DNA of 64,000 nt from Methyloterricola oryzae (GTDB taxonomy: Bacteria; Pseudomonadota; Gammaproteobacteria; Methylococcales; Methylococcaceae), in contig NZ_JYNS01000012.1 of NCBI RefSeq assembly GCF_000934725.1, forward strand, positions 1 through 64,000. Direction: 5' to 3'. The position numbers and the translations under genes were made by a program. How positions within the stretch are numbered: the stretch's first letter is position 1; each line of letters begins with the position of its first letter. Shown one piece after another: positions 1-64,000 of this stretch. The notes under the pieces were generated by a model. That model ran no database searches. It was not told the DNA's origin and saw only the letters and a program-made list of their open reading frames with translations.

Positions 1-178
1 ATCTGGAGGCACTTACGCTGCCCGATTCGCGCAGCCAACGCCGCGCCAGGTTGGCGTTGATGCCGTGTGCCAGCGCGACCGCGGCAATTGAGGCACCGGG
101 CTGTCGGCAGGCGTCCACCACCTGCCGCTTGAAAGCAACGCTATGGAAGCGCCGGGTACGCTTGGGAGATGAGTCCAT
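1..178 (-). CDS. IS66-type TnpA accessory protein, partial
   Basis: The reverse strand from an ATG at 178 reads a short basic protein beginning MDSSPKRTRRFHSVAFKRQV and continuing through VDACRQPGASIAAVALAHG to the window edge. This matches the N-terminal helix-turn-helix of IS66-family TnpA (OrfA), which helps transposition but is not the DDE enzyme. No stop is reached before base 1, so the gene is cut by the window. It abuts other IS fragments, so this may be a remnant rather than an active element; the left part of the element would decide. Confidence 0.7.
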   Translation of the reverse strand, partial: MDSSPKRTRRFHSVAFKRQVVDACRQPGASIAAVALAHGINANLARRWLRESGSVSASR

Positions 179-181
179 GAA

Positions 182-210
182 AGTGTCCACTAAAAACTGA
201 AGTGGACACT
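182..210. repeat. Perfect 10-bp inverted repeat at IS junction
   Basis: AGTGTCCACT at 182-191 is mirrored by AGTGGACACT at 201-210 with a 9-base spacer. It lies exactly between the IS66-type fragment and the IS5-type fragment, so it is probably the end of an inserted element or a junction of two IS ends. Which family owns it cannot be told from this window. Confidence 0.6.
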
Positions 211-785
211 ATCTTGCGCAATCCATCGGGCGCCTTACAGATGGGATTACCGGACGGATACGATGGAACTGCTTGGCATGCGCATAACCGCCGCCCATGC
301 GCCGCAATTCCTTGCCTTCCTTAGCGAAGGTCTGCTTCAGGCTGATACCGGCGACTTTGGCTGCGGCCACCACCTTGGTCCGCGCGATTTCCAATAAGCG
401 CCTATCCACCGGGTGGTCTATCGCCTTCTCCTGCACGGTGCCTTCGACAATCACCCGCTCAAACTCGCTCGGCCGCAAGGCTTGCGAGCTCACCGCCGTC
501 TCAATCGTCGCCTTGATCAACGCCTCCACTCCAGCCTCCCCAATCGCCTGCCGGAACCGCCCCAACTGCGTCGCGTCCACGGGAAGCGCGGCTCGCAGTA
601 CTCCTGGCCATTGAGGTACTGCCAGACTACATTCTCCGACCAACGCGCCACGACCTCATCATCACTCAAGTCAAATGCGTGCTTCAGTCAGGTACAGCAA
701 CGACGCCATCAGGCGGATCGGTAAACGGGGACGCCCCGCGGCGCTGACGCCGGCCCCCACCACCTGCGCACGTGGGCCGAATAAA
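211..785 (-). pseudogene. IS5-family transposase remnant, frameshifted
   Basis: Read on the reverse strand, one frame gives GRPRLPIRLMASLLYL. A second frame gives DEVVARWSENVVWQYLNGQE (about 655-600), and a third, 643 to 211, continues with FERVIVEGTVQEKAIDHP and ends in KQFHRIRPVI. This is the order expected for an IS5-family (DUF772 plus DDE_Tnp_1) transposase, so at least two frameshifts break it. The C-terminal part after HRIRPVI is missing, and the current stop (209-211) is made by the neighbouring inverted repeat. It is a non-functional fragment. The upstream boundary near 785 is approximate. Confidence 0.75.
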
Positions 786-794
786 TCGTCGCCC

Positions 795-1740
795 TTAATG
801 TCTGCATTAATAGTTGAAATTGATTTTCTCGACCGAGCGCGGCCTGCAGAGCGATGTTGGGGGGAGTTGTGCTCGCCCCAACGCTCCAGCCAGCGACGCC
901 AGCCGAGGTAATTCTCCAGATATTTGGTGGCGACCCCATGAAACCGCTCCATCCACAGTTTGAGCCAACTGTCATACGCGTTGACATTTTGGATGTGGTA
1001 AACCCCAGCGATCACACGGATGCCAGCGGTGAGGTTGACCGGCCGGTGGGGCACGCCGAGTTTGGATGCCACGGCCCGATACACGGCAGCGCCGTCACTG
1101 CAAAGAATGACATCCTTCGCCAGGATGGCGCACAGCGGGGGTTCCATGGCGTCGGTATCCGTTCCGCTCAGCTTGAAATCGGCGGTGGCGCCGGACCGGT
1201 CACGCACCACCAAAACGGGCACCTGATCCTTGCCGGTACCCCGGCGGCGAATCTGCTTGCCACGTTGACGGGGCGGTCGGTCGAGGCGACGCTGACCCTT
1301 GCATGAGTGCGGGAAGACGGTCTCGTCGGCCTCGACAATGCCCTGCAGTTAGACGCGGGCAAGGTCAAAAACGGTGACGCCAGCGAAAGTTCGTGTTCTT
1401 GTCGACGTCACAGAGCGCAGCGCTGGCGCGCACGGTCAGGCCGTTCTTCAACGCCTCGCAGAAGGTCAGCCACAGCGACTTCAGGCGCAGGCGGGCCGAG
1501 GGTGTACCCGAAGTCGCGGTGAACGTCCCACCACAGGCGCGGCAGCGAAACCGTTGCGCCCCAGCGGTAACACCCTTCGCCGTCGGAACGCGGACAACGA
1601 GGGTGGTAAAGCTGCTCCAGCCACTGTACCGTTTCTGGCGCTGGTGGTGTCTCGCCGAGTTCCCGCCGGACGCGCTCGGCCTGGCCCTGGCTGAGATGCG
1701 GCAGCTGTTCAAACCACGTTCGAACCTCCGAGGTCTTCAT
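795..1740 (-). pseudogene. IS1595-family transposase remnant, frameshifted
   Basis: Pieces on the reverse strand are collinear with an ISXO2-like IS1595 transposase. They are an N-terminal piece starting MKTSEVRTWFEQLPHL (1740), a zinc-ribbon half RFRCRACGGTF in another frame, a helical segment FCEALKNGLTVRASAALCDV, a DDE-domain part DVILCSDGAAVYRAVA, and the C-terminal TKYLENYLGWRRWLERWG. The tail LGRENQFQLLMQT lies near 800-848 in yet another frame. Several frameshifts mean no intact enzyme. The IS5-type remnant follows directly, so the two elements are juxtaposed or one inserted at the end of the other. Confidence 0.78.
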
Positions 1741-1922
1741 GGCAATACCTTCCGCATCAACGCGTATTCATCCCTTCGACAAAAATTCCGTTTCAACGTT
1801 TAACGTCGACAGAGCCTTGATTATCGCTGGTTCGGTAATATTCACAATTTAGTTGTGAATTCTTACCAAGAAATTGGAACTTAGCTATATAGATTGACTA
1901 GCCTTTATGCGACCATCGTTGC
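1741..1922. other. AT-rich intergenic region upstream of RHS gene
   Basis: This 180-base stretch between the IS1595 remnant and the RHS gene is clearly richer in A+T than the sequence after 3.4 kb. It should hold the promoter of the RHS gene, but I cannot identify convincing -35/-10 boxes. Confidence 0.4.
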
Positions 1923-4900
1923 GTGGAATGTTATATGTACTTTATAGGGCATGATTTCATGATTATTGTCGCCGCTAGCAGATCCGAATTTAGATACGTA
2001 TTTTCTGACTCTTCAATCACAAAGCAGCGGCATCAAGCGCCAAAAGCAAAGTATCCCGTTATTTTGCTCTTGATAGCGCTTGGAACAGGCGCGACGCTAT
2101 CTTGCCTTTTTTCAGGAAAAGCGGTTGCTTCAGAAGTATCTTCACCACAGATTTATGGGTCGCCATTTAAACAGCAAGACCTACACTTTTCTACCAGTTG
2201 GTGGCCTAGTATAAGTGAGGCAATCGATGAGTGGTGGCAAACCTATCAGGCTTATTGGGGCGTTGGTCCAGGTCGGTTAAGCTGCGGCTATTCATATACG
2301 CCTAGATCAAGTGGCAACGTAGCCGGTACATTCGGTAGTGTTCTACTCACTGGCCAATGCTCCGGCGGAGGAGAAACGATCATTGGAACTCTTCAATGTA
2401 GCAAAGGTTATTCTCTTTCTGGAGCTTCCTGCATTCCGGATGGCACGCCGAAACTTGATAAAAACTTGGGGGGTGGTGCGTGTGATGGTGGCAGTCTGAC
2501 GGTTGGCAATCCTATTGCGCCAGGGATCGGAAATAAGGTTGCCATGGAAACTGACTATACCGGAACTGGCCAGTTTCCTCTGCAGCTGATCCGTGTCTAC
2601 AACAGCCGGGCCAATGGTGCCACGGGCGCCTTCGGAGCGAATTGGACGCACCCGTATGAGGCGGTCATCAGGTTCATTAATAACGCGGCTATCGTGCAAC
2701 GCCCCGATGGAAAGCGGATATTCTTCGTATTGGCTGGTGGTGTTTGGAACGCTGATTCCGATGTGCCATTCATTCTAAACCAGAAAAAAAACGCATCGGG
2801 GACCACCATCGGCTGGACTGTCGTTTCGCCGGATAATCAGCTCGAAAGCTATGATGCCGGTGGCAAGCTGCTGACGATTACCGATCAAAGTGGCGCTACG
2901 CAGACGCTGACTTATGATGCCAATAGTCGACTGACAAAAGTCACCGACCCACAAGGCCATAGTCTGACCTTTGTCTACAACAGCAACGCCCGCGTGCAAA
3001 CCATGACGGATCCATCGGGAGGCGTGTTCACCTACGGTTATGATGCCAAGTGGAACCTGACGTCAGTCACGCGGCCAGATGGCACGGTCAAATCCTACGT
3101 CTACAACGAGGCAGCGAATACCAGCAATACCATGCTCCCGAATGCCTTGACAGGCATTTATGATGGCACCGTTTCGACCGGTATCCGGTTTGCCACGTAC
3201 CAATATGACACCCAAGGGCGCGCCATCCTGAGTGTACATTCAGGCGGAGCTGAACGCACCCAGGTGGCTTACAACGCCAATGGCAGCACGGTCGTGACAG
3301 ACGCCCTGGGTGCTGCGCGGACCTATGGATTTCAAACGGTCTTGGGCGTTGTGAAGAGCACCGGCCAAACCCAACCCGCCGGTTCCGGCTGCGCCGCCAG
3401 TGCCGCCAACCTGGGCTACGATGCCAACGGCAACATCGCCAACCGCACCGATTTCAACGGTAATTCCCGCTGTTTCGCCTATGACCTGAGCCGCAACCTG
3501 GAAACCGCCCGCGTCGAGGGGCTGGCGCCGGGCAAGGCCTGTCCCGCTGATGCCGGTTCCTACAGCCCGGCTACCAACACAGTCGAGCGCAAGATCAGCC
3601 GTGCCTGGCACCCAGATCGGCGCCTGGAGGTCAAGCGCGCCGAATCCAAGAAGCTCACCCTCTGGGTCTACAACGGCCAGCCCGATCCCAGCAACGGCAA
3701 TGCGCTGGCGAGCTGCGCCCCGGCTTCCGCCCTGCTGCCGGACGGCAAGCCCATCGCCGTGCTATGCAAGCGCATCGAGCAGGCGACCACAGATACCACG
3801 GGTGCCTTAGGGCTGTCAGCCACCCTGGCCGGCCCGCCGCGCACCTGGGCCTACACCTACAACAGTCTGGGCCAAGTGCTGACGGCCGACGGCCCGCGCA
3901 CCGATGTGAGCGATGTCACCAGCTACAGCTATTACAGCGACACCACCGTCGCGCATATGCCGGGCGATCTGGCTACCCTGACCAATGCCCTGGGCCATGT
4001 CACCCACTTCACCAGCTATGACAAGCACGGCCACCTACTCAGCCTGACCGATCCCAATGGCCTGGTGGTGAGCTTTAGCTACGATGCCCGCGGGCGCCTC
4101 ACCGGCCGCACGGTGGATGGCAACACCACCGGCTATGCCTACGATGCCGCCGGCAACCTTACCCAGGTCACGTTGCCCACCCAAGAGACACTCAGCTACA
4201 CCTACGACGCGGCGCATCGCCTGACCGACATCGCCGACGCTCAGGGCAACCGCATCCACTACACCCTGGATGGCGCCGGCAACCGCACTCAGGAAGACAT
4301 CTACGATCCCGGCAATGTGCTGAGAAAGCGCCAACACCAGGTGTACGACGCGCTGTCGCGCCTCAGTCAGGACATCGGTGCGGCCCAACAGACCCAAGCC
4401 TTCGGCTACGATCCTAACGGGAATCTCACCACCCTGACCGATGCCAACGGCCATGCTCAGTAGAGCGTTTCTGACGCCCTCGACCGGCCGCTCTAGGTAA
4501 CCGATGCGCTGGCCGGCATCACCCAGTACGCCTATGACGCCCAGGGCCATGTCACGCAAGTGACCGACCCCAATAGGTTGGTGACGCAGTACCCTTATGA
4601 CGGCCTCGGCAACCGAACCCAGGAGATCAGCCCCAATACCGGCACGGCGACCTACCTCTACGACGCCGCCGGTAATCTCACCCAGAAGACCGATGCCCGC
4701 AACGTCGCCACCAGTTTTACTTATGACGCCCTGAACCGCCCAACCAGCGAGGCGTATACCGGGGTGACCCTGGGCAACATCACCCCGGTCTATGACCAAG
4801 GCGTCAATGGCCTAGACCGCCTGAGCGGGATTACCTACCCCTCCGGGCGCAAGGTCGACGACCTGCGCGACGGCGCCGGACGCATCAGCGCGGTGACCAC

Positions 4901-5115
4901 CACCGTCGGCACGACCACCAGCACCTTGGCCGGCAGCGTCGGCCATTTGCCGTTTGGCCCTCTGACTGGACTCAGCTTCGGCAACAATCGTGCCCTAAGC
5001 CGCAGTTTCGACGACGACTACCGCCTCTTCATCCAGACCGCCGGCAGCCTCCAGAGCCTGGGCTACGCTTACGATCCGGCGGGCAACCTGACTGGCGTCA
5101 CCGGCAGCAGCCAGC
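1923..5115 (+). pseudogene. RHS/YD-repeat protein, two in-frame amber stops, 3' truncated
   Basis: The frame opens at GTG 1923 (ATGs follow at 1935 and 1959). It has a hydrophobic segment near residues 44-70 (VILLLIALGTGATLSCLF) compatible with an export signal after a long N-region, then a DUF6531-like stretch (VGNPIAPGIGNKVAMETDYT). Many YD repeats follow, for example SYDARGRLTGRTVDGNTTGY. RHS proteins are large secreted or surface proteins, often delivering C-terminal toxins. The frame is interrupted by TAG at 4461-4463 and TAG at 4494-4496, after which the same frame continues with YD repeats to about 5115, where IS21 sequence takes over. Core end and any toxin tip are missing. The 5' part is AT-richer than the part after about 3350. 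The 846-residue product before the first stop could still be made. Confidence 0.85.
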
Positions 5116-5785
5116 AGACGCTCGAGGATAGCCTCGGCCAGAGTAGGATCACCCAGTGCCTAGTGCCAATGCTCGACGGGTAGCTGGCTGGTCACCACAG
5201 TGGCACGGGTTGCGTAGGGGTCATCGAGGCTTTCCAGCAGGTCCCTGCGTTGGCGATCGGTGAGGCCGCTATCCAAACCCCAGTCATCGAGTATGAGGAC
5301 ATCGATTCTTGCCAGCTGCCGCATGAGTCGGGGATAGCGGCAGTCGCCGCGGCTGATTTCCGGCTCCGTGAGTAAGCGCGGCAATCGCTGATAGAACAAC
5401 GTATACCCTTGGCGGCAGGCTTTGTGCGCCAGGGCACACACCAAGAAGGATTTGCCCACGCCGGTGGGACCGGTGACCAGAATATTGAGGTGTTCCTTGA
5501 CCCAGCGGCAGTCGGCGAGTTGTTGGATCAGGGCGCGATCCAGTTGCCGTGGCGTTTTCGGATCCAGGTCTTCGAGACTGGCGGCTTGTTTCAGCTTGGC
5601 GAAGCGCAAGCGGGTGTCGAGGCGGCGGTTTCGCGTTCCTGGATTTCCCGATCGACGAGCAGTCCAAGACGCTCCAGGAATCCAAGGCGTTCGATATCCG
5701 ATATCTGCTCCTGATCTTGCAGCGCCTTGAGCATGCCGGCGAGTTTGAGTTCGCGTAGTTGGTTGAACGTGGGATGATTCAGCAT
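5115..5785 (-). pseudogene. istB: IS21-family helper ATPase IstB, broken
   Basis: IstB is the AAA+ helper of IS21 transposition. The reverse strand starts at ATG 5785 (MLNHPTFNQLRELKLAGMLK) and runs to VDREIQERE, where a frameshift near 5637 moves to the frame reading LRFAKLKQAASLEDLDPKTP. It goes on through the Walker A motif GPTGVGKSF and Walker B-like DVLILDDWG. TAG at 5160-5162 interrupts VTSQLPVEHWH, after which ALGDPTLAEAILERL still follows in frame. Homology stops near 5115 against the RHS gene. Frameshift, nonsense codon and truncation together make it dead. Confidence 0.88.
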
Positions 5786-5797
5786 GGTCTGTGGGCC

Positions 5798-6012
5798 TCA
5801 ATGAAAGTATTCCGCACCGCGCAGGTTGTCGTGCTGCAGGCTGGGCGCGGGTGACGGTGGTACCAGGGCTTGTCCGTCGAGGCCGTGAGACAAGATGGAT
5901 TCGACCCTGCGATAGCTCAAGGCCTTGATGGCCAAGGCGCGTTGGCACGCGGCTTCCAGACGGGCGTCGCCGAAGCGCTCGCCCAGTCGCAGGATGCCGA
6001 GGTCTTTCGAAT
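5798..6012 (-). pseudogene. istA: IS21 transposase IstA, C-terminal fragment
   Basis: The reverse strand reads LGILRLGERFGDARLEAACQ, then ALAIKALSYRRVESILSHGL and ends LRGAEYFH followed by TGA at 5798-5800, twelve bases before the istB ATG. This is the usual C-terminus of IS21 IstA and its normal spacing to istB. Everything upstream, including the DDE catalytic core, is absent, so the IS21 copy is truncated at both ends (about 5115 and 6012). Confidence 0.82.
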
Positions 6013-6033
6013 TTCAACATATTGTTAAAGCTA

Positions 6034-6070
6034 AGAGCCGCGATCCATCCTAGATCGCGGCTCTATTTTT
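6034..6070 (+). terminator. Strong stem-loop terminator
   Basis: AGAGCCGCGATC (6034-6045) pairs perfectly with GATCGCGGCTCT (6053-6064) around a 7-base loop, followed by ATTTTT. The T tract is on the + side, so it would stop + strand transcription. The stem also lies just beyond the stop of the - strand gene ending at 6088 and could serve it, though the tail on that side is weaker. Confidence 0.8.
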
Positions 6071-6087
6071 CGTGGAACCTTAACAAT

Positions 6088-7893
6088 CTAATTGCAGTTC
6101 ATATTGAGAGGGCACCCGGTATTGATATAGCCATTGTGCGCTTGCAGGAGCGGCAGTATGTCTTTCGAGTAACTGATGACGGTGGACTCGGGTTGATCCC
6201 AGATAATGTAGTTTACGTGCAAGCCATTCGGATCGGTGACTCCAAAATCATATAGTCTTTCCGGAGTGACTCCACTCGCTATCACTTGCTGAACCTTTGG
6301 GTCCTGGACAGAAATCTGTAAAGGAATTCTTCCTGCATATTGGTCATAGTAGGGGGTTGCGAAAGTTTTGGAGTTCGGCATCAGATCCGGCCCTCCAACC
6401 CCAAGACCAAGCTTCTCGGCATAGGCGAACAGTTCACCGACATACGGCCCCCAACTCAGGAACTTGAAAACTTGAGTGTTCGGGAAGGCTGCGGCCAGTG
6501 CGTCCATTCCACGCTTCTCCTGATCTGCATAGCCACGAGTCGTGTAAAGCTCCATATGATCACCGGTGGTTTCCACGCCATCTTCTTCTAGGAAGATAGC
6601 CTCAAAGTTGGGTTCATTGTTGAAACGTTTGCCCAGCGCCTTGTAGAGAGCGATCAGGCGATCCTGAACCGCGGGGACCCAGCGCAGAGCTGTGCACTTT
6701 ACTCCAACATGCGACTCACCACCTTTGTAGATTGGATCACTCTTTACATAGTCCGGGACGCAGGACGGCCAATTTGACCAGAAGGTACGGTCGTTGATCT
6801 GGATCATGAGTTGCTTGTTTGCCGCTTTAGCCGCTGCCAATTCAGCCTCGATGCGGCTGAAGTCGTAGACGCCCTTTGACGGTTCCAGTTCGCGCCACTG
6901 ATGGATCACCGATACGCCCTTTAGGAAGGCATAGGGCTTCACCCGATTCAGAGACCAAGCCATATCTTTACCCCAATAGGCATTTAGATAGTGGCCAGGA
7001 TGCCATTTCTTGCCGAAAGTTGGGGCCGGTGTTGGAGTAGGGGTCGGCACCGGGGTGGGAGTGGCGGTCGTAACCGCCAGCGCTGGGCGAGAGAAGCTCG
7101 CGTTTACAACTCGTGTCGTTCCATTGGTAAAGGTAATGCGGGCTGTCAAAGTGTGAATCCCTGCTGACAGATTTGCCGCGTCGTAGGCATAAGCTGTTCC
7201 AGAAGCGGTTGTACCCGCAAAATCAAAGGGAGCTGCCCCTTCAGTTTTGATTGGCGTGCGGCTCATGGTTGAATCATCAAGATAGAACTGCACCTGTTTC
7301 ATGCTGACATCGTGTTTCGAATAGAGGTACACGTTTCCGGACACTGAGCGGCCAGCCAACGCCACTGGTGAAGTGCGGTCAGCTGAGAGGCTTAGCATTA
7401 AATCACCAGAAGTTGTGGCTACAGGCGTGGGCGTGGGCGTGGGCGTGGGCGTGGGCGTGGGCGTGGGCGTGGGCGTGGGCAACGCGGCACAATTGAATGT
7501 TGAGTTGAATATTTTATAGGTCCCGTTCGTATAGTTAACCCGGATAGTGAGATTATGTGCGCCTGCGACCAGCTTCGACGCATCGAATGGATTGGCCGCG
7601 CCAGAACTAGCAGTACCTGCGAAATCGTAAGGAGCCAAGCTTTCCGCCATAATGGGCGTACGGCTCATTTTGGGATCGTCAAGGTAAAATAATACCTGCT
7701 TCGCCCCCGTATCTTGAGTAGCGTAGATATATACATTGCCGGTGAGGTTGCGCCCATTGAGCAGCGATGCCGATGCGCGTGTTGCTGAGGCGCTTACCAT
7801 AAGGTCGGCAGCGAAGGCACCATTGGGCGTGAACGCTGAAATAACTAGCGTACTGAATGCCGTAAGAGCGAATCTTGAAGGAAGCGTGTTCAT
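6088..7893 (-). CDS. Secreted protein: two Ig-like domains, PT linkers, glycosidase-like TIM barrel
   Basis: Start at ATG 7893, preceded by GGAG seven bases upstream; the frame is open to 7926 but lacks a ribosome site there. A Sec signal peptide (MNTLPSRFALTAFSTLVI to AFAAD) is followed by two homologous beta-rich repeats of about 110 residues. Both contain a YLDD-MSRTPI motif and an ending like AGxHxLTxRxxxTNGT, and look like bacterial Ig-like carbohydrate or surface modules. Thr-Pro linkers separate them from a C-terminal domain of about 310 residues (from KKWHPGHYLNAYWGKDMAWS) resembling a glycoside-hydrolase TIM barrel, with acidic candidates in FEAIFLEEDGVE and NYIIWDQPE. Substrate is unknown. 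Base composition is AT-richer than the core genes, suggesting transfer. Confidence 0.75.
   Translation of the reverse strand: MNTLPSRFALTAFSTLVISAFTPNGAFAADLMVSASATRASASLLNGRNLTGNVYIYATQDTGAKQVLFYLDDPKMSRTPIMAESLAPYDFAGTASSGAANPFDASKLVAGAHNLTIRVNYTNGTYKIFNSTFNCAALPTPTPTPTPTPTPTPTPTPVATTSGDLMLSLSADRTSPVALAGRSVSGNVYLYSKHDVSMKQVQFYLDDSTMSRTPIKTEGAAPFDFAGTTASGTAYAYDAANLSAGIHTLTARITFTNGTTRVVNASFSRPALAVTTATPTPVPTPTPTPAPTFGKKWHPGHYLNAYWGKDMAWSLNRVKPYAFLKGVSVIHQWRELEPSKGVYDFSRIEAELAAAKAANKQLMIQINDRTFWSNWPSCVPDYVKSDPIYKGGESHVGVKCTALRWVPAVQDRLIALYKALGKRFNNEPNFEAIFLEEDGVETTGDHMELYTTRGYADQEKRGMDALAAAFPNTQVFKFLSWGPYVGELFAYAEKLGLGVGGPDLMPNSKTFATPYYDQYAGRIPLQISVQDPKVQQVIASGVTPERLYDFGVTDPNGLHVNYIIWDQPESTVISYSKDILPLLQAHNGYINTGCPLNMNCN
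7424..7480. repeat. (GGGCGT)n hexanucleotide tandem repeat
   Basis: About nine and a half uninterrupted copies of a six-base unit encode the Pro-Thr linker between the two Ig-like modules on the - strand. Because the unit is two codons, slippage would lengthen or shorten the linker without breaking the frame. Confidence 0.95.
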
Positions 7894-8418
7894 GGGTGTT
7901 CTCCTAATACTCAATGAATAAAGCAAGCATCGAGAACAAAACTCAGATTAATTGATATAGGTATTGATTTATTTCAATACTCTTATATCGATGTTTGCTT
8001 TTAATCTAACCAAGCTGTTACTTGATCTTGTGGTGATATATTAGGAATAACAGGGCTAACTTTTTGTGAATCAGCCGACAGAACAACCCTTCTACAGTTT
8101 CCAGCTTTAAAATGTGGAATACCCCGCACTTCTTGATAAAGCGCGGTATTGCCTTTACTGTTCGGCTAAAGTTTTCAAAAAATGGAAATTGGCGGCGTAA
8201 GCAGACTGCTCAGGGCGTAGTCTATTTGCCAGAGGCACGAGGTGACCTGCGGTTTCTGAGTCGTCAGGCAGCCGATGGTTTTGAAGAGGGGGCTGATGGG
8301 GTGCAACCCGCGCTTCGATCACGGATCACCTTGAGCAAGCAACCGTTCAAGCGGTGGATTAGGGTACAATCGCACTTCATCGACACAGACATCAGAGGAC
8401 AGCAATGAGGCTCACAAG
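7894..8418. other. Intergenic region without a supported gene
   Basis: These 525 bases separate the divergent 7893 and 8419 genes. They hold an AT-rich palindrome at 7961-7980 and a GC-containing stem at 8118-8150 (AATACCCCGC against GCGCGGTATT, one mismatch). A 98-codon + strand frame at 8112-8408 has no recognisable features or ribosome site and I do not accept it. Confidence 0.5.
7961..7980. promoter_or_regulatory. Palindrome upstream of secreted glycosidase-like gene
   Basis: GTATTGA and TCAATAC form a perfect 7-bp inverted repeat with a 6-base AT spacer, about 70 bases upstream of the ATG at 7893. Position and size suit a repressor or activator site in the promoter region, but no regulator is known for it. 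Confidence 0.35.
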
Positions 8419-8913
8419 ATGCCCAATTCGCTGAAAAGACGGGCATTGGCGTATTCGGGGCTGATCTTCTTACTCGCTGGCTGCTCGACAGTAAGAACTA
8501 GGACGCCGGAAGGAGAGTCCGTCACGATGACCGAAAGCGAATTCGCGACCTATGTCGAACATGTCTTCAGGCATCACAATCGGGTTTACAGCGAACTCAT
8601 CAATGAGTTGGAAATGATCGAAGAAGAGCAGAAGAGCACGCCGAGTGCCGCCCTTCTCACCGCGGAAACGTCCATGTTGAATGCCTGCCTTCCTGTGAAC
8701 GAAACCGTCTCCGCGATATCTGAGGGCCGGAACCCGGGAATGAGGACAAAAATGCAGTTGACGAATGCAGTTCCTGAGTGTGAACGGGCTACAAGGAGAG
8801 TAGAAAAGCTTATACCCGAAGACTTTTCGGAAATTTCAGGCAATCATCCAAGATCGAAGGTTGAAAGCACATTCGATCCTGATAGCGAAAAGACGACACT
8901 GCCAACGCATTAG
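8419..8913 (+). CDS. Small putative lipoprotein
   Basis: A 164-residue protein with a basic start, a hydrophobic stretch and the lipobox LLAGC near residues 18-22, so it should be a lipid-anchored periplasmic or outer-membrane protein. The rest is hydrophilic and acidic, partly helical (SELINELEMIEEEQK). I recognise no domain. It has no operon partner upstream; the next gene starts 23 bases after its stop, so the two may be cotranscribed. Confidence 0.7.
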   Translation: MPNSLKRRALAYSGLIFLLAGCSTVRTRTPEGESVTMTESEFATYVEHVFRHHNRVYSELINELEMIEEEQKSTPSAALLTAETSMLNACLPVNETVSAISEGRNPGMRTKMQLTNAVPECERATRRVEKLIPEDFSEISGNHPRSKVESTFDPDSEKTTLPTH

Positions 8914-8936
8914 GGCGAGATTGCGGGAATAGGGTT

Positions 8937-9932
8937 GTGCCGGTCATCTATTCCAACAGCTTTGTTCCCGCTTGGTGGCTGAGTAATCCCCACCTTCAAA
9001 CACTTTGGCCGGCCTTGCTACGGCAGGGGCCGAACATAGAGCGTAATCGCGAGCAACTGGATACGCCGGATGGTGACTTCGTAGATTTGGATTGGACGGA
9101 TGCAGAGACCGGACCTCTGGTCTTGCTGTTGCACGGGTTGAGTGGTTCGTCCCGCTCGTCGTATATCCTGGGTATGCAGTCTGCTCTCAGAAGCTGCGGC
9201 ATGGATAGCGTGGCTCTTAATTTCCGCGGGTGTGGCGGCGATCCAAACAGAACGGCGCGCTGTTACCATTCGGGCGACACGGATGATCTGAACTATCTAT
9301 ACTCTGTCCTAACTGCCAGGTTTCCGGGGCGCCCGATAGCGGCCGTTGGTTTCTCATTGGGTGGAAACGTTCTGCTGAAGTGGCTCGGAGAACAAGGGTC
9401 AGAAGTCAAGTTGTTTGGTGCGGCGGCCGTTTCTGTTCCTATGTTGCTGGATCGTTGTGCAGATCGATTGGACGCAGGGCTCTCAAAAATTTACCGAGAC
9501 CGCTTATTGAAGGAACTGAAAGATTACGTGCGGATCAAGAGAGAGCATCTGCGCGAATTTGGTCCCGTTGATGAGTTCCGTAAGCTTGCCAACCTGGGGG
9601 AGTTGGACCCCATACGTTCCTTTTGGGAATACGATGACCGCGTGGTGGCGACTCTTTATGGTTTCAATGGCGTGCACGACTATTACCGGCGTTGCAGTGC
9701 GCGACCGTACCTGAAGCAAGTGCGCTGCCCTGCCCTCATCGTCCATGCGCAAGATGACCCCTTCATGAGCCCGGATGTAATTCCGACAGCAGACGAACTT
9801 TCATGCACGGTGTTGCTGGAGGTCTGCCGTGCCGGCGGTCATGTGGGTTTTATTGCCGGAAGTCAGCTGTGCCAGCCCTGCTATTGGCTCGAGCAAAGGA
9901 TTCCGCAGTTTCTATCGCAGCAGCTCGAATGA
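8937..9932 (+). CDS. YheT-family alpha/beta hydrolase
   Basis: A 331-residue protein of the YheT/EMB8 hydrolase family. The family start is seen as WWLSNPHLQTLWPALLR, the oxyanion region as LLLHGLSGSS, the nucleophile elbow as GFSLGGN, a late Asp in VHAQDDPFM and a His in GGHVGF, giving a complete Ser-Asp-His set. Physiological substrates of this family are poorly defined; esterase activity is expected in the cytoplasm. The start is GTG at 8937 with AGGG just upstream. It overlaps no neighbour and precedes the DnaJ-like gene by 167 bases. Confidence 0.88.
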   Translation: MPVIYSNSFVPAWWLSNPHLQTLWPALLRQGPNIERNREQLDTPDGDFVDLDWTDAETGPLVLLLHGLSGSSRSSYILGMQSALRSCGMDSVALNFRGCGGDPNRTARCYHSGDTDDLNYLYSVLTARFPGRPIAAVGFSLGGNVLLKWLGEQGSEVKLFGAAAVSVPMLLDRCADRLDAGLSKIYRDRLLKELKDYVRIKREHLREFGPVDEFRKLANLGELDPIRSFWEYDDRVVATLYGFNGVHDYYRRCSARPYLKQVRCPALIVHAQDDPFMSPDVIPTADELSCTVLLEVCRAGGHVGFIAGSQLCQPCYWLEQRIPQFLSQQLE

Positions 9933-10099
9933 ACGGGCAGCCCCACGCTGCGGGCATGCCCATTTGGCTTCGATGCCTCTTTGAGCACTCGTCAAATACT
10001 CGACTTAAGGATCGGTTGACGCTACAGTCAGGTTTGCCTATGCAATTAGGCGATCCTTTGATTCGCTGGCCCGTTGTTATAACGCGCCCCGTTTGACCG

Positions 10100-11287
10100 A
10101 TGTCCAAGATCCGCACCCACTACGATAATCTCAAGGTATCGCGCAATGCGCCCGCGGAAGTAATCCGTGCCGCTTACAAAGTGCTTACCCAGAAGTATCA
10201 TCCGGATAAGAATCCGGGTGACGCCGGTGCGGCCAGGATCATGCACATTATCAACACGTCCTATGAGGTGTTGTCGGACCCGCAGAGGCGAGCGGCACAT
10301 GATGTCTGGATCGCCGACATAGAAAGAGAAGCCGAAGAGAAAAAGGAACGCCGCTGGCGACGCAACCATCCGTCTCACGGTTCTGAAGGTGCGGCAGAAT
10401 TAGAGCACAAACTGGCGATAGAACAGAAAGAGCGCAAACGCCTGGAACGACTCCTCGCTCTTGAACGCCAGCGTTCTATTGATTACTACTCATCCCACCC
10501 TATTCCCGAGGCAGCCGCTTCACGAGCATCGAGACGATGGCTGAAAGTGGCAAGCCTGACCCTGCCGTTTATTCTCATAGCGGCATTGCTGGCGCTTGCC
10601 TATAAAGCGGGGAAAGTGGACGCGGGATTTCGAAAGATCTCCCGGGGTATACCGCGGCTGGCCGCTTCGTTCTCATGCCCAAACCTTCCAGATCGATCTG
10701 ACGTTGCGCCTATACTGTCAAAGGCTAACAGCTATGTGCGGCCCAAGACAGGCCCTAATGGCCTGCCTTGGCCCCGACAAGCCGAATACCTGGCCGGTTC
10801 CAAGGTATTACGCGATGCTGGCACATCCGTCGCAAACATCGACAACACCCGCAATGGCTCTGACGTGTTAGTCAAACTGGTGCAGATCAAGGATTTACGC
10901 GGTAGCGTGCAGTTACCATCGGAATCAGCGGCGCTACCCGCATGGCAGGCACCCCAGGACGTTCGCGTGCTGTTCATTCCAGCCTACGGAAGCTTTGCCC
11001 TCAAAAAGATTGAACCTGGATCATACGAGATACACTATCAAGACTTGGAGCAAGGGGTTGAATGGAAGAGCGATGTCATCAGCATTCGCGAAGAACCACC
11101 CGCAGTGTCTACATCCGAGCACCGAGCCACCCAACTCAACATGTTGCTGTACCGCGGACCCAGTGATGCCTGCAAAGCCGAGCAGATATTGAAATCATCG
11201 CGCGCTGGCACATCCACCGCGTTACGCGATGGTGGCGCGGGGCCGCTTTCCTACCTATTCAACAAAGTCGCACCCAAGCAGCCTTGA
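10100..11287 (+). CDS. Membrane-anchored DnaJ-domain protein
   Basis: The first 70 residues are a J domain with the HPD motif in YHPDKNPGDAG, which should stimulate a DnaK-type ATPase. A charged coiled-coil-like region (about 90-125) is followed by one membrane helix (LPFILIAALLALAYKAG, about 153-170) and a C-terminal part of about 220 residues that I do not recognise. The absence of the Gly/Phe and zinc domains of DnaJ makes it a type III co-chaperone. The J domain would be cytoplasmic and the novel part probably periplasmic. It precedes the flippase gene by 27 bases, so the two are probably cotranscribed, suggesting a role at the envelope. Confidence 0.82.
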   Translation: MSKIRTHYDNLKVSRNAPAEVIRAAYKVLTQKYHPDKNPGDAGAARIMHIINTSYEVLSDPQRRAAHDVWIADIEREAEEKKERRWRRNHPSHGSEGAAELEHKLAIEQKERKRLERLLALERQRSIDYYSSHPIPEAAASRASRRWLKVASLTLPFILIAALLALAYKAGKVDAGFRKISRGIPRLAASFSCPNLPDRSDVAPILSKANSYVRPKTGPNGLPWPRQAEYLAGSKVLRDAGTSVANIDNTRNGSDVLVKLVQIKDLRGSVQLPSESAALPAWQAPQDVRVLFIPAYGSFALKKIEPGSYEIHYQDLEQGVEWKSDVISIREEPPAVSTSEHRATQLNMLLYRGPSDACKAEQILKSSRAGTSTALRDGGAGPLSYLFNKVAPKQP

Positions 11288-11314
11288 ACGAACAAAGATC
11301 AAGCTGACAGCATC

Positions 11315-12838
11315 ATGGCAGATCACGCAAATAACTTAGGGAAAAGTACGGCTGTTCTGCTGACAAAAGGAGCTGCCTGGTTCATCGGTTTGCGCTGGGG
11401 AGTTCGTGGAATCGGGCTGGTGTCCACTCTGATCTTGGCGCGCCTGCTCGTGCCCGGTGATTTTGGCCTAGTCTCGGTTGCTACATCCTATATTGCAATT
11501 CTGGATGGGCTCTCCGAACTCGGCCTGAATTTCGCGTTGATTCGAGAGGACGATGCCGGGCGAGCTGAATACGACACAGCCTTCACGTTGAACGTAATTC
11601 GTGGCATTGGCGTGGCATCTCTGGTACTCATCAGCAGCTTGATTGTGCCGGGATTGGTTGGCGATGAACGCCTGGAGACCGTGATCCGTCTGCTTGCCTT
11701 GCAACCGCTGCTGCTCGGCTTTGCCAATCCTAAATTCGTGGAATTCGAAAGAAATATCGATTTTTCTCGGGAAGCACGCCTTCAAATCGGCACGAAGATT
11801 CTCGGTGCCGCTGCAACCATCAGCGCGGCCATTGCGTTCCGCAGTTACTGGGCCTTGGTGGCAGGCCTTCTCGTGCTGGCCGCTTCCAAGCTGTTTTGGT
11901 CCTATGCGTTGGCGCCTTATCGTCCAAGTTTGAGACTTACATCATTTCGGCGCTTGATGTCTTTCTCCGGCTGGCTGGCAGGGGCTCAGATGTTGACAAC
12001 GATTTCCACGCGCTTCGATAACATTTTGGTCGGTATGTTGGTGGATATTAATGCGGCGGGGCTCTACAACGTGGCGACGGAAATCTCCCGATTGCCCTAT
12101 GCCGAAATCATTCATCCGCTGAGCCGGGTCCTTTTCCCCGGGTTCAATCGCTTCACGCACGATCCGGCGCGGCTCAGGAGCAAGGTAATGGAAGCGTTCC
12201 AGATAGTCGCCACGGTAGGAATCGCCGTGGGCGCTGGTTTCGCCTTGGTAGCGGACGAGTTCATCCGGTTGGTATTGGGTGAGACCTGGGAAAGAATAAT
12301 TCCAATGGTGCAGTTGCTTTCGCCATTTTTGTCGCTGGAGGCCCTGATTGCCGTCGCCGTTCCATTTTGTATGGCGGTCAGGTATACGCGCGGCCTATTC
12401 CAGCGCGCCCTGATCATGGCCCTGTTCAGGCCACCACTGTTTATCAGCGGCGTGTTGGCCATGGGCTATCTAGGTGGAGTAATCAGTGCAGTGATCGCCG
12501 CCGTGATCTTCACGGCTCTTTCGATCTTCATGATTGCCGGCATGCTCCAAATTACCCCTCTCGGCCTCTGCAGGACCATCGTCCGCCCTGCCCTAGCAGC
12601 CTTAGCCACAGCCTTGGTGGTATTCGCCATCCATCGCGTGCTTCCGGCGCAATCGGGACAATGGGTGTTATTGCAGGTCCTGTTAATAAAAGTGTTTGCG
12701 GGATCCACGGTCTTCTGCGCGGCTGTTTCGGCAATGTGGCATCTGGAGGGAAAGCCGCCAGGCATCGAGGCTCGAATCTACGTTCTGTGTAGGATCCTCT
12801 GGCGCAAACGAAAAATCATGGCACGGATGCGAGCTTAG
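11315..12838 (+). CDS. Wzx-type polysaccharide flippase
   Basis: A 507-residue polytopic membrane protein with about a dozen hydrophobic helices. It opens with KGAAWFIGLRWGVRGIGLVS and continues ILARLLVPGDFGLV, typical of the MOP/PST flippases that move lipid-linked oligosaccharide repeat units across the inner membrane. It converges with the glycosyltransferase operon (stops 24 bases apart), and its neighbours make an exopolysaccharide substrate likely. The exact repeat unit cannot be inferred. Confidence 0.88.
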   Translation: MADHANNLGKSTAVLLTKGAAWFIGLRWGVRGIGLVSTLILARLLVPGDFGLVSVATSYIAILDGLSELGLNFALIREDDAGRAEYDTAFTLNVIRGIGVASLVLISSLIVPGLVGDERLETVIRLLALQPLLLGFANPKFVEFERNIDFSREARLQIGTKILGAAATISAAIAFRSYWALVAGLLVLAASKLFWSYALAPYRPSLRLTSFRRLMSFSGWLAGAQMLTTISTRFDNILVGMLVDINAAGLYNVATEISRLPYAEIIHPLSRVLFPGFNRFTHDPARLRSKVMEAFQIVATVGIAVGAGFALVADEFIRLVLGETWERIIPMVQLLSPFLSLEALIAVAVPFCMAVRYTRGLFQRALIMALFRPPLFISGVLAMGYLGGVISAVIAAVIFTALSIFMIAGMLQITPLGLCRTIVRPALAALATALVVFAIHRVLPAQSGQWVLLQVLLIKVFAGSTVFCAAVSAMWHLEGKPPGIEARIYVLCRILWRKRKIMARMRA

Positions 12839-12861
12839 ACTCTAAGCAAAAGGTAGACGGA

Positions 12862-13929
12862 TCAGGCGAAGGATTGGAAAAGGGAGATCCAAAGGCACCT
12901 TATTTTCTGCCAGGTCAACTGGGAGGTGAGTGCTAAACCCTCCGAGATCAGGCGCCTGCGCAGGTCGTCGTCCTCCAGAACGCGAATCACCGCCCTTGCC
13001 ATGGCTTCCGGATCCGACCGAGAGACCATCAACCCATTCATTTCGTGCTGAATCAGGTGTGGGATGCCCCCTGCATCGGTCGTCACAATGGGAACGCCGC
13101 TGGCCATGGCCTCCAACAATGAATTTGGCATGTTGTCCTCACGACTTGAGTTCAACACGACGCAGGCAGCTCGCAGCAATTCTGCCATAGCGTGGCGCTC
13201 CAGAGTGCCATGAAACCTTACGGAGGCAGCGACCGACAAACTCTGCGCCAATTCCGTCAACTTCTGCCGCTCAGGGCCGTCGCCGGCAATATGCAACTCG
13301 GCCTTGGGAAATTGCTTTCTGACCTCGGCAAAGGCCCGAATCGCCGTTCCGATGTCGTAGATCGGTTCGAGGTGACGGGCAACCAGTATGCGAGGCGCGG
13401 CCGTTGATCCTTTCGCCTGCGGCGAGGGGTGGAAAACATCCGTGTTCACACAATTGGGGATGATCTCCGCCACAAGGCCGAATCGGGCGAAGACGTCCTG
13501 CAGGTACCGCGATGGGACAATGACCCGGGAAGCGCGTCGAAGACTGGGCGCTACCCAACGAAACTGCCGTTGCAGGAACGCGGCAGCCTCGCCTCCTCGA
13601 TAGTTTACGATGACAGGCACCCCACGCCAGGATCCAATCCAGATGGCAGGTGCCGCAAACAGATGCCACGACCAGCCCGAGTTGGCCATCACCTGAAAGA
13701 CGTGGGCTGAGCCGGCCGCTTGCCACAGACGCGCAAGGTAGGGTACCAGCCGGCACAGAGCACGCAGGCCACGAATTCTGGCCACCCACTTTGGGCTGTA
13801 AGGTAGGTTCACTGCCAGCAAGGTAACCGAAATACCTTCCCGGGCGAAATAATCAGCCAATTGGCGCGTTTGCATGGCCATACCGCCATTGGGCGGCGGA
13901 ATCGGCCCAATCAATGCGAGTCTCAGCAC
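12862..13929 (-). CDS. Family 4 glycosyltransferase
   Basis: A 355-residue GT-B enzyme. The N-terminal glycine-rich loop is seen in LIGPIPPPNGGMAMQTRQL, the donor-binding domain starts near RILVARHLEPIYDIGTAI, and the E-x7-E retaining motif is in SREDNMPNSLLEAMASG. It likely transfers a sugar from a nucleotide donor to a growing lipid-linked exopolysaccharide unit in the cytoplasm. It is the last gene of the XrtA operon, 9 bases after the previous one. Donor and acceptor sugars are unknown. Confidence 0.9.
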   Translation of the reverse strand: MLRLALIGPIPPPNGGMAMQTRQLADYFAREGISVTLLAVNLPYSPKWVARIRGLRALCRLVPYLARLWQAAGSAHVFQVMANSGWSWHLFAAPAIWIGSWRGVPVIVNYRGGEAAAFLQRQFRWVAPSLRRASRVIVPSRYLQDVFARFGLVAEIIPNCVNTDVFHPSPQAKGSTAAPRILVARHLEPIYDIGTAIRAFAEVRKQFPKAELHIAGDGPERQKLTELAQSLSVAASVRFHGTLERHAMAELLRAACVVLNSSREDNMPNSLLEAMASGVPIVTTDAGGIPHLIQHEMNGLMVSRSDPEAMARAVIRVLEDDDLRRRLISEGLALTSQLTWQKIRCLWISLFQSFA

Positions 13930-13938
13930 GCTGTTCTA

Positions 13939-15156
13939 TCAATCCTTCTGGAGTTGACGAATGGCCTTTTCATAAACGCTGGCATAACGGCCGACGCTTT
14001 TGGCCCAGTTCCTCTCTTCTTCCACCAGCCTCCGCCCTTCCCGGATGACAGCGGGCCAGGAACTTCGGTCATTCAGCAGCGAGATGACTTTGGCAGCCAG
14101 TCCCTCGCAATCGCCCGCCGGAAACAACCAGCCATTGACACCGTCATGAATGATCTCCCGATGTCCCCCCACATCAGAGGCCAATACCGGCCGGCCCTGA
14201 GCCATGGCCTCGAGGGGCTTCAATGGCGTCACCAATTCTGTGAGACGAATGGAAAAGCGCGGATAGACCAGAAGATCGACCTGCTCATAGTATTTCTGGA
14301 CCTGCTCGTGGGACATCCGCCCGGTAAAGATGACCCTCGAATCAAGCCGCAAGTGTTCCACCAAGCTTCTGAGTTCACCCTCCTGGCTGCCTCCACCGAC
14401 CAAGAGCAGCCGGGTGTCAGGCTGTACCTGAGCAATCAGAGGCAAGGCCCGCACCAGCAGCGAGAGCCCTTCATAGGCATAGAAAGACCCAATGAAGCCG
14501 AGCACAGTGGCATCAGTGAGGCCCAGTTCATCGCGAAGCTGCGAGTCCCGGTCCTGGGTTGGTCTGAAACGCTGGATGTCGACTGCGTTAGGGATGACGT
14601 CGACCTTTTCCGGTGCGATTCCACGCTGAATAATATCGCGGCGCAATCCCTCGCATATGGTCGTGATCGCTTGTGCGCGCCTGAATACATAGGTTTCCAG
14701 CGCATGAGTCGCGCGATAGCGAAGGCCGCCTTCGCTGCTGGTGCCGTGATCCACAGCAGCATCTTCCCAAAACGCCCGACATTCATAGACCACAGGCAGC
14801 CGGTGCCACTGGGATACGCGAAGAGCGGCTAGTCCGTTCAAGGCCGGTGAATGCGCGTGCACTACATCCGGCTTGACCTCCTCGACCACTTCGTCCAACC
14901 GGCGCGCCAAGCCGTTCACCACGGAAATCGGGTTAAGTAACGGTAACCGCGACAACCAGGAGAGCGAGCGTGGGGTCCTGTAAAATCGGAAACCGTCGAC
15001 CTCCTCCTCTCGCGTTGGTGGCCCCGGATGCTTGGATGACGTGAGTTGCACCGTACTCCATCCCAGAGCCCTTTGCTGCTCGAGTATGGCCCTGGTGCGA
15101 AAGCTGTAACCACTGTGTTGCGGAATGGAGTGATCGAGCACGTGTAGTATGCGCAT
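13939..15156 (-). CDS. Exosortase A-system glycosyltransferase (TIGR04063-like)
   Basis: The N-terminus MRILHVLDHSIPQHSGYSFR and the following QRALGWSTVQLTSSKHPGP are characteristic of the glycosyltransferase that accompanies XrtA loci. The C-terminal GT4 donor domain shows VLGFIGSFYAYEGLSLLV and ends with KPLEAMAQGRPVLASDVGG. Length (405) fits the family. It should add a sugar during exopolysaccharide unit assembly. About 400 bases without a gene separate it from the upstream operon part, so it may have its own promoter. Confidence 0.9.
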   Translation of the reverse strand: MRILHVLDHSIPQHSGYSFRTRAILEQQRALGWSTVQLTSSKHPGPPTREEEVDGFRFYRTPRSLSWLSRLPLLNPISVVNGLARRLDEVVEEVKPDVVHAHSPALNGLAALRVSQWHRLPVVYECRAFWEDAAVDHGTSSEGGLRYRATHALETYVFRRAQAITTICEGLRRDIIQRGIAPEKVDVIPNAVDIQRFRPTQDRDSQLRDELGLTDATVLGFIGSFYAYEGLSLLVRALPLIAQVQPDTRLLLVGGGSQEGELRSLVEHLRLDSRVIFTGRMSHEQVQKYYEQVDLLVYPRFSIRLTELVTPLKPLEAMAQGRPVLASDVGGHREIIHDGVNGWLFPAGDCEGLAAKVISLLNDRSSWPAVIREGRRLVEEERNWAKSVGRYASVYEKAIRQLQKD

Positions 15157-15554
15157 AGGTCGTGGTGCTCAGGCCTGTGTTCGCGAGATGGATTCAATCA
15201 CTGGGCGACTGGATGTCCCCTCGGCAAAGCAAGGAGGATACGCAAGTGGAGTATAGATGCTGCTGATGTATGGGCACCTGCGGTCGATGCGGGACCGCCG
15301 TTGGCAGGCCGTGTGCGGCGCAGTGATCCCATCCACGTGAGATGGACGAGCATCATGTCGTTCTGCCTCGGAGACGCGCAGCAGAGCGTTCTGAATATAC
15401 TGGCGATGCCTCAAGCGGCCGATTCCGGCATTTGCGCACATTGAATGACGTTATTTTTATTCTTCTTTCTACAAGCGTGCATTCAGGATTCCATCCCGTC
15501 TTGATTGGGTTAGCGTCCTGGCTAGACGTACCCCAAAACACCCGGCGCCCCGCG
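15157..15554. other. 400-base gap inside the XrtA operon
   Basis: No frame here is credible on either strand, and I see no terminator. The stretch 15440-15490 is AT-rich and could carry a promoter for the gene starting at 15156. In XrtA loci known to me, the exosortase gene is often close to these two glycosyltransferases; no trace of its hydrophobic helices is seen here. Confidence 0.5.
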
Positions 15555-16757
15555 CTAGCAGGGCTCTCCGCGCAAATAGAACTCCAGTTTAGCCAAATGT
15601 GTCTCCCAGTCATAATTTTTCATGGCGAAATCACGGTTCACCGAAAAAAACCGCGGCTCGCCCCTCTGGGATAGAACCGCATCGATAGCCGATACCCAAT
15701 CGGAAACCGTCTGCGCAACAGTCACTGCAGTCCCCTCAACGCTCTCGATGCCTTCCATTGCCTGAGGCGAGGCAAGCAGTGCGCGTCCCATGGCCATGGC
15801 TTCCAGTACCTTGTTTTGAATGCCCCGCGCCAGTCGCAGCGGGACGCATGCCAGGTTCGCGTGAGCAAGGTAAGGTCGAACATCATCGACCCGGCCGGTC
15901 ACGCAAACGCCCGGCCTCTCGCGCAGCGCGAGCACCGATTTGTGCGGACGGCTGCCGACGATGTAGAACAGCGCTTCGGGCCAGGTTCGCAGTACCTTGG
16001 GGAACACCTCCCGCACAAACCAGACGACGCCGTCGACATTGGGCCAGTAGTCCATGGCGCCGGTGAACACCAGTATCGGCCGTTCTGAGGGATACGGGCT
16101 CGGATACGTCGCGTTGGCCTGGAAATACGCGGCATCCACGCCGTTCTCCAGAACCTTCACCCGTTCAGCCGCTTCCGGCACCAGTCTGGTAAAAAGCCGC
16201 GCTTCGGCTTTGGATACAAACAGTGAGACATCGAAGCGCTGGGCCAGCTTGCGCTCATAGGCCAGCAGCTGCTCGCCCTCCCTGCGGTAAAGCCAGCTGA
16301 AAGGCCACGGATGCGACTCAGCATATTGGGTCCATTTTTGGGAATCGACATCCACAAAGTCGAGCACGCAAACCGGAATATCCAGGTCCTGGGCATATTG
16401 CGCCATGGCAGAGGAGAAAACCAGTGCTGCATCCGGGCTGTTGTGATTCACGACGCTCCGGAGCCAGGCTGCCATGCGCGGATCACGGTAATAGGGTACT
16501 GTCAGCGGTTCGCCGCTCAATAGGCCTCCCAGGCTTCGCAGCTTGGCCTGCCAAGGGCGCAGGGGCAGAAAACAGGAATCCGCGCAATAAGCGCGTAGAC
16601 TTTCGACATGGCGCCAGTCGTCTTGGGAATCGACGAACGCGCCGAGATGGACACGGAACCGGGTAGCAAGGTACCGAAGTTCGTGGAACGAACGAATCTT
16701 ATCGCCTTTGTCCGGCGGAAACGGGATCCGATGCGCCAGAAACAGCAGGTCTCGCAC
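15555..16757 (-). CDS. XrtA-system sugar transferase (TIGR03087 family)
   Basis: The sequence RDLLFLAHRIPFPPDKGDKI at the start is the signature of this XrtA-associated GT4 family, and the donor domain includes VLENGVDAAYF, ILVFTGAMDYWPNVDGVVWF and VLEAMAMGRALLASPQAMEG. I place the start at GTG 16757 because AGGAAGG lies eight bases upstream and family members begin at this point; the frame also has an ATG at 16790 without a good ribosome site. It follows the FemAB gene closely and belongs to the same transcript. Confidence 0.88.
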   Translation of the reverse strand: MRDLLFLAHRIPFPPDKGDKIRSFHELRYLATRFRVHLGAFVDSQDDWRHVESLRAYCADSCFLPLRPWQAKLRSLGGLLSGEPLTVPYYRDPRMAAWLRSVVNHNSPDAALVFSSAMAQYAQDLDIPVCVLDFVDVDSQKWTQYAESHPWPFSWLYRREGEQLLAYERKLAQRFDVSLFVSKAEARLFTRLVPEAAERVKVLENGVDAAYFQANATYPSPYPSERPILVFTGAMDYWPNVDGVVWFVREVFPKVLRTWPEALFYIVGSRPHKSVLALRERPGVCVTGRVDDVRPYLAHANLACVPLRLARGIQNKVLEAMAMGRALLASPQAMEGIESVEGTAVTVAQTVSDWVSAIDAVLSQRGEPRFFSVNRDFAMKNYDWETHLAKLEFYLRGEPC

Positions 16758-16805
16758 TGTGATCGCCTTCCTAGACGGTCTTCCTACCATTACGCTGGCT
16801 CAGGC

Positions 16806-17828
16806 TCAACCCAGATTCCTCGCCAGAAACGGTCCGATGGCCATACTCAACGGGAGCGGCAGGTGTTTCCAGGCCGCAATGAACAGGCGGTATTTCGGAT
16901 TGAGAGGATTGATATCCGGGATATGTGTAGCCTTGACCAGTTCAAATTCATAGGCGAGCGGCTCCGGCTGGATGCCCCAGTGGCACTTGTACTGATAGGA
17001 GCCGGTTCCTCGCTTACTGCGCCCGAAGTCGAAAATCCGGATGCCCCGTTCACAGCAGCGCCGCATCAACTCCCAATAGAGGAAGTCATTGGCGTGGCAC
17101 AGCCGCGCGGCGCGCGTTCCCCCGCCGTAATAGGGAAGCACCTGGTCGCGAAAATAAAAGCTCATAACGCTGCTGAGAACGTGGCCGCGCCGCTCGACCG
17201 TCAACACCTCGCAATCCGGCCCAAATTCGCTTTTCAACGCGTAAAACAGTTCCCTGGGAAAGACAGGGGTCCCCAGGTTACGGACGCTCTCCGCATAAAC
17301 TCTGTACAAGCGATCCGGCTCATCATCGATTATCCCAACCAGGCCGGCCTCCCCGCTTCGGCGGATCATGGCCCGCTGCTTTCGCGGAATGGCGCGAAAA
17401 TTGGCTTCCACATCGTCGCTGAGTGGCTTGCGGAAAGTGACGTAGAGATCCTTGCTGGGGCGCAATTTCTGCCCCGGCTTCTGATTGCGCAGTTCCAGGT
17501 AATCGACTCCCAGGCTATGCGCCAAACGGCAAGCAGCGTCATCCAGGGCCGCGCTGACCGCGGCATTGTCGGCAATGATGCCGCCGTAGACGCAGAAAGG
17601 ACTAGAAATCAGTGAATTGCCGAACAGCCGGCTCCTGATGTGGCCGAGCGGCAGGATACCTGCGATTCGACCGTCAATTTCAGCGTAGAGATAATGACTG
17701 CGATGCCCCAGGGTCTCTTCCAGTATGCGCCGCCAGCCGCTGCGATGGAAAAAGGTGGCTTCAGGATGCGCCGCCACATAAGCGTCCCAGCCTGCGGCCT
17801 CCGATGCACCCAGAACCCGAATCTGCAT
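16806..17828 (-). CDS. FemAB-like XrtA/PEP-CTERM-associated protein (TIGR03019)
   Basis: A 340-residue GNAT-fold protein of the FemAB type. It starts with an N-terminal half containing HPEATFFHRSGWRRILEET and RIAGILPLGHIRSRLFGNS. A second GNAT half contains VMSFYFRDQVLPYYGGG and FDFGRSKRGTGSYQYKCHWG. Members occur with XrtA exopolysaccharide genes; they are thought to transfer an aminoacyl or acyl group, but the reaction is not established. Position inside the operon supports the assignment. Confidence 0.9.
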   Translation of the reverse strand: MQIRVLGASEAAGWDAYVAAHPEATFFHRSGWRRILEETLGHRSHYLYAEIDGRIAGILPLGHIRSRLFGNSLISSPFCVYGGIIADNAAVSAALDDAACRLAHSLGVDYLELRNQKPGQKLRPSKDLYVTFRKPLSDDVEANFRAIPRKQRAMIRRSGEAGLVGIIDDEPDRLYRVYAESVRNLGTPVFPRELFYALKSEFGPDCEVLTVERRGHVLSSVMSFYFRDQVLPYYGGGTRAARLCHANDFLYWELMRRCCERGIRIFDFGRSKRGTGSYQYKCHWGIQPEPLAYEFELVKATHIPDINPLNPKYRLFIAAWKHLPLPLSMAIGPFLARNLG

Positions 17829-17847
17829 GCGTAAATGAATGCGGCGG

Positions 17848-18708
17848 TCAGGGCGCCAGGTGTGACGCGAACACGTTCGCCACAGTGTTCCATCGAAAGT
17901 CCCGCAGTAAGCATTCCAGGCGCGACTGCATGCGGGTCAGATTCAGGTAGTGGCGGAAGCGGGTCTTGAACGAAATGCCGCGTTGCCGCGGCTGGTGCGG
18001 GTCGATTTCCCACGGATGAAAGTAGAAGATGCCAGGTTGCCCGTCCTTCTGATTGACGTGGCGCATGCCCCAGCGCCACAGGACATAGGGCAGCAGACGG
18101 AAGTATCCGCCACCGCCGCAAGGCAGGTTTCGTCCCGCGATGTGCACGGTCGTAACGGGAATCTCAAGTAAGGCCGGCGCGTTCTTGGGTCGGAAGGCAA
18201 AACGCGGCGCATCCGGCATGCCGTAAAGGTCGTGACGTACCGGATAGATGCTCGAACTGTAGGCGAAGCCGCTGTCCTGCAACACCTTGAGCGCCCAGAG
18301 ATTGCCGGCACCAATGGAGTAACTGGCGGCACGGTAACCCAGAACTTCCATTCCGCCGATGTCTTCCAGCAGCGCCTTGCAACGCCGCACATCGTCACGG
18401 AACTCGGCTGGATTCTGCTCGGTGACACGAACATGCGCCATTCCGTGGCAAGCCAGTTCGTGCCCCCCGGCGACGATGGCGCGCACCAATTGGGGGAATT
18501 GCTGCGCCACCCAGCCCAGGGTGAAAAAGGTGGCCTTCACCCCATGGTCTGCAAACAGGTCCAAGATCTTGTGGGTGTTGTCTTCCACCCGCGCGGGAAG
18601 TCGGCTCCAGTCTTCCCTGCTGATATGCCGTTCAAACGCGGATACCTGGAAATAGTCCTCCACATCGACGGTCAGCGCGTTCACCATCTGGGCAGCGCTG
18701 CTCGTCAC
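17848..18708 (-). CDS. XrtA-system polysaccharide deacetylase (NodB plus DUF3473)
   Basis: NodB homology begins with NALTVDVEDYFQVSAFE (catalytic and metal Asp) and continues with the metal His pair in GHELACHGMAHV, then GYRAASYSI. The C-terminal DUF3473-like part contains GGGGYFRLLPY and GIFYFHPWEID. It should remove acetyl groups from amino sugars of the exopolysaccharide, probably in the periplasm or at the inner membrane. The stop is 19 bases before the FemAB start. Residue set appears complete for activity. Confidence 0.92.
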   Translation of the reverse strand: MTSSAAQMVNALTVDVEDYFQVSAFERHISREDWSRLPARVEDNTHKILDLFADHGVKATFFTLGWVAQQFPQLVRAIVAGGHELACHGMAHVRVTEQNPAEFRDDVRRCKALLEDIGGMEVLGYRAASYSIGAGNLWALKVLQDSGFAYSSSIYPVRHDLYGMPDAPRFAFRPKNAPALLEIPVTTVHIAGRNLPCGGGGYFRLLPYVLWRWGMRHVNQKDGQPGIFYFHPWEIDPHQPRQRGISFKTRFRHYLNLTRMQSRLECLLRDFRWNTVANVFASHLAP

Positions 18709-18711
18709 GGC

Positions 18712-19782
18712 TCAGGCTCCCTCCTCGTCCTGGGCCTCGCTGTAGACTTCGTCCATGTCCAACTGCAGCAATATCGCCTTGCGCAGCAAGGCACGTTCCC
18801 TGCCAATGGTCCGGCGCATGCCGGCTACGGCGCTCTCCAGGTATTGCAACCGGTCCTCCACATTGCCGCCAACGGGCGGTGTAAAGGGAGCATCGGCCCG
18901 GTGGGCAATGACGCCAGGCCCGTGATTGGCGCCCGGGCCTTGCTCGATACGCATCTCCGGCGCGCCATGGTGAGCATCCTGTTCCATTTCGTTGATGACC
19001 ACCTGCACTTCCTCGCCACTGAATTCGTGCAGTTCCTCCAGGAATCCATACAACAACAGGCGGTCGCAGAGGCTGTTGATAATGCGGGGTATGCCACCGG
19101 TGTAGCGAAATATTTCCTGATGCGCGCTATCGTGGAACTTGGGGTCGTTGTTCCATCCGGATGTGTTGAGTCGGTGCAGGATGTACTCGCGGCTCTCCTC
19201 CTCTTCGAGAGGGCGCAGATGGTAGGTCGCGATGATACGCTGGCGCACCTGCTCGAGGTTCTCGGCTTGCAAGGTGGCGCGTAGTTCATCCTGACCCAGC
19301 ATGAAAACCTGGAAGATGGATTTGCCTTCGAGCTCAAAGTTGAGGAGCATCCGCAACTCTTCCATGGACTGCAAGGGAAGATTCTGTGCCTCGTCCACCA
19401 CCAGCAGCACGCGCTTGCCTTCCTTGGCCTTAAGCTTGAAGAAATTCTCCAGGTTCTTCAACAACACGGCCTTGGCGTCGCCGTCATAGGAGAGTCCGAA
19501 GGTGGCGGCAATGATGCGCAACGTGTCCTCAGCGCCCACCTGCGACGTCACCATGAGGCCGGCGACAATTTCCGCGCCACGGATGTTCTCGAACAGTTCC
19601 TTGACCAGCATCGTCTTTCCGGTGCCCGGCGCGCCGGTCACCACGATGAAACCCTCACCCTGGGCCAAGCCGTAGCGAAGGTAAGCCAGAGCGCGCTTGT
19701 GCACGGCACTGTGAAAGAAGAATTCAGGGTCTGGATTGAGCTGGAATGGTTTTTTCTTGAGATTGTAAAAGGCGTCGTACAT
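18712..19782 (-). CDS. XrtA-system AAA ATPase (TIGR03015, ExeA-like)
   Basis: The N-terminus MYDAFYNLKKKPFQLNPDP is diagnostic of this ExeA-related group. Walker A is GAPGTGKTML and Walker B VLLVVDEAQNLP. A long C-terminal extension (after about residue 270) is low in conservation and ends with a predicted helical segment. It is presumed to power or regulate assembly or export of the polymer, in the cytoplasm. It lies 3 bases before the deacetylase gene, so translation is probably coupled. Confidence 0.92.
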   Translation of the reverse strand: MYDAFYNLKKKPFQLNPDPEFFFHSAVHKRALAYLRYGLAQGEGFIVVTGAPGTGKTMLVKELFENIRGAEIVAGLMVTSQVGAEDTLRIIAATFGLSYDGDAKAVLLKNLENFFKLKAKEGKRVLLVVDEAQNLPLQSMEELRMLLNFELEGKSIFQVFMLGQDELRATLQAENLEQVRQRIIATYHLRPLEEEESREYILHRLNTSGWNNDPKFHDSAHQEIFRYTGGIPRIINSLCDRLLLYGFLEELHEFSGEEVQVVINEMEQDAHHGAPEMRIEQGPGANHGPGVIAHRADAPFTPPVGGNVEDRLQYLESAVAGMRRTIGRERALLRKAILLQLDMDEVYSEAQDEEGA

Positions 19783-19867
19783 GGGAAGCCCAGTTTGGCG
19801 TTCAGGTTCGAGTCAGAGGCGTCAATTTCCGACGGCAGTATCGCGCAAAACCCGCATGCAGTCCGGC

Positions 19868-20908
19868 TCAGTCTTCACCGAGTTCGGGCTGGTAGAGGCC
19901 GTAGCCGAAGGCGAGGGACACATCCTCATCCTCAGCGCTCTGCGCTTGCGTGGCCTTGTTCAGAACGCAACCCACCACGTTGCAGAATTCCAGTTTTGCG
20001 AGAGCTTCACGGACTACGATTTGAGGTGTCATCTCGACCTCGACGACCACCAGCACCTGTCCAACTTGCATCGCCAGGCTGGCCGTCTCCGCCACATCGA
20101 GCAGGGGCGGGGCGTCGAAAATAACCAGCAGTCCTGGATGCAACTTGGCAAGTTCCTTGGCAAACTTCATGATCGCAGAACTGCTCAAAAGCCCATAGCC
20201 CTTCTGTTTCGACTGGCCGGCAGGCAGAATTCGCAGGCCCGGCCGATCCGTGTTGCGTATCAGGTCCTGAAGGCGCTGATTCTTGCTCTCCAACAACTCG
20301 CTGAGTCCGCTCTGGTCAGCCAATCCAACCAAGCGGCTAAGGGAAGACTTCTCGGTGTCGGTGTCCACCAGCAGGACTTTCGCCGCTGGGTCAGCCAGAG
20401 TTAGGCTTAAGGCAAGATTGAGGGCGGTGAAGGTTTTTCCCTCGCCGGCGCGGCTACTGGTCACCAGCAGCAAATTGCCTCTTTGGATACCGGCGCGACT
20501 GCCGGAGAATGCGTTTGCGAGCACGGGCCGAGAAACGCGCTCGAAGGTACCGAATAGAGGGCTGTCCATGGCACTGACATAGCCGTGGCTATTCAGTACT
20601 TCCCAGTCCAGGGCATGGATCGGCCCCTCCGTCGGTGACTCCTCGATCGGTGTTTCCCGGGCCGCGGTTGAGTGCTCTTCTGCCGGGGGGCTCTCTTCAA
20701 CAACCTCTGGTTGCGGGCTTGGAGTGGCTAGGCCAGCTTCGTCCTCGGACACCGAAGGTACAGCATCATGGGCAACCGTATCCTGGACCTCCACTTCAGG
20801 CGCCTGTGGTGCGCCTGCGTGCTGATCATCCTCGGCGACCGCATCGTCGTCGGTACGACCCAGAGCTTTATCAAGCGCTTTTTCGATGATGCTCACGGAA
20901 GCCCCCAA
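19868..20908 (-). CDS. XrtA-associated tyrosine autokinase (TIGR03018-like)
   Basis: The N-terminus SIIEKALDKALGR is typical, followed by an acidic, Pro-rich linker of about 100 residues. The CpsD/Wzc-type P-loop ATPase domain has Walker A TSSRAGEGKTF, Walker A' VLLVDTDTEKSSLSRL and Walker B LLVIFDAPPLLD. Two tyrosines sit near the C-terminus (AFGYGLYQPE), the place where bacterial tyrosine kinases autophosphorylate. It acts with the adjacent chain-length protein (stop and start one base apart) to control polymer length and export. Confidence 0.9.
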   Translation of the reverse strand: MGASVSIIEKALDKALGRTDDDAVAEDDQHAGAPQAPEVEVQDTVAHDAVPSVSEDEAGLATPSPQPEVVEESPPAEEHSTAARETPIEESPTEGPIHALDWEVLNSHGYVSAMDSPLFGTFERVSRPVLANAFSGSRAGIQRGNLLLVTSSRAGEGKTFTALNLALSLTLADPAAKVLLVDTDTEKSSLSRLVGLADQSGLSELLESKNQRLQDLIRNTDRPGLRILPAGQSKQKGYGLLSSSAIMKFAKELAKLHPGLLVIFDAPPLLDVAETASLAMQVGQVLVVVEVEMTPQIVVREALAKLEFCNVVGCVLNKATQAQSAEDEDVSLAFGYGLYQPELGED

Positions 20909-21928
20909 TCAAGCAGCCATGTGATGCAGGTTGACCCCGCTGCGCTCAAGCATGACCACAATAACGAACACCACGCCCAAGCTTGCCAGGGCGGCGGCAA
21001 ATGCGATGCGCGACAGTCGGTGTGTCCGCTGGTATGCCGGACAATCCATAACCCTGACACTTCCCAGCACCGGTAAGCCCGTCACCTTCTGTAATTCGTG
21101 TGCGGTGGTCAAAGTCGGGCGCAGCAGATTCACGATGATCGCCAGCACCACGGTGATTGCGAGTGCGCTGAGCAGCACCAGGGTGTGCAACAACGTGCGA
21201 TCAGGGCTGAAAGGAGCTGTCGGCTCTACCGGTGGCTCTGCGACTTCGAATAGCTTGGGGTGCGCCTGTATCGCCTGATCCAGCGCGGTTTTCAGTTCTT
21301 CCCTGCGCTTCTGGGCAGTTTCCAGTTCCGACTTGACCACCTGCAAGCGCGGATCCGGAGGGTCCTGGGCCGCTTGAGGCGCCCCTCGACTCTGGGATAG
21401 TTCAATGCTCCGGGCCTCCAGATCAGCGATCTTCTGCTCCAATACACCAAGTTCGCCGGATGCCCTGTAATCCAGCATGGATTTCGCGACCTCGGACATG
21501 CCGGTCAAGGCGTACGTCAATAGTTGTGCCGCGGACTTGGGGTCCGTACGAACCATGGAAACCACGAAAATATCGTCAGCCCCACCTTCCATATTGAGGG
21601 AATCCTTGATTTCATCGAACAAGGCTTCGTCAAATTCTCCGGATTTGCCGTCAGCGCTGGATGCCTCAGCGATGCGATGGATGGACTGGGTGCTAAGAAA
21701 TAGTTCGATCAGGAGCGCATTGCGGGTCTCTGTGTCAACCTCGATACGCCGCTCCGCCAGAATCGGGGCGACTACCGTCGCCGCATCGATCTTCACCCTG
21801 GCCTCGGCACGGTATTGGTCGGGCATTTGGGATACCAGAGCCCAGCCGCCTAGGCAGAGCAGCCAAACTATGCTGACGGAAAGCCATTTGTAACGGCGGG
21901 CACTTCGGAGCTGGGACAAAAACACCAT
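20909..21928 (-). CDS. Chain-length determinant (Wzz-like), unusually short
   Basis: A Wzz-type inner-membrane protein: N-terminal helix (WLSVSIVWLLCLGGWALV, about 14-32), a periplasmic region with YRAEARVKIDAATVV and a coiled coil (about 155-220), then helices near 250-272 and 310-330. XrtA-locus homologues that I know of are around 500 residues; at 339 this one seems to have a shortened coiled coil. It is the first gene of the locus and directly precedes its tyrosine kinase. Confidence 0.85.
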   Translation of the reverse strand: MVFLSQLRSARRYKWLSVSIVWLLCLGGWALVSQMPDQYRAEARVKIDAATVVAPILAERRIEVDTETRNALLIELFLSTQSIHRIAEASSADGKSGEFDEALFDEIKDSLNMEGGADDIFVVSMVRTDPKSAAQLLTYALTGMSEVAKSMLDYRASGELGVLEQKIADLEARSIELSQSRGAPQAAQDPPDPRLQVVKSELETAQKRREELKTALDQAIQAHPKLFEVAEPPVEPTAPFSPDRTLLHTLVLLSALAITVVLAIIVNLLRPTLTTAHELQKVTGLPVLGSVRVMDCPAYQRTHRLSRIAFAAALASLGVVFVIVVMLERSGVNLHHMAA

Positions 21929-22010
21929 GATCAGTCCATTCAGTGTTAAAACGAACGCGTAGACGAAACGCAGTCGTGCGCTAGTGTAGCATCAACCGTA
22001 ACCGGGCGTC

Positions 22011-23198
22011 CTAACCGCCAAATTCACGGACAAAGCCTTCAATTCGCTGCACACCCGTCTCAAGACGCTCCATCGACGTGGTATAGGCGAAGCGCAGGAA
22101 CCGTTCGGGTTGATTGACGCCGAAGTCTTTTCCCGGGGTGACAGCCACCCCGACAGTCTCCAGCAGGCGCCACGCGAAATCAAAACTGTCATCGGTGAAG
22201 CGGCTGCAATCAGCATACACGTAAAATGCCCCCTCTGGCAGGGTGGGCAGACTGAAACCCAGGTCAAGCAGAGCGTTAACCAGGAAGTCCCGGCGGCTTC
22301 TGAAGACTTCCCGACGCCGCTGCAACTCCTCGCCGTTTGCCGGTGAAAAGGCCGCCAAGGCGGCCAGCTGCGAGTGCGTCGGAGCGGCGATGAAGATGTT
22401 TTGAGCGATACGCTGCGCCAGTTCGGCATAACCCTCCGGCACGACGGCCCAGCCCAGCCGCCAGCCTGTCATGCCATAGTATTTTGAGAAGCTGTTGACC
22501 ACGAAAGCCTGCGGGGAGAACTCGAACGCCGAGTGCGAGCGGGTTCCGTACTCCAGCCCCTGATAGATTTCATCCACCACCAGAAAGCCGTCGCGCGCAT
22601 TTGCCAGTTCCACCAATTCCGCCAGGTGGCCTTTTGGCATGACGGCTCCTGTCGGGTTGGCTGGCGATGCGAGCAAGAGGCCGCGCGTCCTTGGCCCCCA
22701 TTGCGAGCCTGCTATGGCCGCCGTCAGGTGAAAGCCATCCTCTGGCCCAACGGAAACCTGACGCACGCATCCGCCCAGAATCCGCACGAAGTTGGCATAG
22801 CAGGGATAGCCAGGGTCCTCCAGGAGCACCTCATCACCATGCTCGACCAGTGCCGACAGAAGCAGAAGCAATGCACCGCTCGCGCCGGGCGTCACGATGA
22901 TCCTGTCACAATCCAGGCTGACTCCGCACCGCTCGCGGTAATGCAGGGCAATAGCCTCGCGCAACTCAGGAAGCCCCGCCGCAGTCGTATAGTGGATCTT
23001 ATCGGTGCGAAGAGCTTCGATTCCCGCTTCGACGACGCAGGGTGGTGTCGGAAAATCAGGTTCCCCAATTTCCATGTGCACAACGTCGCGACCGGCACGC
23101 TCCATCGCCTTGGCCCGCGCCAAAAGTTCCATGACATAAAATGGGCTCAGCGATTCGAGGCGGGGCAAGGTTTTCCGGGGAATCAAATTCTTGGACAT
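22011..23198 (-). CDS. PLP-dependent aminotransferase (class I/II)
   Basis: A fold-type I aminotransferase of 395 residues. Visible marks are MEIGEPDFPTPP near the N-terminus, YTTAAGLPELREAIA, SPANPTGAVMP, and the Schiff-base lysine in NSFSKYYGMTGWRLGW. The late Arg is in FLRFAYTTSMERL. It probably transaminates aspartate, alanine or an aromatic amino acid with 2-oxoglutarate, but substrate cannot be read from sequence. It is on the same strand as the XrtA operon, 82 bases upstream, and probably independent. Confidence 0.9.
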   Translation of the reverse strand: MSKNLIPRKTLPRLESLSPFYVMELLARAKAMERAGRDVVHMEIGEPDFPTPPCVVEAGIEALRTDKIHYTTAAGLPELREAIALHYRERCGVSLDCDRIIVTPGASGALLLLLSALVEHGDEVLLEDPGYPCYANFVRILGGCVRQVSVGPEDGFHLTAAIAGSQWGPRTRGLLLASPANPTGAVMPKGHLAELVELANARDGFLVVDEIYQGLEYGTRSHSAFEFSPQAFVVNSFSKYYGMTGWRLGWAVVPEGYAELAQRIAQNIFIAAPTHSQLAALAAFSPANGEELQRRREVFRSRRDFLVNALLDLGFSLPTLPEGAFYVYADCSRFTDDSFDFAWRLLETVGVAVTPGKDFGVNQPERFLRFAYTTSMERLETGVQRIEGFVREFGG

Positions 23199-23315
23199 TC
23201 GTTTCAGGGCTTATTGCTTTGATGCCGCAGGCCTTCAGACGAGCGTGCGGCTTGCAGATATTATGGCTTTCTGCTAGAAATAGCCGATTTACCGATCCTG
23301 TTCAGGAGTTAATGG

Positions 23316-23756
23316 ATGCCCAGCGTCAAAGCCAACGAGCAACACGTCACGCCATTCAGCTTCGCGCCTTACCAGCCCACGGAAGGCGAGGAATACATGA
23401 ATGACGCACAGGTCGAACATTTTCGCCGCATTCTACAGAATTGGAAGGCGGAGCTCATGCGTGAAGTTGACCGTACCGTACACCACATGCAGGATGAAGC
23501 CGCGAACTTCCCCGACCCTAACGATCGCGCCACGCAGGAATCGGAATTCAGTCTTGAGCTTCGCACCCGCGACCGGGAGCGTAAGCTGATCAAGAAGATC
23601 GAGGAAGCCCTGGAGAATCTGGAACGGGGCGATTACGGCTACTGTGAAACCTGCGGTATCGAGATCGGCCTGCGCCGCCTCGAGGCAAGGCCGACCGCCA
23701 CACAGTGCATCGACTGCAAGACCTTGGACGAGATCCGCGAGAAACAGATCGGCTGA
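23316..23756 (+). CDS. dksA: RNA polymerase-binding regulator DksA
   Basis: Close to E. coli DksA throughout: PGEEYMN-like start ([18 protein letters not shown]), the coiled-coil tip [15 protein letters not shown] with the two conserved aspartates, [16 protein letters not shown], and the four-cysteine zinc finger CETC...CIDC. It binds the secondary channel of RNA polymerase and, with ppGpp, tunes rRNA and amino-acid promoters. Ribosome site AGGAG lies 9 bases upstream of ATG 23316. The next gene, gluQ, overlaps its 3' end, the same order as in E. coli. Confidence 0.97.
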
Positions 23757-24682
23757 ACCTGCCTGCCTTCGTCGCGGCTTTGGATCCGGCAAGAAAGGCT
23801 TCCAACGCACACGACCTACCTTATCGCGGCCGGTTCGCACCCTCGCCGACCGGTCCGCTGCACCTGGGATCGCTCTTCACTGCCCTCGCCAGTTATCTGC
23901 AAGCCCGCGCTCATGGCGGCGCTTGGCTGATACGGATTGATGACGTCGATTGCGCGCGCAGCGTGCCCGGCGCCGCCGACGCCATCCTGACCACCCTGGA
24001 ACGCTTTTCACTGTTCTGGGACGGCGCGGCCGTTTACCAGAGCCAGCGGACCGCGCACTATCAATCCGCGGTCGAGCGCCTGTCCGCCCAAGGCAGGCTG
24101 TATGCCTGTACCTGCACCCGCAAGAACCTGGTTCAGTGGCCGCGCTACCCGGGGCTATGCCGTGGCCGCCCGAACCCCACGGCCATGCCCCATGCCCTGC
24201 GACTGATCACCGAGGGTGAGGTCGTGACCGTGCTGGATGGTTTACAAGGCGCCTACAGTCAGGACTTTGACCGGGAGGTAGGTGATTTCATCGTCTGGCG
24301 CAGTGACGGCATCCACGCCTACCATCTCGCAACCGTGGTGGATGATGCCGAGGCGGGCATAACGGAAGTAGTTCGCGGGGTCGACCTGCTGGAGTCAACT
24401 CCGCGCCAAGTGTTGCTTCAACGCGCCCTGAACTTTCACACACCGGCCTACCTGCATTTGCCCGTCTTGGTCGATAAAGCCGGGATCAAGCTGAGCAAAC
24501 AGACGGGGGCGGCCCCCGTCGATTTACGGAAACCCGGCGAGCTGCTGTATTCGCTCCTGCCCCTGCTTGGATTTTCGCCCCCGTCTGAGTTGAGCGATGC
24601 ACCCGCCGACGACCTTGTGAACTGGGCGGTGGCGGGCTGGGATCAGGGCCGCTTACACGGCAAGGCTATTGAGATCGGCTAG
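23705..24682 (+). CDS. gluQ: Glutamyl-Q tRNA(Asp) synthetase
   Basis: Class I synthetase paralogue that charges glutamate onto queuosine 34 of tRNA(Asp). The HIGH-type motif is in [15 protein letters not shown], zinc cysteines in YACTCTRKN and GLCRGR, and the KMSKS equivalent is KLSKQ; the anticodon-binding domain of GluRS is absent as expected. The only ATG (23705) lies 52 bases inside dksA. A TTG at 23780 would give a length closer to other GluQ proteins, so the true start is unsure. Its 3' end overlaps the convergent gene by 30 bases. Confidence 0.9.
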
Positions 24683-26710
24683 TTGACGGGCGGATTCGAT
24701 CGGCGGCAGACATGTTCCGCCCTTGCACAGATAGGCAACAGGATGGCCGGGGTAGCCACGCTCCGCCAATAGCCCTGGCAAGTCGGCCGCATCGGGGGGA
24801 ATGAGAAAACACAGCAGTTCGCCCCCCAGCGCCTTCTCAGCTGCACTACGCCAGACGGCACCTTCCGCCAGGTCCGCTCGGATGACCAGCAAGGGCGGCG
24901 GATTGAACCAATCCTCCAGTGCCATCATCAAGCTCGCATGGGCCTGGGGGTACTGACTCATTCTGGAACATGCGGCCTTAAAAACCCGCTCGGCCGCATC
25001 CACGTAGCGCATCTCCCCCAACAGATGGCCAAGGCGCGCCAGCGCCAGTGCCGCAATTCCATTCCCCGAGGGGGTGGCCTCGTCCTCCATGGGGCTTGGA
25101 CGGTGTATTAGCGCTTCGTGATCGTCAGCGGTGAAGTAAAAGCCGCCGCTCTCCTGGTTCTGGAAACGCGCAAGCAAGGCGTTCGCCAATTGTATGATCC
25201 ATAGAAGATCCGAGCTTCTCCAACGGGTCTGCAATAGTTCCAACCCAGCATCCAGCAGGAAGGCGTGGTCATCCAGGTAAGCCTGATGACGAGCGACGCC
25301 ATCCTTATAGGTGGCCAGCAAACGATCATCGCGCCACAGACGCTCATGGAGGAAATCGAATGCCTGTTGTCCGGATGCGATGAAGTCTTCGCGTTGTAGC
25401 GTTCGACCGGCCACCAGCATGCCTTTGATCATCAGGGCGTTCCAGGCGGCAAGCACCTTGTCGTCGAGGCCTGGGCGCACCCGCTCCGCGCGCGCCTCCA
25501 GCAGTTTGCTACGGGCTAAGACCAGCAAGTCTTGAATCCGCTCCCGAGGCTGCCGCAGCCGTTCGGCCACGACCTCCAGACCCATCTCTGCGTGCAGGTG
25601 CCAGCATCCCTCGAAATTGGGCGTCTCGTTCAGGCCGAAGTAGAGGGCCGCGACCGAGTATTCCTCGGGCGTCAGCAGCGCTTTGACTGCGCTCCTGTCC
25701 CAAACGTAGAACTTGCCCTCCACCCCTTCCGAGTCGGCGTCCAGGCTGGAATAGTAGCCACCCTCCGGGGCCTGCATTTCCCGCATGACCCATGCGCCGG
25801 TTTCCGCAGCGACTCGCCGCAGGTTCTCTGAATCCAGTAAGCGCGAAGCCTTGGCATACAGTGAGAGCAGGCCTGCATTGTCGTAAAGCATCTTCTCGAA
25901 ATGCGGAATCAGCCATTCCGAATCCACGGCATAGCGGCAAAAGCCACCTCCAAGATGATCGTAGATGCCGCCAGCCGCCATCTTTTCCAGGGTCAGGCTC
26001 AGCATCGAGCGTGCGCTGACCGACCGGCCTGCCTGCCGCGAAAGAAATTCCAGGGTCGAGGGATGCGGGAACTTGGGCGCACCACCAAAGCCGCCGTTCA
26101 CACGATCGAAACTGACTTCGCATGCCCGCAGCAGCTTTCCCGGCAGCGCGACGTCCAAGTCCGTTTGCCCGGTTCGTCCCTCTTCCCGCGCCAGTTGCTG
26201 CAACGCTTCGCGGAATGCAACGCCGTTATTGCTCACGGCCTCGCTTTGCTCCGTGTAGTAACGGGACACCTGCTGCAGCAGAGATGCAAAGGCGGGCAAG
26301 TTGTAGCGCGCTTCCTTAGGGAAATAGGTGCCGCTGAAAAACGGTGTCTGGTCGTGGGGGTTCAAAAACACTGTCAGAGGCCAACCGCCGGAACGGCGCG
26401 TCAGCAACTGGTGTGACAACTGGTAGATCTTGTCCAGGTCCGGCCTTTCCTCTCTATCCACCTTGATATTGACGAACAATTCGTTCATGACGGCCGCAGT
26501 CTTCCCATCTTCGAAGGATTCATGCGCCATCACATGGCACCAATGACAGGCCGAATAACCGATGGACAGAAGGACCGGCTTGTTCTCTTGTTTGGCCAAA
26601 GCAAGGGCTTCATCGCCCCAGGGAAACCAATCCACGGGATTATTGGCATGCTGGCGCAAGTACGGGCTGGTTTCCTTGGCCAGGCGGTTGCTCGGGGCGA
26701 TTTGCGTCAT
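24653..26710 (-). CDS. DUF255 thioredoxin-like protein (YyaL family)
   Basis: The first 170 residues are the DUF255 thioredoxin-fold domain: [20 protein letters not shown], then the CxxC-like [14 protein letters not shown] and [11 protein letters not shown]-type segment. The remainder is an (alpha/alpha)6-barrel region resembling N-acylglucosamine epimerases, with [12 protein letters not shown] and a [10 protein letters not shown] segment. The family (SSP411/YyaL) is widespread but its reaction is unknown. Length of 685 is normal. It converges with gluQ, and the two stops overlap by 30 bases. Confidence 0.9.
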
Positions 26711-26810
26711 ACTGTTGTCCGCAGGAGCACTTTATGTGCGGGTATCATAACAAGCCTGGAATGCCGCAATTCGCAACACTGCCTTTCCTCTCAGTCGCCT
26801 CGCCGTTCGC

Positions 26811-27728
26811 ATGCAAACCACCACTGTCGATTTTCTTGCCGTGGACTCCTCGACCCAGGTGCGCTATCAGATAGCCTGCCCTAAAACTAGGCCGGCCCAG
26901 GGAAGCGTTCTGTTGCTGCAGGGGAGAGGCGACTGCCTGGAACTCTATGCGGAAGTCACGCAGGAGCTTACTGGACGTGGATTCTCGGTCTATGCCTTTG
27001 ACTGGCGCGGCCAGGGACTCTCCACCCGTCCCCTGGCAGACCACCTGGCGTCCCACGTGAGCAGTTTTGAAGACTATCTGAACGACCTGCACCAGTTCGT
27101 CACCCGGATCTGGCAGCCAGACACGAGGCACCGCCTCATCCTCGGCCAGTCCATGGGTGCGCATCTGGCGTTGCGCTATCTTGCGGAACACAATCTGGAC
27201 GTGTCAGGCGCCCTGCTCTGCGCTCCCATGATCGGGGTAAAGACCCGGCGTTGGTCCGCGGCGCTCGCGCCCATCATCATGGAAGGCATGGCAGGACTGG
27301 GCTTGACGGAAGCCTGCATTCCGGGAAACCGCTCGTACCGGCCCTCGGAGCGAAAATTCGAGGACAACCCTCTGACCAGTGACGAACGGCGCTTCCATTT
27401 ACGCGCCGATGCAGTACGGCAGATTCCCGATCTGGATGTGGATGGGCCCACGTTCGGTTGGATGGATGCCGCCTTACGATCGGCGGCGATCCTGAACGCT
27501 GAAGGCTATGTGGAAGGTATCACGACCCCGGTGGTCATCTTGGTGGGCGACAGCGATGTTGTCGTCGATCTTGAGTCCCTGCGTGCCATGGCTAAAAGGC
27601 TTCGTAACTGCCGCTTTCTGATGCTGGAGGGCGCCAAGCACGAAGTCATGATGGAAACCGACACGGTACGCGCCCTGTTCTGGCAGGCGTTCGATCGCAT
27701 GGCAGAGCCTTCAGCCTCAGGTGCCTGA
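26811..27728 (+). CDS. Lysophospholipase/monoacylglycerol lipase-like hydrolase
   Basis: An alpha/beta hydrolase of 305 residues resembling PldB and monoglyceride lipases. Marks are LLLQGRGDCLELYAEV, FDWRGQGLSTRP, the nucleophile elbow GQSMGAHLAL, an Asp in LVGDSDVVVD and a His in EGAKHEVMME, so the triad is complete. It likely hydrolyses a lysophospholipid or monoacylglycerol in the cytoplasm. It is divergent from the DUF255 gene (100 bases between starts). Confidence 0.88.
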   Translation: MQTTTVDFLAVDSSTQVRYQIACPKTRPAQGSVLLLQGRGDCLELYAEVTQELTGRGFSVYAFDWRGQGLSTRPLADHLASHVSSFEDYLNDLHQFVTRIWQPDTRHRLILGQSMGAHLALRYLAEHNLDVSGALLCAPMIGVKTRRWSAALAPIIMEGMAGLGLTEACIPGNRSYRPSERKFEDNPLTSDERRFHLRADAVRQIPDLDVDGPTFGWMDAALRSAAILNAEGYVEGITTPVVILVGDSDVVVDLESLRAMAKRLRNCRFLMLEGAKHEVMMETDTVRALFWQAFDRMAEPSASGA

Positions 27729-27750
27729 AGCGTTCCAGGCCAGCCCGAAC

Positions 27751-28191
27751 TCAATCGGTTTCCAGGGAAATGATGCGTCCTTTACTGTCAAAGCGGAGAG
27801 TGGTGTAGCGGCTTTCGCGGCAGCGCGCCAGCGCGTCGCGAGGCAGCTGGAATTCCTGGCAAAGATCCTCGATGCCTATGCAAGCAGGCTCCTGCTTCCC
27901 TGTCCGCAAGCGGCGGCGGATCGAATTGTAGGATAACCAGATTGCCCAGAGCAGACTCAGCGCGGCGATGGTCTGGAGATATATGTCCAGCATGCGTTGG
28001 AGTTGCAGATAACCCCCAGCAAAGTTGACCCACTGGGAGCACACATCGTTATCCACCAGCCAACAACTGAGGGTCACGAGAGGAAAAAAGATATAGCTCC
28101 AGAGCAGCCACCCGGTCACCGCCAGGAGCGCCGCCACCAGGCGCTGCTGAAAGGTCTGTAAATCGGGCGCGTTAATGACGAGTTCGGTCAC
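27751..28191 (-). CDS. pgaD: PgaD-like subunit of poly-N-acetylglucosamine synthase
   Basis: A 146-residue protein with two membrane helices (about 20-44 and 70-90) and a small cytoplasmic C-terminus (LPRDALARCRESRYTTLRFD then SKGRIISLE) that aligns in layout with E. coli PgaD. PgaD assists the PgaC synthase and takes part in its activation by c-di-GMP in E. coli. The gene starts inside the end of pgaC (20-base overlap), so the two are translated together. Confidence 0.8.
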   Translation of the reverse strand: MTELVINAPDLQTFQQRLVAALLAVTGWLLWSYIFFPLVTLSCWLVDNDVCSQWVNFAGGYLQLQRMLDIYLQTIAALSLLWAIWLSYNSIRRRLRTGKQEPACIGIEDLCQEFQLPRDALARCRESRYTTLRFDSKGRIISLETD

Positions 28192-29587
28192 GGTTCAAGA
28201 TTCCTCTGTCCAGGGTCACCCATACTGCACGCTGTCCCCGCTCCTTGGACACAGCCTTGAGAAAACCGACGACGGTGGTGATGACATTGTTGAGCCAGTA
28301 GATCAGCGGGTACCAGATCATCCAGTAGTAATAGCGGCTGACACCCCCGTGGCGCCGTTCGAAACGGGAGTCAATGGCCAGGCTGACCCCAAACTGGGTC
28401 AGGCAGGTGATACTCAGCAGCATGCCCGACCATCCCGCCATCAAACTCGACGCCACCAATGGCTCGCGTTCACTCAGCAACTCCATGAGCGCCACAACCA
28501 GCATGCCGGCCATGAGGTAGGACCAGATGATGCTAACCAGGCACTCCATAAATATGGGCCACATGCGCCGGGCGGACCACCTACAGACTGGCCGCGCGTA
28601 GCGAAGCAGGACTTCCGCGCCGCCCTGAGACCAGCGCAGTCGCTGCTTCCAAAGGCCGTTGAGGGTTTCCGGCATCAATACCCAGCACAGGGCATTCTGT
28701 TCGAAGCGGATGTCCCATCCTCGGATCTGGAGCTTCCAACTGATGTCGATATCCTCGGTCACCATGTCATTGCTCCAGTAGCCGACCTGGTGCAGGGCGG
28801 ACTTGCGAAAGGCCGCAATGACACCGGAAACCGTGAATACCCGCCCATAAACCCGCTGTGCGCGCTTGATCAGCCCTACGATGGCAGAAAATTCGCCGAC
28901 CTGGATCTTGCCCAGCAAGCTGGAACGGGTGCGGATGCGCGGATTTCCGGTCACCGCGCCTACCCGCGGATTATCCAGAAAATGCCGGACCATCCAGGCG
29001 CAGGCCTCCGGGGCGAGCAGAGCATCGCCGTCGATACAGACCAGGAATTCATGCCGCGCCAGCAGGGCGCCCGCTTTCAGAGCCATCGCCTTGCCCTGGT
29101 TGGTATGCAGATTGACCACGCGCACCCGTTCATGGCGTTTCGCCAGCGACCGCAGGATACTCAGGGTGCGGTCCCGGCTGCCATCATTGATGGCAAGGAT
29201 CTCGAAATCCGGGTATTTCTGCTGCAGCAGAAATTCCACGGTCTCGCGGATGTTCTGGGCTTCGTTGAAGCAGGGGATGAGGATGGATACTGGCGGCAGG
29301 TCCGAGCGCCTCGGCATATCCTCGACCATGTCCCCATCGCGCCGCTCCCAGATGAGGTAAAACAGGATCGCACCGATCATCCAAACATAGGACATGACCA
29401 GCGGATAATAGAACACGAAACTGGATACGGCATCGCCGACCGCGGGCCAGGGCACCCGCTCCAGCCAGCCTTGGGCGTCTCGCATCCCCACATCCCGCCA
29501 TGTGGCAAACATGTGCAGCCAGGCGCCCAGTTGATGGTGAAACGTGCTCAGCAAGACGAGCATGTGGTCTGTCATTGTCCGCTGCAT
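28172..29587 (-). CDS. pgaC: Poly-beta-1,6-N-acetylglucosamine synthase
   Basis: A membrane GT2 synthase of 471 residues. The cytoplasmic catalytic domain shows VSILIPCFNEAQNIRETVEF, the first Asp in ILAINDGSRD, CIDGDALL, the catalytic TEDIDISW and the product-binding QRLRWSQGG. Membrane helices flank it. It polymerises UDP-GlcNAc and feeds the polymer through the inner membrane with PgaD. The usual partners pgaA (outer-membrane pore) and pgaB (deacetylase) are not next to it. In-window diguanylate cyclase could supply its activator. Confidence 0.92.
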   Translation of the reverse strand: MQRTMTDHMLVLLSTFHHQLGAWLHMFATWRDVGMRDAQGWLERVPWPAVGDAVSSFVFYYPLVMSYVWMIGAILFYLIWERRDGDMVEDMPRRSDLPPVSILIPCFNEAQNIRETVEFLLQQKYPDFEILAINDGSRDRTLSILRSLAKRHERVRVVNLHTNQGKAMALKAGALLARHEFLVCIDGDALLAPEACAWMVRHFLDNPRVGAVTGNPRIRTRSSLLGKIQVGEFSAIVGLIKRAQRVYGRVFTVSGVIAAFRKSALHQVGYWSNDMVTEDIDISWKLQIRGWDIRFEQNALCWVLMPETLNGLWKQRLRWSQGGAEVLLRYARPVCRWSARRMWPIFMECLVSIIWSYLMAGMLVVALMELLSEREPLVASSLMAGWSGMLLSITCLTQFGVSLAIDSRFERRHGGVSRYYYWMIWYPLIYWLNNVITTVVGFLKAVSKERGQRAVWVTLDRGILNRDRTRH

Positions 29588-29938
29588 GACGGTTCAGCGC
29601 TTGCCCGCGCAATCTTTGACGAGAGTCAACAGGCCGAGCATCAGATCCTCTGTTCCCCGCGACCAGAATACCCACGGTGGCGCTGATCGTATTCAGATCG
29701 CAAATTGAACGTGGAGAGCCTGGTCGATTGAGCTCTCGCTACACGGCTTGCGCCGCGACGGCAGGGCGTCTTGGCTTGAAACCCAGGGGCACAAACCAGA
29801 TTGAAGGGACATCTCACCGAATTGAATCCAAAACAGGCACAGGCTTTTGTGCAAGTGCGTCAGTTTAGTTCATACCGACGAATCGACAAGGCCATGTACC
29901 CGCCTCACATCATCTGACGGAAGTGTGGACCGTAGCCG
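29588..29938. other. Intergenic region upstream of pgaCD
   Basis: These 350 bases lie between the pgaC start and the oadB stop, both on -. I see no credible frame, terminator hairpin or riboswitch; a c-di-GMP riboswitch was looked for and not found. It presumably contains the pgaCD promoter. Confidence 0.4.
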
Positions 29939-31066
29939 TTATTGAACCAGGGCGAGCAACACGCCTGCGGCCACGGCCGAACCGATGACCCCTGCCACAT
30001 TGGGTCCCATGGCGTGCATCAGCAGGAAGTTGTGGGGGTTGCTTTCCTGACCGACCTTGTTCGCCACGCGTGCCGACATGGGCACGGCAGAAACGCCGGC
30101 CGCGCCGATGAGTGGATTTACCTTATGCTCGCTGAACCGGTTCATGATTTTGGCCATGATCACACCTGCGGCCGTCCCAAAACTGAAGGCTATGGCGCCG
30201 AGCACCAGGATGCCCAGAGTCTCTGGCCTCAGAAAGGCCTGGGCGCTGAGCTTGGAACCCACCGACAGGCCGAGGAAGATGGTGACGATATTGATCAGTT
30301 CGTTCTGGGATGTCTTGCTGAGACGCTCCACCACGCCACACTCGCGCATCAGATTGCCCAGACAGAACATCCCAACTAGAGGGGCAGCGGAGGGCAACAG
30401 CAGGGCCGCCAGCATCAATAGAATCAGCGGAAAGACGATTTTCTCCTGCCGGCCGACATGGCGCATCTGCTCCATTTCAATCAGGCGCTCCTCGGGGGTG
30501 GTCAGGGCCCGCATGATGGGCGGCTGAATCAGGGGTACCAAGGCCATATAGGAATAGGCTGCCACCGCAATGGCACCCAGGAGATCCGGCGCCAGCCGCG
30601 AAGCCACGTAAATTGCGGTGGGACCATCGGCACCCCCGATGATGGCGATGGCCGCGGCGTCGCGGAAGGTAAAATTGAGTCCTGGCACCGCATTGAGCGC
30701 CAGTGCACCCAGCAGAGTACCGAAGATACCGAACTGGGCGGCCGCTCCCAGAAGCAGGGTCTTCGGGTTGGCCAGCATGGGTCCGAAGTCAGTCATGGCA
30801 CCGACGCCCATGAAGATCAGCAGAGGAAAGATGCCAGACTTGATGCCATAGTACAGATACGACAGCAGCCCTCCTTCCTCCGCAATGCCCGCCACAGGAA
30901 TATTGCTCAAAACCGCTCCAAAACCGATGGGAAGCAGCAGCAGGGGCTCAAAGCCCTTGCGTACCGCCAAATAAATTAGCAGAAAGCCCACTCCCATCAT
31001 CACCACCTGGCCCCACTGAAAATTGGACAGGCCAGTGCTCAGCCACAGATCCGCAAAACTGCCCAT
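29939..31066 (-). CDS. oadB: Oxaloacetate decarboxylase beta subunit, Na+ pump
   Basis: A polytopic 375-residue protein with family marks [10 protein letters not shown], the intramembrane [20 protein letters not shown] segment carrying the sodium-binding Asp, and the C-terminal [19 protein letters not shown]. It decarboxylates carboxybiotin from the alpha subunit and exports sodium. It is the last gene of the oadG-oadA-oadB operon, 12 bases after oadA. Confidence 0.95.
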
Positions 31067-31078
31067 GGGTGCGCGCCC

Positions 31079-32845
31079 TTATCCCAGCTTGACCAGAACG
31101 TCGTTGGCGGCCACGGTGTCGCCAACCTTAACGCACACCTCCTGCACGGTCCCGGATCCGCGCACGCGGACCTCGGTCTCCATCTTCATGGCCTCCATGA
31201 CCACAACCACCTGTCCCGCGTCGACGCCCTGCCCTTCCCTGACATTGATTCGGAGGATATGGCCCGCCATGGGCGCCTTGACATTCTCCGCCCCCATCGC
31301 GGCCAATGGCGCCGCCGCCGCACCCACCGGCATGAGCTGCGTGAGCGCACCGCCTGGGGCAACCTCTACCTGGTAATTGCGGCCATTGACTCGAACGACA
31401 TAGGATTTGGCACCGTTGGCACTATCGCTTTCGGCCACGACCGCCGCACTCGGCCCCGAACCTGGGGCCGGCTCAAAGGCCTCTGGTTTTCCGCGATTCT
31501 GCAGAAATTTCAGACCGGTCTGCGCAAATAGCGCGTAAGTAAGGACGTCATCCACTGCCTGCTCGGCCAAGCGTAGGCCTTGTTCTAAGGCGAGTTTGTC
31601 CAACTCCGCAGTCAGCTTATCCAGCTCCGGCTCCAAGAGGTCAGCCGGACGGCAGGTGATGGGCTCGAAACTTCCCAGTACGCGGGCCTGCAATTCCGCA
31701 TTGACGGGCGCGGGTGTGGCGCCGTATTCGCCTTTCAGAACGCCAGCCGTCTCCTTGGTGATGGTTTTGTAGCGTTCGCCGGCCAGCACATTGATGACGG
31801 CCTGACTGCCTACGATCTGAGACGTGGGCGTAACCAGGGGAATAAAGCCCAAATCTTCCCGTACCAGGGGAATTTCCTTCAGCACTTCATCCATGCGCTG
31901 CAAGGCGCCCTGCTCCTTGAGTTGACTCTCCATGTTGGTGAGCATGCCGCCTGGAACCTGGGCGACGAGAATGCGACTGTCGACGCCCCGCAGGGTACCC
32001 TCGAACTTTGCGTACTTCTTGCGCACTTCGCGAAAATAGGAGGCGATCTCTTCCAGCAGCGCGATATCCAGCCCGGTATCGCGACCAAGACCTTCGAAGA
32101 TGGATACCACCGATTCGGTCGGGCTGTGGCCGTAGGTCATGCTCATGGAAGAAATGGCCGTATCGACGTTGTCGATGCCCGCTTCCACCGCCTTGACGAT
32201 AGTCGCCGTGCTGAGGCCGGTGGTGGCGTGACACTGCATGTGGATCGGTACGCTCAGGGACGCCTTCAATCGGGAAATCAACTCCTCTGCGACATAGGGT
32301 TTTAGCAATCCGGCCATGTCCTTGATGGCGACGGAATGGACCCCCATATCTTCCAGGCGCTTGGCCAGATCCACCCACATGTCGATGGTATGGACCGGGC
32401 TTACGGTGTAGGAAATGGCCGCTTGAGCGTGCTTTCCGCACTCGATGGCGGCTTTAACGGCGCGCTGGAAATTGCGCACATCGTTCAGGGCATCGAAAAT
32501 CCGGAACACATCGACGCCGTTTTCGGCGGCGCGTTCTATAAACTTGTCCACCAGGTCGTCAGCATAGTGACGGTATCCCAGCAGATTCTGGGCGCGCAGC
32601 AACATCTGTTGGGGTGTATTGGGCATGGCCTGCTTCAGGGTACGCAGCCGTTCCCACGGGTCTTCGCCCAGATAGCGAATGCAGGCATCGAAAGTCGCCC
32701 CGCCCCAACTTTCCATGGACCAGAAGCCCACTTGGTCCAGTTTGCCGCAGATGGGCAGCATATCCTCGATGCGTAGGCGGGTTGCCAGCAGAGACTGATG
32801 GGCGTCGCGCAGAACGACCTCGGTGATGCCGAGCCGATTGGCCAT
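31079..32845 (-). CDS. oadA: Oxaloacetate decarboxylase alpha subunit
   Basis: The N-terminal carboxyltransferase barrel contains [14 protein letters not shown] and the metal-site [11 protein letters not shown]; a PYC_OADA middle domain and a C-terminal biotinyl domain follow, with the biotin lysine in [11 protein letters not shown]. The Ala/Pro-rich hinge lies between (about 470-500). It takes CO2 from oxaloacetate onto biotin for the membrane beta subunit. Length of 588 is typical. It belongs to the oadGAB operon. Confidence 0.96.
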
Positions 32846-32875
32846 GAAGTTACTCCTTCGAGTGCTTTATTCGTT

Positions 32876-33133
32876 TTAGTTGTTTTGGTGCCGGTGGATG
32901 GCAGCGCTGATCACGGCGATCAGTTCGGACTCGGACTCAGGCTCGTGGCTCACGGGGTAGACAGTGCCCGGTTCCGGTACGGTTACGCTGAATTCCGGCG
33001 AAAACCGGTTTACCAGACGCGCCGTAAATCCGATGATCCAGACCAGTAGTGCCAGGAACAGAAACACAATGGTCATGCCGATCAGCATCAGGTTTAAGCC
33101 TGATAGAACCAGGTGGCTAATTGATGATTCCAT
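32876..33133 (-). CDS. oadG: Oxaloacetate decarboxylase gamma subunit
   Basis: Start set at ATG 33133, giving 85 residues with one membrane helix (LNLMLIGMTIVFLFLALLVW) near the N-terminus and a C-terminus ending HRHQNN, the His-rich metal-binding tail of this subunit. It holds alpha and beta together. The frame is open further upstream to 33220, but that part has no helix and is unlike the family. It lies 30 bases before oadA. Confidence 0.88.
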   Translation of the reverse strand: MESSISHLVLSGLNLMLIGMTIVFLFLALLVWIIGFTARLVNRFSPEFSVTVPEPGTVYPVSHEPESESELIAVISAAIHRHQNN

Positions 33134-33353
33134 GCGCAGTCTTTTGAATCGGTATGGAAAAAATATGCCGCATGATAGCCCGCAAGCGCTGGAAAGTCGA
33201 CCGATGGCGGCGGCGCGCAAGGCGTCTGGCGCGCCGGCAAACGGATTGAACGGCCCTTCGGAAGACCTAGAAGATGACTATGGAGAAGATGGGAAATTTA
33301 TTGTCTAATTCGGCGCATGCGTTTTCATCACACCCTTTCGACGCGAGAAGAAC

Positions 33354-33602
33354 ATGATCCTGACATTGAAAATTGTGGCTTTGTTATCTGTCCTGATCCT
33401 CATCATCGGCCTCATCAAGCCTAAATGGATACTCTTCTGGATGAAGCAGCCGGACCGTCTCACAGTCACTGCCCTGTGCATGGGACTGTTCATGGCTTCC
33501 TGGACCGGAATCGCCAAGCTAACGCTGAAACCCAAGGAGATCGGTGCAACTCAGGAGCGTTCACTGGATGAGCAGAATGAACTGCCCTTGACCAACCGTT
33601 GA
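33354..33602 (+). CDS. Small membrane protein of unknown function
   Basis: An 82-residue protein with two likely membrane helices (about 2-20 and 38-56) joined by a short Trp/Lys loop (PKWILFWMKQPDRLT), and a hydrophilic tail. A GAGAAG ribosome site is seven bases upstream. It is divergent from oadG. The layout is like conserved small inner-membrane proteins of gammaproteobacteria, but I cannot name a family. Confidence 0.65.
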   Translation: MILTLKIVALLSVLILIIGLIKPKWILFWMKQPDRLTVTALCMGLFMASWTGIAKLTLKPKEIGATQERSLDEQNELPLTNR

Positions 33603-33708
33603 AGCGCTGGCCCGGCAGTTGCTGAAAGCCAAGCCTCCCGAACCCCGGTTTTTCAGCCTACATAGGGATGACAAGCGCCAATTTACACGTTAAAATGCGC
33701 GCTTAACT

Positions 33709-33799
33709 GGAGAGATGTCCGAGTGGTTTAAGGAGCACGCCTGGAAAGTGTGTATACGTTAATAGCGTATCGAGGGTTCGAATCCCTCTCTCTCCGCCA
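33709..33799 (+). tRNA. tRNA-Ser(GGA)
   Basis: The 91-base gene folds as a class II tRNA. The acceptor GGAGAGA pairs with TCTCTCC, the anticodon loop is CTGGAAA with anticodon GGA at 33743-33745, a long variable arm (GTATACGTTAATAGCGTAT) forms a stem, and the T-arm reads GAGGGTTCGAATCCCTC. Discriminator G and an encoded CCA end it. It reads UCC and UCU codons. Confidence 0.97.
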
Positions 33800-33826
33800 G
33801 CTATTTAGGGCGTCCACGGACGCTGC

Positions 33827-33851
33827 AAAGCCCGCTATTTGCGGGCTTTTT
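33827..33851. terminator. Intrinsic terminator shared by tRNA-Ser and convergent gene
   Basis: AAAGCCCGC pairs with GCGGGCTTT around TATTT and is followed by further T on the + side, with A's on the other side serving the - strand. The stop codon of the L,D-transpeptidase (33835-33837) lies in the stem and loop, so one hairpin appears to end both transcripts. Confidence 0.85.
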
Positions 33852-34776
33852 GCGTTCTGTTCCGATGAGATTTCGCGTTCGTCTGCGCCGTTTGGCTAGA
33901 ACCTGCTTTTGCACTGGTTCGCGTGGCCGGTAGATTTCTGGCAACGCTGGCCTCTGAGGCCTTGTGAGCCACGTTTACCTTGGCGGCTTGCTTCACTGAA
34001 GGCTGCGTCCCCCATTGGCGGGTGGGTGCAACGATGATCAGGGTCTTGTAGGCCAACAACTTGGCGGCCTGCCCCTTTTTCTTTATCTGTAACCCGTTGC
34101 GGTCAAGACGGTCCACCGGTCCATAACCGCTGTGCCCTATGAGATGGTACAGTTCCTCAGCGCGATGGTCCTCGATGCGCACGCAGCCATGCGAAGTAGC
34201 TGCACGTCCCATGTCCCTCAGGGCACCACGATCCAGGGAGGAATGCAGGGAAATCCCGGAGTTGAAAAACACCGCCCACAGCATGGGCGCATCATAACGA
34301 CTGGACCAGTGCCGGGAGGAGAAACCTTGGGGCACGAAGTATCCCGAGGGCGTCTCGAATCCCTTTCCGCCCGATGAAATCAACCAGTAGCGGATCAAGC
34401 CCTGACCACGCAGGTACACCCGAAGCGTCTGCGCCCTCCCCCAGAATGGTTGGCTCAGCATGTTTACCACCACGATGACCCGATAGCTCTGAAAGAGCGG
34501 TTCACGCAGGGGATTAGGCAGGGCAAGGGCCTCGGAGAAGGGCGGGTCCTGGTAGGGCGCAAATGCCTTCAACGTCTTCCCTGGAGAAAACTTGGCCAGC
34601 GCCCCCTCATCCCGCTCGTAGCGCGTGCTGGGCATGCTGCGTCCATACCCATCCCAGGCCGCAGCCAAGGCAGCAGGGGATAGAAAACCTAACTGAAATG
34701 CCAGGAGCCCGACCAGACTACATAGACCCATGCGTGCCATAGCAGCCACCCGATTACAGCGCCGATCCTTATGCAC
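33835..34776 (-). CDS. L,D-transpeptidase (YkuD domain), exported
   Basis: An N-terminal hydrophobic signal (LCSLVGLLAFQLGFLSPAAL) is followed by a YkuD domain with the active-site motif SHGCVRIED (nucleophile Cys) and the upstream His in ISLHSS. A basic, Ala-rich C-terminal tail of about 70 residues may bind the wall. Enzymes of this kind make 3-3 peptidoglycan cross-links or attach proteins. The start is GTG 34776 or ATG 34743; the second gives a more usual signal peptide. It is convergent with tRNA-Ser. Confidence 0.88.
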   Translation of the reverse strand: MHKDRRCNRVAAMARMGLCSLVGLLAFQLGFLSPAALAAAWDGYGRSMPSTRYERDEGALAKFSPGKTLKAFAPYQDPPFSEALALPNPLREPLFQSYRVIVVVNMLSQPFWGRAQTLRVYLRGQGLIRYWLISSGGKGFETPSGYFVPQGFSSRHWSSRYDAPMLWAVFFNSGISLHSSLDRGALRDMGRAATSHGCVRIEDHRAEELYHLIGHSGYGPVDRLDRNGLQIKKKGQAAKLLAYKTLIIVAPTRQWGTQPSVKQAAKVNVAHKASEASVARNLPATRTSAKAGSSQTAQTNAKSHRNRTQKARK

Positions 34777-34989
34777 GGAGAAGAGTAGGTATCACCTCCG
34801 CGGTATGGCTCCGCATCGTCTTGCTGTAAAGCGGCGCCTTTCCGTCCTATCGGCCACGAGTGGCAGAAATCGACAGCCGTGCTGTGGATGGTCGCGATGA
34901 GGGACGCTCGTTTGGCGTCCCGCCGGGCAACCAATCCCGTCACATGACCACTCCGGCAATCCTGCGCCGCAGGTCTAATGCTCAGATTT

Positions 34990-35127
34990 TCAGGTAAGAC
35001 GCATTCTGGAGAGCCGGTTGATCTCGACCTTGGCCGTTCTCAGGGAACGGTCGTGCTGCCGCCGCAAATGCCTTTGTTCCAGGCGGACTTGCAAGCGCTC
35101 CAGGCAAATAATGAGCTTCTCCAACAT
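34990..35127 (-). CDS. 45-residue basic ORF downstream of phage-type repressor
   Basis: A short frame from ATG 35127 to TGA 34990 preceded by GAAGGGGG, a strong ribosome site, six bases upstream. The product begins MLEKLIICLERLQVRLEQR and is rich in Arg and Leu, probably one amphipathic helix. I recognise no family. It lies 97 bases after the S24 repressor stop on the same strand, with an operator-like sequence (35193-35206) in between, so it may be a repressor-controlled gene. The ribosome site is the main support. Confidence 0.5.
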   Translation of the reverse strand: MLEKLIICLERLQVRLEQRHLRRQHDRSLRTAKVEINRLSRMRLT

Positions 35128-35192
35128 ACTGACCCCCTTCGATTGATGGACGGCCACGCCGTCGTTGACAAACAGGACAATAACGCAGAAAG

Positions 35193-35206
35193 ACTACAAT
35201 CCTAGT
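35193..35206. promoter_or_regulatory. Second operator-like site
   Basis: ACTACAATCCTAGT shares its left half (ACTACAA) exactly with the operator-like palindrome in the repressor promoter at 35874-35887, and its right half is a degenerate mirror. It lies between the repressor stop and the 45-residue ORF. Confidence 0.35.
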
Positions 35207-35224
35207 ATTTTCGTCGCAAAAACA

Positions 35225-35851
35225 TCACTCAAAATTCATCAGCATCTGTTTCACGACACCGCAGAGCGTGGCCTCTTCCCTGATCTCCATCAACGGATAG
35301 CGGGGATTCAAGGGCTTGAGGAAACGCTGACCGCCATCGATGACCAGTTGCTTGAAAGTCGCTTGCGCCGCGGTATCCAGGCGCACCACCACATAACTGC
35401 CATTCCTTGCCTCAAGAGACGGATCGACCACGATGATGCTACCGTTGGCAAACACGGGCTCCATACTGTCACCATGGACCCTAAGAGCGTAGGCACCGTC
35501 CCCAACCCGGCAGGTTACGGGAACCCGTTCGGCATCTGCGGGTGAACGCTGATCCGCCATGTCGCGCCAGTTGCCCGCCGCCACCCACGAGAGCAACGGC
35601 ACATAGGCGACGGGTCGCCCGGCTTCCTCACCTCCCTGGGAACTTTTCATCGCTTCACCCTGCCCCGTCGCCAACCAACGTGGGTCGACATTCAGTGCCG
35701 CGGCGAGATTGAAGACCTCGGTCGTTGATTCCACCAAACCGTTTTCCAATTTGGAAATCATCTGCTGGCTGAGAAGCGAACGCTTTGCCAGATCACGTTG
35801 GGTAAGCCGGGCTGCGGATCGAGCCTGCTTGATTCGAAGTGCGAGCGACAT
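35225..35851 (-). CDS. XRE/S24-family repressor (LexA/CI-like)
   Basis: A 208-residue protein from ATG 35851. The N-terminal helix-turn-helix (about 5-60) shows RLTQRDLAKRSLLSQQMISK. The C-terminal S24 domain has the Ala-Gly self-cleavage site at 92-93 (WVAAGN), Ser129 in HGDSMEP and Lys167 in ATFKQL. It is probably a DNA-damage-cleavable repressor like phage CI. No other phage gene is nearby. The frame extends to 35899, but that part contains the promoter. The mRNA would be almost leaderless, as for lambda cI. Confidence 0.9.
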   Translation of the reverse strand: MSLALRIKQARSAARLTQRDLAKRSLLSQQMISKLENGLVESTTEVFNLAAALNVDPRWLATGQGEAMKSSQGGEEAGRPVAYVPLLSWVAAGNWRDMADQRSPADAERVPVTCRVGDGAYALRVHGDSMEPVFANGSIIVVDPSLEARNGSYVVVRLDTAAQATFKQLVIDGGQRFLKPLNPRYPLMEIREEATLCGVVKQMLMNFE

Positions 35852-35861
35852 AGTGGCAGTT

Positions 35862-35890
35862 AGAATACACAGAACCACAATTGTAGTCAA
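35862..35890 (-). promoter_or_regulatory. Sigma-70 promoter of the S24 repressor
   Basis: On the - strand TTGACT (35890-35885) is 17 bases from TATTCT (35867-35862). Transcription should begin near 35855, only a few bases before ATG 35851, and no Shine-Dalgarno is seen. Confidence 0.7.
35874..35887. promoter_or_regulatory. Operator-like palindrome within the repressor promoter
   Basis: ACCACAATTGTAGT is a 14-bp palindrome with a single mismatch, placed in the spacer and -35 of the repressor promoter, where binding would block RNA polymerase. It suits autorepression by the S24 protein. Confidence 0.55.
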
Positions 35891-35897
35891 GCGGATC

Positions 35898-35929
35898 AAA
35901 AAAACAGCCCGGTGTTTACGCCGGGCTGT
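35898..35929 (-). terminator. Terminator of the sigma/anti-sigma/S8 operon
   Basis: On the - strand ACAGCCCGGCG and CACCGGGCTGT form a stem with a short loop, followed by seven T. It begins about ten bases after the S8 protease stop. Confidence 0.85.
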
Positions 35930-35938
35930 CGGCTTTGA

Positions 35939-37306
35939 TTAAGACGGCGTGTCGCTCGCGAACAGCCCCGATGTCTTCTTGCCTCCTGCCGAGGTGCGAC
36001 TGAGCCCGCATCCCGGCGAGGACGCTCCGACCTGAGCGACCGCATTGCACACGTTGATACTGTGGCTGTCCCCACTGTTCTCTGCACTGCGCTTGAGAAT
36101 GTCGAACACCTGGGCGCTGTTCAATAGTGGTCGTTTCTCCAGAAGCAGCGCAATGACGCCCGAAACGTTCGCAGCAGCAAAGGAGCTGCCGGTCATGAAA
36201 CTGTAACCGTCATGCGGCATCGTCGTCAGAATTTCGTTACCAGGCGCAGCGATGACCCTCGTACCCGACTTCCCTAAGGAAATGGAATCACCCGGAACCG
36301 ACTGCACACCGATTACACCCTTCATGGATGCAGGGAAGGCGTTATTGCTCGCGTGTTTGCTGGGGACAGAGGCTACGACGATGATGCCCTCATCCATGGC
36401 CTTCTGTATCAGCAGGCTGAGAAGAGGGTCCTCGGGGCCCGACAAACTCATATTCAATATCTGCGGCTTCATCAGGATCGCGTTGTTCAACGCGAGCGCC
36501 AAGGTGAAGGAGTTGCACTCGGCTTCAGGTTGCCCCGCCTTCTCTTGCCAGCATGCCTTCAGCGAAATCAGCCTTGCATCTGGCGCGATGCCGACGATGC
36601 CGCGACCGTTGTTGGCGATGGCGGCGATGATCCCGGCCACCGCGGTGCCATGCACATTGCCATCGGAATCGCCGGACTTGGGGACATAGTTTTCGGACCG
36701 GTCGAGTTGTCCGCTGAGATCTTGGTGATCCACGTCCACACCCGTGTCGATCACAGCGATCTTCACGTTCCGACCCGTGACTTCGCGGTGGATGTCATTT
36801 AGCTGCATCTCATGCAATCCGGACTGCAGCTTGTAATAAGGATCCGTGTAGGGTTTAGCGGATGGCGAGTTCATCACGTGGAACTGATTCATCGTCTGCA
36901 CGACGCCGACCCGAGGGTCCGCCCCCAGCCGCTTCATGACGTCGTCGGTGGACTTGGTGGGAACCTCGTAAACGACACAATGAACGCCCAGAGTGGTTAC
37001 AGGCCATTGCGCGACCTGGGACAAGCCGTAGGTTTGTGCCAGGCTCTCGGCAACGCGCTCGCTATAGGTCGAATTGCTGTAACTACCGCGCGCGCGGTAG
37101 GTATTGACGGCATCCGCGATGGGTACCCGATTGACCCGCTCGTCGTTGAAGGTCACCAGGATCTGTGTTTTCTCTAAAGCCACAACGGCACCCGGCTTAG
37201 CGTCGGCACTCACGCCCGAGACATCCCGATTGGTACCGTCAGTGGTACATGCCTGCGTAAGTAGCGCAGCCAGGCAAGCCGTCAAAATCTTCATACTCGG
37301 TTTCAT
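35939..37306 (-). CDS. S8 (subtilisin-like) serine protease, putative lipoprotein
   Basis: A 455-residue precursor. It starts with a signal and lipobox-like LLTQAC (Cys20), so it is probably anchored in the periplasm or outer membrane. Residues about 45-155 look like an inhibitor I9-type propeptide (ILVTFNDERVN through PRVGVVQTMNQF). The catalytic triad is Asp187 (AVIDTGVD), His219 (HGTAVAG) and Ser375 (GSSFAAANVSG). A Cys-containing tail follows. It is third in the operon after an ECF sigma factor and anti-sigma factor, 19 bases downstream, which suggests regulation of, or by, that pair. Confidence 0.92.
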   Translation of the reverse strand: MKPSMKILTACLAALLTQACTTDGTNRDVSGVSADAKPGAVVALEKTQILVTFNDERVNRVPIADAVNTYRARGSYSNSTYSERVAESLAQTYGLSQVAQWPVTTLGVHCVVYEVPTKSTDDVMKRLGADPRVGVVQTMNQFHVMNSPSAKPYTDPYYKLQSGLHEMQLNDIHREVTGRNVKIAVIDTGVDVDHQDLSGQLDRSENYVPKSGDSDGNVHGTAVAGIIAAIANNGRGIVGIAPDARLISLKACWQEKAGQPEAECNSFTLALALNNAILMKPQILNMSLSGPEDPLLSLLIQKAMDEGIIVVASVPSKHASNNAFPASMKGVIGVQSVPGDSISLGKSGTRVIAAPGNEILTTMPHDGYSFMTGSSFAAANVSGVIALLLEKRPLLNSAQVFDILKRSAENSGDSHSINVCNAVAQVGASSPGCGLSRTSAGGKKTSGLFASDTPS

Positions 37307-37325
37307 GGCGGATGCCTCACCTAGC

Positions 37326-38036
37326 TCATTTATCAGACGAGAATCCCGGACCCAGTACCGGCTCGGCGAACACCACCTTGGTGTCTTGGCGCAGCCGCGA
37401 CAGTGCTTCGGCCAGATCGCGACCGTGCGCGATACGTACCGTGTAAACCCCTTTCAGGCTCGGGCCATCCACCAGTTCGCCCTGAACGGCTGCGATCAAT
37501 CGGCTGATTTCCTGCTTGGATGCATCACCGGAAAACACCAGTTGCACATCGCTTCCCGAGTACTTGGCCATGCTCCCCGGCATCGCCAATGTCTGGTATA
37601 CCTGTGCATCATCGGTAGCCGGACCTTCGCCGCGCAGCAGGAACGGGATGACCGCTGCCATGGTCACCGTCGCAAGGGCCGGCACCAGGTACTTCGGCGA
37701 CATCCACTCGGACAGCCAACCGGCAAAATGCGCGAGCCCGGAAACACGAGCCGTTTTCGGCGCAGGCGCCGCCTTTGCCTGCTCTTCCCGGCGAATCTGA
37801 ACCATCAGACGATCGAACGAGGGCTTGTAGGAAATCTCCATGACAGGCTCACGCTGCAGCCCAGCCACGAGGAATTCCGCGCTGGCCATTTCCCGACGAC
37901 AGGTCAGGCATACCTTCAAGTGGTTGCGCACCTTGTCCAGATCGCTGCCAACCAGAGTGCCATTGGCGTACCAGGGCAGCAACATCAACACGTCGTCATG
38001 GTCAGAATAAACCGACTTCTGTGTCTGCTTGTTCAT
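37326..38036 (-). CDS. Anti-sigma factor with subtilisin-propeptide-like C-terminus
   Basis: The N-terminal 60 residues are a zf-HC2-type anti-sigma domain (HLKVCLTCRREM, the His-x3-Cys-x2-Cys pattern). One membrane helix follows near 112-132 (YLVPALATVTMAAVIPFLL). The periplasmic C-terminus (about 160-232) reads VQLVFSGDASKQEISRLIA, GPSLKGVYTVRI and LRQDTKVVFAEPV. This is the pattern of inhibitor I9/S8 propeptides. The start overlaps the sigma stop by four bases (ATGA). It likely holds the ECF sigma at the membrane until a signal reaches the C-terminal domain. The fold of the C-terminus is my reading and needs a profile search. Confidence 0.87.
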   Translation of the reverse strand: MNKQTQKSVYSDHDDVLMLLPWYANGTLVGSDLDKVRNHLKVCLTCRREMASAEFLVAGLQREPVMEISYKPSFDRLMVQIRREEQAKAAPAPKTARVSGLAHFAGWLSEWMSPKYLVPALATVTMAAVIPFLLRGEGPATDDAQVYQTLAMPGSMAKYSGSDVQLVFSGDASKQEISRLIAAVQGELVDGPSLKGVYTVRIAHGRDLAEALSRLRQDTKVVFAEPVLGPGFSSDK

Positions 38037-38623
38037 AGAGATTCACCGTTGTGCTCAAATGGGCTCGAGTCATTCAGTTCTTCAACCAGCGACTGCAGTT
38101 TCTTCCTCGCGTGGAAAACGCGGGTCTTGACCGTGTTCTCGGGGCAACCAAGCATGTCCGCAATCTCGCTGTAATGCATGCCGTGATGGTATGTCAACTC
38201 CAACACGGCCCGTTGCTCAGGCGAAATCCGGCTCAATGCCGCCTCCAGCCAATCATCCAACTCCACACGCTGCATGGCGCTGTCACGAACGCCAGGCACC
38301 AGTTCCTCGAATTCATCCAGCGACACGAGCTCGGTTTGGCCCCGGTCGGACATCGCCTTCAAGCACTTCTTGTAGGCGATACCCAAAATCCAGGTGGAAA
38401 CTTTGGCCTCGTTATTAAACGAGGCTGACTTGTTCCAAACCACGAGCATCACGTCGTTGATGACTTCCTCGATCAGGTCCAGTCGCCGCGTGACTCGATA
38501 CGAAAACCGAAACAGTCTCTGATAGTAACGCTTGTAAAATATCTCAAAGGCGCGCTGATCCGCGTTGCAGATACTTGCCAGCAAGTCTTCGTCGCTGATC
38601 TCGTCGCGTACATTCTCGGCCAT
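38033..38623 (-). CDS. ECF sigma factor
   Basis: A 196-residue sigma-70 family protein with region 2 (AFEIFYKRYYQRLFRFSYRV to VWNKSASF) and region 4 (ISPEQRAVLELTYHHGMHY, then EIADMLGCPENTVKTRVFHA). Regions 1 and 3 are missing, so it is of the ECF type. I place the start at ATG 38623; the frame reaches 38689, but a TATAAT sits between. It should direct polymerase to its own operon and other targets, released from the adjacent anti-sigma factor. Confidence 0.92.
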   Translation of the reverse strand: MAENVRDEISDEDLLASICNADQRAFEIFYKRYYQRLFRFSYRVTRRLDLIEEVINDVMLVVWNKSASFNNEAKVSTWILGIAYKKCLKAMSDRGQTELVSLDEFEELVPGVRDSAMQRVELDDWLEAALSRISPEQRAVLELTYHHGMHYSEIADMLGCPENTVKTRVFHARKKLQSLVEELNDSSPFEHNGESL

Positions 38624-38657
38624 CGGAGAGCGAGCTCTAGATTGTAAAGACGTACGC

Positions 38658-38663
38658 ATTATA
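38658..38663 (-). promoter_or_regulatory. Candidate -10 box of the sigma operon
   Basis: TATAAT on the - strand, 34 bases before ATG 38623, gives a leader of about 28 bases. No convincing -35 of the sigma-70 type is seen at 16-18 bases; an AAC-containing GCAACG there could suit an ECF promoter. Confidence 0.35.
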
Positions 38664-38992
38664 GAACCCGGCTTGTCAGATCGTTGCACTTTCGGCCCCT
38701 TCCCAGGCTGGAACCCCTGTTTAGCGCACTACCAGTCGTCTGCCCTTTGAGTTCCGCTTTTCAGGCAAAAGGTTCATTGAAAATGAGATGGGTGACATAT
38801 TTTTTTATACTCCTGCTCCGGCCTGTCGTTCCAAGACCGCCCCACGCCTCGACGGCCGCCCAGACAGGGCTAAGCCACGGCGGCGATCCTTGACACTGCC
38901 TTCGTGCTTCGGCTTAAATTCATCGTTTTCTCCCGCGAACGCCGGCCCTCGCCATGGAATGCGCTTCCGGCTGCCCGACCCATCGAGAACCT

Positions 38993-40813
38993 ATGTCCCA
39001 GCATCCGACTTTAGTTGCCGTCACCGAACGTATCCGCGAGCGCAGCCAGGCCAAGCGCGACGCCTATCTGAAACGCATGCGTCAGGCCCGCCAGGATGGG
39101 GTCGAGCGCAGCCGCATCAGTTGTACCAACGTCGCCCACGCCTATGCGGCCATGCCGCAGAATGACAAATTGGTGTTAAAGGAGGCCAAGGCCCCGAATC
39201 TCGGTATCGTGACGGCCTATAACGACATGCTGTCGGCCCATCAGCCCTACGAAACCTACCCGAGCATTATCAAGGACGAGGCCCGCACGGCAGGCGTCAC
39301 GGCCCAGGTGGCCGGCGGTGTGCCTGCCATGTGCGATGGCGTGACCCAAGGCCAGAGTGGGATGGAACTCTCCTTGTTCTCCCGGGACGTGATCGCCCTC
39401 GCCACGGCCGTCGGCTTATCCCACAAGGTATTCGATGCGGCGCTGTATCTGGGCATCTGCGACAAGATCGTGCCCGGGCTGTTAATCGCCGCCCTGCGCT
39501 TCGGCCATTTGCCCGGCCTCTTTGTGCCCGCGGGCCCCATGTCCACCGGCATCTCCAATGCCGAGAAGGCCAAAGTCCGCCAGTTGTTCGCCGAGGGCAA
39601 GGCTGACCGCGACGCCTTGTTGCAGTCGGAAATGGCGTCCTATCACGGTCCCGGCACCTGCACCTTCTACGGTACCGCCAACAGCAACCAGATGCTCATG
39701 GAAATCATGGGTTTGCAACTCCCTGGCTCATCCTTCGTGGGCCCCGGCACGGAGATGCGCGAGGCGCTGACACGGGCCGCGACCCGCAGAGCCGCGGAAA
39801 TGGCGCGAGACCCGTCCACCCCAGCCCTGTGCGACATCGTCGATGCGCGCGTCGTGGTCAACGGCATCGTCGGCCTTTTGTCCACCGGCGGTTCCACCAA
39901 CCACACCATTCATTTGATTGCGATTGCCCGCGCCGCTGGCCTGGACATCAACTGGGACGATTTCAACGACCTGTCCGCCGTGGTGCCTCTGTTGGCTCGG
40001 GTCTATCCCAATGGCAAGGCGGACGTGAACCACTTCCACGCCGCCGGCGGCATGGGCTTTCTGATCCGCGAACTACTGGACGCCGGTTTGCTCCACGAGG
40101 ACGTCAACACCGTCCTAGGCCAGGGCCTTAGGCGCTGGGCCGAGGAACCCTGTCTGGACGGCGGCCGCATCGCCTGGCGCCCTTGCCCGGCGGAAAGTCT
40201 CGACCCCGCCGTGCTGGCCACCGCCAAGTCGCCGTTCAGCGCCGACGGCGGTCTGCGCCTGATGAATGGCAATATGGGACGCGGGGTCATCAAGGTGTCG
40301 GCGGTGGCGCCGGAGCACCGCGTGGTGCGCGCCCCCGCCGTGCTGTTCGACGATCAGGAAGACCTGATCGCCGCCTTCAAGCGCGGCGAACTGGAGCGGG
40401 ATTTCATCGCCGTCGTGCGTTTCCAGGGGCCGCGCGCCAATGGCATGCCGGAATTGCATCAACTCACTCCGTCCCTCACCCTGCTGCAGGATCGCGGATT
40501 TCAGGTGGCCCTGGTCACCGACGGCCGCATGTCCGGCGCATCCGGCAAGGTGCCCGCCGCCATCCATATTTCGCCGGAGTGCGCCATGGGCGGGCCCTTG
40601 GCCAAGGTGCGCGATGGCGACATGCTGCGCCTGGACGCGACTACCGGGGAATTGACCGCCGAAGTGCCGGCGGACGAGTGGGAACGCCGCGAGCTGGCCA
40701 CCAAAGACCTGTCCGGTAACGGATTCGGCAACGGTCGCGAACTCTTCAGCGGCATGCGCCAGATCGCCGACACCGCCGAACGCGGCGCCTGCACCTTCCA
40801 GTTCGACGACTGA
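38993..40813 (+). CDS. edd: 6-Phosphogluconate dehydratase
   Basis: An IlvD/Edd-family iron-sulfur dehydratase that makes 2-keto-3-deoxy-6-phosphogluconate in the Entner-Doudoroff route. Marks are [36 protein letters not shown] (one cluster Cys), [12 protein letters not shown] and the late [17 protein letters not shown]. From ATG 38993 the length (606) matches E. coli Edd; the open frame starts at 38954. Spacing to eda is 46 bases, and they are probably one transcript. Confidence 0.96.
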
Positions 40814-40859
40814 AGCAAGCCCGCCACAGACACCCAAACCCAACGAGAGACCTGCTTGT

Positions 40860-41483
40860 ATGAATCTTGACGAGATAATCGCGGCGACCAGCGTCATGCC
40901 GGTCATGGTGGTGGACAAGGTGGAAGACGCCGTGCCCCTCTCCCGTGCCCTGGTGGCTGGCGGGATCCGCGTGCTGGAAATCACCTTGCGCACCGCCGCT
41001 GCCCTGGATGCGGTGAAGGCGATCCGCGCCGAAATTCCCGACGCCATCGTCGGCGTGGGCACCATCGCCACGCAGGATCAACTCAACGCCGCCATCGCCG
41101 CCGGCGCACAGTTTGGCGTCTCGCCGGGCAGCACGCCCAAGCTGCTGCAGGCCGCCGCCGACAGCAAGCTGCCCTTCCTGCCGGGCGTGGCCACCATGTC
41201 CGAGGTCATGCACGCCATGGAATATGGCTTCACCGTCATGAAGCTGTTTCCGGCGGTGGCGGCAGGCGGCATCAAGATGCTGGATTCCTTCCGGGGTCCT
41301 TTTCCCCAGGTGAGCTTCTGCCCCACCGGCGGCATCAATCCACAGAATGCGCCGGATTTCTTCAAGCTGCCCAACGTGGCCTGCATCGGCGGTTCCTGGC
41401 TGACTCCCAAGGATCTGGTTGCCGCCGGCAACTGGGCGGAAATCACCCGTCTAGCACGGGAAGCCTCCGCCCTCAAGCCCTGA
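40860..41483 (+). CDS. eda: KDPG aldolase
   Basis: A 207-residue class I aldolase that splits 2-keto-3-deoxy-6-phosphogluconate to pyruvate and glyceraldehyde 3-phosphate. The catalytic Glu is in LEITLRTAAAL and the Schiff-base Lys in VMKLFPAVAAGG; phosphate-binding CPTGGINPQN follows. It completes the Entner-Doudoroff route with the upstream edd. Confidence 0.96.
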   Translation: MNLDEIIAATSVMPVMVVDKVEDAVPLSRALVAGGIRVLEITLRTAAALDAVKAIRAEIPDAIVGVGTIATQDQLNAAIAAGAQFGVSPGSTPKLLQAAADSKLPFLPGVATMSEVMHAMEYGFTVMKLFPAVAAGGIKMLDSFRGPFPQVSFCPTGGINPQNAPDFFKLPNVACIGGSWLTPKDLVAAGNWAEITRLAREASALKP

Positions 41484-41487
41484 GGCA

Positions 41488-41544
41488 CCCCTTACCGGGC
41501 TCTTTCGTAAGGGGCAACCCCCGGCCGCTGGCCTCTGCGGCCGG
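41488..41544. repeat. Two consecutive stem-loops between eda and rtcB
   Basis: CCCCTTAC (41488-41495) pairs with GTAAGGGG (41507-41514), and CCGGCCGC (41521-41528) with GCGGCCGG (41537-41544). Neither has a T tract, so they may slow or attenuate transcription or protect mRNA rather than terminate it. Confidence 0.6.
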
Positions 41545-41564
41545 CATCAAGAACGGAACAGCCC

Positions 41565-42761
41565 ATGCCCGTTAAACAGGTATTGCAGGGCAGTCAGGCG
41601 CCGGTAGAGGTCTGGACCGAGGAACTGGAGCAGACCGCCCGCCAGCAACTGCTGAACATCGCCTCCCTGCCCTTCATTCATGATCATGTGGCGGCCATGC
41701 CGGATGTGCACACCGGCATTGGCGCCACCGTCGGCTCGGTCATCGCCACGCGCCAGGCCATCATTCCCGCGGCCGTGGGGGTGGACATTGGCTGCGGCAT
41801 GATCGCCTGCCGTCTTTCCCTCTCTGAACAGAACCTCAGCCACACCCTGCTGAAGCGGGTGTTCGACCAGATCAGCCGCGACGTGCCCGTGGGGCGCGAG
41901 CAGCACACCATCGACCGAGCTCCCTTGGAGCGGGCCCGGGCCTTCGAGGCGGGACTCAGGACGCTGCTGGCCCGGCATCCGGAATTGCTCAAGCGTTTTG
42001 GCAAGCATTCCAACTGGATGTTCCAGATGGGCACCCTGGGCGGCGGCAACCATTTCATCGAGCTGTGCCTGGACGAATCCGGGAACACCTGGGTCATGCT
42101 CCACTCCGGGTCCCGCGGCATAGGCAATGCCATCGGCAACTACTTCATCGAACTGGCGCGCCAGGACATGGAACGGCTGCTGATTCACCTACCCGACCGT
42201 GATCTGGCTTACCTGCAGGAAGGCACGCGGCATTTCGACGACTACGTCGCCGCGGTCACCTGGGCCCAGGACTACGCCGCCGCTAACCGCGCCGCCATGC
42301 TGGACATCATCCTCGCAGCCCTGCGCCGCCACCTGCCCACTTTCAACGTAACCGCCGAGGCCGTGAACTGCCACCACAACTACGTGGCGCGGGAAAAGCA
42401 CTACGGCGCGTCGGTATGGGTGACGCGGAAAGGGGCGATTCGCGCCCGACGTGGCGATCTCGGCATCATTCCCGGCAGCATGGGTGCGAAAAGCTACATC
42501 GTGCGCGGCAAGGGCAATGCCCGGAGCTTCCAGTCCTGCGCCCACGGCGCCGGTCGGCGCATGAGCCGGACCGCAGCGGAAAAGGCCTACACCGCCGCCG
42601 ATCTGGCGAAACAGACCGAAGGCGTCATCTGCCGCAAGGACAAGGGCGTGGTGGATGAAATACCGGGAGCCTACAAGGACATCGACCAGGTCATGGCCAA
42701 TCAGGCCGATCTGGTGGAGGTAGTCCACACCCTCAAGCAGGTCATCTGTGTGAAAGGCTGA
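41565..42761 (+). CDS. rtcB: RtcB-family RNA ligase
   Basis: RtcB joins RNA 2',3'-cyclic phosphate or 3'-phosphate to 5'-OH ends with GTP and manganese. The metal and active-site marks are HDHVAAMPDVHTGIGATVGS, the Cys in VDIGCGMIA, LGGGNHFIEL, CHHNYVAREKHYG with the His-rich metal site, and SCAHGAGRRMSR. At 398 residues it belongs to the shorter bacterial group. It stands alone, without the rtcA or rtcR partners. Confidence 0.93.
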   Translation: MPVKQVLQGSQAPVEVWTEELEQTARQQLLNIASLPFIHDHVAAMPDVHTGIGATVGSVIATRQAIIPAAVGVDIGCGMIACRLSLSEQNLSHTLLKRVFDQISRDVPVGREQHTIDRAPLERARAFEAGLRTLLARHPELLKRFGKHSNWMFQMGTLGGGNHFIELCLDESGNTWVMLHSGSRGIGNAIGNYFIELARQDMERLLIHLPDRDLAYLQEGTRHFDDYVAAVTWAQDYAAANRAAMLDIILAALRRHLPTFNVTAEAVNCHHNYVAREKHYGASVWVTRKGAIRARRGDLGIIPGSMGAKSYIVRGKGNARSFQSCAHGAGRRMSRTAAEKAYTAADLAKQTEGVICRKDKGVVDEIPGAYKDIDQVMANQADLVEVVHTLKQVICVKG

Positions 42762-42789
42762 GGCGCCGGGGCACGCCTCACGATGGCCC

Positions 42790-43887
42790 TCAGGCGCCGG
42801 CTCCGCCAGCCGTCGCTCGTTCCTCGCCCGGCGAGAGCCTCGGCCAGGCCGTCAGCACCGCCTGCACCAGAGTAGCCAGGGGTATGGCGAAAAACACGCC
42901 CCAGAAGCCCCAGATGCCCCCGAAGAAGAGGATCGCCACCATGATGGCCACCGGGTGCAGGTTCACCACCTCGGAGAACAACAGCGGCACCAGCACCACG
43001 CCGTCCACCGCCTGGATGATGGCGTAGGCCAGCATCAGATACCAGAAATCGTCCGCGAGCCCCCATTCGAAAAAGGCCACCAGCATCACTGGAAAGGTCA
43101 CCAGGGTGGCGCCCACATAGGGGATGATCACCGACAGCCCCATCAGCACCGACAGCAATAAGGCATAGTTCAGCCCCATCAGGCTGAAGGTGACGTAACT
43201 CGCCGCCAGCAGGATGACGATCTCGAAGAACTTGCCGCGCACGTAATTGCCGATCTGCGCGTCCACTTCCAGCCAAACCTGGGTTGACAGCTTGCGGTCA
43301 CGGGGGACGTACTGGGTGAACCAGCCGAGGATCGTGTGCTTGTCCTTCATGAAGAAGAACACTAGCAACGGCACCAGGATGAGATAAACGATCAAGGTGA
43401 TGACGCTGACCAGGGAGGAGTACGAATAGGTCAGCATGGACTGCCCGTAGCTCACCAGTTCCTGGCGGATGACCGCCACCAGCTCGTAGATCTGCGCCTC
43501 GGTGATGAAATTGGGGTAGTGCTCGGGCAGCTGCATGATCAGCACCTGGCCGCGGTTGATCATGGCCGGCAACTGCTTGATCAACTCCACTGTCTGCTGG
43601 TAGAGCAGCGGGATCAGGGCGATGAATACGAAAAACACCAGGGCCAGAAACAGCACGTACACCAGCACCACCGCCACCAGGCGCGGCAATTTCTCGCGCT
43701 CGCCCAGCTTGACCAGACCCTCCAGCAGGTAGGCGATGACCCCCGCGGCGAACACCGGCATCAGGATCTTACCCAGGCTGACCACGGTGACCGCGACGAC
43801 GGTCAGAAAGATCGCAAAAGACACCGCCTGCGAATTGGGCAGCACCCGCGCGATCCAATCGCTCAACCATTCGCGCACTGACTGCAT
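42790..43887 (-). CDS. AI-2E family transporter
   Basis: A 365-residue membrane protein of the AI-2E/PerM family with about eight helices. It shows LKILMPVFAAGVIAYLL-like start, VYLILVPLLVFFFMKDKHTI and the conserved LLSVLMGLSVIIPYVGATL. Functions known in the family range from autoinducer export to ion exchange, so the substrate is open. It is convergent with rtcB, and its start is 244 bases from nrdA. Confidence 0.9.
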   Translation of the reverse strand: MQSVREWLSDWIARVLPNSQAVSFAIFLTVVAVTVVSLGKILMPVFAAGVIAYLLEGLVKLGEREKLPRLVAVVLVYVLFLALVFFVFIALIPLLYQQTVELIKQLPAMINRGQVLIMQLPEHYPNFITEAQIYELVAVIRQELVSYGQSMLTYSYSSLVSVITLIVYLILVPLLVFFFMKDKHTILGWFTQYVPRDRKLSTQVWLEVDAQIGNYVRGKFFEIVILLAASYVTFSLMGLNYALLLSVLMGLSVIIPYVGATLVTFPVMLVAFFEWGLADDFWYLMLAYAIIQAVDGVVLVPLLFSEVVNLHPVAIMVAILFFGGIWGFWGVFFAIPLATLVQAVLTAWPRLSPGEERATAGGAGA

Positions 43888-44034
43888 ATGTCCCGTCCTT
43901 TTCTCGTTGTTATCGTTTTTTTTGGACCGCTACAGTCTACAACAAACCGGCCATGGGCGGCTGCCCGGGAGTCCGGCGCGGCGCGGTCTGCGTGCATTCA
44001 TGCACATTTCATCCACAGGCTTTCAACAGAGATA

Positions 44035-44052
44035 AGCACAATATAGTGTGCT
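44035..44052. promoter_or_regulatory. NrdR-box-like palindrome 1 upstream of nrdA
   Basis: AGCACAATATAGTGTGCT is an 18-bp near-perfect palindrome resembling the NrdR consensus acaCwAtATaTwGtgt. It touches the -35 box of the nrdA promoter. NrdR would repress here when dATP is high. Confidence 0.75.
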
Positions 44053-44081
44053 TGACCTTTTTCAGAACCACAGTCTATAGT
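44052..44081 (+). promoter_or_regulatory. nrdA promoter
   Basis: TTGACC (44052-44057) and TATAGT (44076-44081) are 18 bases apart, about 50 bases before the nrdA ATG. NrdR-box-like sites overlap both elements. Confidence 0.7.
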
Positions 44082-44085
44082 GTGT
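44070..44085. promoter_or_regulatory. NrdR-box-like palindrome 2 upstream of nrdA
   Basis: ACAGTCTATAGTGTGT covers the -10 box. Its centre is 34 bases from that of the first box, about three helical turns, the arrangement usual for paired NrdR boxes. Confidence 0.65.
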
Positions 44086-44131
44086 CACGCTGATTATCCA
44101 GCACACCCGATTCGCGAGAAAGGAGCCCCAA

Positions 44132-47002
44132 ATGGAAGCAGAATCCGCAGCCCGCATGCCCTCCGCCACACCCATGATTCCACCCGCCGCCATGACCGCC
44201 GCCGAGATCAGCACCAACGCCCCGGGCGAGGTGCGGGTGATCCGACGCAACGGCAAGGTAACCGGATTCGACGCCACCAAGATCAACGTGGCCATCACCA
44301 AGGCCTTTCTCGCCGTGGAGGGCAACACCGCCGCCGCCAGCCGCCGTATTCACGAAACCGTCGCGGAGCTGACCGATCAGGTGGTGCGTGCCCTGTTCCG
44401 CCGCCTGCCCTCCGGCGGAACCATCCACATCGAGGACATCCAGGATCAGGTGGAACTGGCGCTGATGCGCTCCGAGCACCAGAAAGTGGCGCGCTCCTAT
44501 GTGCTTTACCGCGAGGAGCATTCGCGTCTGCGCGCCGAGAAGGCCGCGGAGACCAGCGTGGAGAGCGGTAGCGAAGCCTTGCAGGTCACCCTGGCCGACG
44601 GCAGTCGCAAGGCCCTGGACGAGGCTCGTCTCAAGCGCATCGTCGCTGAGGCCTGCGCCGGACTGGACGGCGTGGACAGCGCCTGGATCCTGGAAGAAAC
44701 CCGGCGCAACCTGTTCGACGGCGTCCCGGAAAAGGACGTGGCCCCGGCCCTGGTCATGACCGCGCGCACCCGCATCGAGCAGGAGCCGAACTACTCCCAG
44801 GTATCGGCCCGCCTGCTGCTGGACAGCATGCGCCGCGAGGCCCTAAGCTTCCTGGGCAACGGCAAGAGCGAAGCCACCCAAACGGAAATGGCCGAGCGCT
44901 ATGGCGAATACTTCGCCGACTACATCCGGCGCGGCGCGGACCTTGAACTGCTCTCCCCTGACCTGACCCGGTACGATCTGGAGCGCCTGGGCGCGGCCCT
45001 GAAGCCGGAGCGTGACCTGCAATTCAGCTACCTGGGTCTGCAAACCCTGTACGACCGCTATTTCATCCACAGCCACGGCCAGCGCTTCGAGCTGCCGCAA
45101 GCCTTCTTCATGCGCGTTGCGATGGGACTCGCTTCCGCGGAAATCGACAGGGAGGACCGTGCCATCGAGTTCTACAACCTCCTCTCCTCGTTCGACTTCA
45201 TGTCGTCCACGCCCACCCTCTTCAACTCGGGCACCCTGCGCCCGCAGCTCTCGTCCTGCTACCTCACCTCCGTCCCGGACGATCTCGACGGCATCTACGG
45301 CGCCATCAAGGACAATGCGCTCTTGTCCAAGTACGCCGGGGGTCTGGGGAACGACTGGACGCGGGTGAGGGGCATGGGCGCCCACATCAAGGGCACCAAC
45401 GGCAAGTCCCAGGGCGTGGTGCCGTTCCTCAAGGTCGCCAACGACACCGCAGTCGCCGTCAACCAGGGCGGCAAGCGCAAGGGCGCGGTGTGCGCGTACC
45501 TGGAAACCTGGCACATCGACATCGAGGAATTCCTCGACCTCAGAAAGAATACGGGCGACGACCGTCGCCGCACCCACGACATGAACACCGCCAACTGGGT
45601 GCCTGACCTGTTCATGAAGCGTGTCGCCGAGGAAGGCGAGTGGACGCTGTTCTCGCCCAATGACGTGCCCGATCTGCACGACCTCACCGGCGCTGCCTTC
45701 GAAAAGGCCTATCAGGCCTACGAGGAGAAGGCAGACCGGGGCGAACTCAAGCTATTCAAGCGCATGCCGGCCCTGACCCTGTGGCGCAAGATGCTGTCCA
45801 TGCTGTTCGAAACCGGGCATCCCTGGATCGCCTTCAAGGACCCCTGCAATCTGCGCTCGCCGCAGCAGCATGCGGGCGTGGTGCACAGCTCCAATCTGTG
45901 CACGGAAATCACCCTGAACACCTCCGACGCCGAGATCGCCGTGTGCAACCTGGGCTCGGTGAACCTGGCGGCGCATGTCACCGACGAGGGCCTGCTGGAC
46001 AGCGCCAAGCTGGAGCGCACCGTGGCCACCGCCATGCGCATGCTGGATAACGTCATCGACATCAACTACTACAGCGTACCCCAGGCGCGCCGCTCCAACC
46101 TGCGCCACCGCCCGGTGGGGCTAGGCATCATGGGTTTCCAGGATGCCTTGTACAAGATGCGCATCGCCTACGCCTCGGAGGACGCCCTGAAGTTCGCCGA
46201 CGCCAGCATGGAGGCCGTGAGCTATTACGCCATCAAGGCCTCCACCGAACTGGCCGAAGAGCGCGGCGCCTACTCTACCTTCCAGGGCTCGCTGTGGAGC
46301 CAGGGCATCCTGCCCATGGACTCCATCGGCCTGCTGGAAGAAGCGCGCGGCGGCTATCTGCAGATGGACCGCTCCTTCACCCTGGACTGGGACGCCCTGC
46401 GTGAGCGGGTGAAGAAGTTTGGCATGCGCAATTCCAACACCATGGCGATTGCGCCCACGGCGACCATCTCCAACATTTGCGGGGTGTCGCAGTCCATCGA
46501 ACCCACCTACCAGAACCTGTTCGTCAAGTCGAACCTGTCGGGCGAGTTCACCGTTGTCAACCCCTATCTGGTCAATGACCTGAAGAAGCTGAACCTGTGG
46601 GATGCGGTCATGATCAACGACCTCAAGTACTACGACGGCAGCTTGCAGAAGGTCGAGCGCATTCCGGAGGATTTGAAGGCCCTGTATTCCACCGCCTTCG
46701 AGATCGACCCTCGCTGGCTGGTGGAGGCTGCCTCGCGCCGGCAGAAATGGATCGACCAGGCGCAGTCGCTCAATCTCTACATGTCCGAGCCCAACGGCAA
46801 GAAGTTGGACAGCCTGTACAAGCTGGCCTGGCTGCGCGGCCTGAAGACCACCTATTACCTGCGCTCCCTGGGCGCCACCCATGTGGAGAAGAGCACCCTG
46901 GCCGAGGGCAAGCTCAACGCGGTGAAGATGGACCCCATCGACGACGCGATTCCGGTGAAGATGTGTTCCATTGCCGATCCGGAATGCGAGGCCTGTCAGT
47001 AA
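44132..47002 (+). CDS. nrdA: Class Ia ribonucleotide reductase alpha subunit with two ATP-cones
   Basis: A 956-residue NrdA. Two N-terminal ATP-cone domains (about 30-130 and 150-245; VRVIRRNGKVTGFDATKINV and LQVTLADGSRKALDEARLKR) precede the catalytic barrel, the layout known in Pseudomonas NrdA. Active-site cysteines are in LSSCYLTS and SSNLCTEITLN, and the redox tail is CSIADPECEACQ. The enzyme reduces NDPs with the radical from NrdB. AAAGGAG lies seven bases before ATG 44132. nrdB is on the same strand but 5.2 kb downstream. Confidence 0.97.
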   Translation: MEAESAARMPSATPMIPPAAMTAAEISTNAPGEVRVIRRNGKVTGFDATKINVAITKAFLAVEGNTAAASRRIHETVAELTDQVVRALFRRLPSGGTIHIEDIQDQVELALMRSEHQKVARSYVLYREEHSRLRAEKAAETSVESGSEALQVTLADGSRKALDEARLKRIVAEACAGLDGVDSAWILEETRRNLFDGVPEKDVAPALVMTARTRIEQEPNYSQVSARLLLDSMRREALSFLGNGKSEATQTEMAERYGEYFADYIRRGADLELLSPDLTRYDLERLGAALKPERDLQFSYLGLQTLYDRYFIHSHGQRFELPQAFFMRVAMGLASAEIDREDRAIEFYNLLSSFDFMSSTPTLFNSGTLRPQLSSCYLTSVPDDLDGIYGAIKDNALLSKYAGGLGNDWTRVRGMGAHIKGTNGKSQGVVPFLKVANDTAVAVNQGGKRKGAVCAYLETWHIDIEEFLDLRKNTGDDRRRTHDMNTANWVPDLFMKRVAEEGEWTLFSPNDVPDLHDLTGAAFEKAYQAYEEKADRGELKLFKRMPALTLWRKMLSMLFETGHPWIAFKDPCNLRSPQQHAGVVHSSNLCTEITLNTSDAEIAVCNLGSVNLAAHVTDEGLLDSAKLERTVATAMRMLDNVIDINYYSVPQARRSNLRHRPVGLGIMGFQDALYKMRIAYASEDALKFADASMEAVSYYAIKASTELAEERGAYSTFQGSLWSQGILPMDSIGLLEEARGGYLQMDRSFTLDWDALRERVKKFGMRNSNTMAIAPTATISNICGVSQSIEPTYQNLFVKSNLSGEFTVVNPYLVNDLKKLNLWDAVMINDLKYYDGSLQKVERIPEDLKALYSTAFEIDPRWLVEAASRRQKWIDQAQSLNLYMSEPNGKKLDSLYKLAWLRGLKTTYYLRSLGATHVEKSTLAEGKLNAVKMDPIDDAIPVKMCSIADPECEACQ

Positions 47003-47137
47003 GTTTGTTCGGTGAGTTTGAAGACGTCGGCTCCCTCCTCCGGCGGTTTGGGTGCGGGGCGAAGGCTCCGCACCGTTTTGTGACGAGGGCGTTCCGGCAG
47101 GGATTGCCGGATGTGATGTTTCAGGGAAGCTTGAATT

Positions 47138-47396
47138 TTGTGTCGCTTCGCAACATGGCTTTTTGGCTTGTGGGTTCTCGGACCCACGGCCGAGTAACTT
47201 TTCTTTGCGTCGCCAAAGAAAAGTTACCAAAAGAAAGGCGACCCGGTTGCCGCTTTTTTCCTGCGCTTCGCGTTTGCCCTACGGGGTCGGCGAAAGGTTC
47301 ATCCCTGTCCCTTCGCCGCCGCGCCGCCTCCGTGCGGCGCCCCTTCGGGCTGCTCCTTGGGCAAACTGCGATGCTCGGCGCGGCAAACGGGTTCAA
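47138..47396 (+). repeat. Interspersed repeat, copy A
   Basis: It begins TGTGTCGCTTCGCAACATGG and runs to TGCTCGGCGCGGCAAACGGG. It contains the hairpin TAACTTTTCTTTG/CAAAGAAAAGTTA at 47195-47226 with a 13-bp stem. The reverse complement of 47871-48228 shows the same blocks in the same order with extra material. Confidence 0.85.
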
Positions 47397-47870
47397 TCGA
47401 CTTGGAAATTCTTGTTGGAAACACTGCTTGTAGTAAAGCAGTCCGTGGCCACGGCCCAACAAGAAATCCGCATGGAAGTCGCGACTCCATGCAAGGTGGC
47501 CAAGGCTAGACGATGCTGACGAATTTGCGGCACCTCAGCGCAAAATCTGAGGGCAATCCAGCTCTCGAAGCCGTAACCACCAACCAACATTTTCGGTTCA
47601 TCCGGAATTGCTGGGCGCTCAGCGGTTCCTCTTGCATGGTAAAAATCATGTTCGAGATAACCCTGAAGGTGAGATTCACTGTGGCAGAGATTATTAAAGT
47701 TATTAGATTCTTAATGGCTCTTTGGCTACTAGTGATGCCAATCACCAAATGAAAGCCCTGGGTCTTATACGAGGCCCAGGCACTCAATTTCGTTTTTGTT
47801 TGTATCGTCGCGAAAGAACGTTCATTAGGAACCTTCTTGGTCGGCACATCGTATGAGGCTTGTTGGGTGA

Positions 47871-48228
47871 AGCCCGTTTGCCGCGCCGAGCACTGGAGCT
47901 TTCGAGGGAATGACCCGAAGGGGCGCTTTAGGGATAAAGCGCGGCGGCAGAGGGACAGGGATGACCCTTCTGCCGACTCCCGAAGAAAGCGAAGGGCGCA
48001 GGGTGAGCCGGATAAAGCGGAAGGTCCTTTGGACCTTTCGCCCGGCGAACGGGTAAACCACGGATGGTATACCCCGGCTTGCAAGCGGAGCAGGATTGCG
48101 CAGCGCTGCAAGAAAGCGGCAACCGGGTGGCCTTTCTTTTGGATACTTTTCTTTGGCCACGCAAAGAAAAGTATCCCGCCTTCGGGTGCGGGAACCCGAA
48201 TCAAGAAAAACGTCGCGAAGCGACACAA
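47871..48228 (-). repeat. Interspersed repeat, copy B, inverted
   Basis: On the - strand it starts TGTGTCGCTTCGCGACG and ends at TGCTCGGCGCGGCAAACGGG, like copy A but about 100 bases longer. The hairpin at 48141-48176 (GGATACTTTTCTTTG with CAAAGAAAAGTATCC) has a 15-bp perfect stem; the bases differing from copy A change on both arms, so pairing is kept. Confidence 0.85.
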
Positions 48229-48294
48229 CCTAATCATCTAAATCCAAGACCACTAACCAACATCTAAACCAACGGATCACAAAAACACCACCCC

Positions 48295-49548
48295 ATGTCC
48301 CCCGCACTGACCGAACAACTCGCCAACATACCCCTCATCCGCGATCTTCCCGCGGATGAGCAGGCGCGTCTGGCCCAGCAGGTGCAAATGGTGGAGCTGG
48401 CCGCGGGCCAGGTGCTGTTCGAGGAAGGCGACGCCAGTGGCGATTTCTATGTGGTCCTCGACGGCCAGATGGAGATACTCAAGACAGCGGGCGCGCCCGA
48501 GGACGCGGTGGTGGATGTGTCGGGGCGCGGCGAGATCCTGGGCGAGATGGGCCTGTTCAACCGGGGGCATCGGCGTATGGCCACAGTGAAGGCGACGGTT
48601 CCGAGCCACCTGTTGCGGGTGCCCTTCGGCGAGTTCGACGATCTGGCGGTTTATGCGCCCGTATTCGGCTGCCGCCTGGCCGGAATGCTGAGCGAGCGCC
48701 TGACTAGCGCCCATGAAACGGCCGTCAAGCGCCTGGTGGAAAAAAACTGCCGTCTGCAGCATGCCTACGAGCAGTTGCAAAATGCCCAGGAAGAACTGCT
48801 GGAAAAGCGCGCCCTGGAGCAGGAGTTGAAGCTGGCGCGGGAAATCCAGTCGAGCATCCTGCCCGCACAGTTTCCGGCGCTACATGGCTATGACTTCGGC
48901 GCCACCATGCTGCCGGCGCGGGCTGTGGGTGGTGATTTCTACAGCCTGTTTCCGCTGGATGACCGGCATATGGGCTTCGTAGTGGGCGATGTCATGGGCA
49001 AGGGCATTCCGGCCGCCATCTACATGGCGCAGACCCATGCCCTGCTGCGCGCCTTGGCGCATCCCGCGTCAACGCCCTGCGAGACGCTGCGACAAGTGAA
49101 TCGCCTGCTGCTGGAAATGGGCAGCGGCGAGGTGTTTGCCACCCTCATCTACGGCATCCTTGCCGCCGAGACCGGCGAATGCCATTACGCCCGGGCCGGG
49201 CACGAACTGCCAATGCTCATGAATCCCCACGGCCAGGTCCGCCACCTGCCCATGGCCGAGGGCATGCCCCTGGGCGTACTCGATGAGCCCGTGCTGGAAG
49301 ATGCCTGCATCCAATTGAACCCCGGCGAACTGCTTTTTCTCTACACCGACGGTGTCATTGATGCAGCTAATCGGGAGGGAGGCATGTTCGAGCGGGAATG
49401 TCTGAGTCAGGCCCTGAGCAGCGCGGCCGGGCACAGTGCGACGGAGGTCGCCGAAACTGTACTGGAGGCGCTGCGGTCTTTTCAGGGCGAGGGCGCGCAG
49501 GCCGATGACATCACCCTGTTTGCCATCCGCCGGCACCCTGCGGCCTGA
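48295..49548 (+). CDS. Cyclic-nucleotide-binding-like plus SpoIIE-type PP2C phosphatase
   Basis: Residues about 10-125 form a cNMP-binding-like beta-roll (LIRDLPADEQARLAQQVQMV; GRGEILGEMGLFNRGHRRMA). A coiled coil (about 140-180) leads to a SpoIIE/RsbU PP2C domain with GGDFYSLFPLDDRHMGFVVG, DVMGKGIPAAIYMA, YARAGHELPML and ADDITLFAIRR, which contain the metal aspartates. It probably dephosphorylates an anti-sigma antagonist or STAS protein in response to a ligand. No such partner lies nearby. There is no clear Shine-Dalgarno sequence. Confidence 0.9.
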   Translation: MSPALTEQLANIPLIRDLPADEQARLAQQVQMVELAAGQVLFEEGDASGDFYVVLDGQMEILKTAGAPEDAVVDVSGRGEILGEMGLFNRGHRRMATVKATVPSHLLRVPFGEFDDLAVYAPVFGCRLAGMLSERLTSAHETAVKRLVEKNCRLQHAYEQLQNAQEELLEKRALEQELKLAREIQSSILPAQFPALHGYDFGATMLPARAVGGDFYSLFPLDDRHMGFVVGDVMGKGIPAAIYMAQTHALLRALAHPASTPCETLRQVNRLLLEMGSGEVFATLIYGILAAETGECHYARAGHELPMLMNPHGQVRHLPMAEGMPLGVLDEPVLEDACIQLNPGELLFLYTDGVIDAANREGGMFERECLSQALSSAAGHSATEVAETVLEALRSFQGEGAQADDITLFAIRRHPAA

Positions 49549-49648
49549 GCGCTCCAGGCCCGTCTCCCCTAAGATGCCGCGGGGCATTGGTGATACCCTA
49601 GGCGGCCCCAAATCGCGGGAACCCGTTTTACGAGAACAGAACAAGAAT

Positions 49649-50566
49649 ATGCACTACCTGGAAGCCAACAAAGATTATCGCAACGACTCCCTGCGCCACG
49701 GCGCCGAGTTTTCCGAGGAGGAAATCCGCGTCGATACCGCCAAACACTATGACGACTGTTACTGGGATTACCGCACCGCCTGGTTCGACAACGACAACCT
49801 GGCGCTGCACTACGGCTATTGGGAAGAGGGCATCAAGACCCACAGCCAGGCGCTCAGCAACAAGAACCGCATCATGGCCGCCATCGCCGGCATACAGCCG
49901 ACCGATCATGTTCTGGACGCGGGCTGCGGCATCGGCGGCAGTTCCATCTGGCTGGCCAAGAACATCGGTTGCAAGGCAACCGGCATCACGGTGAGCGCCG
50001 AGCAGGTGGCGCACGCCAAGCGCAATGCGCAGCGTCACGGCGTCTCGGACAAGACGGACTTTCAGGTGGCCGATTTCTGCAAGACGCCGTTCCCGGACGA
50101 GTCCTTCGATGTGGTCTGGGCGGTGGAAAGCAGCTGCTACGCCACCGACAAGCGCGATTTCTTCCGCGAGGCTTACCGCCTGCTCAAGCCGGGCGGCACC
50201 CTGATGGCCTGCGACGGCTACGCCACCCGGCGCGAGTTCAACGACGAGGAATGGCAGGCGGTGATGGATTGCCTGAACGGCTGGGCCGTGCCCAATCTGG
50301 CGACGGCGGAGGAATTCCAGCAGGGCATGGAGGAATGCGGCTTCCGCGAGGTTCATATCACCGAGGCGACCAAGGAGACCCTGCCCTCCTCCCGGCGCAT
50401 GTACCTGACGGCCCTGTGGACCTATCCCATGCAGCTTCTGATGCACTGGCTCGGCCTGCGCAAGAAGGCGCAGACCGCCAATTTCAAGGTGGCGCTGGCG
50501 CAATGGAAGGTCTTTCACGGCGGCCTGGCACGCTACTGCCTGTTCCGCGCCAAGAAACCCCTGTGA
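49649..50566 (+). CDS. Class I SAM-dependent methyltransferase
   Basis: A 305-residue methyltransferase. The SAM motif I is VLDAGCGIGGSSIWLA, post-I GITVSAEQVAHAKRNA, motif II FDVVWAVESSCYATDK and motif III LLKPGGTLMACDGYA. This layout resembles sterol, tocopherol or N-methyltransferases of the Methyltransf_11 type, possibly acting on a lipid or small amine; substrate cannot be assigned. I choose ATG 49649; the frame is open to 49436 but overlaps the preceding gene. Confidence 0.85.
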   Translation: MHYLEANKDYRNDSLRHGAEFSEEEIRVDTAKHYDDCYWDYRTAWFDNDNLALHYGYWEEGIKTHSQALSNKNRIMAAIAGIQPTDHVLDAGCGIGGSSIWLAKNIGCKATGITVSAEQVAHAKRNAQRHGVSDKTDFQVADFCKTPFPDESFDVVWAVESSCYATDKRDFFREAYRLLKPGGTLMACDGYATRREFNDEEWQAVMDCLNGWAVPNLATAEEFQQGMEECGFREVHITEATKETLPSSRRMYLTALWTYPMQLLMHWLGLRKKAQTANFKVALAQWKVFHGGLARYCLFRAKKPL

Positions 50567-50582
50567 AGGCGGAGGCACGCAC

Positions 50583-50948
50583 ATGAACCCGGAAACGACC
50601 GCAGACGCCCTGTTCGGCATCCCCAAGGACTACGTCTACCTGCTGGCGGGCATGGGCATCGGTTTCCTGCTCGGCTGGCTGACGGGCCGATTGGGCGCCA
50701 GCGTCCCGCGCGATATCGACCTGCAGGCAACGGGGTCCGGCCAGGCGCCTGCCGCAAGCGGCCAGCCCATCAACCTGGTGATCAACGGCCGCACGGTGAA
50801 CCTCGATGCCGCGCAAGCCGCCGAAATCCAGGCCCTGGTGCAGGCACGCAAGATGATCGAAGCCATCAAGCGCCTGCGCGAAATCACCGGCCTGGGTCTG
50901 GCCGAAGCCAAAGCCGTGGCCGAGTCCATCGCCAAGGTCGGCCGCTGA
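50583..50948 (+). CDS. Membrane protein with ribosomal L7/L12 C-terminal-like domain
   Basis: A 121-residue protein with one helix near residues 19-37 (YLLAGMGIGFLLGWLTGRLG), a linker, and a C-terminal segment KMIEAIKRLREITGLGLAEA that closely resembles the L7/L12 C-terminal domain motif. In ribosomes that domain recruits translation GTPases; here a membrane anchor replaces the L10-binding part. A GGAGG ribosome site is eight bases upstream. Role unknown. Confidence 0.8.
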   Translation: MNPETTADALFGIPKDYVYLLAGMGIGFLLGWLTGRLGASVPRDIDLQATGSGQAPAASGQPINLVINGRTVNLDAAQAAEIQALVQARKMIEAIKRLREITGLGLAEAKAVAESIAKVGR

Positions 50949-50995
50949 GAGGGACGGCGCGAGCCGATTAATCCGCAACCCTATGGAGATCGCCC

Positions 50996-51595
50996 ATGCC
51001 ACGTAAGCTGATTGCCGCCTGGCTCTTGATGCTGCCCCTGGCCGGACTGGCCGCGGGGGAAGACGCCTATGTGACCGACAGCCGCAAGGCGGTGGCGGAT
51101 TTTTCCGCCGCGCTCAAGTCCGAACTGGAAGCCGCCCTCTACACGGCTGGCCCGGTCAAGGCCATCGAGGTCTGTCAGCTCAAGGCGCCCGGCATCGCCG
51201 ACCAGGTTTCGCAGGCGCGTGGTTTCCGCATTGCCCGCACCAGCCTGAAGGTGCGCAACCCGGCCAACGCGCCGGATGCCTGGGAGCGCTCCGTGCTCGA
51301 GCAGTTCCAGGCGCAGCGGGACAAGGGCGCGGATCCGGGGCAGCTGGAGTTCTCGGAAATTGTGGATCAGGGGGGCGGACCGATCTTCCGCTACATGAAG
51401 GGCATTCCCACCCAGGGCGTCTGCCTGGCCTGCCACGGCACCCAGATCGCGCCGGAGGTGAAGGCGGCGCTGCAGCCGCTTTATCCGCAAGACCAGGCCC
51501 GCGGCTTCAAATTCGGAGACCTGCGCGGGGCCTTCAGCATTACCCGGCCGGTGACGCCGGACACCAAGGCGGCACCCGCCGCCGATACCTACTGA
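50996..51595 (+). CDS. Periplasmic Tll0287-like heme protein (DUF3365)
   Basis: Signal peptide (LIAAWLLMLPLAGLAAG) then a DUF3365/Tll0287-like domain with one c-type heme site CLACHG near residue 144 and a PAS-like fold around it, as known for the cyanobacterial homologue. It is likely a redox or sensor protein in the periplasm. It is 23 bases before the cytochrome b561 gene and may pass electrons with it. A GGAG ribosome site precedes ATG 50996. Confidence 0.88.
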   Translation: MPRKLIAAWLLMLPLAGLAAGEDAYVTDSRKAVADFSAALKSELEAALYTAGPVKAIEVCQLKAPGIADQVSQARGFRIARTSLKVRNPANAPDAWERSVLEQFQAQRDKGADPGQLEFSEIVDQGGGPIFRYMKGIPTQGVCLACHGTQIAPEVKAALQPLYPQDQARGFKFGDLRGAFSITRPVTPDTKAAPAADTY

Positions 51596-51618
51596 CCGAC
51601 ATGAGGAGGGAATCGGCC

Positions 51619-52179
51619 ATGCAAGACGAGTACGAACACTACACATCGGCGGCCAAATGGCTGCACTGGATCATGGCGGCGCTCATCATCACGGTCTGGA
51701 TAGCCGGCGTCTACCTGGCCGACCTCCCCAAGGGCCCGGACAAGACCCAATGGATTCAGTGGCACAAAGCCATCGGCAGCGTGGTGCTGCCCCTGCTGGT
51801 GGCCCGCATCGCTTGGCGCTTCACCCATCAGCCGCCCGCCTTGCCCGCAACCATCCCGGCCCTTCAGCAAAAAGTCGCCCACTGGGCGCATTGGGCCCTA
51901 TATGGCCTGATGCTGGCCCAACCCTTGAGCGGATGGGCCATGAGTTCGGCCTTCGGTTACCCGGTGAAAATGGCCGGATTCATCACCCTGCCCTTCCTGC
52001 TGGACAAGGACGAGGCTCTGGGCAAGGAACTGGTGGAGGTGCATGAAATCATCGGCTGGACCCTGGGCATCCTGGTGACTGGCCACATTCTCATGGCCCT
52101 CAAGCACCACTTTATCGACAAGGACACCGTACTGCTGCGCATGGTGCCGCGCCACGGCGCCAAACCCGAGCAACACTAA
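51619..52179 (+). CDS. Cytochrome b561-type membrane protein
   Basis: A 186-residue, four-helix di-heme b protein. The histidine pairs lie in AAKWLHWIMAALII, WIQWHKAIGSVVLPL, VHEIIGWTLGILVTGH. Start at ATG 51619 because GAGGAGGG is positioned eight bases upstream; an earlier ATG is at 51601. It probably exchanges electrons between the quinone pool and a periplasmic protein such as the neighbouring DUF3365 heme protein. Confidence 0.88.
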   Translation: MQDEYEHYTSAAKWLHWIMAALIITVWIAGVYLADLPKGPDKTQWIQWHKAIGSVVLPLLVARIAWRFTHQPPALPATIPALQQKVAHWAHWALYGLMLAQPLSGWAMSSAFGYPVKMAGFITLPFLLDKDEALGKELVEVHEIIGWTLGILVTGHILMALKHHFIDKDTVLLRMVPRHGAKPEQH

Positions 52180-52215
52180 AGATCCATACCTGCCAACTCA
52201 TCTGAGGAAACGATC

Positions 52216-53448
52216 ATGCTGAACTGGGACGACCCGCTCGCAGGCCTCACCGCCAACCGTACCGCCGAACCCAAGGCGCCGCCGAAAGCCGTCGTGGCCG
52301 AGCCGGTGTCTCTGCCGGACGCGGTCACCGCCGCTCCCCTGCGTACGGACACGGCTATCTCATTGGAACCGGCCTTTCCGGAAGAAGCGCATGCCGGCGC
52401 GACGGGGCTGGAAAACATCGAGATGGGCGCGCGCCGCATTCAGGTGGACGACAAGAAGATCATCAACTGCCGGGCGGACCTGAACCAGTTGGTGCCCTTC
52501 AAGTACCAGTGGGCCTGGCAGAAATACCTGGATGCCTGCGCCAACCACTGGATGCCGCAGGAAATCAACATGAACGCCGACATCGCTCTGTGGAAAAGCG
52601 CCGACGGCCTGACGGAGGACGAGCGCACCATCATCAAGCGCAACCTGGGCTTCTTCTCCACCGCCGATTCCCTGGTGGCCAACAACCTGGTGCTGGCCGT
52701 CTACCGTCACATCACCAACCCGGAATGCCGGCAATACCTGCTGCGCCAGTCCTTCGAGGAAGCCCTGCACACCCACGCCTACCAGTACGTGGTGGAATCC
52801 CTGGGGCTGGACGAGGGTGAAGTTTTCAACATGTACCGGGAACTGCCGGCTGTGGCGCGCAAGGCGGAATGGGCCCTGCCCTTCACCCAGTACCTGTCGG
52901 ACCCCCACTTCCACACCGGCACGCCGGAAAACGACCAGCGCCTGCTGCGGGAACTGATCGCCTTCTACGTGATCTTCGAAGGCATCTTCTTTTACGTGGG
53001 TTTCACCCAGATCCTCTCCATGGGCCGGCGCAACAAGATGACCGGCACCGCAGAGCAGTTCCAGTACATCATGCGCGACGAGTCCATGCACATGAACTTC
53101 GGCATCGACGTGATCAACCAGATCAAGCTGGAAAACCCGCACCTGTGGTCGGAGAGCTTCAAGGCCGAGATGATCCAGATGATCCGCGAGGCCGTGGACA
53201 TCGAAACCCAGTACGCCTATGACACCATGCCCCGCGGCATCCTGGGACTGAATGCGCCCATGTTCAAGGAATACCTGGAGTTCATCGCCAACCGCCGCTG
53301 CGCCCAGATCGGCCTGCCGGAGCAATACCCGGGCGCCAACAATCCCTTCCCCTGGATGAGCGAGGTGCTGGACCTGAAGAAGGAGAAGAACTTCTTCGAA
53401 ACCCGCGTGACGGAATACCAGACCGGCGGGGCCTTGAGCTGGGATTGA
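52216..53448 (+). CDS. nrdB: Class Ia ribonucleotide reductase beta subunit
   Basis: A 410-residue di-iron protein. Iron ligands are seen in [13 protein letters not shown] (Asp), [13 protein letters not shown] with the order Glu-x2-His-x3-Tyr, so the radical tyrosine is present, [12 protein letters not shown] (Glu), and [10 protein letters not shown] (Glu and His). The N-terminal 60 residues are variable. The C-terminal tail, which binds NrdA, ends [14 protein letters not shown] lies upstream of ATG 52216. It is separated from nrdA by five genes and a repeat region. Confidence 0.97.
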
Positions 53449-53487
53449 GGCTCGCTCCAAGCGGCGCGCGGTAGTATCATGCCCGGT

Positions 53488-53528
53488 GCCAGACGACGGG
53501 GCGAAACCCTCGCCCCGCGCGGTCTGGC
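53488..53528. terminator. Stable stem-loop after nrdB
   Basis: GCCAGAC (53488-53494) pairs with GTCTGGC (53522-53528), and an inner GGGGCGA pairs with TCGCCCC. There is no T tract. It could be a stabilising 3' end or a weak terminator for nrdB. Confidence 0.55.
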
Positions 53529-53570
53529 AGGCCGGCAGCCGCATTTCGCATTCACCGCCATGGACCCGCC

Positions 53571-54311
53571 ATGACCGATAAAGTCGTCATCCGCCTCATC
53601 AACCCGAAATCCCAGGAACAGGCTGTGGACCGGGATTTCCCGCCCGCGCCGCAAGTGGTCTACTACTGGCACCGCATCGCTGCCGCCGTGGCGATCGTCG
53701 CTCTGTTGCTGTCTGGACTCTACGCAGGCGGCCGCGCCCTCCTCGGCTCCGGGGATAGTGAAGAGCCGGTGCAGACCGCTGGCGTTCCAGCCAAGCTTGC
53801 AGCGCCTGTGGCAGAAAGCCCGCAGGCCGTCACCCAGCCTGCTGCAGCGCCAATTAGGGCAGAAGCAGTCGCTGCCAGCGAATCGGCGGCGATCAAGCCG
53901 GCCCCCAGCGCGCAGCCCGCCATTGAGGAGAAGCCGCTCACCCAGGGCAAGACGGGCGCGCCCAGCCGGGTGTCGATCCAGTCGCGCAATGTGCGCCGCG
54001 CGCAACTCACCAGCAATGTTATCAAGGACGAACCGGTGGACCAGTTGCCCAAGAGCATCCCCATGAATGAGCAGGGCCTGGTGAAGGTCTATCTCTACAC
54101 GGAACTGGGCGGTCTGAAGGGGCGCGTCCTGTTCCACGACTGGTACTGGAAGGACAAGCTGATCGCCCGCGTGCGGGTGCCTGTGAAGGAAGACAAGCAG
54201 GTCTCCGCCACCAGCAAGTTCATCGACCGCATCATGACCGGACCCTGGAAGGTCAAGGTGGTCGATTCACAGAAGAAGCTTTACGCGCAAGCCGCCTTCG
54301 AGGTGCAGTAG
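53571..54311 (+). CDS. DUF2914-domain membrane protein
   Basis: A 246-residue protein with a short cytoplasmic head, one membrane helix (about 35-55, AAAVAIVALLLSGLYAGGR), a long Ala/Pro-rich linker and a C-terminal DUF2914 domain. That domain shows QSRNVRRAQLTSNV, LVKVYLYTELGGLKG, VLFHDWYWKDKL and GPWKVKVVD. The domain is probably periplasmic and its function is unknown. It is convergent with the diguanylate cyclase gene. Confidence 0.85.
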   Translation: MTDKVVIRLINPKSQEQAVDRDFPPAPQVVYYWHRIAAAVAIVALLLSGLYAGGRALLGSGDSEEPVQTAGVPAKLAAPVAESPQAVTQPAAAPIRAEAVAASESAAIKPAPSAQPAIEEKPLTQGKTGAPSRVSIQSRNVRRAQLTSNVIKDEPVDQLPKSIPMNEQGLVKVYLYTELGGLKGRVLFHDWYWKDKLIARVRVPVKEDKQVSATSKFIDRIMTGPWKVKVVDSQKKLYAQAAFEVQ

Positions 54312-54331
54312 CCGCTTGCCGGGCGCGGACC

Positions 54332-55252
54332 TTACCGCCGAGAACCAGGGCGCCGCAGGACGGCAGGCCACGCGCCGGCACTGCGTTTGGCTTCGTAGCA
54401 GGCCGCCTCTGCCTGGTCGAGCAGGGTCTGCGCATCCCCTTCGGAGCCGTCCAGGGCCAGGACACCGACGCTGAGCCCGCATTTGAACAGTCCAGGCCCG
54501 CAGCAAATGCGCTCCCGCCGCACGGCATCCACCATGGCATGAGCCGTCTCCAGCGCCTTGTGTTCCGGGCAGTGCTCCATGATCAACACGAATTCGTCGC
54601 CACCCAGCCGGCCCAAAGTGTCGCGATTCCTGACCTGAGCACTGAGTAACGCCGCGACGCGACGCAGAGTTTCGTCGCCAGCTCGGTGTCCGCAGGTGTC
54701 GTTGATCCGCTTGAAATGGTCCAGGTCCATGAAGAAGAGCATGTGTTGCGCCCTGCAGCGTCCCGCGCGAAGCAAGCGCCGCAGCCGGATGAGGATCTCC
54801 CTCCGGTTTACCAGACCCGTCAGCTCATCATGGGTTGCATAGTGCAACAGCTTACGTAGCAGCGCGGAACTCTCATCCCGACGGTGCAGGCGAATGGCCA
54901 GCCGGGTTGGCTCGACTCCCCTTGCGGGCATGGGATAGGCCGCGAAGGTCAGTGCCAGATTTTCTCCTTCCGCGTTGGCATGACACGTGACTCCCTGAAT
55001 TGGAACGTCCGGCAGCGCCCCGACATTAGTCAGGTTATGGCGAACCCGGACCAGCAGGTCGGCGGCCAGTTTTTCAGGCTCGGGCAATTGGCGTCGCGCG
55101 AACTGGCATTTGGCGGCCTGGTTCAAATAGCGGATGGTGCCGTCCAGTTCGAGCACGAGGATGGGTTCGGCGATGGCTTCCAGGACCCGTTCCGCAGAGA
55201 AATCTGCCGCCGAGAGAGATGTTGCCGTCCGCCGTGTTTCGAAGTCTTGCAT
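54332..55252 (-). CDS. PAS-GGDEF diguanylate cyclase
   Basis: An N-terminal PAS-like domain (VLEAIAEPILVLELDGTIRY) precedes a GGDEF domain with HDELTGLVNRREIL, FMDLDHFKRINDTCGH and the intact signature RLGGDEFVLIM. An inhibitory-site RxxD (RNRD) lies five residues before GGDEF. It should make c-di-GMP from two GTP, controlled by a ligand at the PAS domain and by product feedback. No membrane segment is seen. C-di-GMP could activate the PgaCD synthase elsewhere in this window. Confidence 0.93.
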   Translation of the reverse strand: MQDFETRRTATSLSAADFSAERVLEAIAEPILVLELDGTIRYLNQAAKCQFARRQLPEPEKLAADLLVRVRHNLTNVGALPDVPIQGVTCHANAEGENLALTFAAYPMPARGVEPTRLAIRLHRRDESSALLRKLLHYATHDELTGLVNRREILIRLRRLLRAGRCRAQHMLFFMDLDHFKRINDTCGHRAGDETLRRVAALLSAQVRNRDTLGRLGGDEFVLIMEHCPEHKALETAHAMVDAVRRERICCGPGLFKCGLSVGVLALDGSEGDAQTLLDQAEAACYEAKRSAGAWPAVLRRPGSRR

Positions 55253-55352
55253 GAGTTCGTCCTCATTTTCATGCGGGCAGGATGACAGGCCCGGCGTCCG
55301 ACGGGCCGGGGCGCTCCATCGCAGCCGGTTGCCTCAGAGGGAGGTCATCGGT

Positions 55353-55580
55353 TCAAGCCTGCCAATGCGCCACCAGTCGCATGCAGTCGCCGCGCCAGGG
55401 ACACTCAAGGTTCTTGCAGGTGTAACGTCGGTCCGTGCGGAAGCAGTCCTCCAAACCCTGCGCCCGTTGTATCGCGCGGATCAGTTGAGGCTCGCTGCGA
55501 ATGCCAGGGACACCATCCCGGCTGAGTTGCTCGGGCACTCCTGCGGCCCTAGCCATCCGCTGCAATTGTTGCTGGTTCAT
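55353..55580 (-). CDS. Small SAP-like Cys-rich protein
   Basis: A 75-residue protein with ATG 55580 chosen because AAGGAG is 9 bases upstream. It contains a short SAP/Rho-N-like helical part (ARAAGVPEQLSRDGVPGIRS, then QLIRAIQRAQG) and a Cys motif (DCFRTDRRYTCKNLEC, PWRGDC). This resembles small SAP-like proteins seen in beta- and gammaproteobacteria. It may bind nucleic acid and a metal. Function unknown. Confidence 0.65.
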   Translation of the reverse strand: MNQQQLQRMARAAGVPEQLSRDGVPGIRSEPQLIRAIQRAQGLEDCFRTDRRYTCKNLECPWRGDCMRLVAHWQA

Positions 55581-55769
55581 CGGCACGCTCCTTTCAGTCC
55601 GTCAAACGGGTCTGTCTGTCCGGCTATCCGAATGCGCGCGAGTCACACCCATGCGAAATCGTGGGATCACCGGCAGAGGTTATGTTCCGCCATTGACCGA
55701 TGCCTTGCGATTCGTTCAATTGGTTAAGTATTACTACCTGCTGCCAAATCGACCCCAACCCGATATAGT

Positions 55770-57125
55770 GTGATCATGCGCGATAGAGGCCTCAGCCGGC
55801 CGCCGGCACGTGGTCTCAGGTACTTAGAGCAAATCCACATCAAATCCATGACACTATCGCAGTCGGCGCCGCCAGTGGTGCCAGGCAGTTCCGGTGGCTC
55901 AGGCGGAGCGGCTTGCGTCGACCAGGCAAGTTGCGATATTCCGCAACCCGAGTGCGGGCGGGGTCCCTGCGCCTTGGGCGACGCCGACTTCCTACCGAGC
56001 GCAGCGACCTTCAGGCTCTGCCTGGTGCTGGATGCCCTGCCCGCCAATGTCGCGGTGCTGGACCGATCCGGCCGGATCGTCTCAGTCAATGAGGGCTGGC
56101 GCCGCTTTGCCCGCGACAACGGCGGCAATCAGTTCATCGCCGAGGGTGTCAACCTGGATTACCTCAAGGTTTGCCGGCAGGCACAGCAGGACGGCGACAC
56201 CACAGCCGGTCTTGCGGCGGAGGGCATCGAGGCGGTGCTTTCCGGTCGGCAACGTCAGTTCAGTCTGGAGTATCCCTGCGATTCGCCGCAGCAATACCGC
56301 TGGTTTTCCATGAAGGTCACCGCGTTTGGCGAGATGGCCTGTGACGGCGCAGTGGTGCTGCATTTCGATATTACCGCGCAGCGCCAACTGGAACTGCAGA
56401 CGGCCAGGCAGCGCGACATGCTGGCGCGGGAATCACGCCTGCACGGAATCAGCGAACTGGCCTCAGGTATAACCCATGAAATGACCCAACCCTTGACCGC
56501 CATGAGCTATTACTGCGACGCGTTGCAGACGGCGCTAACCCCATTCAACCACGAGCTGGCCGCCGACCTGGTGGTCCGGGTACGCAATCAGTTGAACCGG
56601 GCCATGGAAGTCGTGACCCATCTGCGCAGTTTCATGCGGCGCTTGCACCCGGATGTAGCGGATATCAATGTCCATGGACTGGTGCAGCAGGTTTCGGGGC
56701 TGGTGGACAGCTTCGCGCTGGACCACAAGTGCCGCCTGAGTATCGCATTGCCGCGCGATCTGCCGCAGGTTTCAGGCGACGCCGTGCAGCTGCAGCAAGT
56801 CCTCGTTACTTTGCTGCATAATGCCATTGAGGCCAGCGCTTCGGTTCAGGGTCAGGCACCCACGGTGGAAATCACCGCGGCATCCCTGATGAACTGGGTC
56901 CGCATCAGCGTCCTGGACAACGGACCGGGGATGCGGGGCACGCCCGCGGAAAACATCTTCAAGCACATGCAGGCGGATAACAGCGGACGTCTGGGCCTGG
57001 GGCTGAGCATCAGCCAATCCATCATCAAGGCCCATGGCGGCGAGTTGTGGCTGGACGCGGGCAATACGCAGGGCAGCTGCGTCCATTTTACGCTGCCAGT
57101 GGCGGGAGATTCCCATGAAGCATGA
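55770..57125 (+). CDS. PAS-domain sensor histidine kinase (FixL/TodS-like)
   Basis: A soluble kinase with no membrane segment. An N-terminal region rich in Gly/Ser leads to a PAS domain (LDALPANVAVLDRSGRIVSV) and a HisKA domain whose phosphoacceptor is His236 in SGITHEMTQPLTAM, then HATPase_c with N-box LHNAIEAS, DNGPGM and LGLGLSISQSI. The start could be GTG 55770, ATG 55776 or ATG 55848; none has a good ribosome site. It overlaps the response-regulator gene by 11 bases. Signal unknown, possibly redox or a small ligand. Confidence 0.88.
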   Translation: MIMRDRGLSRPPARGLRYLEQIHIKSMTLSQSAPPVVPGSSGGSGGAACVDQASCDIPQPECGRGPCALGDADFLPSAATFRLCLVLDALPANVAVLDRSGRIVSVNEGWRRFARDNGGNQFIAEGVNLDYLKVCRQAQQDGDTTAGLAAEGIEAVLSGRQRQFSLEYPCDSPQQYRWFSMKVTAFGEMACDGAVVLHFDITAQRQLELQTARQRDMLARESRLHGISELASGITHEMTQPLTAMSYYCDALQTALTPFNHELAADLVVRVRNQLNRAMEVVTHLRSFMRRLHPDVADINVHGLVQQVSGLVDSFALDHKCRLSIALPRDLPQVSGDAVQLQQVLVTLLHNAIEASASVQGQAPTVEITAASLMNWVRISVLDNGPGMRGTPAENIFKHMQADNSGRLGLGLSISQSIIKAHGGELWLDAGNTQGSCVHFTLPVAGDSHEA

Positions 57126-57777
57126 CCCAACCGTTTTTGTCATCGATGACGACGACGCCGTGCGCGACGCCCTGAAACTGTCGCTATCCAGCGCCGGTTA
57201 TCGCGTGGTTTGCTACGCCAACGGCGAGAACTTTCTCAATGGTTACAATCAGGAAATTCCAGGCTGCCTGTTGCTGGATTTGTGCATGCCGGGGATGGAC
57301 GGCTTGGCGGTGCAGCAAGAACTGCTCCAGCGCCACATCAATCTGCCCATCATCTTCATGACCGCCTACGGCTCGATTCGCGATTCCGTGTCAGCCGTGA
57401 AGGCGGGGGCGCTAGACTTTTTGGAAAAGCCCGTTTCCGCGGCGGTACTGATCGAGCGAATCAGACAGGCGCTGGAACTGGATGCCCAACAACGCGCATT
57501 GCAGAATGGCAAGGCGGATATCCGCGCGCGCTACGCGCGGTTGTCGCCGCGCGAACGCGAGATCATGGCCTTCATCGCCGAAGGCAAGTCCAGCAAGCAG
57601 GTCGCCCAGTTGCTGGGCATCAGCCCGCGCACCGTGGATGCGCACCGGGCGCGCCTGATGGTCAAGATGCGGGCTTCGTCCCTGGCCGAACTGGGTTCCT
57701 TATGCGCCCAGTGCGGGAGCACGCCCCCCCTGTCTTCATCCGCAAGCTCTTCGCCTTTCGGAGACGCTCTAAGCTGA
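57115..57777 (+). CDS. FixJ-type LuxR response regulator
   Basis: Receiver domain with phosphoacceptor Asp55 (LLLDLCMPGMDG), acidic DDDD at 11-14, and Lys in DFLEKP. A LuxR-type helix-turn-helix follows (LSPREREIMAFIAEGKSSKQ, ISPRTVDAHRARLM). The start is ATG 57115 with GGGAG seven bases upstream, overlapping the kinase stop (ATGAAGCATGA), so they are translationally coupled. Target genes are unknown; the divergent or nearby redox genes are candidates. Confidence 0.93.
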   Translation: MKHDPTVFVIDDDDAVRDALKLSLSSAGYRVVCYANGENFLNGYNQEIPGCLLLDLCMPGMDGLAVQQELLQRHINLPIIFMTAYGSIRDSVSAVKAGALDFLEKPVSAAVLIERIRQALELDAQQRALQNGKADIRARYARLSPREREIMAFIAEGKSSKQVAQLLGISPRTVDAHRARLMVKMRASSLAELGSLCAQCGSTPPLSSSASSSPFGDALS

Positions 57778-57807
57778 CACCAGCCCCGGCACCCCTGAGC
57801 CACCGGA

Positions 57808-58362
57808 TCATTCCCGGTCTTCGGCACCTACAGAGTCGCCTTCCACTTCGGCAAACAGATCCTGCTGGGCCCGCGTCACCCGGTCGCCCACGCGTAGAAT
57901 GCCGCCCCGTAGCACTTCCGCCGTAACACCCCCATGCCCACGCATAGCGTCGTAACCGCCCGGGCCCAGGCTAGCTTCCATACGACTGCAGGGGTGGCAA
58001 TGGCCGCTGATACGCAGCAGGACATCGCCGATGCTCACCAATTGCCCCTTTAAGGCCAGCAGGTTGATTCCGGCAATCAGCAGGTTACGGCGCAGCTGCG
58101 CGGCTTCCACGGGTTGTTCGAGCAGGGCGGAAATCACGCTCAGGTGCTCCGCCTGAATCAGGGTGATCTGACGTTGGCGATTGTAGCGTCCGGCAAAATG
58201 ATCGCCCTCCAGCCCACTTGAGGGGTCAACGCGCGCTTCCGCGGCGGTGAGCAGCGGCGCCCGGCGCGCCGGGCGCAGGCCGATCCACACCAGGCGGCCC
58301 TGGCACCTGCCATTGTTTTCCAGAATGCTCACGCGCAAATTCCGTACTAAAGCGAAGATCAT
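57808..58362 (-). CDS. MOSC-domain protein
   Basis: A 184-residue MOSC protein, related to the C-terminal domain of molybdenum-cofactor sulfurases. Marks are GLEGDHFAGRYNRQRQITLI, LRRNLLIAGINL and the conserved Cys in GHCHPCSRME. It is probably a stand-alone protein that handles sulfur or cofactor with an unknown partner. ATG 58362 is chosen as the family start; the frame is open to 58437. It is convergent with the response regulator. Confidence 0.82.
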   Translation of the reverse strand: MIFALVRNLRVSILENNGRCQGRLVWIGLRPARRAPLLTAAEARVDPSSGLEGDHFAGRYNRQRQITLIQAEHLSVISALLEQPVEAAQLRRNLLIAGINLLALKGQLVSIGDVLLRISGHCHPCSRMEASLGPGGYDAMRGHGGVTAEVLRGGILRVGDRVTRAQQDLFAEVEGDSVGAEDRE

Positions 58363-58571
58363 GGGCCGGCAGCACATTTCGCGGCGCGCGTCTTGCGTCG
58401 CATGACCTGAAAAAACGGGCCGCCGAGCTTGAACCATTTAGCGTCTAACTGGAATCTACCAGCATAACTACCACGCCTCAATGTCCGCCTGCGCCTTGGC
58501 GCGAGCACGAGTAGTGGTGTGTTTTTGCCTGGTGAAATCGAAACCGCCGCATCGCGGCCAGGAGGACTGCC

Positions 58572-60650
58572 ATGGCTACTCTGCTCAACGTGGTTCCGCA
58601 TGCTCTGGTTCTGCTTGCATGCGCGATTGGCGGCATCCTGTCCTACGTGCCGGGCAACGCACATGCCCGGGAGCATGTCGTCCAGGTTGTCAGCAACAGC
58701 TTCCAGCCCGCAAACCTGACCATCCAGGCAGGCGACACGGTCCGCTGGGTTTTCCAGAATGGCCTGCACACCACCACCTCGGGAAGCGGCTGCAGTTCCG
58801 ACGGACACTGGGATTCCGGAAATGCGGGTGCCGTTTCCAGCTTCATCCATGGCGCCACTTTCAGGACGGCAGGCAGCTTCCCCTATTTCTGCAAGCCCCA
58901 TTGCACGCTGGGCATGACGGGACGCATCACCGTGACGGCAGCCGCCCCGAGCGCATCCCCCACGCCTAGCCCGGCGGGCTCGCCGGTTCCCGGCGCATCA
59001 GCCTCGCCCAGCGCCACGCCCGGAGCGAGCGCCTCCCCGACACCGTCCACGGCTCCGGCAGCCGGTTGCGACCCGCTCAGCAACCCGATCCCTAACGCCA
59101 TCGGCGCCAGCTCCAGCAGTGACGCATCGCTGGTGACAATCGTCGCTGCGGGCCAAGGCCTGGTTTCCCCCAACTGGGGTATTGCCGCACCCGGCGATAA
59201 ACGGCATCTGTTCGTCACCGATACGGTCGGAACGCTATGGGCGATCGACGTGAAGACCGGCAGCAAGAACCTGGTGCTGGATGTTTCAAACCTTCTGGTC
59301 AGCGATCTGGGACTGGCGATTCCGGCTGTCCCGGGTTATGACGAGCGCGGCCTCCTGGGCGTGGCCTTCCATCCCCGCTACCAGCGCAACCGCCTGTTGT
59401 ATCTCTACACCTCCGAGCCCTACGATGCGGGGAGCCTGGCCGACTTCACCCTGTCCGGCCTGTCCGCCGGATCGGCGCCCAATCACCGCACGGTGATTTC
59501 CGAATGGCGGATCGATAATCCGCGGGCCGCGCAACCCGTGATCAGCGGCGGCCGGCGTGTCGTGTTGCGCATCGACCAACCCCAGCTCAACCACAATGGG
59601 GGAGCGCTCAACTTCGGCCCTGACGGATTCCTCTATGTCGCCCTGGGTGATGGCGGCAGCGCCAATGACCAGGACGCCATCGGCGGACACAACGCCGGCA
59701 TCGGCAACGGCCAGGACCGCGCCACGGCGCTCGGCAAGATCCTGCGCATCGATCCGACCAAGCGAACCTCAACCAACGGGCAATACGGCATTCCGCGCAG
59801 CAATCCCTATTTCGCACGCGGCAGTCGTGGCGGAGACGCAGGATGCCGGGCCGACGGCCTATGCGACGAGATCTTGGCCTACGGTTTCCGCAACCCCTAC
59901 CGGTTCTCCTTCGACAAGACCAAGGGCAGCTTGCTGGCGGGCGATGTGGGGCAGAACGCCATCGAGGAAGTGGACTTCGTACTCAAGGGTCGCAATTACG
60001 GCTGGCGATACAAGGAAGGTAGCCTTTTCTTCAACCCCAATGGCAGCGACGGCAGCGGCGCCGCCTTCGTCAGCACAGGGAACTGCGCCGGAGCCCCGGA
60101 CTCAGGCCTGACCGACCCCATTGCGCAATATGACCACGACGAGGGCATCGCCATCGTCGGCGGTTTCGTCTATCGGGGCAAAGCCATCAAGGGCCTGCGC
60201 GGCCAGTATGTATTTGGCGACTACGCGCGCAGTTTCGGTTCCGCCGATACCAGCGGGCGCTTGTTCAGGATAGCTGGCGGCCAGTTGAAGGGCGGGGCCC
60301 TGCCCTTGCGCACTATCACCGAGCTGAACCTGCGCGGCGAAACCAGTGTCGGCATGTCCCTATACGGATTGGGACAGGATGCCAAGGGCGAGCTTTATGT
60401 CATGGGCAATACCAGCGGGGTGCCCGCTCCACGCGACGGCAATGGCGCTTATCTGGCAACTGGCGTCATCAAGAAGCTGATTGCGCCGGGCGCGACGCAG
60501 TCGCCATCCCCATCGCCCTCCGCCTCGCCCAGTCCGTCAGGCAGTCCGGAACCATCGGTTTCACCCAGCCCCTCGCCATCCAGCAGCCCGGAACCCTCGG
60601 CCTCGCCCAGCCCGACACCTGCCGGCATCTCGGAAACGAGCGTGAGGTGA
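58572..60650 (+). CDS. Cupredoxin fused to PQQ-type sugar dehydrogenase
   Basis: After a signal peptide (LVLLACAIGGILSYVPG to AHA) comes a plastocyanin-like domain (about 32-120) with copper ligands His in NGLHTTTS and Cys, His, Met in YFCKPHCTLGMTG. A Ser-Pro linker leads to a GSDH-type beta-propeller (about 180-650) with LLGVAFHPRYQRN, LNHNGGALNFGPDGFLYVAL, GFRNPYRFSFD and GGFVYRGKAI. A Ser/Pro-rich tail ends the protein. The propeller probably oxidises a sugar-like substrate with PQQ and the copper domain may accept its electrons. AGGAGG lies six bases upstream of ATG 58572. Confidence 0.88.
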   Translation: MATLLNVVPHALVLLACAIGGILSYVPGNAHAREHVVQVVSNSFQPANLTIQAGDTVRWVFQNGLHTTTSGSGCSSDGHWDSGNAGAVSSFIHGATFRTAGSFPYFCKPHCTLGMTGRITVTAAAPSASPTPSPAGSPVPGASASPSATPGASASPTPSTAPAAGCDPLSNPIPNAIGASSSSDASLVTIVAAGQGLVSPNWGIAAPGDKRHLFVTDTVGTLWAIDVKTGSKNLVLDVSNLLVSDLGLAIPAVPGYDERGLLGVAFHPRYQRNRLLYLYTSEPYDAGSLADFTLSGLSAGSAPNHRTVISEWRIDNPRAAQPVISGGRRVVLRIDQPQLNHNGGALNFGPDGFLYVALGDGGSANDQDAIGGHNAGIGNGQDRATALGKILRIDPTKRTSTNGQYGIPRSNPYFARGSRGGDAGCRADGLCDEILAYGFRNPYRFSFDKTKGSLLAGDVGQNAIEEVDFVLKGRNYGWRYKEGSLFFNPNGSDGSGAAFVSTGNCAGAPDSGLTDPIAQYDHDEGIAIVGGFVYRGKAIKGLRGQYVFGDYARSFGSADTSGRLFRIAGGQLKGGALPLRTITELNLRGETSVGMSLYGLGQDAKGELYVMGNTSGVPAPRDGNGAYLATGVIKKLIAPGATQSPSPSPSASPSPSGSPEPSVSPSPSPSSSPEPSASPSPTPAGISETSVR

Positions 60651-60677
60651 GCGGGATGCTCAGCACTCTCTTCTTCT

Positions 60678-60830
60678 GGTTCCCACGCGGAGCGTGGGAA
60701 CCTTGGACTGGACGCTCCGCGTCCTTAGACTGGCGCGGAGGACCGGGCTTTGCCGCTCCCACGCGGAGCATGGGAGCGAGGATGAGCGCTTCAGGGCGCG
60801 GAGCTTGACTCTCCCACGCAGAGCGTGGAA
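60678..60830. repeat. Three REP-like palindromes
   Basis: GGTTCCCACGC-GGA-GCGTGGGAACC (60678-60702), CGCTCCCACGC-GGA-GCATGGGAGCG (60754-60778) and TCCCACGC-AGA-GCGTGGAA (60812-60830) share the core CCCACGC-xGA-GCGTGG. Such palindromes are often dispersed through gammaproteobacterial genomes. They lie between the convergent genes ending at 60650 and 60847, and may act as mRNA ends. Confidence 0.88.
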
Positions 60831-60846
60831 ACGGGCTCCAGCATTA

Positions 60847-61797
60847 TCAATCCCGCTGCGCCAGCGCTCCCGGTGTTTCCAGATATTCCAGCAGGGCTGC
60901 GATCTCGCTCTTGTCCAGCTTCAGATTGGGCATCATCACCTGGTTAAACTGGCGATACAAGGCCACGGCCACCGGGTCTTTCCGGGCTAACATCGCCGCC
61001 GGGTTCTCCAGCCAGCGCTCCAGCCAGGCACGGTCGCGCTTGCGCGTCACGCCGGCCATGCCCGGGCCGATGCCGTCCTGGTTGCTCAGGCTATGGCAGG
61101 ATGCGCAGCGTGAGTTGTAAAGGCGCTCGCCCTTTCCCTGCACCGGCACTTCCGTGGCGGAGGCGTAGCTGAGCCGATTCGCACCGGCATGGGTGATCTG
61201 GGGCAAAGTGCTGCCCAGCATGCGCGCCAGCAGTTTTGGCTCATCGAAGGGCGAGCGCTTGATCCAACGCCCGGTGGCTTCGTTGCCGACGATCAGGCTG
61301 ATGCTGTGGCCCGCCATCTTGCGGCCCTCGGCGTCGTCGCGGTAAAGCCCCAGCTTCTTGCGCAGCAGGGTGACGTCCTCCGCCTTGCCGGTGAGGAAGG
61401 TCCAGCCCGGCCCCACCTTGAACTTGTCGGCATAGGTCTTGAGGCTGGCGGGTGTGTCATGCCTGGGGTCGATGCTGATGGAGTAGAAGAAGACATCCTT
61501 CCCCATCCGCTCGCCCAGCATCTTTTGCACCCGCTTCAGATTGGCCGTTTCCACCGGACAACTCTCGGTGCAGCCGGTGAAGATGAAATTGATGGCGACG
61601 ACCTTGTCCTTGATGAGATCGTCGTAGAAACGGACGCTCTGCCCATCCTGGGTCTGGAGCGTCACATTGGGAAAATAATCGCGCCCCCAGGGAGAGCCCT
61701 CGGGCGCGGCCCGCGAGGGGCCGCTTCCGAGGATCATGCCCAGCATGAGCGCCAGCCACAGCCCCGCGCGGGGGAGTGCAGTGCGGGCTTGCAACAT
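60847..61797 (-). CDS. SCO1/SenC-cytochrome c fusion
   Basis: A signal peptide and about 200 residues of SCO thioredoxin fold with the copper motif TGCTESCP and a later His in MAGHSISLI. A C-terminal class I cytochrome c domain follows (CASCH near residue 231, with distal Met in QVMMPNLKL). SCO proteins deliver copper or reduce cysteines for CuA or other copper enzymes; the heme domain would add an electron path. It lies 17 bases after the multicopper oxidase gene and is probably its cotranscribed partner. Confidence 0.92.
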   Translation of the reverse strand: MLQARTALPRAGLWLALMLGMILGSGPSRAAPEGSPWGRDYFPNVTLQTQDGQSVRFYDDLIKDKVVAINFIFTGCTESCPVETANLKRVQKMLGERMGKDVFFYSISIDPRHDTPASLKTYADKFKVGPGWTFLTGKAEDVTLLRKKLGLYRDDAEGRKMAGHSISLIVGNEATGRWIKRSPFDEPKLLARMLGSTLPQITHAGANRLSYASATEVPVQGKGERLYNSRCASCHSLSNQDGIGPGMAGVTRKRDRAWLERWLENPAAMLARKDPVAVALYRQFNQVMMPNLKLDKSEIAALLEYLETPGALAQRD

Positions 61798-61814
61798 ACC
61801 GGCCTCCTTCGCGA

Positions 61815-64000
61815 TCAGGGCAGGGTCGGTACGATGAAGCCCTGTGCCGCCTGGGTGTCGCCGTTCAGGTAGCTCGGCAGCGTATAGGTATCCTCGTACC
61901 AGGCGCCGTTCCAGTCCATCATCGGCGTCGGAATGGCGAGCAGGTTCTGGCTGCTCAGCTTGAGGTCGCCCTTGCGCTGGCTGTCCCAGCGCAGCAGCAT
62001 GGCGTTGTCCTCGTGCTGCGTATTATGGCAGTGCTCCACGTAGGTGCCGATGAAGTCGCGGACCCGGATCGCCACGTCGATCTGGCGGGAGGAATTCACC
62101 TCGGAACCGATACGGTAGACGTCCTTGCGGGCATACTGCTCCCACAGGGGCGGCTTCTTGCCGTCGCGGTAAAGGATGCGGCCTTCCTCGAAGTGGATGT
62201 GGGCCGGGTGGCTCCAGCCGCCGCCGGAACCGTTGATCAGATGCCAGATCTCCACGCCGCCCATCTGCGGAGCCGCCGACACCAAGTGCGAGTCCGCCGA
62301 CACCGGGGTGTCGCGGTCGACCTTGATGGTCCAGGGCTTGCCGTCGGTGCCGCCGCCGGACTTGCCGAATTCGAAGCTGCGGTGCTTGGCAGAATTCAAT
62401 TCCGTCGTGGTGAACTTCGGCAGGGGTACCATTTTCAGTTTGCCGGGCTCGTAGTCCGCCGGCTTCATGCTGTAGTCCGCCTGGCCCGAGGGCAGGGCAT
62501 GCACGCGGAACTCCATGAACTTGCCCACCACCGGGTCGCCATTCAGTCCATCGGCCCTGTATTTGCCGCTGAGCACGTCGGCCAGGGGGATTTCCCCGTT
62601 GGGGCGGATGCCCGAGGTGTGCTCCATCAGGTTGACGAAATAGAGTTTCTTGCCCACATAGTTCTTGAAATCGACAACGATGTCATAGCGCTCGGCGATG
62701 GCCTGGGTGGGCAGGTCCTGGGACTGGCTGTTGGGGAAGGGGATGGCGTGTTGCATGATGTTGCCGTCGTTGGCGATCATGTGGAAGGGCACGCGCTTGC
62801 CGGCGCTGTCCACCAGGGCGATCTTCACATAGCGCGAAACGCTGCCATTGAGAATGCGGAAGCGGTAGCGGCGGGCGCGCACATCCACGAAGGGCTTGTA
62901 CTGCCAGTTGACGGTCATCTGGTCGCCCAGGAACCCGTCGGTGTTGAAGGGGTTGAAGAAGAGCTGGCCGTTCGCGCTCCAGGCCTTGTCGGCCACCACC
63001 AGGTTCATGTCGTAATCGCGGTTGCCCCAGTCCAGATTGCTGCCGCTGGGCAGGCACAGGTTGATGTTGTTGGGGTCGGTCGGCTTCGCGTAATGGCAGC
63101 GGTAGCCCGGCTTTCCGCCGCCGTCCAGCGCTTCGTTCGTCGACTTGGGCTCGCGGCCGCGGTCGACGGAACTGTAATAGTTCATCATCGCCGCGTTGCC
63201 CTTGTAGACGTTCTGGGCGGTGTGGTCTTCCATATGGTCGTGGAACCAGTGGCTGCTCATCACCTCGCCCGGATCGCCCGGAATATTCGTGATTCCGCCA
63301 TTGCCATCGGGCGCGCCGGCGCGGGGATCGGTGGCGGCGGTGTTGATGGAATCATGGCCAGCCAGGATCATGGGCCAGCGGTAATCGTAATACTGGCCGG
63401 GATAGGAATAGGCGTGCAGGAAGCCGTCGCTCTCGCCCGGGTTGTGGCCGTTGTGCTCGTGGGTGGTGATGGTGTGGATGCCGAAGCCGTTGTTGGCCGC
63501 ATCGGAAATGGGCAGCGCATTGTGGTGGCGGAACAGGATGGTCTCCCCGTAACGCGCCATCAGCAGCTTGGGCGGCAGGGTGCCGTCGAAGGTCCAGACC
63601 GACTTGGGGTCCTGCTCCGGCATGGAGGGATGGATGCGGATGCCAATGCCCTTGGTGGTGCCGTCGAAGGCGTGATTCAGCTTTGGGTCGTTGAAGGAAT
63701 AGACGGTGTTGTAATACAGGCCGCCCGGGCCGAACTCGCCCGCGTTATAGTGGTGTCTTTGCCACTGATCGCGCAGGCCACCGTTGCCGCGCGAGCCGGA
63801 CATGGCGCTCTGGAAGAAGATCTCCGGCTTGAATTCGTCCCAGCGCTGATGGCCGAACCACTCACCCGGTGGACGTGCATCCATGACCGTGTTGACCACG
63901 CCGGGCAGACAATCCTTCACCTGAGCGTCCCACGGATTGGCGTGATTGCCGTAATCGGAAAATTCGGCCGGCATCGGGTACAGGGACTTGGCCAGGAAGG
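61815..64000 (-). CDS. Multicopper oxidase, 5' partial
   Basis: At least 728 residues; the frame is open through the right edge, so start and signal peptide are outside the window. Copper motifs are HEHNGH, SHWFHDHMEDH, HPAHIHFEE and the type 1/type 3 motif VEHCHNTQHEDNAMLLRW. All four clusters are therefore present. It likely oxidises a metal or organic substrate and reduces O2 in the periplasm. A longer than usual insertion between motifs (about 230-560) may shape substrate access. It heads the SCO-cytochrome c operon. Confidence 0.92.
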   Translation of the reverse strand, partial: FLAKSLYPMPAEFSDYGNHANPWDAQVKDCLPGVVNTVMDARPPGEWFGHQRWDEFKPEIFFQSAMSGSRGNGGLRDQWQRHHYNAGEFGPGGLYYNTVYSFNDPKLNHAFDGTTKGIGIRIHPSMPEQDPKSVWTFDGTLPPKLLMARYGETILFRHHNALPISDAANNGFGIHTITTHEHNGHNPGESDGFLHAYSYPGQYYDYRWPMILAGHDSINTAATDPRAGAPDGNGGITNIPGDPGEVMSSHWFHDHMEDHTAQNVYKGNAAMMNYYSSVDRGREPKSTNEALDGGGKPGYRCHYAKPTDPNNINLCLPSGSNLDWGNRDYDMNLVVADKAWSANGQLFFNPFNTDGFLGDQMTVNWQYKPFVDVRARRYRFRILNGSVSRYVKIALVDSAGKRVPFHMIANDGNIMQHAIPFPNSQSQDLPTQAIAERYDIVVDFKNYVGKKLYFVNLMEHTSGIRPNGEIPLADVLSGKYRADGLNGDPVVGKFMEFRVHALPSGQADYSMKPADYEPGKLKMVPLPKFTTTELNSAKHRSFEFGKSGGGTDGKPWTIKVDRDTPVSADSHLVSAAPQMGGVEIWHLINGSGGGWSHPAHIHFEEGRILYRDGKKPPLWEQYARKDVYRIGSEVNSSRQIDVAIRVRDFIGTYVEHCHNTQHEDNAMLLRWDSQRKGDLKLSSQNLLAIPTPMMDWNGAWYEDTYTLPSYLNGDTQAAQGFIVPTLP

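Follow-up and report, generated by a model that had tools for sequence, protein, structure and literature searches.

The window, a stretch of 64,000 nucleotides from Methyloterricola oryzae, contains a minus-strand operon that encodes an ECF sigma factor (38033..38623), a zf-HC2 anti-sigma factor (37326..38036), and an S8 subtilase (35939..37306; 455 amino acids). For the sigma gene, we assumed an ATG start; in the list of open reading frames, it spans 38033-38689 if translation begins at the GTG at 38689, with the ATG at 38623 as the alternative. The start of the anti-sigma gene overlaps the stop of the sigma gene, 19 nt separate the anti-sigma and S8 genes, and an intrinsic terminator (a stem-loop with a T-run at 35903..35930, minus strand) follows. 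An earlier note on this DNA had described three closely packed minus-strand genes that end at one terminator, and the ORF coordinates and the stem-loop at 35930-35903 agree with this. The terminator scan by itself is not significant, because it found two terminator-like sites in the scanned stretch and shuffled sequences average 2.6.

The sigma factor has regions 2 and 4 of sigma-70 only, as in the ECF type (Pfam Sigma70_r2, 5.2e-9, and Sigma70 r4_2, 2e-16), and it matches TIGR02937 at 91.4 bits (cut-off 42.9). Upstream of it lies an ECF-type promoter (38748..38776, minus strand; TGAACCTTTTGCCTGAAAAGCGGAACTCA; consensus TGAACY-N14-SGRNAYNNA), which is kept 5' of the sigma genes in homologous operons. 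Within the clade, 33 of the 38 regions compared 5' of sigma genes contain TGAAC (400 nt for the window and at most 330 nt for the others; L040, with a partial sigma gene, and L058, with no sigma gene on its contig, were excluded). In the M. oryzae genome, the pattern has 14 matches, versus 2 for a reversed control pattern. For 31 of the 38 sites, columns 21-25 and 28 of the promoter matrix served as selection criteria, which leaves columns 6, 26, and 29 as the only independent ones. Because this conserved promoter stands 5' of the sigma gene, the operon is probably self-activated.

The anti-sigma factor has a zinc-binding head (HxxxCxxC) and its gene adjoins the sigma gene, as in the zf-HC2 group (class I). 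The head's match to PF13490 in Pfam (residues 15-47, 21.0 bits, cut-off 22.2) and the C-terminal match described below both fall narrowly under the curated cut-offs. PF13490 is found at E ≤ 0.1 in 20 of the 21 anti-sigma factors of alignment A1, and H39, C43, and C46 are each kept in at least 90% of them; the anti-sigma factor of L028 has no Cys pair. (A1 excludes L035 and L039, whose reading crossed a stop, L033, a near copy of L030, and also L027 and L049; 19 of 72 listed matches, all to the head region, were left out of the locus set.) A single hydrophobic helix at residues 114-135 of the AlphaFold model is a putative transmembrane segment (approximate limits), which would place the tail in the periplasm.

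Judging from profiles and predicted structure, the C-terminal domain of the anti-sigma factor (residues 163-226; 37359..37550, minus strand) is an I9-type, subtilase-prodomain-like module, as the earlier note had proposed. PF22148 (the Fervidolysin_NPro-like prodomain) matches residues 173-226 with E = 8e-4 (20.2 bits, cut-off 21), and matches 15 of the 21 anti-sigma factors in A1 at E ≤ 0.1 (best 8.5e-6). The predicted fold is beta-alpha-beta-beta-alpha-beta (block means of pLDDT 90-98), and an AEP motif (224-226) closes it. When we searched with this model, the top two rows from Foldseek were S8 prosegments, with no row under E = 1e-3. Rows 1-7 from VIA were also S8 prosegments (Z 8.4-8.9), including 3cnq_P (Z 8.9, 69 aligned, rmsd 4.5), 1spb_P (Z 8.9, 68 aligned, rmsd 3.7), and 9fic (Z 8.7, 69 aligned, rmsd 2.5). 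The modelled fold is that of solved S8 prosegments, with a small margin over unrelated rows. It occurs widely: Z 8.1 was reached by an unrelated ribosomal chain and 7 by many others.

With wider alignments, hhalign matched the module to the neighbouring S8's prodomain at 85.9% (E = 5.3e-6, score 33.1; 100 column shuffles scored 20.1 at most). Whole alignments, compared earlier, had yielded a weak match (10.6%, E = 0.0029), which became clear only with the wider ones. The match to prodomains of the S8 group with an intact oxyanion Asn (6.8%, score 19.6) is no better than chance, because shuffles reach 21.4. A phmmer search of the anti-sigma factor against PDB sequences found no prodomain (best hits: a superoxide reductase, E = 0.07, and ChrR, E = 0.12). 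Module HMMs matched 6 ORFs at 63 other S8 loci, each directly 5' of the S8 catalytic domain (E about 1e-4 to 0.02). Taken together, the profile, the fold, the shuffles, and these matches lead us to reject a chance likeness.

The module and the protease are linked across loci. An S8 gene adjoins 37 of 48 testable places, which were recruited without reference to S8, and 0 of 20 testable ECF/anti-sigma loci that lack the module; these controls rule out chance adjacency. Two S8-linked "controls" bear a cryptic module (one recognised by eye only). (The tally excludes L179, L180, and L183, whose contigs end soon after the anti-sigma gene, and L175, whose module is inside an S8 itself; the control L191, with just 0.28 kb downstream, is outside the testable set.) From the S8 side, a module gene is present at 15 of the 16 testable nearest relatives, and a search of 63 more remote S8 loci detected none. 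The linkage is old. The earlier note would have been contradicted by a tail with no similarity to propeptides, or by homologues that never neighbour an S8 gene; neither holds, because the tail does resemble prodomains and an S8 gene is a conserved neighbour. The structural half of its reading is supported, and its functional half, in which the tail would be an inhibitor or bait for the protease and protease state would control the release of sigma, is still something that we infer.

Two variations on this arrangement are new here. At five loci, a C14 caspase takes the place of S8, and in L027, the module is joined to a response-regulator domain in one protein (no second such fusion was found among the matches listed from 38 family genomes). 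Another 8 of the 48 places have no S8, C14, or fusion, and two of these are broken. The genomes G372 and G151 keep the sigma gene and an intact AEP module, and no A2-type S8 was found in them at E ≤ 1e-8.

The window's S8 protein matches Peptidase_S8 (PF00082, 1.5e-38), and its model aligns with pro-Tk-subtilisin at Z 36.5. An LTQAC stretch near the N-terminus reads as signal- or lipobox-like. The earlier note had correctly read the triad (D187/H219/S375), and the propeptide-like region that it saw is the protease's own N-terminal prodomain (residues ~47-153; 36848..37168, minus strand), according to alignment A2 and the model, which aligns with solved pro-subtilisins from residue 46 onward. 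The Asp/His/Ser triad is kept in 56 of 57 S8 rows, and the exception (L168) is truncated before the Ser. (The S8 of L036 is partial in A2; its whole sequence was used for the triad and oxyanion tallies.) What the earlier note missed, and is new here, is that the window's clade has lost the oxyanion Asn despite its intact triad. S316 (codon at 36359..36361, minus strand) occupies the column of subtilisin Asn155 in the oxyanion hole; 39 of 40 members of the clade have a residue other than Asn there, and 15 of the 17 other rows have Asn. The clade forms one group in the tree (local support 0.915), and among outgroup S8s from operons of this kind, most retain the Asn. Its absence argues for proteases that are catalytically weak, and the strictly kept triad speaks for a chemistry that is still in use.

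The end of the module also follows the protease clade. In the 40 modules that are paired with the window's S8 clade, the Glu of the end motif is present in 35 and the Pro in 33; in the other group, the motif is missing next to most S8s, and modules without AEP accompany most of the S8s whose oxyanion Asn is intact. Beyond the motif, the proteins continue for about 2 to 15 residues, with no conservation of length. A product inhibitor with a conserved C-terminal tail is thus unsupported, and classical inhibition by a tail in the active site is not general, because eight places lack an adjacent protease and the tails are not conserved. More broadly, the long-kept pairing, the C14 exchange, and the Glu-Pro end beside one S8 clade favour an inhibitor or bait function; the variable ends, the motif's absence in the other group, the two genomes without an A2-type S8, and the missing oxyanion Asn speak against a simple inhibitor.

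Our preferred reading, which we hold tentatively and at somewhat less than even chances, is a three-gene envelope circuit. The zf-HC2 head of the membrane-bound anti-sigma factor would retain the sigma factor, and the module would be exposed on the periplasmic side. The envelope S8 encoded in the operon would recognise this module much as subtilases recognise prodomains, by docking on its surface, and plugging of the active site would not be required. Once mature, S8 would engage this decoy prodomain and start the loss of the anti-sigma factor (a private site-1 step), and the freed sigma factor would use the TGAAC promoter to transcribe its own operon, along with envelope or surface genes. As the sigma factor would transcribe its own operon, the protease would both trigger the circuit and be its product. 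The predicted fold, sequence homology, gene linkage, and conserved promoter are computed results; topology, binding, cleavage, and the direction of control are inferred. That the module and S8 interact physically is fairly probable; if they do, it is somewhat probable that the action of the protease precedes the release of sigma. A bolder version seems unlikely as a whole: the decoy would compete with the slowed subtilase's own prodomain, completion of protease maturation or export would be the signal to sigma, and the class would be widespread, with an interchangeable slot (S8 or C14) and a portable module (the response-regulator fusion).

S8 might instead be only an output of sigma, and the module might inhibit it, help it fold, or titrate it at the membrane, with release by another trigger such as DegS/RseP-type proteolysis. 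Free prodomains are inhibitors and chaperones of subtilases, and such complexes are among the module's fold matches (1v5i, POIA1-subtilisin; 3wqb, with the ASP-ORF2 chaperone). M. oryzae also encodes a secreted prodomain homologue that stands alone (none of the 14 promoter-pattern matches in the genome lies near its gene). Given the operon's sigma-type promoter, most S8 is probably produced while sigma is free. However, prodomain tails reach the subtilase active site and several modules stop too soon past the last strand to do so, S8 already has its own prodomain, and replacement by a caspase is hard to square with a dedicated S8 chaperone. We consider feedback alone doubtful.

Rather unlikely, too, is that an old prodomain fold was reused as a general periplasmic sensor of another protein or ligand, with S8 or C14 linked as a processor of the regulon's surface proteins (such as PEP-CTERM/exosortase products). 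Modules without any S8, the fusion in L027, and a possible exosortase link fit this idea, but S8 adjacency depends strongly on the presence of the module, and the Glu and Pro of the end motif go with one S8 clade. Least probable, by some way, is a receptor-like and nearly inactive S8 whose binding to the module depends on the state of its own prodomain and controls sigma without cleavage: a single clade that lost the Asn and kept fold and triad would suit it, but the strictly conserved triad argues for chemistry in use, PC2-type convertases function with Asp at the oxyanion Asn position, and most outgroup S8s of the same operon kind keep the Asn.

In sigma-E/RseA and other ECF/anti-sigma systems, regulated intramembrane proteolysis relies on the shared proteases DegS and RseP. 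The M. oryzae operon is similar in its ECF sigma factor, its one-pass anti-sigma factor with a putative periplasmic sensor part, and its probable self-activation; it differs from sigma-E/RseA in that a prodomain-like module forms the outer part and the operon includes a private S8 (or C14) gene. The module's predicted fold is shared with subtilase prodomains (fervidolysin PF22148, the subtilisin and Tk-subtilisin propeptides, and the trans-acting forms POIA1 and Aeromonas ASP-ORF2), and its AEP-type end with PF22148-type prodomains such as those of L175. Unlike these, it is fused to a membrane anti-sigma factor, outside a protease that has its own prodomain. ECF54 is described as having no anti-sigma factor, with a subtilase, caspase-like (CHAT) proteins, and a carboxypeptidase in its gene context, and proteolytic control was proposed (PMC8999054). 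Compared with that account by gene content, the window's operon likewise has S8, but it also has a zf-HC2 anti-sigma factor with a prodomain module.

We found no paper on a prodomain-bearing anti-sigma factor in the literature that we searched, which covered few subscription papers and none of the neighbourhood tables of the ECF re-classification. The results suggest an undescribed connection between an envelope protease and gene control, both in this operon and in many related ones. A functional pairing would let the maturation state of such a protease act on transcription by a direct physical route, separate from the DegS/RseP scheme, and would account for the signal to which many ECF/anti-sigma/S8 operons respond. 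The prediction is testable in cultured environmental hosts such as Dokdonella and Duganella. The S8s of the window's clade are a natural test of subtilase function without the oxyanion Asn, and the system is a way to ask when prodomains turned into signalling modules.

Promoter matches and genome co-occurrence hint, by correlation only, at a link to PEP-CTERM/exosortase systems. The co-occurrence counts take genomes without regard to shared ancestry, and they are not exclusive: of the 24 genomes with a module in the class sample, 8 have no PF09721 match. PEP-CTERM/exosortase genes are regulated by PrsK/PrsR-RpoN, a two-component/sigma-54 system, unlike the ECF/anti-sigma/S8 operon; the possible shared targets are a TIGR03694 acyltransferase and a PEP-CTERM protein.

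The sequence of the window encodes, on the - strand, an ECF sigma factor (38033-38623 or 38689), an anti-sigma factor (37326-38036) whose start overlaps the stop of the sigma gene, and an S8 protease (35939-37306) that begins 19 nt beyond the anti-sigma gene. The ORFs, the Pfam matches (Sigma70_r2/r4 for the sigma factor and Peptidase_S8 at 1.5e-38 for the protease), and a terminator 3' of the S8 gene (35930-35903, - strand) bear out the single operon that the earlier note described. The anti-sigma factor has 21.0 bits for zf-HC2 (cut-off 22.2), and its residues 173-226 match PF22148 (Fervidolysin_NPro-like; E = 8e-4, 20.2 bits with a cut-off of 21). For the sigma factor, the general sigma70-ECF superfamily was the sole match above cut-off among the 25 of its 95 NCBIfam matches listed, and there were none for the anti-sigma factor or the protease. 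Directly past the terminator is a gene for a HTH and S24 peptidase protein (LexA/cI-like; 35225-35899, - strand).

The propeptide-like C-terminus that had been claimed for the anti-sigma factor is supported by PF22148, by the predicted fold, and by profile comparison. Among 21 aligned anti-sigma factors, 20 matched zf-HC2 and 15 matched PF22148 at E <= 0.1 (the best PF22148 match was 8.5e-6). From this alignment, AlphaFold2 predicted a beta-alpha-beta-beta-alpha-beta domain at residues 163-226 (pLDDT block means of 90-98), which we call the module. When its model was compared to the PDB with Foldseek, the top two matches were subtilisin prosegments (3cnq_P, E = 3.8e-3, and 3whi_B, 6.7e-3), with zero matches below E = 1e-3. 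With VIA, rows 1-7 were all S8-family prodomains (Z = 8.4-8.9), and because an unrelated ribosomal chain reached Z = 8.1, the fold alone is not decisive. An alignment of the module (54 sequences) matched the prodomain of the adjoining S8 proteases (40 sequences) at 85.9% probability (E = 5.3e-6, score 33.1), while 100 column shuffles of this comparison gave a mean score of 9.8 and a maximum of 20.1. Against the prodomains of nine S8 proteases from outside the window's clade, the score was 19.6 (6.8%), which is inside the shuffle range (maximum 21.4).

A search with the window's anti-sigma factor in 61 genomes identified 26 places in 18 genomes, and 20 of these adjoin an S8 gene. The others are a place with a C14 caspase (L028), a response-regulator fusion (L027), and four places without S8, C14, or fusion (L038, L050, and the broken L039 and L049; the L049 anti-sigma is reduced to its head). 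A family profile matched 58 of 369 genomes of the class, with 72 matches listed. In the 29 places that we read first (L161-L189), the module was found at E <= 0.01 in 26, marginally in two of these (L180, L183). Among 22 testable places, 17 had an S8 gene, one had a C14 gene (L181), and four had neither (L164, L170, L178, L184). As a control, we considered 23 ECF/zf-HC2 loci that matched via the head region (L187-L209; three of the 29 and 20 more of the 72 listed). In 21 of these there was neither module nor S8 (20 of the 21 had room downstream), and the control loci with S8 (L193, L200) both carry a tail resembling the module, which the search detected in L200 (7e-4) and which was recognized by eye only in L193. 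Across both searches, then, homologues do neighbor S8 genes: 37 of 48 testable module places have one, and the 20 testable control loci without the module have none. L164, L170, and L178 are sigma/anti-sigma pairs with the module and no adjoining protease; by eye, the latter two are flanked by dapB-like and carA-like genes.

From the S8 side, 539 loci were confirmed, and we kept the best 80. Seventeen were read first (L051-L066 and L124), and L063 is cut at a contig end. A module gene was present in 15 of the remaining 16 (weak in L056, 3e-4) and absent from L124. These loci include some from Methylococcaceae, Acidobacteriota, Nevskia, Dokdonella fugitiva, Burkholderiales, Duganella, Steroidobacteraceae, Spongiibacteraceae, and Desulfobulbaceae. 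In the other 63 of the best 80, an ECF sigma factor, a zf-HC2 head, and a separate module were all below thresholds; module HMMs matched six ORFs there, all of them S8 proteins and each immediately before the catalytic domain (E of about 1e-4 to 0.02, singly weak). PF22148 matches two stretches of an independent S8 protease (L175:2711-5092, + strand; 3.6e-22), of which the stretch at the very C-terminus matches better, and the module HMM also matches ahead of the catalytic domain of this protease. Two genomes (G372 and G151) keep the sigma factor and the module, yet no S8 matching our protease alignment (A2) was found at E <= 1e-8.

The model of the window's protease aligns with pro-Tk-subtilisin (2zwp_A) across the prodomain and the catalytic domain (Z = 36.5, 331 aligned, rmsd 3.4). 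The full triad that was claimed for it is complete in 56 of 57 aligned proteases; the exception (L168) is truncated. Ser316 occupies the column of the oxyanion residue Asn155 of subtilisin, and this column is not Asn in 39 of the 40 proteases of the window's clade (L023 has Asn). The clade is one side of a branch with local support of 0.915 (FastTree, 57 catalytic domains, 277 columns). Among the 17 other proteases, 15 have Asn, L186 has Gly beside an Asn (probably a misalignment), and L168 is truncated at this column too. Without Asn155, catalysis by subtilisin is strongly slowed. C110, C252, and C264 are invariant in alignment A2, and on reading the sequences, many members have a lipobox-like Cys (LTQAC in the window). 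The same genome encodes a secreted stand-alone homologue of the window protease's prodomain, without a catalytic domain (L220:6386-6919, - strand; contig C4:228885-229418). It stops about where the protease's prodomain stops, adjoins an efflux-pump-like gene (HME-RND, by eye), and is a possible trans inhibitor.

The module ends in an AEP motif (residues 224-226). Modules that are paired with oxyanion-less proteases have Glu at its position in 35 of 40 cases and Pro in 33 of 40; Glu is found in 3 of 14 modules with other S8 proteases and in 8 of 13 without S8 (a few rows are only loosely aligned here). Solved complexes show the tail of the prodomain entering the protease active site. Because the number of residues past the motif ranges from about 2 to 15, this arrangement cannot be general among these modules.

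The protease can also be of another type. A C14 gene is at the S8 position in L028 (4e-35), L181 (3e-37), L231 (8e-38), L232 (4e-39), and L225 (2e-11); the last three came from a C14-linked query and are outside the 48 places. The L225 anti-sigma factor has no Pfam match and was recognized solely by that query (8.5e-10). L028 (L028:4371-6564, - strand, contig C9) is a second sigma/anti-sigma operon in the window's own genome, with the same module and the caspase replacing S8; its anti-sigma factor lacks the zinc Cys pair. On contig C4, L027:5560-6375 (- strand) encodes one protein in which a hydrophobic helix connects a receiver domain (1.8e-22) to the module, with neither sigma nor protease genes nearby. 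It is close to SCO1-like and multicopper-oxidase-like genes (by eye). Among the matches listed for 38 family genomes, no second fusion covered both ends.

The best-supported reading is that, within a self-activated circuit, the module mimics a prodomain toward the envelope protease of the same operon. Alternatively, the module may be a general sensor. Because the partner may be exchanged for another protease type and because the module ends are at odds with classical inhibition, we favor a mimic through which the protease would act on the anti-sigma factor over pure feedback, in which the protease may be only an output of the circuit. Our literature searches of open-licence papers found no description of a prodomain-bearing anti-sigma factor in such operons, and term look-ups within PMC7406223 and PMC2605481 found no such system. 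According to parts of PMC8999054, ECF54 has subtilase and CHAT neighbors; the subtilase is shared with the window's operon, but ECF54 is a group without an anti-sigma factor.

Of 56 operons, 38 have TGAAC ahead of the sigma gene, as do 33 of the 38 operons in the window's clade, while we estimate a chance expectation of about a quarter with equal base frequencies. The window's copy of the ECF-type pattern (TGAACY-N14-SGRNAYNNA) is at 38776-38748 (- strand). Across 31 chosen sites, columns outside the selection had Y at 6 (30/31), a pyrimidine at 26 (31/31), and A at 29 (29/31). In the window's own genome, the pattern has 14 exact matches versus 2 for the reversed control. The genes that follow include sigma itself, a TonB receptor, a LuxR-type regulator, secreted proteins, and a PEP-CTERM/exosortase acyltransferase (TIGR03694, 1.1e-74; L242:1671-2603, + strand, behind the pattern at C4:203036); several other matches look fortuitous. 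Also downstream of a match is a large multicopper-oxidase-like protein (by eye; no Pfam match for the fragment), and its look-alike in G001 (L262), with a weak Cu-oxidase_3 match, is behind the motif too. Six relatives have 3 to 7 matches per genome versus 0 to 5 for controls, and some of these matches belong to sigma genes or, in L252, to the gene of a PEP-CTERM protein. Exosortase (PF09721) is present in 18/18 relatives with the anti-sigma factor versus 24/43 others (p = 2.7e-4) and, in the class, in 16/24 versus 111/345 (p = 9e-4), with shared ancestry ignored in both comparisons.

A TorF-like putative porin (TIGR02001/Gcw_chp, as assigned from a scan of L049 only) adjoins the broken anti-sigma copies (L049:4392-5204, + strand; L039:6889-7785, - strand), and in L044-L046, the ends of similar porin-like genes are visible by eye right upstream of sigma.
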